Of a stretch of DNA of 32,824 nucleotides, positions 1 through 32,824 are shown in pieces. Position numbers and translations under genes: made by a program. The stretch covers positions 1 to 32,824 of the forward strand of contig JAKMEE010000040.1 in assembly GCA_022426155.1 (NCBI GenBank), read 5' to 3'. This DNA is from Candidatus Poseidonia sp. (lineage in GTDB: Archaea > Thermoplasmatota > Poseidoniia > Poseidoniales > Poseidoniaceae). Position 1 is the first letter of the stretch. Every line of letters starts with the position of its first letter. The notes beneath the pieces were generated by a model that was not told the origin of the DNA, searched no databases, and saw only the letters and a program-made list of their open reading frames with translations.

Positions 1-126
1 CGAGTGGGTTTGCTGAAAGTTGATGACCAACTGGAGCGCCGACCTGTTGCAATCCTGCAGACTGCCCATCTGATGCGCAGTTTCAGAAGAAATCCGCTGG
101 GGGGGGTTCAAATCCCTCTGCTCCCA
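1..126 (+). tRNA. tRNA-Trp, 3' part (intron remainder plus 3' exon), 5' exon outside window
   Basis: The right end has a clear tRNA 3' half: anticodon-stem strand TCCGC (93-97), four-base variable loop TGGG (98-101), T stem GGGGG (102-106), T loop TTCAAAT, T stem CCCTC (114-118), acceptor strand TGCTCCC (119-125) and discriminator A (126). CCA is not encoded. The layout, with A38, U39 and a four-base variable loop, matches archaeal tRNA-Trp. Bases 1-91 would be the 3' part of an intron inserted after position 37. The Trp identity rests on the element CTGGAG at 31-36, antisense to a Trp anticodon loop CUCCAG, as in haloarchaeal pre-tRNA-Trp introns. The anticodon itself lies outside the window, so identity is inferred. 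Confidence 0.68.
14..87 (+). ncRNA. box C/D-like guide RNA inside the tRNA-Trp intron
   Basis: A C-box-like TTGATGA (20-26), a D'-like CCGA (39-42) and a D-box CTGA (70-73) are present. Flanking CTGAAA (13-18) and TTTCAG (81-86) can pair as a closing stem. The fifth base upstream of the D'-like box is G34, inside CTGGAG. It would pair with C34 of a tRNA-Trp anticodon loop, which is the geometry for 2'-O-methylation of C34. The second guide (upstream of CTGA) shows no match to the visible 3' exon, so a U39 guide as in Haloferax was not confirmed. The C' box is weak. Confidence 0.5.
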
Positions 127-132
127 CCTTCT

Positions 133-171
133 TTCACACGCACAATGCATACGTTCATGCGAGGGTGTGAA
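133..171 (+). other. interrupted inverted repeat between tRNA and protease gene
   Basis: TTCACAC (133-139) pairs with GTGTGAA (165-171). Inside it GCAT (147-150) pairs with ATGC (157-160). No T run follows, so a role as terminator is uncertain. It may instead be a leader hairpin of the protease gene or a tRNA processing feature. Confidence 0.3.
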
Positions 172-194
172 TTCCGAAGAATGAGGTTGATTCC

Positions 195-2378
195 ATGCGC
201 CGTTTAATCGCCCTTTTGATGTTCGCTTTGATGTTGGGGCCTGTCACAGGTTCTTTGGTTGTAAAATCCACCCCTCTCGAGGCTGTTTCTCTGGACGAGG
301 AGGGCCTGCAGTGGATGCCTGGAGGTTACACTCTTGATATCCCTGAGCAAACCATTGGCGAGTGGGTTGGTGATGATACCCCTTGGTGGGAGAGCACCAC
401 GCTCGATGAGAACCGCAACCGCATCCATGATTCTCTTGAAACCCTTGATGGTCCTGCAGGAATTGGTGTCTCATACAGCACCGATGTGACTGCATCACAT
501 CTGAATCAACTCACAGCACTTGGTTTCGAGGTTGTTGATGTGATTGAAGCGGTTGACGCAGTTCTCCTGGGAATGATTGAGGCTGAAGCTTCCTCGACCT
601 TGGCGGGTTTGGACGATGTTATCATGGTTGAACGCTACGGGCAGGTTGTTTTGTGGGGTGACGTGCAAACGCCAGCCGTCAAGGCTTCAAATTCTTCTTT
701 CTACCCAGTTGGGGCTTGGGACTTGGGTGTTTCGGGGGCTGACGTCAACATCGCCATGGTCGATACTGGAGTGGACAACGAACACCCTGGATTAAGCGAG
801 AAGTTCATTGCGGGATACGATGCTGTCTGCTATCTCCATACCGACCCAACCTGCTCTTTGGGTGGTGCCCGTGAAACCGATGGAACGTTTGACCCCGATG
901 ATGGTAATCAGCACGGAACAGCCTGCATGGGCATGGCTGCAGCAACAGGAATGGATGCATCAGGCACGCAAACCGAGTTCTATGGTTCAGCACCTGATGC
1001 TGATCTCATCGATGTTCGCATTGGAACCGATGCTGGAGCGGGGCCCTTTGAGAATTATTTGCTCTCGCAGGAATTTTATGAGTCTGCGATGAATGGATTG
1101 CAATGGATTATCGACAACAAAGATACAGCATGGGAGGGGGCCGATGAAGCAAATTACGGAATTGACATCATCTCTCTTTCTTGGGGAATCACCTCTCATG
1201 AAGGCGGAGGGTCAGATGGCGAAGACATGCACAGTCGAATTCTCAACGAAGCCATGGAAGCGGGCATTGTTGTGAGTGTGGCCGCTGGAAACGACGGGCC
1301 CAGCAACGACGGTTTGTCTGGCATGGGCTCATCCAGCCTTTCAATCACCGTTGGGGCAACTGACGATATTAACACCGTTGACCGTGAAGACGACACCATC
1401 GCTTCCTACTCATCCCGTGGTCCTCGCCGAGACAACGGGGACGGCAATCCATTGGACGAACTCAAGCCAGAGGTCACAGCACCTGGAACGAACATCGTCC
1501 AAGCTGAAGGATGTGTCACTTCAGGTTCATGCATCAATCTCCTTGGCGGTGATGCTTCCGAAAACGGCTATACCGGTCGCGGTTCAGGAACATCCTACGC
1601 CACACCTGCGGTCTCGGGTATCCTTGCGTTGATGATTGAAGCTAACCCTGACCTTTCACCAGCAGAGATGAAAGAGATTCTCAAACTCACGGCAGAGCGA
1701 CGTGGCGAACCCACACAACCCGATGTTGACCCGTTTTGGAATCGTGATTTCGGTTGGGGAATGGTTGACGCCCTCGCTGCGGTAGAGATGGCGTTTTTCC
1801 TCTCCGAAAACAATCTTACTGGTGCCGTGGATGTAAATTCTCAAGTTCACATCACGAACGCTTCCTTCAACAGCACGAGCGGGTTGTTCGAAGTGAGAGG
1901 AATGGCGTGGGGTCAGAGTGGCAGCATTTCAGCAGTTGAGGGTCGATTTGGCTCCTCTCAGTGGATGCAGGCAACCTACCAATCTGTTGAGGGTGGTCTC
2001 GCTGCCCTTGAGCGCATGGATTGGGTCATGGCCTTTGACCTCAACGAACTACCTGCGGGTGAACAACGACTTGAGATTCGAGCGCTCAACGAAGAAGGGC
2101 AACCCTCGTTGCCAGTCTTTGCAACAATGACTGGAACAGGAGATTCATCCAGTTCAATGGGAGGATTCTCAGCAGCACAATTACGGTTCCTCGGACTTGC
2201 CCTCATTGTGCTCTTTGTAGCAGGCGTGATGTTCAATGCTCGTACCATACCACCCGTTGTATTGGTTCAGAATGAAGAAAAGGACTACACAGATGTTGTG
2301 ATGGATGCAGAACTTGTCATCACTCCTGAGGTGAAGAAACAATCGAAGACCAAAGGAAGAAAACCTCCCTCGGATTGA
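195..2378 (+). CDS. membrane-anchored subtilisin-like (S8 family) serine protease
   Basis: This is a 727-residue secreted protease. It begins with a signal peptide (about residues 1-22, hydrophobic LIALLMFALMLGPVTG). The catalytic triad of peptidase family S8 is visible: Asp190 in VDTGVD, His240 in NQHGTA and Ser467 in GSGTSYATP. Asn366 in AAGND fits the oxyanion-hole Asn. Residues 80-150 look like a prodomain. About 130 residues after the catalytic domain form a possible beta-rich C-terminal domain. A single membrane helix (about 664-680) is followed by a charged cytoplasmic tail rich in Lys. It is probably exported by Sec, anchored at the cell surface and used for protein degradation. The start is supported by the signal peptide and by GAGGTTGAT upstream. 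The precise substrate cannot be told. Confidence 0.93.
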   Translation: MRRLIALLMFALMLGPVTGSLVVKSTPLEAVSLDEEGLQWMPGGYTLDIPEQTIGEWVGDDTPWWESTTLDENRNRIHDSLETLDGPAGIGVSYSTDVTASHLNQLTALGFEVVDVIEAVDAVLLGMIEAEASSTLAGLDDVIMVERYGQVVLWGDVQTPAVKASNSSFYPVGAWDLGVSGADVNIAMVDTGVDNEHPGLSEKFIAGYDAVCYLHTDPTCSLGGARETDGTFDPDDGNQHGTACMGMAAATGMDASGTQTEFYGSAPDADLIDVRIGTDAGAGPFENYLLSQEFYESAMNGLQWIIDNKDTAWEGADEANYGIDIISLSWGITSHEGGGSDGEDMHSRILNEAMEAGIVVSVAAGNDGPSNDGLSGMGSSSLSITVGATDDINTVDREDDTIASYSSRGPRRDNGDGNPLDELKPEVTAPGTNIVQAEGCVTSGSCINLLGGDASENGYTGRGSGTSYATPAVSGILALMIEANPDLSPAEMKEILKLTAERRGEPTQPDVDPFWNRDFGWGMVDALAAVEMAFFLSENNLTGAVDVNSQVHITNASFNSTSGLFEVRGMAWGQSGSISAVEGRFGSSQWMQATYQSVEGGLAALERMDWVMAFDLNELPAGEQRLEIRALNEEGQPSLPVFATMTGTGDSSSSMGGFSAAQLRFLGLALIVLFVAGVMFNARTIPPVVLVQNEEKDYTDVVMDAELVITPEVKKQSKTKGRKPPSD

Positions 2379-2403
2379 AAAGGAAACTCGGAGTGCGAAC
2401 ATC

Positions 2404-3555
2404 ATGAGCCAATTTAGTGACCGAGCTATGGCCATCCAACCCACAGGGGTCAGGAAGATGTTTGACCTTGCAGGGGACGATGTCATTTCCTTTGGCCTTG
2501 GTGAACCTGATTTCCAACCTCCTCAAGTTGCCATTGATGCCTTCTACCAAGCCATGAATGACGGTCACAACAAGTATACGACCACAGCAGGGCTCCCCGC
2601 TCTTCGACGAAAAATCGCAGAATCCTGGTCTCCTTATTTAGAAGGAATGACAGAGGACAATGTCTGCATGACCATGTCGGGAACCAATGCTCTGCTCAAT
2701 CTCTTCATGACACTCATCAACCCAGGAAAGAACATTCTCTTGCCAGAACCCTACTTCCCTCTCTACGGGCCTGATGCGACGTTAGTTGGTGGCGAAGCAA
2801 AATATTACCCTTGTTTGTTTGAGCATGAATTTATTCCTCAAATTAGCGACTTGGAATCAATGGTGGATCAGAACACTGTGGCCATTCTCTACAACTTCCC
2901 AAGTAATCCAACCGGAGGGACGCTCGACATCCAACAACGTGATGCTTTGCTCGAATTCGCTCAAAAGCACGATCTCTGGATCATCTCCGATGAAGTTTAT
3001 GACCGCATAGTCTTCGATGAGGAACACGTTTCCTTCATGGGCACGGGCCATGATAAAACCCTCATCGTCAATTCCTTTTCCAAAACTTTCGCAATGACCG
3101 GATGGCGAATCGGATACATTATTTCAAGCAACTTGGAAGCGATGAAACAGGTCGTGAAAATTCAGTATTACATTTCAGCCTGTTCCAATGATGCCATGCA
3201 ATATGCTGTACTAGAAGCCATGGAGAAGGCCAATGATTTTCCCTCCATGGTCGCGAAGGAATTTGAACAACGCTGCCACCTCATCGTCAATCGACTCAAT
3301 GCAATGCCTGGGGTTCAGTGCCATCGCCCCAAAGGCGCCATCTACGTATTCCCGAAGGTCGATGTGCCCGGAATGAACTCAGAGGAAGTCGCCCTTGAAT
3401 TGTTGAAGGATGGAGTCTTATGCTCTCCAGGCAGTGCCTTTGGTCCATCAGGTGAAGGGCACCTCCGATTCGCTTACACCATCAGTCTCGAAGACATTGC
3501 TCGAGGCATGGACAAGGTCGAAGGAACGTTGAAACGCCTCCAAAGCAATGCATGA
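2404..3555 (+). CDS. class I/II PLP-dependent aminotransferase (aspartate aminotransferase-like)
   Basis: A 383-residue fold-type I aminotransferase of usual family length. Visible motifs are GLGEPDF near residue 31 (substrate pocket), NFPSNPTGG (164-172, with the Asn contacting PLP), SDEVYD (195-200, with Asp196 pairing the pyridine nitrogen), SFSKTFAMTGWRIGY (224-238, with Lys227 as the Schiff-base lysine) and Arg355 in HLRFAY, which binds the substrate carboxylate. It transfers an amino group between an amino acid and a 2-oxoacid in the cytoplasm. The exact substrate (aspartate, alanine or aromatic) cannot be fixed from motifs. GGAGTG lies just before the ATG. It sits 25 bases after the protease gene and 9 bases before the next gene, which suggests cotranscription. 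Confidence 0.93.
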   Translation: MSQFSDRAMAIQPTGVRKMFDLAGDDVISFGLGEPDFQPPQVAIDAFYQAMNDGHNKYTTTAGLPALRRKIAESWSPYLEGMTEDNVCMTMSGTNALLNLFMTLINPGKNILLPEPYFPLYGPDATLVGGEAKYYPCLFEHEFIPQISDLESMVDQNTVAILYNFPSNPTGGTLDIQQRDALLEFAQKHDLWIISDEVYDRIVFDEEHVSFMGTGHDKTLIVNSFSKTFAMTGWRIGYIISSNLEAMKQVVKIQYYISACSNDAMQYAVLEAMEKANDFPSMVAKEFEQRCHLIVNRLNAMPGVQCHRPKGAIYVFPKVDVPGMNSEEVALELLKDGVLCSPGSAFGPSGEGHLRFAYTISLEDIARGMDKVEGTLKRLQSNA

Positions 3556-3564
3556 GGGTTCATC

Positions 3565-4167
3565 ATGGGTTGGACAGGCGTCGTCGGGATGTTTGTGCTG
3601 GGGGCTCTCATTGGCCATATTGGTCCAAGAATCCCTACATTGATGATGAGTCGGGCGAAAGGATTCAACACTCGTTTCGCCCCTCACCCCGACCCGATCA
3701 CCCTTTCTCCTTACCTGACGCAACGTGTTCTTCATCTACGAACTTTTTACTGGTTGAGCCTCGCTATCGCCATCATTCCGCTTGTATTTGGCGCCATCAG
3801 CCTTCGTTGGGGTTCAGCATCCTTCGGTTTTGGTTTGTGGGTTGCTGCAAGTTGGACTGTGCTTTCTCGTCTTCAAAATCTCGTTGGGGAGCGTGGAGCC
3901 CCGTGGACTCTTGACCTCGCCCGGACATTGCAGAAGGTCATGAATGAGGCAGATTCACACACTGCCTGCTGCACCATGCCAGTGCCCGTTTGGGACCTTC
4001 AAGCGATCAATTGTACCTCGTGTGGAGCGGTTCTGGTTCCACTTGCCCGTCCCGATTTGGGAAGGTCGCGAAGTGATGGGAGATTCAAAGGAACTCTCCG
4101 GTTGTTGATCACCGATGGCTACCCGATGCTACCTGCCTTGACTGTAGATGCAACCTCGGAAGAATAG
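3565..4167 (+). CDS. small membrane protein with a cysteine-paired C-terminal region, unknown function
   Basis: I do not recognise this 200-residue protein. Three hydrophobic segments are visible (about residues 4-20, 61-78 and 83-100). A soluble C-terminal region carries Cys135-Cys136 and Cys150-x2-Cys153-Gly, which could form a small zinc-ribbon-like site, though this is inference only. The start ATG is preceded by TGAGGGTTCATC, in which the stop codon of the aminotransferase gene is part of the ribosome binding site. This supports both the start and translational coupling. The next gene also encodes a multi-helix membrane protein, so the two may act together. Confidence 0.75.
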   Translation: MGWTGVVGMFVLGALIGHIGPRIPTLMMSRAKGFNTRFAPHPDPITLSPYLTQRVLHLRTFYWLSLAIAIIPLVFGAISLRWGSASFGFGLWVAASWTVLSRLQNLVGERGAPWTLDLARTLQKVMNEADSHTACCTMPVPVWDLQAINCTSCGAVLVPLARPDLGRSRSDGRFKGTLRLLITDGYPMLPALTVDATSEE

Positions 4168-4207
4168 GGGTATCATCAATTCCAAGAGGGCAACCTTTGA
4201 GGTTCCC

Positions 4208-5485
4208 ATGCTGAAAGGCAAGTATATGACGAGGCAGCCAGACACTGGTTCTTTGGCCGCACGCCTCGGATTGACTGGAGCTTTGGTCGGACAAATTTTC
4301 GTTACGCCACTTGCTGCCTTTGGACTCACATATTTGCTCGTCATCGATCTCAAGGGCTTCCAAGAATTCAACGCTGCCATTGAAATCTCTATGATCCCCT
4401 GGATTGGGCTTGCATCTCTGTTTTATGGCATGTTAGCACTTATTCTTGCTCTGTCCATGGGGGGTTTTTCACCTCCTACTGTCGTGAACCGAGGTGGATG
4501 GAGATTGGCTGCAGGATTGACTCGTAATCCAGGGAGCTCGTCACACATTCAGGCCGCTCGGTCACGGTATGCAAATTCCCCACACGGTCAACTTACAGTG
4601 CTTGTTCACGAACGCTACATCGCAGGTCACGCCCTGTGGAACATTCGAGGGTCACTCGTCTTGCTCGCGATTCCATTCCAAGTATTATTAGCAACTATTC
4701 CTCTTGCCTTAGTCCTCATCATTCCATCGGACATTATTCACCAAAACCGACAATTGGAACTCGCTCTCATTCTCTATGCCGTATGTTTGTTTATTTCCAT
4801 TCGATTGTTTCCAACCATCGCTAAGCGCTACATTACCTTTGCATCCATTCTCCGACGCCTTCTTGGTTCGACGGTTCGCATTACATTTTTGCTGCCTGTC
4901 ATTTTGTTGTGGTCCATGGGCCAATTAGCGACCTGGATCGTTCAAATGTGGATGGGAGAGGACCAATCTTTGAACATTCAATTTGAGAAGGAGCTGTTTG
5001 AATCAATGATTTCAGCCAGCCCCATTCCTGAAACATCCTTCCTCAATTTGCTCACGGCTTTGGCAGTGATGCCAATGGCCGCTTTCACCACCTTGGCAGT
5101 TCTTGGAGGTGGGTCAGGTACACCACCCGAGTGGATGGTCCTAGGGTCAACTGCCCCGGGGGAACCTTCTCCTGATGATTCGGTTGATTCCGTCGTTCAA
5201 TCACAAGTGTTGCTCACCACTTCCGATGTGATACTGCCGGCTCAAACATACACACCTGCAATGGTTCAACAGGTCGTTGATCATTCTATTCAAACCTTTG
5301 AAGAAGCCCCGCAACAACTCATCGAAAGCACGGATTCACCGCCGATGCATCAGGCGACAGAATCCATGGAATTGGACCGAGAATTCCTCGGTTCAATTGA
5401 GGCGGCAGGTTCTCAAAAACAGGTTGCACCTCATGATGAACCCGTCATCAAGGGTTTCCACTTGGAGGACCGAGAAAACCCCTGA
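4208..5485 (+). CDS. six-helix membrane protein with long C-terminal tail, unknown function
   Basis: The reading frame is open from 4148, but ATG at 4208 is preferred because TTGAGGTTCCC lies directly before it, giving 425 residues. Six hydrophobic segments can be seen (about 24-46, 63-85, 147-172, 183-200, 224-246 and 278-300). They are followed by about 125 residues of polar, acidic and Gln-rich sequence that looks disordered. No catalytic or binding motif was recognised. Its position between another small membrane protein and a giant surface protein suggests a cell-envelope role, but that is only a guess from context. Confidence 0.78.
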   Translation: MLKGKYMTRQPDTGSLAARLGLTGALVGQIFVTPLAAFGLTYLLVIDLKGFQEFNAAIEISMIPWIGLASLFYGMLALILALSMGGFSPPTVVNRGGWRLAAGLTRNPGSSSHIQAARSRYANSPHGQLTVLVHERYIAGHALWNIRGSLVLLAIPFQVLLATIPLALVLIIPSDIIHQNRQLELALILYAVCLFISIRLFPTIAKRYITFASILRRLLGSTVRITFLLPVILLWSMGQLATWIVQMWMGEDQSLNIQFEKELFESMISASPIPETSFLNLLTALAVMPMAAFTTLAVLGGGSGTPPEWMVLGSTAPGEPSPDDSVDSVVQSQVLLTTSDVILPAQTYTPAMVQQVVDHSIQTFEEAPQQLIESTDSPPMHQATESMELDREFLGSIEAAGSQKQVAPHDEPVIKGFHLEDRENP

Positions 5486-5555
5486 TGCTCCATCAATGTT
5501 CGGAACCACGGAAAGGCGACCTTCTTATGCTCAACCCTGTTCGGTTGAAGTGTTG

Positions 5556-8500
5556 ATGAACATGCGTAGGGTTTCTCTGTTTACGATTGTAACACTGTTG
5601 ATGCTTCAAACAGTTGCTATGAATTTGACCGTTCCCGCGCAAGCTGCAGCTGGTCGCGGTGGTGGCGATGATGATTATGCGGCCACAGCCATCGTCTTGG
5701 GCAATGCCTCAGCCCCTGCTTCAGAATGGATTCAAGCTGACGGTAGCGTGATGCAATATATCTACATGGACGAGCCCATTGAAGTTAAAATGACAGTGCA
5801 GCGTCTTGGTACTGGATTCACTGGTGAATCTGCACCAGCCACCCTCGAAATTGTCCATCCTATTGGCTTCGTGATGCAGACGTTCAACTGGAATACTGCT
5901 CCAATCGTTGGAGGTCAAAGTGATAACAATATCTTTGAGTGGACCCCCGACGCAGCTCACTCCATTCTCAACACGTCAACCAACGACCTTGAGGGCGGCT
6001 TGATCCTTCGAGCTACCGTACATTTCCCAGATGATGACCGCAACACCAACGATGTGTTCGAGAAGACCGTTCCCGTTGCAGTATCATCCGATCCATTTGA
6101 CGGAACCGCTTCCAGTCTGGACCCCACTTTCTTCTCTGGAAAGTATCCTGCTAATGGAGGCGATGCCTTTGACACTGGTTCTTGGCAAGTTGGAACAGGT
6201 TCGAGCGCTGAAGGAACCAAACATTGGCGCCACTCCTCCCCTGGTAGCAATTATCCCTCGGGCGCAGAAGCAACTCGTTTAGTGGCAGGGCAGTACATGA
6301 GCGGACAAAGTTGCCCCGTTGAAACCCAACTTGATCCTGGATTGACTCAAACATACCAGACTTACATTTGCCGCCGACTCTTCTTCTCTGGCGAATTTGT
6401 TTCCAGCCAATTCCACATCCAAGCATGGGGTAGTATGGCAGCAGGTGACGCTGTTTCTCTTGAACTATGGCGTGGTTCAGGAAATCTTGGGGATGCCATG
6501 GAGTCCATCTCATGGGATATCGCACAGGGTAATCCAAGCCAAGCCACCGACCAGTGGACCAATGTTTCTTGGGACCCCCAAACCACCTGGGAACAAATCC
6601 CAGGCCTTGCCTTCCCTGAAATCTTCCTCGGCGGCAATTCCTATTCCTATGGTTTGCTCTTCACTTCAGATTCAAGCGGTGCGAGTGAAGGATTCCACGT
6701 TGACGATTTCGTGCATTTCGGTGTGAGCAAGGTTTCCGACTATACCCTTGATTTGCAGTGTGATAATCCCTCCAGCGGTTATACCGTCGCTCCTAATCAG
6801 ATGGCTATTTTGGAATGCACAATGACCAATAACGGCTACTCTCCTGCGACCGTTCGTATCGAAACGAATGTGACCAACGATTCGTGGATGGCGCCCTACC
6901 CTGTCATCCGTATGGACATTGAGGGTAGCAATAACCACGGCACGAATGTCATCATTCCTCCAATAGGTGCTGGAGCGACCGTCGAGTTCTGGGTCAACCT
7001 TACTGTCCCTGCTGGAGCCGATGTCCAACAACAGACTTGGGAACTTTGGTTCACCGATGCGAGCAGCGCTCAACTCGGTGAAAAGGGACGATTTACCATG
7101 GATCTCGCCGTCAGTGAACAATACGGTGTGGCTTTGACCTCAACGGTTGGCTTGGAGGCTGCGGACATTGGTCCAGGTGAATATGGCCTGGTTGAGTTCC
7201 GATTGCAAAATACTGGTAACAAAGACGCTGCCTTCAACCTTGCAACATCCTATTCAGAGGATACGGGATGGGCGGCTGTCATTCAGAATGAGACCGGTGT
7301 GATTCAGCAGAATCCGCTTTCCATGTTCAAAGGAGAAGCCCGAAACCTTGTTCTCAACATTTCCGCACCAACCGATGCATCACCTGGAACGGTATCATTC
7401 AATCTCCGTGCAACTTGCCCTTCATGTAACACACCACTGTATGGGACGGATGTTCTGGTCCGTAATATCGAAGTGCCAGTCCTTCGAGATGTTCATCTTG
7501 AAACCGATGAATACACTATCACAGGGGCTGCGAACGGAAACTCCAAGGTTGTATACATCTCCATCTTCAACCTTGGAAACGATGACGAACAATTCAATCT
7601 CTCACTCTCCCAAAACAATTGGCGCTTGGAAGCTGCACTGGCTGCAGAACAAACTCCAACCATGGATGCTTGGGATGGTGAAAGTACCATCGTTCTCAAC
7701 CTGCCCATGCCCATTGGATTATCACCAGGCATCTACAATGTCAAGGTGACTGCCACTAGCGTGGATGATTCTTCAGTGAAAGGCTCCATTGATATCTCTG
7801 TGGAAATTCTGGACACTGCAGCAACTTATGTTTCAGACGAAGACCCTGGTCAATCCTACATCCCTGGAGACCTCCCTCAAACCATGTCCTTTGAAGTCCG
7901 CAATGATGGAAACAGCATTGATAGTTTTGCCATGAGTATGGAATTACCAAATGGCATGCAAGCCTCCTTCACCAACCTCATGGGTGATTCAACACCAGAA
8001 ATTGAGATTGGTGCAAGTTTCAACGTGACAGTGGAATTCTCTTTCCTTGATGGAGCAGAAGGCCAATTAACCTTGCAAATCACCGCTACTAGCAATTCAG
8101 ATGATGCAGTGAGCGCCACGGGACAAGCCACGTATTTGGTTGGGTCTCAGAACTGGTTGAAGATCTATGCTATCCAACCCATTAGCATCAACGAAGAAGG
8201 AGATTACGAAGTGCTTGTCCGTGTTAAGAATCAATACACTGACGCTCAAGTTGTAGTCATGGAACTTGACGATGGCGAAACCAAATCATGGTTCCAAACA
8301 AAGATATCAAGCAACGACCGCAACTTCGTTCTTGCTGTGAACGAAGAACGTGAAGTGACCATAACGGTCGATGTATCGGCTACCACCTTGTCCAATCTTG
8401 GAATGAATGAGTTGACGACCAATCTCACAGTTTGGGCTCGTTCAGATACCGTGAGTGACGCTGCTGATGCCACAATGCAAGTGACACTTGTCAAATCCTC

Positions 8501-8957
8501 TTCCGATGACCAAGGCGATGCAGCCTCTTCCGAAGACGGCCTTCAACTCGATGTGATCGGTCTTTGGGCTGTCTTCATCCTTGTGATCGTCGCTGGTGTG
8601 TTCATGCTCATGTCCATTCTTAATGTGGAAGAGGAAGATGACGAATATGCAAATTGGGGAGAAGACGGGTATGAAGACAGTCTCTCTGCAACCTACGGTG
8701 CCGTCGCAGCGGCTCCCTCAGTTCCGACGAGCATGCCATCGCCAGAACCCATGGCTTCCCCTTCGGTTGTTCAGAACATTACTTACAACATCTCTGATAG
8801 TGCGGTTTCCGGTGACTTTTCCGCAACTGCGCCTGTTGCCGCTCCAGCTGTTGCTGAAGCCCCTCCATTGCCTGATGGTGGGCTTCCTGCTGGCTGGACA
8901 ATGGAGCAATGGAATGTCTACGGCCAACAATGGCTTGAGCAAAACGGTCAGGCTTGA
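5556..8957 (+). CDS. large secreted surface protein with repeated beta-sandwich domains and C-terminal membrane anchor
   Basis: The frame is open from 5277, but ATG at 5556 (or 5562) gives a standard signal peptide ([17 protein letters not shown] then APAQ-like cleavage region VPAQAAAG), so 1133 residues are predicted. Residues about 190-390 look like a jelly-roll or MAM-like domain. Roughly 400-980 contain several repeats of the NEW3/CARDB type, recognisable from phrases such as [27 protein letters not shown] and [15 protein letters not shown] membrane helix (about 995-1020) is followed by an acidic, then Ala/Pro-rich, cytoplasmic tail ending in the compact motif [20 protein letters not shown]. 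The protein is probably anchored in the membrane with a long extracellular stalk for adhesion or envelope structure. The ligand is unknown. Confidence 0.85.
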
Positions 8958-9026
8958 GCCGAACCTTTGTCAAGCGTAGGGTTCAAGACACAGCGGCCCT
9001 CGCCACAACCGTAGGAGGACTTTCTC

Positions 9027-10649
9027 ATGTATGGAAACGGACAAGCCCCAATTTTTATCCTGAAAGATGGAACACAACGTACTCGTGGTCGAACAGCGCA
9101 ATCAAACAACATTGCTGCAGCCAAGGCTGTTGCTGATGCTGTCCGTTCAACCTTAGGCCCAAAGGGAATGGACAAGATGCTCGTTGACTCGATGGGCGAT
9201 GTCGTTATCACCAATGATGGTGCGACCATTCTCAAGGAAATGGATATTGAACATCCAGCTGCTAAAATGATCATTGAAGTTGCTAAGACACAAGAACAAC
9301 ATTGCTTTGATGGAACGACCTCAGCAGTCATTCTCTCGGGTGAATTGCTCAAGCGTAGTGAAGATTTGATTGAACAAAACGTTCATCCTACCGTGATTTG
9401 TGAAGGGTTCCGTTTGGCAGCAGAGCGAGCAATTGGATTGCTTGAAGGCCACGGAATCGCAACCGATAACGACGATAGCGTACTACTTGAAGTCGCTAAG
9501 ACCGCTTTAACTGGAAAATCAGCAGGTGCTGTAAAATCCTTCATGGCAGACATCTGTGTGCGTGCAGTTAACGCTGTCGGGCTTCTTGAAGACGGTGAAC
9601 GCATGGTCGATCTCTCTGATATCAAGGTGGAAAAGCGACAAGGCGGATCCATCAAAGATTCAAGCCTCATCGACGGAATTTTGCTCGATAAGGAGCGAGT
9701 CCATGCCGGCATGCCTCGAACCATGGCCAATGCAAAGATTGCCTTGATTAATTCAGCTATTGAGGTCAAAAAGACCGAAGTGGATGCTAAAATTCAGATT
9801 ACTGACCCTAACCAATTAGCACTTTTCCTTGAAGAAGAGGAGAATTATATTCGACATCTTGTGGACAAAATTGAAGCTGCAGGTGCAAATGTCCTTATCT
9901 GTCAGAAAGGCATCGATGAACTGGCACAACACTACTTCTCTAAGAAAGGTATTTTCGCCATTCGTCGGGCTAAGAAATCTGACATGGAAGCACTTGCAAA
10001 GGCCACCGGAGGGAGCATTATCACCAATCTTGAAGATCTTTCAGACGCAGACTTGGGCCGTGCGGCTAAGGTTGAAGAAAAGAAAATCGGTGAATCTGAT
10101 ATGACATTCATTACTGGATGCCCAGAAGCCAAATCTGTATCCGTGCTCCTTCGTGGTGGAACCGAACACGTGGTTGATGAAATCCGCCGTGCATTCGATG
10201 ACGCTGTTGGTGTTGTCTCCGTTGCATGGGAAGATGGAGCAGTCCTCACAGGTGGAGGAAGCGTTCTTGCAGCCCTCTCCAGAGATTTGCGCACCTACGC
10301 CGAAACCGTTGGAGGGCGTGAACAGATGGCCATAGAAGCCTTTGCCTCTGCTCTTGAAATCATTCCCCGAACCCTCGCAGAAAATGCTGGCCTCGACCCC
10401 GTTACAACTCTGATTGAACTTCGCAAAGCACATGCAGATGGCCATCATCATGCTGGAATTAACGTCTATGAAGGCGGTGTTGTTGACATGAAAGAAAGCC
10501 ATGTGGTTGAGCCACTACGAGTGGTGGAACAAGCCATTCAATCTGCAACCGAAACGGCCATTATGATTTTGCGCATTGACGATGTCATCTCGTCCAAGGG
10601 TGTCTCGATGGGAGATGGCATGGGCGACATGGGCGATTTCAACATGTGA
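9027..10649 (+). CDS. thermosome subunit (group II chaperonin, Cpn60/TCP-1)
   Basis: A 540-residue ATP-driven protein-folding chaperonin subunit that builds a double-ring cage with a built-in lid. Family motifs are [11 protein letters not shown] (44-54), NDGATIL with Asp64, DGTT with Asp95 (ATP and Mg binding) and [12 protein letters not shown] with Asp403 (water activation for hydrolysis). The motif normally written GDGTT reads CFDGTT here, so the first glycine is phenylalanine. The usual Gly-Gly-Met-rich tail is replaced by a short tail [21 protein letters not shown] precedes the start, which is the usual length-defining ATG (MYGNGQAP). It is a stand-alone gene 69 bases after the surface protein gene. 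Confidence 0.96.
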
Positions 10650-10789
10650 TGTTGGCATATTTTGATGGTAGTTTTCACCTCATAATATGAACTTCAGAAC
10701 CCCGAAATCCTCGTGGACAAATCATAACCTTCAAAGGCCACTCAACGGTGGGAAGATTACTCACAGAGTGTGAGCGCGAGGTCGTCCAG
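10650..10789 (+). promoter_or_regulatory. upstream region of the redox gene pair with a TATA-like box
   Basis: This 140-base gap holds CATAATATGA at 10681-10690, a plausible TATA box with start of transcription about 25 bases downstream. GAGGTCGTCC at 10779-10788 is the ribosome binding site that selects ATG 10790 over the earlier in-frame GTG at 10748. No clear terminator for the thermosome gene was seen. Confidence 0.4.
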
Positions 10790-12757
10790 ATGGCAATTGT
10801 TGCAAAAGTATGGATTGACGAAGATTGCATCACCTGTGATGCGTGTCAGGATATTTGTCCTGAAGTCTTCGAAGTTACCGATGATTCTTCAATGATTTTG
10901 GCAGCCGTTCGCACTGACGGAACCTTTGATCGAAATGCGGGTGGTTCTCCGTTGGTTGGCAGCCTGGGCACCGATCTTGGAGATGTTATCATCGAAGCAG
11001 CCGAAGCTTGCCCCGTTGAAGTCATCAAGTACGAACTGGTCACCGAAGGCGGTGATGCACCTGCCGTCGAAGCTGAAGCACCTGCCGTTGAAGCACCAGT
11101 TGCAGCCGTGGCTGCGGTCGCACCTGCCGCAGGAGCATCTGAAGCCCTGAATGCAATCTTTTCTGGTGACAGAAGTCTGAACATCCTCTTTGGCTCCCAA
11201 ACTGGTAACGCCGCAGGTCTTGCAGAAAAGACCGCTAAGATGGCAGCAAATTTTGGTTTAGAACCCAACATCATTGACATGGATGGATTCGACCCTTCTT
11301 CTCTTGCATCAATGAAGCGAGTGATGATCATCACATCCACTTGGGGCGAAGGTGAGATGCCCGACAATGCCGAAGATGCTTGGAACGCCATCAATGCCAA
11401 AGGGCCCGCATTGGCCAACACTCAATTCTCTGTTTGTGCCATTGGCGACACCTCCTATGATGAATACTGCAAAGCAGGTCATGACTGGAACGACAAGCTC
11501 TCCTCACTTGGGGCACAACAAATTCACCCCATCCAAGAGTGTGATGTTGACTTTGAACCGGCATGGAAGGTTTGGGTGGCTGAAGCGCTACCAAAACTTG
11601 CGTGTGTAGATTCATCCGGTGGCTTCCTCGAAGAATTACTCGAGGAAATGGTTGCTTACGGTGCTGGCGATGATGACGGGGCTGTTGAAGGCGACTTCAC
11701 TCCCGGCGTGATTGAACGAGCAGAACTGAACATCACCGTTGAAATCTTCCGCTATTGCCCCGAAGCCGCAGAATCTGGCTGGGATACACTCGCTTGTACC
11801 GTTCCAGGGCACGCCACAGTTCAGGACCTTCTTCTCAACATGCAACAAAACGTTGACGGCAGTCTTGCTTTCCGTCGTGGCTCTGGTGCTGGAACACCGA
11901 CTACGGGTGTTCGTGTCAACGGCCGTGTGGCGCTCTCAGATGCGACCATGGTGAGTGATTTGACCACAGATGGGGGACATGTCAAGATTGAACCTCTTCC
12001 CGGCCATCCCGTAGTACGTGATCTCATTGTGGATACTTCTCGATATGAAAACCACCGAAGCCGTGCTGAACCATGGATGCGAACTGATCCACGTGAAGGA
12101 GCCCGTCTACCGTCAGGAGCGGCCATGGGGGCCATGGACCCTGCTTTGGCTACAGGCCTCCATCAAGCAGGAGATGTTCTTTCCTTCCAACTCATACAAG
12201 CTATGTCCGATACCATTGCGCATGACCCTCATTACGAGGGCCCCGGTGTTCACTTCCAACAATGGCTCCGCGCTATGGACCCAAGAACCAGCGAAGTTCA
12301 ACGTCGAACCCTTCTCAAATCTCTCCAAGAAAAGGACGGAGTATGGTCTGAAGCCGACCATGCCAGTCTTATGCGCTACGGTGAAGACGGTCGGTTGGCT
12401 GCTAAAGGGCTGAACGACGCTCGAGGTGCTTTGTTGAATCAATCTCGTTATGCTGGTAAATCTGGGCGCTTGGTCAAGTGGTACGGTCGAAGTGTCAAAT
12501 GGTCTGGTAAGGTCAACGAAACCACCCTTTACCGTCAGGTTCTCGGACCACTCGGATTGGTTGGAAACATCTTCAGCGGTGTATCCGCACGAATGGCTTT
12601 GGCCTTCACTCGTAACGGTGCACCTCCCATTCGCAGTCTACAAGCCCTTTTGCTTCCTCCAGCAGGAGTTGGTCGCATTCCAAACATGATCAATAGCAAA
12701 GTGGAACATTACCACGAGGTCGTCAGCCTCTTCAATGAAATTGACCAGCGGTTCTGA
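10790..12757 (+). CDS. ferredoxin-flavodoxin-SdhB-like fusion protein with a cysteine-free SdhB part
   Basis: A 655-residue fusion. Residues 1-85 are a single-cluster ferredoxin: C13-x2-C16-x2-C19-x3-C23-P and later C74-P, the Thermotoga-type pattern. An Ala/Pro/Val linker (about 88-117) follows. Residues 128-270 are a CysJ-like flavodoxin (SQTGNAAG at 136-143, STWGEGEMP at 183-191, AIGDTSY at 217-223), predicted to bind FMN. Residues 314-550 align by eye with SdhB/TfrB (DGSLAFRRG, VRVNGRVAL, KIEPLPGHPVVRDLIVD, HDPHYEGPG, DGVW). Yet the [2Fe-2S] ligands fall at S365, P370, G373 and D384, and the later cluster motifs are also empty. About 100 further residues follow, with no membrane helix. 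No NAD(P)H domain is present. It is probably a cytoplasmic electron carrier or scaffold whose SdhB fold no longer holds clusters. The next gene is coupled to it by TGAGGTGAAATC. Confidence 0.85.
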   Translation: MAIVAKVWIDEDCITCDACQDICPEVFEVTDDSSMILAAVRTDGTFDRNAGGSPLVGSLGTDLGDVIIEAAEACPVEVIKYELVTEGGDAPAVEAEAPAVEAPVAAVAAVAPAAGASEALNAIFSGDRSLNILFGSQTGNAAGLAEKTAKMAANFGLEPNIIDMDGFDPSSLASMKRVMIITSTWGEGEMPDNAEDAWNAINAKGPALANTQFSVCAIGDTSYDEYCKAGHDWNDKLSSLGAQQIHPIQECDVDFEPAWKVWVAEALPKLACVDSSGGFLEELLEEMVAYGAGDDDGAVEGDFTPGVIERAELNITVEIFRYCPEAAESGWDTLACTVPGHATVQDLLLNMQQNVDGSLAFRRGSGAGTPTTGVRVNGRVALSDATMVSDLTTDGGHVKIEPLPGHPVVRDLIVDTSRYENHRSRAEPWMRTDPREGARLPSGAAMGAMDPALATGLHQAGDVLSFQLIQAMSDTIAHDPHYEGPGVHFQQWLRAMDPRTSEVQRRTLLKSLQEKDGVWSEADHASLMRYGEDGRLAAKGLNDARGALLNQSRYAGKSGRLVKWYGRSVKWSGKVNETTLYRQVLGPLGLVGNIFSGVSARMALAFTRNGAPPIRSLQALLLPPAGVGRIPNMINSKVEHYHEVVSLFNEIDQRF

Positions 12758-12766
12758 GGTGAAATC

Positions 12767-13624
12767 ATGGCAAAGATTGCATATTATCCAGGAAACGTGG
12801 CACGGGCTGGTGCCTCCGAGGTCGAGGACACCATCCAACCCCTCTGTCAGGCTCTCAACATAGAACTCGTAGAACTCCCCCGTGCTAGCAGTGACGGTGG
12901 GAATGTCATCAAGCAAGCCACTCCAAAGTTGCAAGATGCTTTGGTCGCTCGTAATCTTGCTCTTGCCGAATCCAAAGGCCTTGACATTTTGACAGCATGC
13001 GCAAGCAGTCATGCGATTATGTGCAACACTGCGGAAGACATGGTCCGTGACCCAGTTTATGCAAGTACAATCAACAATCTCGTGGTTCGAACCTCTTCCA
13101 TTGAATACATGGGTGAATCAAAATCATGGCATCTTCTTCATTATCTGGTTGAAGAAATTGGATTGGATAAGATTCGTGATGCAGTAAAGAACCCCATCAA
13201 GATGAATGTTGCAGCTTATTACGGTCCTGACATGCAGCGTCAGGGTGCTTGTGGTAACGACGACCCTTTCATGCCCAAGTACATGGAGCAATTGATTGAA
13301 GCTCTAGGGGGGACTCCTGTGGATTACGATTCGAAATGTCAGAGTGTTGGTTCAACCGCCATCCTCAGTCTTGAAGATTCAGCACTTCGAATGACTGCAG
13401 CGGTCTTGTCAGATGCGATTGATTCGGGTGCGGAATTGGTTGTAAGTGCCTGTACAGTGTCTCACGCAAATCTTGACTCCTACCAATCAAAGGCAGGTCG
13501 TGTGGCTGGTAAGTACACCACCGTTCCAGTCTGTCACCTCACTGAACTCGTTGCTTTCGCCCTTGGTTTCTATCCAACACGATTTGCTCAATTGCGAACC
13601 CGTGTACGCTTGATTGGTTCCTGA
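12767..13624 (+). CDS. HdrB/SdhE-like (CCG-domain) protein lacking most Fe-S cysteines
   Basis: The 285 residues follow the HdrB/SdhE plan of two repeats, each normally with C, CC and CxxC ligands for a noncubane [4Fe-4S] cluster. Landmarks of the fold are clear: IAYYPGN at the start, IELVELP, NLALAESKGLDILTAC, MNVAAYYGP, ALGGTPVDY, SGAELVVSACTVSHANLDS. At the expected ligand positions the residues are N10, S41, S42, C78, S81, P154, C191, Q192, C229 and S232, so only three of ten remain. Cluster binding of the usual kind is therefore unlikely. It directly follows the SdhB-like fusion with a shared stop and ribosome binding site, as sdhB-sdhE or tfrB partners do, so the two products probably form a complex. 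The substrate is unknown. Confidence 0.82.
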   Translation: MAKIAYYPGNVARAGASEVEDTIQPLCQALNIELVELPRASSDGGNVIKQATPKLQDALVARNLALAESKGLDILTACASSHAIMCNTAEDMVRDPVYASTINNLVVRTSSIEYMGESKSWHLLHYLVEEIGLDKIRDAVKNPIKMNVAAYYGPDMQRQGACGNDDPFMPKYMEQLIEALGGTPVDYDSKCQSVGSTAILSLEDSALRMTAAVLSDAIDSGAELVVSACTVSHANLDSYQSKAGRVAGKYTTVPVCHLTELVAFALGFYPTRFAQLRTRVRLIGS

Positions 13625-16225
13625 TCACGTTTGTCGTAATCGCTCGTGAACAATTTTTGCGAGTTCTTCAGAACACTCAGCCGTTTGTTTGATCTTCGTC
13701 TCTGAAGCGCTCATGAGCGCTCCGAATGATGGAGAAAAAGCATTCATGATATCTCGTTCTTCTTCTGAAAGATCCTTTATTGCACCCAGAGCAAATGCAA
13801 AGCAGCGGCCGAGGTGTTCCTTCATGTCATCCAACCACGGATGGTTCAATTGACTGTTCTCTTGGATGTTCTGAACTTCGATTGCAGCAGAACGCAATGC
13901 CTGATGCAAGGCTTCATCTTGCTTTTGAGTTGCACTTAACTCCTGTTGAAACCTCTCCAATAGATCATGCTCTCTACGCGCTGCTACAGCAATGAAATGA
14001 GCCGATTCTTCAGCATTTTTTGTCATCATGACGGGAATGCCAAGGTCCAGGCTTACGTGGGCGAGTGCTCCCAAGACAGCATTGGGGTGCAAGGCAAGTT
14101 CGCGTTCATTTCCAGTCTCAATGAGAAGTAAAGGACGGGTAGCACTTGCTTTGAGTGCACGGGCTTGTCGCAACAATCTTCCATTCTTGATTGAAGCAAG
14201 TAAATCCCTTGCAGTCTTCCGCTCTATAAGAATTCTATCAGAGAGGCGAAGGTCCCCATAGGGCAGCCGAGTAAGTTGTGTTTTGAACCCCAATCCTTTG
14301 AGATAAGCAGGAAGAGTTGAGTTTGCCTCTCGATGGTCGATGAGGATGAGGTCTTGATTTCCTTTCAAAGCATTGAGTTCTTCAATCTCCTGTAAACTTG
14401 CGTTTAGGACAACATCAATCGCATCTTGTGTCTGTGATATTAACGCTTCACTTTGTTCAGTGGAACCAGGCATGAAGGAATCCAATGCAGTCTGATGCTT
14501 TGGTCTCATCTCTGCAGGTGTCAACCGTGGGGCAAGGCGAGGTTGGGCTTTGGACAAACCCTCTGGAGTTTCTTTGGATATCTTTTCTTCTTGGATTTGC
14601 AATTTTGCATCATCTAAGGCCGAATCCAAAAACTCCTGCGCACTTTGCAACCCTTCTTCGCTTTGAACAGAAAAGGCCTCAAGAGCATCGTCACGGTCCT
14701 TAACATGGTACACCTTTCTCTGAATTGTATTCCCTTCAAGAATACGGTACATGTTCCGCTCTTGATGCTGTGATGCAGTATGGACGTACATGTCGCGAGT
14801 GTCCTTTGTGATCAGCACATGTACGGCACCTGCTCGTTGCCGAGCCGTCCTTCCTCGTCGTTGTATGGCACGAATGGCACTGGGGACAGGTTCGTAGAGA
14901 ATAACCAAATCTGCTGCCGGAACATCCAATCCTTCTTCTCCCACAGAGGTGGCCACCAGGACGTTGATTTCACCCTCTCTGAATCGTTGCAATTGGGCTA
15001 TTTGCTGCTTTTGAGTCATTCCTTTTTGCTTTCCTCGGGTCGATTGGCCAATGAATTGTGCAGCCCGAATGAGTGGTTCACCGACGAATTCATTGAGGAG
15101 ATGGGCGACTGTGTCACGGAATTCAGTGAATACCAGGACTTTACCTTCCGGTTTTTGTGTCAGTTCATTGATCAATAATTCCTTCACAATGGCTGATTTT
15201 GGATGTAATTCATCAACATCGCTCAACGCCTTTCGGAGGTCGTGCGTCACTTGTAAGGAGAGAAACCGATTCTTACTTTTGTCCTGGCGACCATCTTCCT
15301 CTGCCCTGTCAAGGAAACGTTGAGCAACATTTGTACCTTGGGTTCGGAAGAGATTCAGCAACATGTGGGCTCTCCGTAGATCAGCCACTCTTCGAGCGGC
15401 ATCGTACCCACGTACGTCACGTTGCGCAATGGCCCGACTGGCTCGAAGTTGTGCACGCTCTATGTCACTGGAGGCCACATGTTCTTTGGGTGCAAGAAAC
15501 CCCAGGTTCTGGAGATGTTTGACTTCTGATGTAAAGTGTGCTTCAAGTGGACGTATCAGAGTGGATAGAGTCGATGGTATGTCCAAGAAATGCAAGTTCA
15601 TTTCCATATCTACATCGAATGGCTTGACCAATGGCTCGTCACGTTTGGCAACATCAAGCTTGTAAGTACCTAGCCGAGTCATCACTTCGAGGATGTGCTT
15701 TGAATTCGAACCCGGGCTTGCAGTTGCTGCCAACACACGGGCACGATCTTGTGACTGTATGAACAAGTTTCCAACCTGAGCGTAGGCATGGTTGCCTGTG
15801 GCGTGGTGTGCTTCATCAACAATGAGTAAGCCGACATCGGCAAGGTCAATATTTCCACTCATGGCGTCATTGCGAATGACTTGGGGCGTTGCCATGACCA
15901 CGGTTGCGGAGGCCCACAAGGATGCCCGCTTCCCTGGAGCGGTTTCACCAGTATAGGCAATGATTGACTCATTTGGTATGTTCAGGCGTTCTTGGGCCAT
16001 TCGACGTTGTTGATCAACCAAGCCAGTTGTTGGAGCAATGAGAACTATTTTCTGTGCTCCCGTGCGCAGGAATTCTGCCATCACCATCCACTCAACCGCC
16101 GTTTTACCAAATCCAGTAGGCATCACCATCAGGGTCGACGCAGAGAGGGCTTTTTTCAAGGAACGTAATTGATAGGCACGAGCTTCAACCCCTTCGTTAA
16201 GGAATGGATGAACCACAGTTGCCAT
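13625..16225 (-). CDS. Hef/FANCM-like DNA helicase fused to XPF-type (ERCC4) nuclease
   Basis: An 866-residue superfamily 2 helicase-nuclease for processing stalled or branched replication structures. The N-terminal helicase has Walker A PTGFGKT (36-42), motif II VDEAHH (136-141), motif III-like ATASPGS, FTEFRDT (366-372), SVGEEGLDVP and motif VI QRRGRTAR (455-462). A charged linker (about 515-620) leads to an ERCC4 nuclease (about 626-750) with IDHREA, then GD (657-658), ERK (668-670) and D674, the active-site signature. The C-terminal hundred residues are in the position of the tandem helix-hairpin-helix domain but the hairpins are not obvious. It is the only minus-strand gene here. Its stop directly abuts that of the HdrB-like gene, and its start faces the ribosomal promoter region. 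Confidence 0.93.
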   Translation of the reverse strand: MATVVHPFLNEGVEARAYQLRSLKKALSASTLMVMPTGFGKTAVEWMVMAEFLRTGAQKIVLIAPTTGLVDQQRRMAQERLNIPNESIIAYTGETAPGKRASLWASATVVMATPQVIRNDAMSGNIDLADVGLLIVDEAHHATGNHAYAQVGNLFIQSQDRARVLAATASPGSNSKHILEVMTRLGTYKLDVAKRDEPLVKPFDVDMEMNLHFLDIPSTLSTLIRPLEAHFTSEVKHLQNLGFLAPKEHVASSDIERAQLRASRAIAQRDVRGYDAARRVADLRRAHMLLNLFRTQGTNVAQRFLDRAEEDGRQDKSKNRFLSLQVTHDLRKALSDVDELHPKSAIVKELLINELTQKPEGKVLVFTEFRDTVAHLLNEFVGEPLIRAAQFIGQSTRGKQKGMTQKQQIAQLQRFREGEINVLVATSVGEEGLDVPAADLVILYEPVPSAIRAIQRRGRTARQRAGAVHVLITKDTRDMYVHTASQHQERNMYRILEGNTIQRKVYHVKDRDDALEAFSVQSEEGLQSAQEFLDSALDDAKLQIQEEKISKETPEGLSKAQPRLAPRLTPAEMRPKHQTALDSFMPGSTEQSEALISQTQDAIDVVLNASLQEIEELNALKGNQDLILIDHREANSTLPAYLKGLGFKTQLTRLPYGDLRLSDRILIERKTARDLLASIKNGRLLRQARALKASATRPLLLIETGNERELALHPNAVLGALAHVSLDLGIPVMMTKNAEESAHFIAVAARREHDLLERFQQELSATQKQDEALHQALRSAAIEVQNIQENSQLNHPWLDDMKEHLGRCFAFALGAIKDLSEEERDIMNAFSPSFGALMSASETKIKQTAECSEELAKIVHERLRQT

Positions 16226-16576
16226 GATTTGAACTTCCAGTCAAGGGTTCAAAAGGATGATGTGCAGGTCTCCACAAATGAGTGAAACTGAATGAATCAC
16301 TTCAGCAAAAAAGTTTGATAACCCGCTTCTCACCTCGCGTTTCACGCTACGGCTACCGAATAGCCGACCGAACCGCTCATATATGGGAGGTAAGTCGGAA
16401 GGATGCTCAAAGGTGAGCAGCCAGACACAGTGGGCCATCCTCGAAGGACCCCAATCGTTCTGTTCCCCACTCGTGGGAATGGGACTCAGTGTCACGGCTT
16501 CTACACTAGAAAAGCCCTCGTACGCCCCCCTTGCGGTGGGGCCAATGCGCTGTAAAAAACACTGGAGGTATCCAAG
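16226..16576 (+). promoter_or_regulatory. divergent promoter region and leader of the ribosomal protein cluster
   Basis: The 351-base gap between the minus-strand helicase gene and L3 has a TATA-like CATATATG at 16378-16385. This would start transcription around 16408-16412, just before a folded leader. A second AT-rich candidate is AAAAAAGTTTGATAA (about 16307-16322). L3 is preceded by CTGGAGGTATCC as ribosome binding site. A promoter for the minus-strand gene must also lie here, but no convincing box was seen. Confidence 0.45.
16419..16543 (+). ncRNA. potentially structured 5' leader of the ribosomal protein operon
   Basis: Pairing by eye gives an outer stem AGCC (16419-16422) with GGCT (16496-16499), continued by GACAC (16424-16428) with GTGTC (16489-16493). 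It encloses two hairpins. In the first, TGGG (16431-16434) pairs with CCCA (16450-16453) and TCC (16438-16440) with GGA (16446-16448). In the second, TTCCC (16463-16467) pairs with GGGAA (16475-16479). A separate GC-rich hairpin lies at 16525-16543, about 30 bases before the L3 start. This would be a three-way junction at the 5' end of the transcript, a plausible site for autoregulation by a ribosomal protein. No fold was computed. Confidence 0.35.
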
Positions 16577-17596
16577 ATGGCAAAACGAAACCACCCACGC
16601 CGTGGATCAATGGCGTTCAGCCCGCGCAAGCGAGCCAGCCGCCCATTCGGTCACGTCAAGTCGTGGCCGTCAACTGATGCAAGTGACGTTCGAATCCAAG
16701 GATTCGCTGGCTGGAAAGCCGGTATGACGCACATTCTTGCACGAGATTTCAATCCTCGAAGCACTTCCGCTGGCCAGGAAGTCCGAATACCAGTAACCGT
16801 TGTAGAATGCCCCAAGATGCGAATTTTGGGCGTCCGAGGTTACCAAATGACTCCTTATGGAAAGCAAGCAGCTGGCGAGGTTTGGGTCGAGGCCGAGAAA
16901 CTCACCGAAGCATTCCCTGACTTGTTCAACCGCCTTCCAGTTCGTAAGGAGCACGATGCTGAAAAGCACATGGAGAACCTCATGAAGGCAGATCTTTGTG
17001 AAGTTCGCCTCATTGTCGCCACTCAGCCCACAACGCTCAGCAGCGTCCCTACAAAGGTCCCTGATGTGATGGAAATGGGACTTGATGGTGGTACCTTTGA
17101 CGAGCAACTTACCTTTGCCCAGGAGAAATTGGGCGAGGAATATTCCTTTGCAGACGCCTTTGAAGAAGGCGTCCTGACCGACATCGTCGCCGTGACCAAA
17201 GGCTACGGCTGGCAAGGTGTTATCAAGCGATTCGGAGGAAAGCTCCAATCTCACAAGAACTCCAAGAAGCGCCGCCAACACGGAAACATGGGTGCCTTCG
17301 GTGACGGATATGTTCGAAAGACCATCCGTCAAGGTGGACAAACTGGATACCATCAGCGCACTGAATACAACAAGCGTGTTTTGCGTGTGGCCAACCCAGA
17401 AGACCATTCAATCACACCCGCTGGTGGATTCCTCCACTACGGTGAAGTCAAATCTGATTACATCCTTGTGAAGGGAAGTGTCCCCGGACCTGCCAAGCGA
17501 TTGGTTCGATTCCGAGATGCGACACGAGGTTCCGACCGAACCCTCCATGAATACGAAATCACGTACGTGAGTACAGCATCCAAGCAGGGGGCCTGA
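16577..17596 (+). CDS. rpl3: 50S ribosomal protein L3
   Basis: A 339-residue archaeal/eukaryotic-type uL3. It opens with the characteristic MAKRNHPRRGSMAFSPRKRA and contains RFGGKLQSHKNSKKRRQHGN and GYHQRTEYNKR regions typical of the family. L3 binds 23S rRNA, helps initiate large-subunit assembly and reaches the peptidyl transferase centre. The length is normal for Archaea. It is the first gene of the cluster, after a long leader. L3 leading without S10 nearby is the usual archaeal arrangement. It ends two bases before the L4 start. Confidence 0.98.
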   Translation: MAKRNHPRRGSMAFSPRKRASRPFGHVKSWPSTDASDVRIQGFAGWKAGMTHILARDFNPRSTSAGQEVRIPVTVVECPKMRILGVRGYQMTPYGKQAAGEVWVEAEKLTEAFPDLFNRLPVRKEHDAEKHMENLMKADLCEVRLIVATQPTTLSSVPTKVPDVMEMGLDGGTFDEQLTFAQEKLGEEYSFADAFEEGVLTDIVAVTKGYGWQGVIKRFGGKLQSHKNSKKRRQHGNMGAFGDGYVRKTIRQGGQTGYHQRTEYNKRVLRVANPEDHSITPAGGFLHYGEVKSDYILVKGSVPGPAKRLVRFRDATRGSDRTLHEYEITYVSTASKQGA

Positions 17597-17598
17597 AC

Positions 17599-18480
17599 AT
17601 GAAGGTCGCAGTCAAGGATATTGTCAACACCATCACGCAAGATGAAATGGATGCTGGTAAACTTCAGTCCCAATTTTCAATCGATGTCTCAGAAGGCTCC
17701 AAAGTGACCCTCCCTGAGGCCTTTGAGAGCATTGTTCGACTTGATCTCGTGAAACTTGCCGTTGCCTCAAGCCGAGCCAACCGTCGCCAAGCCTACGGTT
17801 CTCGACCACATGTTGGAAAGCGCCGACCTATGTCTGGTATGAAGCACTCAGTTGAATGGTGGGGCAAGGGACGAGGTGTCTCTCGTATCATGCGCCGTAC
17901 TGGCCAACGCCGTGGTGCACAAAACCCCCACACACTCGGTGGTCGCCGTGCTCACGGACCGAAAGTCGAGAAGAACTGGTCTCGTAAACTCAACCTGAAG
18001 GAACGCCGTGCAGCACGCAATGCAGCACTCGCAGCCACCGTATCCATGGATACCGTCGCTGCACGTGGACACCGAGTTGATGATGACGTCGCTCATCTTC
18101 CAATCGTGCTCGGTAACTATTCAGAAGTTGTTGACGGTAAAACCACCGAATACGACATTGAAGCCTTCAACCACGGCTCAGCAACTCGCAAAGCCATCGC
18201 CATCTTTGACCAACTTGGTCTAGGCGGCGATCTTGACCGTGCTCGCAACGGTCGCAAAATCCGTGCAGGAAAGGCCACCATGCGTGGTCGTGTCCACAAG
18301 ACACCTAAGTCAGTCTTGTTGGTCGTCAAGGAAAAGGCTGGATTAGCACAAGCTGTCCGCAACCTTCCCGGTGTTGACGTCGTCGCTGCAAAGGATTTGT
18401 GCGCTGAAGACCTCGCCCCTGGTGGCGATGTCGGCCGTCTTACAGTCTTTACAAAATCTGCTTTGGAGGCACTTAACTGA
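17599..18480 (+). CDS. rpl4: 50S ribosomal protein L4 (L4e/uL4)
   Basis: A 293-residue uL4. The basic loop around residues 50-110 (SSRANRRQAYGSRPHVGKRR, then GKGRGVSR and HTLGGRRAHGP) is the extension that lines the peptide exit tunnel. The C-terminal part with ATMRGRVHKTPKSVLLVV and the PGVDVV segment matches the archaeal form. It binds 23S rRNA early in assembly. Its stop codon TGA is the first part of the ribosome binding site of L23 (TGAGGTGATATC), so translation of the two is likely coupled. In some organisms L4 controls its own operon, but that is not shown here. Confidence 0.98.
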   Translation: MKVAVKDIVNTITQDEMDAGKLQSQFSIDVSEGSKVTLPEAFESIVRLDLVKLAVASSRANRRQAYGSRPHVGKRRPMSGMKHSVEWWGKGRGVSRIMRRTGQRRGAQNPHTLGGRRAHGPKVEKNWSRKLNLKERRAARNAALAATVSMDTVAARGHRVDDDVAHLPIVLGNYSEVVDGKTTEYDIEAFNHGSATRKAIAIFDQLGLGGDLDRARNGRKIRAGKATMRGRVHKTPKSVLLVVKEKAGLAQAVRNLPGVDVVAAKDLCAEDLAPGGDVGRLTVFTKSALEALN

Positions 18481-18489
18481 GGTGATATC

Positions 18490-18747
18490 ATGAACGCATA
18501 CGACATTATCATTCAACCATGGTTGACAGAAAAATCCATGGAAGCACGAACCACTCAACAACGTCTTGAGTTCTTGGTTCGCCGAAGCGCCACCAAGAAA
18601 CAAATCGCTCGAGCAATCGAAACCATCTTTGAAGTTGAAGTGGCCAAAGTGAACGTCCGCAACTCCAAGCACGGCAAGCATGCATCCGTCAAGCTTGCAG
18701 AAGGATACGATGCAGAAGACGCTGCTATGCGTCTGGGAGCTTTCTGA
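18490..18747 (+). CDS. rpl23: 50S ribosomal protein L23
   Basis: An 85-residue uL23, the short archaeal form. Landmarks are the opening DIIIQPWLTEKSMEA and the segment FEVEVAKVNVRNSKHGKHASVKLAEGYDAEDAAMRLG. L23 sits beside the peptide exit and serves as docking site for signal recognition particle and the Sec translocon. The start is fixed by TGAGGTGATATC directly upstream, and the stop is built into the same element before L2. Confidence 0.97.
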   Translation: MNAYDIIIQPWLTEKSMEARTTQQRLEFLVRRSATKKQIARAIETIFEVEVAKVNVRNSKHGKHASVKLAEGYDAEDAAMRLGAF

Positions 18748-18756
18748 GGTGATATC

Positions 18757-19473
18757 ATGGGTAAGAGAATTCGTGCACAACGCAAAGGTTCCTCTCCACG
18801 CTACCGCGTGGCGAGCCACCGATTCCCTGGAAAGAACCGCATGCCTCGTGAAAGCGACGTCGTGTGTGAAGTGACGGAACTGGTTCACAGCCCCGTTCAC
18901 AGCGCTCCACTCGCTCGCATGAAGTTACCAGACGGGGGCTCAACACTTGTTGCAGCCACTGAAGGAATCTCCATCGGAACACAAGTGGCCATTGGCGACA
19001 ACGTGGCTCTACGACCTGGTAACATCACTTCCATCGGCAATATTCCTGAAGGAACTGCCGTGAACAACCTCGAACTTCGCCCCGGTGACGGTGGTAAAGT
19101 GGCTCGATCTGCTGGAAACTCCTGTATGATTGAGTCTCGAATCGGTGACATGGTGCGTGTTCGCATGCCCTCAGGTTCGCTCAAGGAACTTCCTGCTAAG
19201 TGCCGAGCCACCATTGGTGTGCTCGCTGGCCATGGACGAGAAGAGATGCCTCTTCGAACCGCTGGTGCTGCTTACTACAAGGCTAAGGCCCGTGGTAAGC
19301 TTTACCCGCATGTTTCCGGTGTTGCTATGAATCCAGTGGATCACCCGCACGGTGGTGGAAATCACCAAGCCGTTCACGGACCAAACTCCGTGGCTCGTGG
19401 AACACCACCTGGTGCGAAAGTGGGTATCATTGCACCTAGCCGTACTGGCCGGGGCCGAGGTAAGAAAATTTGA
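18757..19473 (+). CDS. rpl2: 50S ribosomal protein L2
   Basis: A 238-residue uL2, of normal archaeal length. It starts with MGKRIRAQRKGSSPRYRVAS and carries the invariant loop VDHPHGGGNHQAVHG (about residues 192-206). That loop includes the histidine linked to peptidyl transfer and subunit joining. It binds domain IV and II of 23S rRNA. The ribosome binding site is TGAGGTGATATC, overlapping the L23 stop. Confidence 0.98.
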   Translation: MGKRIRAQRKGSSPRYRVASHRFPGKNRMPRESDVVCEVTELVHSPVHSAPLARMKLPDGGSTLVAATEGISIGTQVAIGDNVALRPGNITSIGNIPEGTAVNNLELRPGDGGKVARSAGNSCMIESRIGDMVRVRMPSGSLKELPAKCRATIGVLAGHGREEMPLRTAGAAYYKAKARGKLYPHVSGVAMNPVDHPHGGGNHQAVHGPNSVARGTPPGAKVGIIAPSRTGRGRGKKI

Positions 19474-19484
19474 GGTGATGATGT

Positions 19485-19973
19485 ATGGCACGTAAGAAGA
19501 AGTCCTTTATGACGCCCAAAGCAAGCCGACGTAAGGCTCGCAAGCGTTTGTCAACCACATCAGCTCGTGTCAAGAAGGAATTCACATACCGTGGATTCAA
19601 TCTTGAACAATTGTCCGAGATGCCACTCTGGCCTACCGAAGAGAGTGACGATTACATCGTTGGTCTCCTTCCGTCCCGTGCTCGACGTAGCATGGGCCGA
19701 GGTCTTTCGGTTGAAAACGAACATTTCCTTGAACGCATGAACCGGTCTGGTAGCCGAACCATGCGCACACACCGCCGAGATATGCCGATCCTTCCACAAT
19801 TCGTGGGTCGCCGTATCGCCATCTACAACGGTCAACACTTTGTTGAAATCGAAATCAAGCCTGAGATGATTGGACATTATCTTGGCGAATTTGCCGTGAC
19901 ACGCCGTGGCGTTGCTCACAGTGGACCTGGTGTTGGTGCTACACGTTCGTCAAAGCACGTACCATTGAAGTGA
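19485..19973 (+). CDS. rps19: 30S ribosomal protein S19
   Basis: A 162-residue uS19 in the small-subunit head near the A site and the subunit bridge. The C-terminal core has RTMRTHRRDMPILPQFVGRR, then IAIYNGQHFVEIEIKPEMIGHYLGEFAVTRR (given here only as landmarks in the family), and a basic tail. The N-terminal ~25 residues are strongly basic (KKKSFMTPKASRRKARKR), and the protein is slightly longer than typical archaeal S19. The ribosome binding site is TGAGGTGATGATGT after L2. Confidence 0.96.
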   Translation: MARKKKSFMTPKASRRKARKRLSTTSARVKKEFTYRGFNLEQLSEMPLWPTEESDDYIVGLLPSRARRSMGRGLSVENEHFLERMNRSGSRTMRTHRRDMPILPQFVGRRIAIYNGQHFVEIEIKPEMIGHYLGEFAVTRRGVAHSGPGVGATRSSKHVPLK

Positions 19974-19983
19974 GGTGAAGAAG

Positions 19984-20580
19984 ATGTCAAAGAAGAATCA
20001 AATGGATCGTCGTTCACGACGCCGACAACTCCCTCAATCTGGCTACACGCAAATGTTGCAAGGCAGTCGTCTCGCAACAGCCCGTGCTGTTGAAGTTGAT
20101 ATGCACGTCAAACATTGCTTCGAAGTCTGCCGAGCGGTCAAGAATAAGACCGCTGGTGATGCTATCGCTTTCCTCGACCAAGTGTTGAAGATCGATTCCA
20201 ACCGTGCTGATATTCGTCGCAAGGCTGCAGCTGTCCCCTTCCGCCTTGGAAGCGGGAACAAGCGCAAGCGTCGATCTGGTCCTTCCATGGTCGGTCACCG
20301 CAAAGGCGGTATCGGCCCAGGTCGCTACCCAGTGAAGGCTTCCCGTGAAATCAAGAAGTTGCTTGAGAGTGCCATGGAAAATGCTCGCTTCCAATACGAA
20401 GACATCGATGCAGAAGAAATGGTCATCACACACATCGCCGCACACCGAGGCCCTATCCGAAAGGGATGGATTCCTCGTGCCCGTGGACGCGCAACACCTA
20501 GCAATCATTACCGAGTGAACATGGAAGTGTTCCTTGAAGATTTGAACACAACCGCTGACGAGCTGGAAGACGAATTCTGA
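19984..20580 (+). CDS. rpl22: 50S ribosomal protein L22
   Basis: A 198-residue uL22. An in-frame GTG at 19975 is part of the ribosome binding site TGAGGTGAAGAAG, so ATG 19984 is chosen. The conserved core includes GSRLATARAVEVDMHVKHC-like N-terminal helix, AIAFLDQVL, KGGIGPGRYPVKASREIKKL and HIAAHRGPIRKGWIPRARGR. The last forms the beta hairpin that reaches into the exit tunnel. It contacts all domains of 23S rRNA. The acidic C-terminus (TTADELEDEF) is short. Confidence 0.97.
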   Translation: MSKKNQMDRRSRRRQLPQSGYTQMLQGSRLATARAVEVDMHVKHCFEVCRAVKNKTAGDAIAFLDQVLKIDSNRADIRRKAAAVPFRLGSGNKRKRRSGPSMVGHRKGGIGPGRYPVKASREIKKLLESAMENARFQYEDIDAEEMVITHIAAHRGPIRKGWIPRARGRATPSNHYRVNMEVFLEDLNTTADELEDEF

Positions 20581-20590
20581 GGTGAATATC

Positions 20591-21250
20591 ATGAGTAAGA
20601 AGAACATTGTACGAACCATCGTCAACAAGAACGTCGAGCGTTTACTCGTTCGTGAATTTTTGATGAAGAACACCAAGCGCGCCGGTTTCGGTCACCTTGA
20701 AATCCGTCGTACCCCACAAGGTACGGACGTGACTATTCATGCTGAGCGACCTGGTATGGTCATTGGCCGAAAAGGGAAAATCATCAACGATTTGCAAAAG
20801 CGATTGGATCAAGAATTCAGCCTAACAAACCCCAAACTCAAGGTTGAGGAAGTTCAAAAATCAACACTAAACGCTCAAGTCATGGCAGAAAAGATCGCCT
20901 CCGCTCTTGAGCGTGGATGGTATTACCGTCGTGCAGGGCACAGCGCTGCTCAGAGCATCATGGAAGCTGGCGCCCGTGGCGTTATCGTCACCGTCGCAGG
21001 AAAACTTACCGGGTCCCGGAACCGAACCCAGAAGTTCATTCTTGGTCACGTCAAGTACTGTGGTGAAACCGCTTTGCAACACATGGACAAAGGATACTCC
21101 GTCGCAGTCAAGAAATTGGGAACCATTGGAGTCACCGTTGAAATCATGCGCCCAGGAACAAAACTTCCTCACGAAATCAGTATCTTTTCTGAAGAAGAAT
21201 TGAAGATTCAAGCGGCACAAGAAGCCATTGACGAGGAGGAAGCACAATGA
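20591..21250 (+). CDS. rps3: 30S ribosomal protein S3
   Basis: A 219-residue uS3. ATG 20591 follows TGAGGTGAATATC; an upstream GTG at 20582 is within that site and is rejected. The N-terminal KH domain shows MVIGRKGKIINDLQKRL, whose GRKG loop binds RNA. The C-terminal domain has GARGVIVTVAGKLTGSRNR and GYSVAVKKLGTIGVTVEIM. S3 lies at the mRNA entry channel in the small-subunit head and takes part in helicase activity of the ribosome. It overlaps L29 by four bases (ATGA). Confidence 0.98.
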   Translation: MSKKNIVRTIVNKNVERLLVREFLMKNTKRAGFGHLEIRRTPQGTDVTIHAERPGMVIGRKGKIINDLQKRLDQEFSLTNPKLKVEEVQKSTLNAQVMAEKIASALERGWYYRRAGHSAAQSIMEAGARGVIVTVAGKLTGSRNRTQKFILGHVKYCGETALQHMDKGYSVAVKKLGTIGVTVEIMRPGTKLPHEISIFSEEELKIQAAQEAIDEEEAQ

Positions 21251-21441
21251 GTTATGTTTCAAATCGAGAAATCGCTGCTATGAGTACCGAGGCTCGTGAA
21301 GCACGATTGTTGGAATTGCAAGAAGAATTGCTCCAACTTCGTGCTGAGAAGGCCTTGGGTGGAACGCCATCAAACATGGGTGCCTACAAGGCAACCCGTC
21401 GAAGTATCGCACGCATGAAAACACACATGCATCAAAACTGA
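21247..21441 (+). CDS. rpl29: 50S ribosomal protein L29
   Basis: A 64-residue uL29, a two-helix hairpin near the exit tunnel next to L23. It shows EIAAMSTEAREARLLELQEE and the basic RRSIARMKTHMHQ end. Its ATG overlaps the S3 stop (ATGA), and GAGGAGGAAG inside the S3 end is its ribosome binding site. A 23-base gap follows before aIF1. Confidence 0.95.
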   Translation: MSYVSNREIAAMSTEAREARLLELQEELLQLRAEKALGGTPSNMGAYKATRRSIARMKTHMHQN

Positions 21442-21464
21442 TTAAAACGAGGTGAGGAATAACA

Positions 21465-21764
21465 ATGGCAGCAATTTGCAATGTATGTGGGCTTCCTGAC
21501 GAGCTCTGCATTTGCCAAGAAATTGCCAAAGAACAGCAAAAAGCAATCCTCTCAACTGACCGACGACGATACGGAAAAATTGTAACCAAAGTGGAGGGAA
21601 TTGAAGATTCGGCAATCGACATCAATCAACTCGCAAAACTCCTCAAAAATAAATGTGCAGCAGGTGGGACAGTGAAAGGACGATTGATCGAACTTCAAGG
21701 GGACCACAAGAAAAAAGCAGCAGAAGTACTCAAAAATAACGGATTCAATGTGGAGGTGCGATGA
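21465..21764 (+). CDS. translation initiation factor aIF1 (SUI1 family)
   Basis: A 99-residue SUI1-domain factor that binds the small subunit near the P site and checks start-codon selection. The N-terminus has a short cysteine motif CNVCGLPDELCIC (residues 5-17), common in archaeal aIF1. The core TVKGRLIELQGDHKKKAAEVL contains the conserved GDH-like rRNA-contact region. GAGGTGAGGAATAAC is the ribosome binding site. Its position between L29 and the RNase P subunit is the conserved archaeal order. Confidence 0.96.
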   Translation: MAAICNVCGLPDELCICQEIAKEQQKAILSTDRRRYGKIVTKVEGIEDSAIDINQLAKLLKNKCAAGGTVKGRLIELQGDHKKKAAEVLKNNGFNVEVR

Positions 21765-21765
21765 G

Positions 21766-22023
21766 ATGGATGTATACAATCAAACATGGATCGGTCAAAC
21801 CTTGACCGTCGAATCCTCCTTGGATTCAACCTTGGTTGGACGACAAGGCATCGTGCTTGATGAAAGCCGAAACACGCTCGCAATGTTGGAAGGCGACCGC
21901 AGGGTCACTCTCAACAAATCGAGCATCAAATTCACTGTTGGCAACGAACCCGTTGTCATTGATGGGGCCCTGGTGGGTCAACGCCCGGAAGATCGGATCC
22001 ACCGAACATACAGGAAGGCATGA
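21766..22023 (+). CDS. rnp1: RNase P protein component 1 (Rpp29/Pop4 family)
   Basis: An 85-residue OB/Sm-like barrel protein that helps the RNase P RNA mature tRNA 5' ends. The core reads WIGQTLTVESSLDSTLVGRQ and GIVLDESRNTLAML, typical of Rpp29. The frame is open from ATG 21748, but GGAGGTGCGATGAG at 21752-21765 places the start at 21766, one base after the aIF1 stop. It acts with Rpp21 in archaeal RNase P; the partner is not in this window. The gene order agrees with other Archaea. Confidence 0.93.
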   Translation: MDVYNQTWIGQTLTVESSLDSTLVGRQGIVLDESRNTLAMLEGDRRVTLNKSSIKFTVGNEPVVIDGALVGQRPEDRIHRTYRKA

Positions 22024-22027
22024 TACG

Positions 22028-22363
22028 ATGCGAGATATTGGCGTTGATGTGAAGAACCCCACCGGCGAGTGGGACGGTGATGCAAACTGCCCGTTTTACG
22101 GCAAGTTGCGACTTCGTGGACAAGTACTCGAGGGAAGCGTTGCTACCGTCGGGATGCAAGGAACCATCACCATTGAACGAAACAATGTTCGTTACATGAA
22201 AAAGTACGAGCGGTTCGAAAAGCGAACCAGCGTTGTATCTGCTCACCTTCCATCCTGCATTGGGGATGTCGTTGTGGGTGATACTGTCAAGATTATGGAA
22301 TGCCGTCCTCTTTCAAAGACGGTTTCATTCTGTGTCATCGAGAACCAAGGAGGTGTTGTTTGA
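22028..22363 (+). CDS. rps17: 30S ribosomal protein S17
   Basis: A 111-residue uS17 (archaeal S17P). The frame is open well upstream (from 21836) but only because it overlaps the RNase P gene; ATG 22028 gives the family start MRDIGVDVKNPTGEW. The OB-fold core includes CPFYGKLRLRGQVLEG and the RYMKKYERFEKRTSVVSAH strand region. It binds 16S rRNA helix 11 and is an early assembly protein. Its TGA overlaps the L14 ATG by one base. Confidence 0.96.
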   Translation: MRDIGVDVKNPTGEWDGDANCPFYGKLRLRGQVLEGSVATVGMQGTITIERNNVRYMKKYERFEKRTSVVSAHLPSCIGDVVVGDTVKIMECRPLSKTVSFCVIENQGGVV

Positions 22364-22761
22364 TGAAGGGTATTGCAGGAAGGCAAACCCGTGGTCTACC
22401 AACCGCTGCACGTCTCCTTGTTGCCGACAATACCGGTGCCAAGATTGTTCAAATTTTGAACGTCTTGAAACTCGGTGGTACCATGCGCCGATACCCTGCC
22501 GCTGGTGTGGGTGACATGGCCAAGGTCTCGGTCAAGAAGGGTACTCCAGATACCCGCCGCCAAATGTTCAATGCCGTCATCATTCGACAGCGCCGCCCCT
22601 TCCGTCGTGTTGACGGTACATGGGTTCAATTCGAAGACAACGCATGTGTGATTGTCAACGAAAAAGGTGACGTCCAAGGATCGGATATCAAAGGGCCTGT
22701 GTCTCGTGAAGCCGCAGAACGCTGGCCTCGTATCGCAGCCAATGCAAAGCAAATCGTGTGA
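22363..22761 (+). CDS. rpl14: 50S ribosomal protein L14
   Basis: A 132-residue uL14. ATG 22363 shares its A with the S17 stop (TGATG) and has AAGGAGGTG at the usual distance. The core contains RLLVADNTGAKIVQIL, AGVGDMAKVSVKKGTPDTRR and VIIRQRRPFRR, then GSDIKGPVSREAAERWPRIA. L14 forms an intersubunit bridge and is a docking site for anti-association factors such as aIF6. The upstream 21 residues of the open frame are not family-like and were left out. Confidence 0.97.
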   Translation: MKGIAGRQTRGLPTAARLLVADNTGAKIVQILNVLKLGGTMRRYPAAGVGDMAKVSVKKGTPDTRRQMFNAVIIRQRRPFRRVDGTWVQFEDNACVIVNEKGDVQGSDIKGPVSREAAERWPRIAANAKQIV

Positions 22762-22770
22762 GGGATGAAC

Positions 22771-23178
22771 ATGGTCAAAAGTATGAAACCAAGTAAACAA
22801 CGCAAGGCGCACTTCAATGCGCCTATGCATGAAAAGCGCAAGCGCGTTGCAGCTCGTCTACAACTCGACAAACCTGATTCACGCTTCGCTGGTGTTCGCA
22901 CCGTGACAGTCCGTGTTGGAGATACCGTTCGTGCAATCCGTGGTGACCAATCCCACGGTGGCAAGCGACACGGTGGCAAGCGTAATGCTACTCCTCTTAC
23001 AGGAGCAGTTATCCGAATCGACGCAGAAAAAGGTCGATTGTACATTGAAGGTGTCAAGGCCAGTAAGGCCGATAACAAGGAAGAGGCGGTACCAGTGCAC
23101 GCCTCGAACGTGGTCGTGGTTCAACTCGATGAATCAGATCGCATGCGAATCGCAAAACTAACTGGTAACCGGAGTTGA
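22771..23178 (+). CDS. rpl24: 50S ribosomal protein L24 with duplicated HGGKR unit
   Basis: A 135-residue uL24. ATG 22771 is preferred over 22765 because TGAGGGATGAAC gives the usual spacing. The start MVKSMKPSKQRKAHFNAPMH is typical of the archaeal/eukaryotic L24 (L26e) type. The KOW region reads VRVGDTVRAIRGD and then contains HGGKRHGGKRNATPLTG, an insertion with a direct duplication, where other archaeal forms have a short GHEGKV-like turn. L24 starts large-subunit assembly and lies beside the tunnel exit. Confidence 0.95.
   Translation: MVKSMKPSKQRKAHFNAPMHEKRKRVAARLQLDKPDSRFAGVRTVTVRVGDTVRAIRGDQSHGGKRHGGKRNATPLTGAVIRIDAEKGRLYIEGVKASKADNKEEAVPVHASNVVVVQLDESDRMRIAKLTGNRS
22954..22983 (+). 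repeat. 15-base tandem duplication inside L24
   Basis: CACGGTGGCAAGCGA (22954-22968) is repeated as CACGGTGGCAAGCGT (22969-22983), with 14 of 15 bases equal. The unit is in frame with the codons and encodes HGGKR twice (residues 62-71 of L24). Confidence 0.9.
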
Positions 23179-23183
23179 AAGAT

Positions 23184-23882
23184 ATGAGCAGTCAACATTT
23201 GAAGCGTCTAGCCATGCCTCGTAGCTGGCCCTTGCCAAGGAAGACCACCGTTTGGGTCACCCGCCCAACGCCAGGTGCACATTCCCTTGAGCATTGCATG
23301 CCAATCAATCTCGTCATTCGCGATGTTTTGGGCTTGGCCCGCACAACTCGTGAAGTGCGATTCATCCTCCATAACGAACTCGCCAAGATCGACGGACGTG
23401 TTGTGAAAGATACACGCCGTGGAGTTGGCCTTATGGATGTCTTGACCCTTGGTGAAGAAAACTACCGATGCGTGTTGGACCACAACGGTCGTTTGCGCTA
23501 CCGATCCATCTCAGCAGCAGATGCTGCCAACAAGGTCTGCCGCATTGAAGGAAAGACCACTCTGAAAGGTGGAAAGACACAGTTGAATCTCCATGATGGC
23601 CGTAACATCTTGATCGATGACCCAACGGAGTACAACACGGGAGATTCTTTGAAAATCTCACTTCCAGATCAATCCATCGTCGAACACATTCCATTCGGTG
23701 AAGGCACACGCTGCTATCTCATCGGTGGAGCCCACGTCGGCTCAACCGCCGAGGTCAAAGAATACATCCGCAAGCGTTCCAGCATGCCTAACGAAGTCCA
23801 ATTTGATGGATTCGGTACGGTTGTTCGAAATGTGTTTGCTATCGGCTCAAACGACCTTCCATTGATGGAGGTGGCTGAATGA
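23184..23882 (+). CDS. rps4e: 30S ribosomal protein S4e
   Basis: A 232-residue eS4, absent from Bacteria. The TTG at 23175 is rejected because GGAGTTGAAAGAT precedes ATG 23184 and the protein then starts in the family way, SSQHLKRLAMPRSWPL. S4-like RNA-binding region (VLGLARTTREVRFILHNELAKIDG), a central part with PIGRY-like replacement, and a KOW-like C-terminal region (GGAHVGSTAEVKEY) can be seen. It binds 16S rRNA in the small-subunit body. Its stop overlaps the L5 start by four bases (ATGA). Confidence 0.96.
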   Translation: MSSQHLKRLAMPRSWPLPRKTTVWVTRPTPGAHSLEHCMPINLVIRDVLGLARTTREVRFILHNELAKIDGRVVKDTRRGVGLMDVLTLGEENYRCVLDHNGRLRYRSISAADAANKVCRIEGKTTLKGGKTQLNLHDGRNILIDDPTEYNTGDSLKISLPDQSIVEHIPFGEGTRCYLIGGAHVGSTAEVKEYIRKRSSMPNEVQFDGFGTVVRNVFAIGSNDLPLMEVAE

Positions 23883-24406
23883 GCGCAGCCATGAACCCCA
23901 TGGCCGCTCTTCGTGTCACCAAGGTCTGTGTGAACATTGGTGTCGGTGAAGGTGGAGAACGCCTAGTCAATGCTGAAAATGTGCTTGAGATGGTGACAGG
24001 AGTCACACCTCAGCGCACCCTCGGTCGAATCCAGAACCGTGATCTCAAAGTTCGATTGGGAGCACCAATCGGATGCAAAGCAACCATGCGAAAGAAGGAC
24101 GACATCAAGGAATTCTTGACCAATGCATTGGATTGCCGCGACAACACAATTCCATCATGGAACTTTGACATTCAAGGAAATTTGTCCTTTGGTGTTCGTG
24201 ATTACACGGATTTCCCAGGACAGAAATACGACCCTGATATTGGAATCTACGGTATGGATATCACCGTGGTCTTGGAACGCCCAGGCCACAGAGTTAGTCG
24301 CCGCCGCCGAGCCAAGAGCAAGGTCGGTATGAAGCACCGCGTGACCGCTGATGAGGCACGTGCGTGGTTTGTTGAGAACTTCAACATCACCATCCTGGAG
24401 GAATGA
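23879..24406 (+). CDS. rpl5: 50S ribosomal protein L5
   Basis: A 175-residue uL5 that holds 5S rRNA in the central protuberance and contacts P-site tRNA. Typical strings are [72 protein letters not shown] and [31 protein letters not shown] within the S4e end is the ribosome binding site. Confidence 0.97.
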
Positions 24407-24408
24407 GT

Positions 24409-24561
24409 ATGGCACGTGACCACGGAAAGAGAATTGGACGAACCGACGGATGCCGACGTTGCAACCGTAAGCGAGGCATGATTCGACGACACGGACTTCG
24501 TGTTTGCCGACAATGCTTCAGAGACATTGGACCACAAATCGGGTTCAAAAAGATGAATTGA
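24409..24561 (+). CDS. rps14: 30S ribosomal protein S14, zinc-binding type
   Basis: A short gene of 50 codons. The protein opens [20 protein letters not shown] and has C15-x2-C18 and C33-x2-C36, a complete zinc ribbon. The archaeal uS14 is always this small. It sits in the small-subunit head next to S3 and S10. TGGAGGAATGAGT is the ribosome binding site, and the start lies two bases after the L5 stop. Confidence 0.96.
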
Positions 24562-24574
24562 GGAGGAGAAAAGT

Positions 24575-24964
24575 ATGCAATTTGATCCATTGAATGACGC
24601 TCTAGTCAAAATCTACAACGCAGAACAAGCCGGAAAGTTTGATGTTGAACTCACGCCCGCTTCCAAGTTGCTTGGAAACGTGCTCAACATCATGCAATCA
24701 TCCGGCTATGTCGGAGAAATTACTCGTGTCGAAAACGGCCGTGGCGATGCCTTCGTCGTTGAACTACGAGGAACTATCAACCGCTGTGGTACGGTCAAAC
24801 CCCGTCACAGCGTTCGACGCCAAGAATACGAAATGTGGGAGACACGTTACCTCCCCGCTCGTGACTTCGGCCTTCTCATCATGACCACCAACTCTGGTGT
24901 GATGCATCATTACGATGCAAAGGATGCTCGAATCGGCGGCAAACTGCTGGCCTATGTTTACTGA
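24575..24964 (+). CDS. rps8: 30S ribosomal protein S8
   Basis: A 129-residue uS8, of normal archaeal length. The N-terminal helix domain DPLNDALVKIYNAEQAGKFD and the C-terminal segment ARDFGLLIMTTNSGVMHHYD, GGKLLAYVY match the family. It binds 16S rRNA helix 21 and is central to platform assembly; in bacteria S8 regulates the spc operon, and no such site was identified here. AGGAGGAGAAAAGT precedes the ATG. Confidence 0.97.
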   Translation: MQFDPLNDALVKIYNAEQAGKFDVELTPASKLLGNVLNIMQSSGYVGEITRVENGRGDAFVVELRGTINRCGTVKPRHSVRRQEYEMWETRYLPARDFGLLIMTTNSGVMHHYDAKDARIGGKLLAYVY

Positions 24965-24975
24965 GGTGAAGAAAT

Positions 24976-25518
24976 ATGGTAAAACTCGACAGAATCGAAC
25001 ACATCGTAACCATCCCTGAAGGCGTTAGCGCTGAGATCAGTGAAGATGGCGTCGTGACCGTGACCGGACCCAAGGGCACACTATCTCGGACCTTCCAAAG
25101 CACCTTCATGTCCCTGCTCCAAGATGGATCGGGCCTTACTGTGCGTGTGGACGTTCCACGCCGCAAGCAACGTGCTCTTGCAGGCACTTGGAACGCACAT
25201 CTCAACAACATGGTCAAGGGCGTGACCGATGGCTTCACCTACAATTTGAAGGCCTTCTACTCTCACTTCCCCATGACTATGGCAGTGAAAGGCAAGACCT
25301 TCACCGTGAACAACTACTTTGGAGAGCGAGTTCCACGAACCGCAGATATCATTGGAGATGTTCAAGTGAAAGTGAGCAACAAAACGGAAGTGACCGTGTC
25401 TGGCATCGATAAAGAAGCCGTTGGTCAAACCGCTGCAAACATTGAGCGTTGCACCACTGTGAAAAACCGAGACCGACGTGTCTTCCAAGATGGTATTTAC
25501 CTCTTGAACAAGGAGTGA
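24976..25518 (+). CDS. rpl6: 50S ribosomal protein L6
   Basis: A 180-residue uL6 with two repeated L6 domains. Visible signatures are VTIPEGVSAEISEDGVVTVT-like first strand pair, GPKGTLSR, WNAHLNNMVKGVTDGFTYNL and VNNYFGERVPRTADI. The protein lies near the factor-binding site and the sarcin-ricin loop. The ribosome binding site TGAGGTGAAGAAAT includes the S8 stop. Confidence 0.97.
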   Translation: MVKLDRIEHIVTIPEGVSAEISEDGVVTVTGPKGTLSRTFQSTFMSLLQDGSGLTVRVDVPRRKQRALAGTWNAHLNNMVKGVTDGFTYNLKAFYSHFPMTMAVKGKTFTVNNYFGERVPRTADIIGDVQVKVSNKTEVTVSGIDKEAVGQTAANIERCTTVKNRDRRVFQDGIYLLNKE

Positions 25519-25523
25519 TTGAA

Positions 25524-26159
25524 ATGGCAGAAGAATACGAATCAATGACCGTTGCGCAACTCAAGGAATTGCTCAAAGAGCAAGGCCTTCCAGTTACCGG
25601 AAAGAAAGCAGACCTTGTCGCTCGCCTTGTCGAAGCATCAGGTGAAACAACTGAACCAGAGATGGAAGACGTTGAAGCACCTTCTGAAGAAGCAGGAGAT
25701 TCCTGGGACGATGAAGACTGGGATGACGAAGAAGAAGCTGTTTACGTGGTGAAGCAAAAGCCAGTACTTGGTGAAGAAATCAAGGAAGCACTTGCGCTTC
25801 GTGCAGCACAGAAGGAGAAAACACCGTCGTTCCGCAGAACCGAATGGTTCCGCTACAAGCGTCTGTCTCACTCAGGATGGCGAGCTCCTCACGGAATGGA
25901 CAACAAACAACGCCGGAATTACAAGTACCGAGGTTCCCTCGTTCGTATCGGACACGGCAAAGTTGCCGCTGCTCGTTACCTCCACCCATCTGGATTCCGC
26001 GAAGTCATGGTCCACAACGCCTCTGACCTCGAAACGATCGACCCCGAGACCCAAGCAGCCCGTGTTGGCGCAACTGTCGGCGGTCGTAAGCGAGAACACA
26101 TTTACTCACGAGCCGATGAACTCGGTATTCGTGTGCTCAACCGAAGGAGGGATGTCTGA
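25524..26159 (+). CDS. rpl32e: 50S ribosomal protein L32e with N-terminal SAP-like domain
   Basis: A 211-residue protein. The C-terminal ~115 residues are a standard eL32 (SFRRTEWFRYKRLSHSGWRA, GMDNKQRRNYKYRG, RVGATVGGRKREHIYSRADE). The first ~45 residues read MTVAQLKELLKEQGLPVTGK and KADLVARLVEA, the two-helix SAP pattern known from DNA- and RNA-binding proteins. An acidic linker (about residues 46-75, rich in Glu, Asp and Trp) follows. The frame is open upstream from 25449 only as overlap with L6; AAGGAGTGATTGAA fixes ATG 25524. It shares one base (TGATG) with L19e. Confidence 0.94.
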   Translation: MAEEYESMTVAQLKELLKEQGLPVTGKKADLVARLVEASGETTEPEMEDVEAPSEEAGDSWDDEDWDDEEEAVYVVKQKPVLGEEIKEALALRAAQKEKTPSFRRTEWFRYKRLSHSGWRAPHGMDNKQRRNYKYRGSLVRIGHGKVAAARYLHPSGFREVMVHNASDLETIDPETQAARVGATVGGRKREHIYSRADELGIRVLNRRRDV

Positions 26160-26620
26160 TGCAAATCACCAATCAAAAGCGCCTCGCTGCTCGACTGCTC
26201 GGATGTGGAGTGAACCGTGTTTGGATTCACCCTTCATTCGTTGACCAAGTGGCAGCAGCCGTTCAAACCGATGATATTCGTGAATTCATTGAAGAAGGCT
26301 GGATTAAAGCCAAGCCCGTCAAAGGAACTTCTCGTGTTCGCGCCCGCGCCCGCCTTGAGCAGAAGCGCAAGGGTCGACGTAAGGGACAGGGTACTCGTGC
26401 TGGTACTGCCAACGCTCGTAACCCACGAAAGAACCGTTGGATGCGAACCATTCGAAGTCAACGACGTGTCTTGAAGTCATTCCGTGAGGATGACACCATC
26501 ACCCCTGGCCAATACCGCCGGTATTACTTGAAGGCCAAAGGGGGCTCATACCGTTCCATCGCCCACATGCGTTCACAAATGACGCTTGAAGGCGTGACCT
26601 TTGCCGGAGGTGATGAGTGA
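26159..26620 (+). CDS. rpl19e: 50S ribosomal protein L19e
   Basis: A 153-residue eL19. Landmarks are LAARLLGCGVNRVWIHPSF, IEEGWIKAKPVKGTSRVRAR and the basic KRKGRRKGQGTRAGTANARN, then WMRTIRSQRRVLKSFRED and YYLKAKGGSYRSIAHM. It is a mostly helical protein near the tunnel exit that also bridges the two subunits. GAAGGAGGGATGTC is its ribosome binding site inside the L32e end. Confidence 0.97.
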   Translation: MQITNQKRLAARLLGCGVNRVWIHPSFVDQVAAAVQTDDIREFIEEGWIKAKPVKGTSRVRARARLEQKRKGRRKGQGTRAGTANARNPRKNRWMRTIRSQRRVLKSFREDDTITPGQYRRYYLKAKGGSYRSIAHMRSQMTLEGVTFAGGDE

Positions 26621-27129
26621 TGGCAGGAAATAACCGCCGCTCTATCTTCCGCCGACGAAAGGCTGGATTGACCGATTACCGTCGCCGCCTCAAACTCCTT
26701 CGAGGCCGCAAGCCTCGGGCCGTTGTTCGTGTGTCCAACACCCGTACAACCTGTCAATTGGTGACTTGGGCTGCCGATGGTGATCTCGTGAACATCAACG
26801 TGACTGGCTCGGATTTGGTCAAGAAGTACGGATGGCCAAACGAACAATCTCAGAAGTCAGTTCCTGCTTCGTATCTCGTCGGCTTTGCTATGGGCAAAGC
26901 AGCTATCGCTGCTGGCTCTAACGAAGCTGTCCTCGACATCGGACTCTCAGCCAACACTCGTGGTGGCCGTGTTTATGCGGCACTCAAGGGCATGGTTGAT
27001 GCAGGACTTGACATTCCACACAGCGATGACGTATTTCCCGATGATGGGCGCCTCTCCGGTGAACACATCGGTGATTCCGTGTCTGATGCTGTTGAATCAA
27101 CAAAGAATTCCATTGAGGGGGCATACTGA
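26620..27129 (+). CDS. rpl18: 50S ribosomal protein L18
   Basis: A 169-residue uL18 that binds 5S rRNA together with L5. GGAGGTGATGAGTG upstream is a nearly full match to the anti-Shine-Dalgarno, and ATG 26620 overlaps the L19e stop by one base; GTG 26617 is therefore not used. Typical strings are FRRRKAGLTDYRRRLKLLRG, RAVVRVSNTRTTCQLV, ASYLVGFAMGKAAIAAGSNE and VLDIGLSANTRGGRVYAALK. Confidence 0.97.
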   Translation: MAGNNRRSIFRRRKAGLTDYRRRLKLLRGRKPRAVVRVSNTRTTCQLVTWAADGDLVNINVTGSDLVKKYGWPNEQSQKSVPASYLVGFAMGKAAIAAGSNEAVLDIGLSANTRGGRVYAALKGMVDAGLDIPHSDDVFPDDGRLSGEHIGDSVSDAVESTKNSIEGAY

Positions 27130-27899
27130 TGACTGAAGAAGAAATTACATTGACCATGGCACCAGGTTTGATGAAAGCCTACGCTCCAGATGAAATGGAG
27201 GAAACTCCAGACCCTCGTCGCCGACGAAAGAATCAGGACGATCCAATCGCTGCTCTCCGCAAGTGGGAGCCTCGCACTCGTTTGGGAGCCGCTGTTATGG
27301 CAGGACAAATCATCACCTACGAAGCAGCCATTGCTTCTGGCCTTCCTATTCGTGAAGTCCAAATCGTTGATGCTTTGATTCCAGACTTGGAAGATGAAGT
27401 TATTTCAGTGAACATGGTTCAACGCATGACTGACAGTGGCCGACGTGTTCGATTCAATGTCATGGCATGTGTCGGAAACCGTGATGGCTATGTCGGACTC
27501 GGCATGGCCAAGGCCAAGGAAGTCGCAACCGCTATCCGCAAAGCCATCACTGCTGCAAAATTGAACCTCATTGCAGTGCAACGTGGAAACGGTTCCTGGG
27601 AATCTTCTCCCGGGCCTGGCAAGACAGTTCCGTTCAAGGTGAACGGCCGTGCTGCTTCTACTCGTGTGACACTCATGCCCGCAGCAAAGGGTAAGGGATT
27701 GGTCATTGGTGAAACAGGAAAGCGTGTATTGGAACTCGCTGGTGTTGAAGACGTTCTTTCCCGAACAAAGGGACAAACACGTACCACCATCAATTACGCA
27801 GCTGCAACATTCAACGCTCTGCAGAACATCAATACAACGCGTATCTCGAACACCCAACGTGAGACTCTTTACATCCACAAAGGGAGGAAATTTGAATGA
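27129..27899 (+). CDS. rps5: 30S ribosomal protein S5
   Basis: A 256-residue uS5, somewhat longer than many archaeal forms because of a ~45-residue N-terminal segment with PDPRRRRKNQDD. The double-stranded-RNA-binding domain has DSGRRVRFNVMACVGNRDGY, VGLGMAKAKEVATAIRKAI and the second domain VTLMPAAKGKGLVIGETGKR. It is located at the mRNA entry site and affects decoding accuracy. TGATG overlap with L18; it overlaps L30 by four bases. Confidence 0.97.
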   Translation: MTEEEITLTMAPGLMKAYAPDEMEETPDPRRRRKNQDDPIAALRKWEPRTRLGAAVMAGQIITYEAAIASGLPIREVQIVDALIPDLEDEVISVNMVQRMTDSGRRVRFNVMACVGNRDGYVGLGMAKAKEVATAIRKAITAAKLNLIAVQRGNGSWESSPGPGKTVPFKVNGRAASTRVTLMPAAKGKGLVIGETGKRVLELAGVEDVLSRTKGQTRTTINYAAATFNALQNINTTRISNTQRETLYIHKGRKFE

Positions 27900-28366
27900 G
27901 TATTATTGTTGTTAGAGCACGTAGCGATGTCAAAGTTGAGCGATCAATTCGTGAAACGATGGGTCACATGAATTTGACCCGCGTTAATCACGCAGTCATC
28001 ATTCCAGACAACCCACAATACCGTGGTATGCTTCAGAAGGCTAAGGACTACATCACCTGGGGTGCTGCTGACATTGCCATCGTTGAACAAATGTTGAGCG
28101 AGCGAGGCCGAATGATTGGAAACGCTCCGTTGACCGACGCCATCGTCGCAGAAAACACAGATTGCAAGAATATCGCAGAGTTTGCAAAGGCCATCGTGGC
28201 TGGCGAAGCTCAAGTGAAGGACATTCCTGACTTGAAGCGTGTCTTCCGCCTTCACCCTCCTCGAGGGACAAAAGGCTGGGGCGGCATCAAGCGAAGTTAC
28301 GTCGTGGGTGGGGCACTTGGCTCCCGAGGCGATGAAATTGGTGCGCTCGTTGAGCGAATGATTTGA
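27896..28366 (+). CDS. rpl30: 50S ribosomal protein L30
   Basis: A 156-residue uL30, the long archaeal/eukaryotic (L7e-like) form. It shows IIVVRARSDVKVERSIRETM, LTRVNHAVIIPDNPQYRGML and the C-terminal VFRLHPPRGTKGWGGIKRSY. It binds 23S rRNA near the 5S rRNA. AGGGAGGAAATTTG at the end of S5 is the ribosome binding site. Its stop forms part of the site in front of L15. Confidence 0.97.
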   Translation: MSIIVVRARSDVKVERSIRETMGHMNLTRVNHAVIIPDNPQYRGMLQKAKDYITWGAADIAIVEQMLSERGRMIGNAPLTDAIVAENTDCKNIAEFAKAIVAGEAQVKDIPDLKRVFRLHPPRGTKGWGGIKRSYVVGGALGSRGDEIGALVERMI

Positions 28367-28375
28367 GGTGATATG

Positions 28376-28798
28376 ATGGGAACAAAGGCAAACAAGCATC
28401 GTGGACGTAACCGTTACCACGGTCGTGGAAAGAAAGCAGGCCGTGGCGCAGGAAAGCGTGGTGGCCGTGGAAACGCTGGTATGAACAAGCATCGTGTCAT
28501 GACTCGAATCAAGTACATGCCCAACCATTGGGGTATGCACGGATTCAACCGTCACCCAACACTTCGAACCGTCTATGTAACAGCCAATGTTAGTCAACTT
28601 GAGGAAATCGCTAAGGGCGAGTCCAAAGTCGACTTGACTGCTATGGGTATTGACAAGCTTCTGGGAAGCGGACAAATTCGCTCCGCTATCACCGTGGTCG
28701 TTGAGCATGCAAGTGCAAGAGCCATGGAGAAGGTCGAAGCCGCTGGCGGATCCATTGAGATGGACGATGACGACTGGGGCGACGAAGACGAAGCGTGA
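28376..28798 (+). CDS. rpl15: 50S ribosomal protein L15
   Basis: A 140-residue uL15. TGAGGTGATATG lines up with the TGAGGTGATATC element before L23 and L2, so the second ATG (28376) is chosen over 28373. The Gly/Arg-rich N-terminus GRNRYHGRGKKAGRGAGKRG runs through rRNA, and the C-terminal domain has IDKLLGSGQIRSAITVVVEH. The acidic end (DDDDWGDEDEA) is notable. It is a late large-subunit assembly protein. A 47-base gap separates it from SecY. Confidence 0.96.
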   Translation: MGTKANKHRGRNRYHGRGKKAGRGAGKRGGRGNAGMNKHRVMTRIKYMPNHWGMHGFNRHPTLRTVYVTANVSQLEEIAKGESKVDLTAMGIDKLLGSGQIRSAITVVVEHASARAMEKVEAAGGSIEMDDDDWGDEDEA

Positions 28799-28845
28799 AC
28801 TCCAAGAACTCTGAATGATACGGCAACTTACCGGATGTGACGATA

Positions 28846-30777
28846 ATGAAACACAAAAAAATTCCTTGGGCAATCGCACTGACTGGTGCATTGTATTATG
28901 GATTGCTCATTTATTGGCAACTTGATGAACTTGAAGCTGGTGGCCGAGCTGAAGATGCTGCCATTTTCGGACTTCTCTTCTCGTTTGCTTACCTTGCATA
29001 CACTATGCTTTGTTTCCAGAAGGACCTTCCTGCTGGACTCAAGGACATGCCCTTTATTGGGCGTTATGGTAAACTGACTGGTTGGTTAGCTTTTGTCTTC
29101 ACCGCCGTTTGGTATGTCCGTCCTGATGCGTGGGGTGGCTATGATGAAGGCGTTGGTTTCTTCCTCGTAGGGATTATTCTGCTCGGATTTGGTGCTTCTG
29201 CTATCCTCACATGTTTCATGTGGGAAGGCGACAAGAGCAGCCGATTGTACGCCCTCAGCCGCTTCGTCGATGTGTATCCTACCATTACCAAGCCTGAGCG
29301 ACACGTTCGCTTTAATGAGAAGATGTGGACGACAACCTTCGTTCTCATCATTTACTTCGCTATGACCAACGTGATGTTGTTCGGTCTTTCTGGGCAAGCC
29401 CTTGACCTGTTCAGTGGATTCCGCTCCATCATGGCTGGTGCCTCAGGTACCATCATGCATTTGGGAATCGGACCAATCGTTACGGGCTCCATTATCATGC
29501 AATTGTTCGCAGGTGCGAAGATCATCCGTCTTGACCTTGGAGATTCTGAAGACAAGGCCATGTACCAAGGTGTTCAGAAGTTGCTTGTTTTAATCATGAT
29601 TCCAATTGAATCCATTCCTCAGACGTATGGATTCCTTGACCCGAGTGAGTGGCTCATTGACGCCTACGGACTTGGTTGGGCAAACTTCGTGATTGTCGCT
29701 CAACTCTTTGCGGGCTCTTACCTCGTATTCCTGTTGGACGAATTGGTCAGCAAATGGGGTATAGGATCCGGTATTTCGCTGTTCATTGCTGCTGGTGTGG
29801 CTCAATCCACCTTCGTGGGTACACTTTCACCTCTCGCTGCCACTTCTGGCCAACCTTACTCAATGCAAAATCCACCTTCTGGAACCTTGCCGATGATTTT
29901 CTATATGTTCCGTGAAGCGACGAATTATGAAATGATTCAATCTAACGGGTTCGAAACAATTCTCTTGACTCACGTGAACCCAGTGGCAGCTCTTGTCTCC
30001 TCGATCATTGTGTTCCTTGTCGTCGCCTACGCAGAATCCAGTAAACTCGAATTGCCACTCACTCACGGAAAGGTTCGTGGGCACCGTGGAAAGTATCCGA
30101 TTCGCTTGGTCTATGCATCGAACATTCCTGTGATTTTGATGGCTGCACTTCTGGCCAACATCAACATGTTCACCTTATTGTTCTGGAGCCATCCGACGCT
30201 GAGTGAAACCCCGCTCTTAGGTCAAAACGGGTGGATGTCCATGTCGGCCTTTATTGGAACCTATGAACCCGGTCAAACAACAGCCTCAGGTGGTTTCGCC
30301 TGGTATGCGAGTATGGTCAACGGCGTGAACGATTGGCTGATACCCCTACTGGATCAATCAGGTGATATATTCGGGCATTCGTTGACTCAAATCATGATGC
30401 ACGTTGTGTTCTATGTTGTTCTTATGACCGTCGGTTCGATGGTCTTCGCGAAATTCTGGATTGATACAACCAACATGGGTACCAAGGACGTTGCAAAGCA
30501 AATTGAGCGTACTGGTATGCAGATTCCAGGTTTCCGTAAGAATCCCAAGGTCCTTGAAAAGATTCTCGAAAATTACATCCCACCAGTGACGTACTTCTCA
30601 GGTGCTTTCGTTGGTCTCTTGGCAGCAGGAGCGGATCTTCTCGGTACGGTCGGTAATGCCTCTGGAACGGGGTTGTTGCTTGCGGTTGGTATCATTCTGA
30701 GGACCTATGAACAAATCCAAAAGGAACAAGCCATGGAAATGCACCCGATGATACGTCAATTCTTTGGTGCCGAGTGA
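28846..30777 (+). CDS. secY: protein translocase subunit SecY with N-terminal four-helix extension
   Basis: A 643-residue SecY, about 150-200 residues longer than usual. The canonical ten-helix channel begins near residue 139 (RFVDVYPTITKPERHVRFNE, then TM1 at 161-182). The plug and second helix follow at about 190-222 (IMAGASGTIMHLGIGPIVTG), and later parts include DELVSKWGIGSGISLFIAAG and LPLTHGKVRGHRGKYPIRLV, the cytoplasmic loop that contacts the ribosome. Ahead of it are four extra hydrophobic segments (about 6-24, 38-57, 76-92 and 103-124). SecY forms the membrane channel with SecE for export, for example of the surface proteins upstream in this window. ATG 28846 is chosen after GGATGTGACGATA; GTG 28837 is an in-frame alternative. 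Confidence 0.95.
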   Translation: MKHKKIPWAIALTGALYYGLLIYWQLDELEAGGRAEDAAIFGLLFSFAYLAYTMLCFQKDLPAGLKDMPFIGRYGKLTGWLAFVFTAVWYVRPDAWGGYDEGVGFFLVGIILLGFGASAILTCFMWEGDKSSRLYALSRFVDVYPTITKPERHVRFNEKMWTTTFVLIIYFAMTNVMLFGLSGQALDLFSGFRSIMAGASGTIMHLGIGPIVTGSIIMQLFAGAKIIRLDLGDSEDKAMYQGVQKLLVLIMIPIESIPQTYGFLDPSEWLIDAYGLGWANFVIVAQLFAGSYLVFLLDELVSKWGIGSGISLFIAAGVAQSTFVGTLSPLAATSGQPYSMQNPPSGTLPMIFYMFREATNYEMIQSNGFETILLTHVNPVAALVSSIIVFLVVAYAESSKLELPLTHGKVRGHRGKYPIRLVYASNIPVILMAALLANINMFTLLFWSHPTLSETPLLGQNGWMSMSAFIGTYEPGQTTASGGFAWYASMVNGVNDWLIPLLDQSGDIFGHSLTQIMMHVVFYVVLMTVGSMVFAKFWIDTTNMGTKDVAKQIERTGMQIPGFRKNPKVLEKILENYIPPVTYFSGAFVGLLAAGADLLGTVGNASGTGLLLAVGIILRTYEQIQKEQAMEMHPMIRQFFGAE

Positions 30778-30811
30778 TATCCTCATAAGGTATCTCTAGG
30801 GGCATTATTCC

Positions 30812-32353
30812 ATGATTCGCTTCCGCCCACCGTCTACACCCTTACTTTGGATTGACGATATTGAGGATTTAAGTTTGAGAAAGGACGGTGAAGTCCTTAT
30901 TCTCAAGAATACTTCTCGTTCCATAGGAAATGCTCTCTTTCACTTGCCTTTTTTTCTTGTTGGCTTTGCAATCATTACGGGGGCACTTCTTTTCAGCGCT
31001 TATGGCGTCTTTGTTTCGGTTTTGAACGATTCAGTTTGCGACCCTATTTTTGAACAAGAAGTCCAATTAAGCCACAGTGAGACTATTTATTGCGAGTCAA
31101 AAGATTCTGGAGGCGGTACTCGTTTTTCAATCACATCGGTTGAAGTGGCTGACCAGCACTTCAAATACACCATGGCTTATGACCAAGATGAACCCGTGAT
31201 AGAGGAATTCCGTTGGTCAGAGGACAACGGTATTTTGGCTATCGGTAGAGTTGAATATTACGAAGAAGAGGACGATAGATACTACTCCTGTGGCCTCTAC
31301 AAAAAAGAGTCAACATTAGGTCAGAATTGGACGTTACAAGAGCTCACAGTTAGCGATTATTGGTACGCTATGCCAAGTTGGTGCCGAGATAGCGCAAGCT
31401 CGACTGAGAACCTTACTTATGCTTCTGCTGAAGGTCCTTTGTTTGAAGGCGAATACTTGTATAATATACATGAAGGTGATTTTGGAGAGGTCTCCATGGA
31501 GAGATATACCTTGACTTCATTGGATTACCGGTACGTGTATGTTCCGTATACGGATGGGCCCATCGTAATTATTATCCCAGCAATCTTTGGTGTGATCTTT
31601 GGCTCTTTTTTCCTCAGTGCCGGTGATGTTAGAAAGATGAATCTCCGATTGAATCCTTCTGCTCAAACCATCAGTGTTCGTAAAACATTTGGCGGCACCC
31701 GTCTTAGTGGTTGGACGTGGAAAAATATAGATTTTAATTCGATAAAGATGGTTCGTTATGAAAAAACAGTATCTCATCAAAGTGGAGGTGGAGAAGACGG
31801 GCCTATTCGCCATTGGAAAACATCTCACAAGGGGATAGAAGTCTCAATTTCTGATGGGAATAAATCAGTAAAGGTTTTGTTTTTAGAGCACGGAAATGAG
31901 TTTGATATTTTCGATTCAATATTGGAAACTCTCTGTAGTTCACTCGGCGTTGAGATGCCTGAAATCAAAGACAATATGAGGTCGAAAATGCCTTCTAAAG
32001 ACAACTATAATTCGGCTAAATTACAGGACTTCAACGTAAGGAAATGGGGCAAACATGACAGCGCAATGCTCCTGGTTGAGTGGTACAACAATCTCTCTTC
32101 TCGAGATGCAAATCTCACCGTTGAAGAAGTGATGAGATCTGCGGAACTTCAAACCTTTGAATCACAAGAAGATGCCCAGAAATTCTTGGATTATCTCATC
32201 TCTCTTTTGAATGAAGAAATGGGTTTAGAGGCGATTGAAATTTCGCCGACGAACATTGATTCTAATGACAATACGATGGTGGAAGAAAATTCTGCTGAAC
32301 AAGACGGCGCGTCGCAAAGTCAAACCTCTGAAGCCTTCTGGAATGACCCCTAA
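30812..32353 (+). CDS. two-helix membrane protein with large extracytoplasmic loop, unknown function
   Basis: I do not recognise this 513-residue protein. A hydrophobic segment at about 42-70 and another at about 249-270 enclose some 180 residues of Cys-, Tyr- and acid-rich sequence (CDPIF, YCES, YYSCGLYKK, PSWCRD), possibly a disulfide-stabilised outer domain. After the second helix come about 240 cytoplasmic residues with a beta-rich stretch and a helical end, finishing in a Gln/Ser-rich tail. The segment uses more A and T than the ribosomal genes around it, consistent with low expression. The ribosome binding site is weak (AGGGGC). Its stop codon lies within a terminator hairpin. Confidence 0.75.
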   Translation: MIRFRPPSTPLLWIDDIEDLSLRKDGEVLILKNTSRSIGNALFHLPFFLVGFAIITGALLFSAYGVFVSVLNDSVCDPIFEQEVQLSHSETIYCESKDSGGGTRFSITSVEVADQHFKYTMAYDQDEPVIEEFRWSEDNGILAIGRVEYYEEEDDRYYSCGLYKKESTLGQNWTLQELTVSDYWYAMPSWCRDSASSTENLTYASAEGPLFEGEYLYNIHEGDFGEVSMERYTLTSLDYRYVYVPYTDGPIVIIIPAIFGVIFGSFFLSAGDVRKMNLRLNPSAQTISVRKTFGGTRLSGWTWKNIDFNSIKMVRYEKTVSHQSGGGEDGPIRHWKTSHKGIEVSISDGNKSVKVLFLEHGNEFDIFDSILETLCSSLGVEMPEIKDNMRSKMPSKDNYNSAKLQDFNVRKWGKHDSAMLLVEWYNNLSSRDANLTVEEVMRSAELQTFESQEDAQKFLDYLISLLNEEMGLEAIEISPTNIDSNDNTMVEENSAEQDGASQSQTSEAFWNDP

Positions 32354-32383
32354 TTAAGGAAGGGTCCTCAAAGGGGTCTTTTT
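32345..32383 (+). terminator. hairpin plus T-run terminator overlapping the end of the preceding gene
   Basis: GACCCC (32345-32350) pairs with GGGGTC (32373-32378) and is directly followed by TTTTT (32379-32383). The left arm contains the last codons of the preceding gene, and the stop TAA (32351-32353) lies in the loop. Confidence 0.6.
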
Positions 32384-32705
32384 GCTTCGCAGTCTGCGTT
32401 TTTTAGTGGATTTCCTCACGGTTATCTTGATATAGGGGTTGTATGTGGCTTGGTTGCTTGCGTCGTATGGGAACGGCGTTGGCGGCTGAGTCTTCGGACA
32501 ATGACCGTCGCCATCCTCCCTGATGCAAAGCCGAAGCGATTGCGATCCCAAACAGGCCTTCACGGGTTTTGGGGTCAGGTAGGTGATCGAGATTATGACG
32601 TATTTTGTGCAAGAAGCTCAAGTGCATTATTTTCTCGCCAATTTCATTTTAGGTCAGTCATTCATTTAGAATAGCGACAAGTAGCCTAAGGATCATTACA
32701 AGAGA
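32384..32705 (+). promoter_or_regulatory. upstream and leader region of 16S rRNA
   Basis: This 322-base gap should hold the rRNA promoter. TATA-like candidates are TTGATATAGG (about 32427-32436), CATTATTTT (about 32624-32632) and TTTAGAATA (32665-32673). An inverted repeat TTAGG (32649-32653) and CCTAA (32685-32689) is present in the leader. No convincing protein gene was found; short open frames in both strands do not resemble coding sequence. Confidence 0.4.
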
Positions 32706-32824
32706 AATCTGGTTGATCCTGCCAGAGGCGACCGCTTTTGGAGTTCGATTAAGCCATGCGAGTCGAGAGTCTTAGGGACTCGGCATACTGCTCAGTAACA
32801 CGTGGATAACCTGCCCTATCGTCT
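32706..32824 (+). rRNA. 16S ribosomal RNA, 5' end (partial)
   Basis: The archaeal small-subunit start CTGGTTGATCCTGCCAG is at 32709-32725, followed by the conserved stretches TTCGATTAAGCCATGCGAGT and GCTCAGTAACACGTGGATAA. The 5' end is placed at about 32706. The gene runs off the window after about 119 bases. The early helices look most like marine group II euryarchaeal sequences, which is an impression rather than a computed placement. Confidence 0.97.

Follow-up and report, generated by a model that had tools for sequence, protein, structure and literature searches.

The described systems that come closest to the locus analysed here are the SdhB-SdhE pairs of SdhABE-type complex II and of 8-methylmenaquinol:fumarate reductase (NF042965, NF042952), which resemble it in their adjacent genes, in the folds of both proteins and in the C-terminal extension of SdhB. 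HdrB (TIGR03288; PDB 5odc_B) has fold and length in common with the CCG-domain protein of the locus and supplies its best solved relatives. CCG domains with altered ligands, comparable to those of our case, also occur in EtfD (PDB 9ojn), which, unlike what is proposed for the protein described below, retains its clusters and works as a membrane electron wire; the authors of that report consider that changed CCG ligands may indicate adaptation to aerobic conditions (PMC13083937). A cluster-poor SdhB-HdrB fold has furthermore been solved for the 3KWL/DUF5644 proteins of Campylobacterota, with no function given in the table of PMC3397514 that lists it, and HP0468 is given as DUF5644 in PMC9570263.

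The window considered here is the whole stretch of 32,824 nucleotides of Candidatus Poseidonia sp. contig JAKMEE010000040.1 (GCA_022426155.1). In it, an open reading frame at 12767..13624 on the forward strand (as for all window features below unless stated otherwise) encodes an HdrB/SdhE-like subunit of 285 aa, hereafter E', assigned from profile searches, alignments and fold. It is preceded by a ferredoxin-flavodoxin-SdhB fusion, B' (10748..12757), and an SdhA paralog, A', is reported here as new. The accessible parts of the open-licence literature searched yielded no description of an A'B'E' unit; apparently the same locus is printed under misleading names in PMC6741140, PMC6336850 treats canonical complex II in its available text, and nothing on the B' fusion was found in the portion at hand of the archaeal-fusion paper PMC11237513.

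The E' protein and its former cluster sites

E' matches the HdrB profile TIGR03288 (128 bits) and the SdhE profile NF042965 (111.5 bits) along almost all of its own length, both scores being below the curated cut-offs (500 bits for NF042965), and it matches HdrB chains of the PDB at E ~1e-28 with the single protein and at 9e-56 with the family profile. Two CCG domains with the full-length HdrB fold are present, the AF2 model reaching TM-scores of 0.82–0.87 against HdrB chains (normalised to the target) with pLDDT of at least 77 over most of the protein. The first-pass annotation, which had proposed an HdrB/SdhE-like protein at this position, is thus borne out by near full-length profile, PDB and fold matches. 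Unlike HdrB, E' has lost most of the noncubane ligands and is adjoined by neither HdrA nor HdrC, its neighbours being the thermosome, B', a Hef-like helicase and rpl3. As expected of SdhE, it adjoins an SdhB-like protein with a C-terminal extension. At the junction of the two genes (12755..12766), 9 nt lie between the B' stop and the E' start, both genes are in the same reading frame and GAGGTGA spans the stop, in agreement with the earlier view that they are intact and translationally coupled. The Hef/Mph1-like helicase downstream of E' (13625-16225, reverse strand) was named by eye, and several relatives show two ORFs in its place, or a match shortened to ~590 aa.

In the HdrB structure, the ten aligned cysteines are the ligands of two noncubane [4Fe-4S] clusters. 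Alignment of E' to 5odc_B, 8rvv_B and 9sfi_C, made with the single sequence (9sfi_C and 8rvv_B) and with the family profile, places N10 (12794..12796), S42 and D43 (12890..12895), C78 (12998..13000) and S81 (13007..13009) at the ligand positions of site 1, and P154 (13226..13228), S193 and V194 (13343..13348), C229 (13451..13453) and S232 (13460..13462) at those of site 2. Eight of the ten cysteines are therefore gone, one more than the seven counted at first pass. The earlier ligand list stands for N10, C78, S81, P154, C229 and S232; its pairs S41/S42 and C191/Q192 have to be replaced by S42/D43 and S193/V194, and S41 and C191/Q192 are ruled out as ligand positions by the alignment to HdrB. 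Because the second CC motif aligns to S193-V194, C191 is no ligand and only C78 and C229 are left. The bridging pair Cys81 and Cys234, as given in PMC13083937, corresponds to S81 and S232 of E'.

The same sites were compared in 76 Poseidoniales E' sequences, among which one contig appears twice (L033 and L086) and L016 is partial. Two ligands are left in 39 of them, three in 26, five in one and six in ten, and all ten cysteines are present in 16/16 outgroup sequences versus 0/76 Poseidoniales sequences. Site 1 keeps its five cysteines (four in one member) in 11 sequences. Site 2 is gone in all 76, position 232 being S in 73 and A in three. Serine, which had been noted as the conservative replacement in several of the changes, is indeed among the outcomes, but the former ligand cysteines are also replaced by N, D, P, V, T, A and G.

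Residual cysteines of this kind could mark E' as an altered Fe-S or metal protein with new ligands, drawn from C27, C78, C86, C162, C191, C229 and C256 together with D43 or histidines. C78 and C229 are found in 75/76 and 76/76 sequences, C162 occurs in 62 of the 65 sequences that lost site 1 versus two of the 11 that keep it, and altered CCG sites, as in EtfD, can hold a linear [3Fe-4S] cluster or use a histidine ligand (PMC13083937). However, C27, C86 and C191 are present in only 39, 38 and 37 of the 76 sequences, respectively, and the known noncubane or linear clusters need more cysteines than the one conserved at each former site; we regard such a metal protein as rather unlikely. Alternatively, E' could have turned the old site-2 pocket (C229, S193, H233 and V194) to thiol/disulfide chemistry or to the binding of a ligand. 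Despite the loss of the cluster, S193, C229, H233 and Y239 are invariant in the 76 sequences and V194 is kept in 74; yet H233, Y239 and H257 are also present in 5/16 outgroup sequences, and much of the site-2 shell may for that reason be structural. With no pairing cysteine conserved in all E', a function of this sort appears quite improbable.

Domain structure of B' and origin of the pair

B' is listed from a GTG (669 aa), but translation more probably begins with the ATG at 10790, because matches in close relatives begin at B' residues 13–15. It carries an intact-looking [4Fe-4S] ferredoxin domain (Fer4_13, 10814..11029) with the CxxCxxC...CP motif, and a flavodoxin domain (11183..11551; PF00258, 94.2 bits) with the loops GSQTGN and STWGEG, which we take to be FMN loops. 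The SdhB 2Fe-2S (Fer2_3) fold (11738..12046) and the SdhB helical domain with its C-terminal extension (12047..12754) follow, both without ligand cysteines, and alignment of the B' tails places the NETTLYRQVLGP motif at 12515..12550. The 12 SdhB cluster-cysteine columns were those conserved in four cysteine-complete references, and window B' has no cysteine in any of them. B' cores were obtained from 75 of the 76 loci (all but L016), and two of these were too short to align; in the remaining 73, only three of the 876 cells hold a cysteine (one each in L087, L101 and L148). The first-pass term "cysteine-free SdhB" is accurate as regards the ligands, but the core has two cysteines elsewhere, and the partner is not cofactor-free, ferredoxin and flavodoxin domains being carried by the same polypeptide. 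Nor were both halves converted in one step, as had been supposed: the SdhB ligands and site 2 are lost throughout, whereas site 1 is kept in 11 of the 76 E' sequences.

The N-terminus of B' varies among ferredoxin plus flavodoxin, two flavodoxins and one flavodoxin, and where the two-flavodoxin form is combined with a lost site 1, the B'E' pair has no recognisable Fe-S site at all. One B' (G019:C9:77317-78723) has ferredoxin and SdhB matches with no flavodoxin match between them, the reverse of the flavodoxin-only forms, and at L105:2871-5834 (G005), B' and E' share a single frame of 987–997 aa in which junction residues are missing; this may be a genuine fusion or reflect an error in the assembly. 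The structure prediction for the two-protein complex, proposed at first pass, was carried out in two AF2 runs with the end of window B' and E'; the fold of E' was modelled, but no B'-E' interface was obtained and the B' tail had pLDDT <50.

The closest cysteine-complete relatives seen are of the SdhABE type and belong to sister Thermoplasmatota. Four SdhB encoded in SdhA-SdhB-SdhE operons of a sister Thermoplasmatota family give 46–64 bits with the B' core, versus 16 bits for the canonical SdhB (one sequence) encoded in the same genome as B', and E' scores 232–258 bits against five SdhE of the sister family, versus 126–170 bits against ten bacterial relatives and 170 bits against one further archaeal relative. 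A common SdhABE ancestry of B' and E' is likely. Unlike SdhABE, B' is devoid of the SdhB ligands, E' has only two to six of the ten SdhE ligands, ferredoxin and flavodoxin domains are fused to the pair and the operon contains no SdhA.

In Campylobacterales, L045:3475-4659 combines SdhB-like, DUF5644 and HdrB-like_C (PF22196) regions in one chain with few cysteines and is a sequence relative of both the window pair and 3KWL. Foldseek aligned 3kwl along the whole AF2 model with poor superposition (rmsd 24.5), and the E' family profile did not retrieve 3kwl, so that the Campylobacterota family is probably an independent, parallel conversion. It differs from B'E' in its phylum, in its single chain and, for L045, in lacking ferredoxin and flavodoxin domains. 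In Marine Group III, an operon (L108:3946-8593 and L110:4004-8651) encodes a Rieske-like protein, cytochrome-b-like proteins, of which one ends in an HdrC-like Fe-S part, a cysteine-bearing CCG protein and a flavodoxin to which two [4Fe-4S] motifs are fused. With its parts named by eye, except for the CCG protein, this resembles an unusual quinol complex that feeds flavodoxin; the flavodoxin is ~51% identical to that of window B'.

A degenerate SdhA paralog

The remodelling seems to reach the third subunit, SdhA. A' (539 aa; G000:C21:25593-27209, that is L151:1094-2710) was found at E<=1e-24 in 51 of the 54 Poseidoniales genomes examined (23/24 and then 28/30 further genomes; one match is a fragment), and the three E'-bearing genomes in which it is missing (G036, G065 and G013) may be incomplete. 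In two Marine Group III and two sister-family genomes, all A' matches were weaker than 1e-23, and we take them to be canonical SdhA/NadB. A' matches the profile of the SdhA/L-aspartate oxidase family (TIGR01812, SdhA/FrdA, 235–303 bits in the two A' scanned, below the cut-off), but without the catalytic Arg or the FAD-linking His. The catalytic Arg is kept in none of 46 A' sequences (44 Leu, one Ile and one gap), the second active-site Arg and the FAD-linking His likewise in 0/46, the His of HYMGG in one and another active-site His in 27; 45 retain the first Rossmann Gly of the FAD fold. By comparison, all 16 references have both Arg and both His, and 12 have the FAD-linking His, which is absent from four NadB. 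A C-terminal motif is missing from 24/32 A' of the second Poseidoniales family versus 0/14 of the first.

A' is unlinked to B'E' in the window genome and in the A' loci read. A protein with two to four predicted transmembrane segments adjoins it in 7/8 loci (L216 has no match), and a HIT protein and an acyltransferase-like protein are also located nearby. Rate covariation did not speak for a partnership, with r=0.39 for A'-B' versus r=0.46 for A' and Hef, an unrelated neighbour. In bit scores, A' is slightly closer to the sister family (274–301 versus 264–282), and an AU test against its grouping with SdhABE-type SdhA gave p=0.059, short of rejecting that grouping; SdhABE ancestry of A' is plausible.

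Inactive paralogs often regulate their active kin. The window genome also encodes canonical SdhA and SdhB with cysteines, the latter separate from B', and SdhA-like matches were found in the relatives examined, so A', B' and E' could be regulators or assembly partners of the canonical SDH in the same genome. This is very unlikely in our view, given that B' is much nearer to the SdhABE type than to canonical SdhB and that the fused ferredoxin and flavodoxin domains would be left unexplained. The pair is not assigned to HdrB, SdhE or SdhB, and A' is likewise kept outside SdhA, because the residues that define these proteins were tested and found not to be in place.

Retention, stepwise loss and probable repurposing in Poseidoniales

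The genome-by-genome search, which covered the order Poseidoniales (Marine Group II), found E' in 255/292 genomes and in all 35 good ones (>=90% complete, <=5% contamination), and the ligand loss is order-wide, not local. All 22 loci read, from 22 genomes selected for having E', show the gene order thermosome - B' - E' - Hef-like - rpl3. In the first Poseidoniales family, B' and E' are mostly 9 nt or close to 9 nt apart, and in the second the B' stop and E' start mostly overlap or abut. The dN/dS check suggested at first pass gave 0.008–0.098 in 18/18 close pairs (dS >1 in five pairs), and B'E' is under strong purifying selection. One E' (G118:C29:1932-2777) has an in-frame TGA. Neutral decay of an old operon would explain why most cluster ligands are lost, but decay or pseudogene status is ruled out by the spread across genomes and by a dN/dS below 0.1 in every pair, and that internal stop is the only one among the matches listed; we consider decay extremely improbable. 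The earlier conclusion that the genes are repurposed and not decayed is upheld by the conserved synteny, the low dN/dS and the kept fold.

Site 1 is kept in six genera (g6, g8, g10, g11, g17 and part of g5). In the E' tree, sequences that keep site 1 make up a basal grade and those that lost it a single clade (support 100/98 even with the ligand columns removed). This tree conflicts with that of thermosome+L3+L4, AU tests of monophyly giving p=0.013 (second family), 0.005 (first family) and 2.5e-6 (genus g5). Within g5, G109, G148 and G208 are near the site-1-lost type and G016, G035, G198, G222 and G260 are of the other type, as typed by E' match strength, with loci read for G109, G016 and G198; the conflict in g5 thus does not depend on a single assembly. 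At the same locus in G109 and G198 (L086 and L106), two nearly identical species and the clearest case, the E' type differs, along with the last ~67 residues of B'. Proteins of these two genomes are 98.3% (thermosome), 98.8% (L3) and 98.7% (L4, 156 aa compared) identical and the Hef-like proteins 78%, but E' is only 48% identical, and DNA similarity is detectable until ~200 bases before the end of B'. The tail motif contains [YF]R with site-1-lost E' and small residues with site-1-keeping E'; seven rows were overlooked or misread by the automatic pattern, of which L087, L091 and L102 were taken from the alignment instead and L027, L133, L136 and L148 were not. From this breakpoint inside B' and from the tail motifs, replacement between close species seems to have affected the E' gene and the end of B' jointly.

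All 11 site-1-keeping E' are paired with ferredoxin plus flavodoxin and the small-residue tail motif. Scored by motif pattern, the ferredoxin is absent from 0/11 site-1-keeping versus 24/62 site-1-lost loci (two further site-1-lost loci being unscored; Fisher p=0.012). This gives only a hint that loss of the ferredoxin domain is tied to loss of site 1, because the test treats related sequences as independent and at least one contig (L033/L086) is counted twice. A link to a suboxic lifestyle with cytochrome bd was rejected, PF01654 being found in 0/35 genomes (15 whose E' keeps site 1 or that are congeners of such genomes, plus 20 more) versus 10/14 control genomes.

Repurposing of the pair is well supported. 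As for its present role, we see about an even chance that A'B'E' is a catalytically emptied, repurposed SdhABE complex with electrons passing through the fused flavodoxin/ferredoxin. B'E' would be the remnant of an SdhB-SdhE unit of SdhABE-type complex II, selected as a scaffold with its metal sites largely emptied, and electron carriage would have moved to the ferredoxin and flavodoxin domains at the N-terminus of SdhB', in whichever of the three combinations is present. The pair would most likely assemble with the degenerate A', itself adjoining a conserved membrane protein, and the fused flavodoxin could dock so as to exchange single electrons, in either direction, with the A' flavin, serving a new reaction close to the membrane that does not involve dicarboxylates. 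The A'B'E' assembly, the FAD in A', the electron path and the membrane location are what we infer from these comparisons. A more specific and tentative picture, possible though with the odds against it, is that of a whole pseudo-complex II whose architecture was retained while its dicarboxylate chemistry and built-in metal centres were lost step by step and fused flavodoxins took their place, with cluster-bearing and cluster-free E' exchanged between species as a cassette that includes the SdhB' tail. In such a complex, the [YF]R tail of B' may plug the vacated site 1 with its Tyr-Arg pair, and the end point could be the forms without any recognisable Fe-S site.

The locus suggests that an old respiratory machine was rebuilt for a new job. 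Pseudoenzymes tend to be lone proteins; in this archaeal order, which is abundant worldwide, a multi-subunit redox machine has seemingly been emptied for the most part and yet retained throughout. The series begins with a ten-cysteine SdhE and passes by half-emptied intermediates to iron-poor or iron-free forms, with flavodoxin taking over from ferredoxin within one polypeptide; it offers a ready model for how a redox complex sheds its iron in oxic, iron-poor surface water, with iron saving, we infer, as the possible driver.
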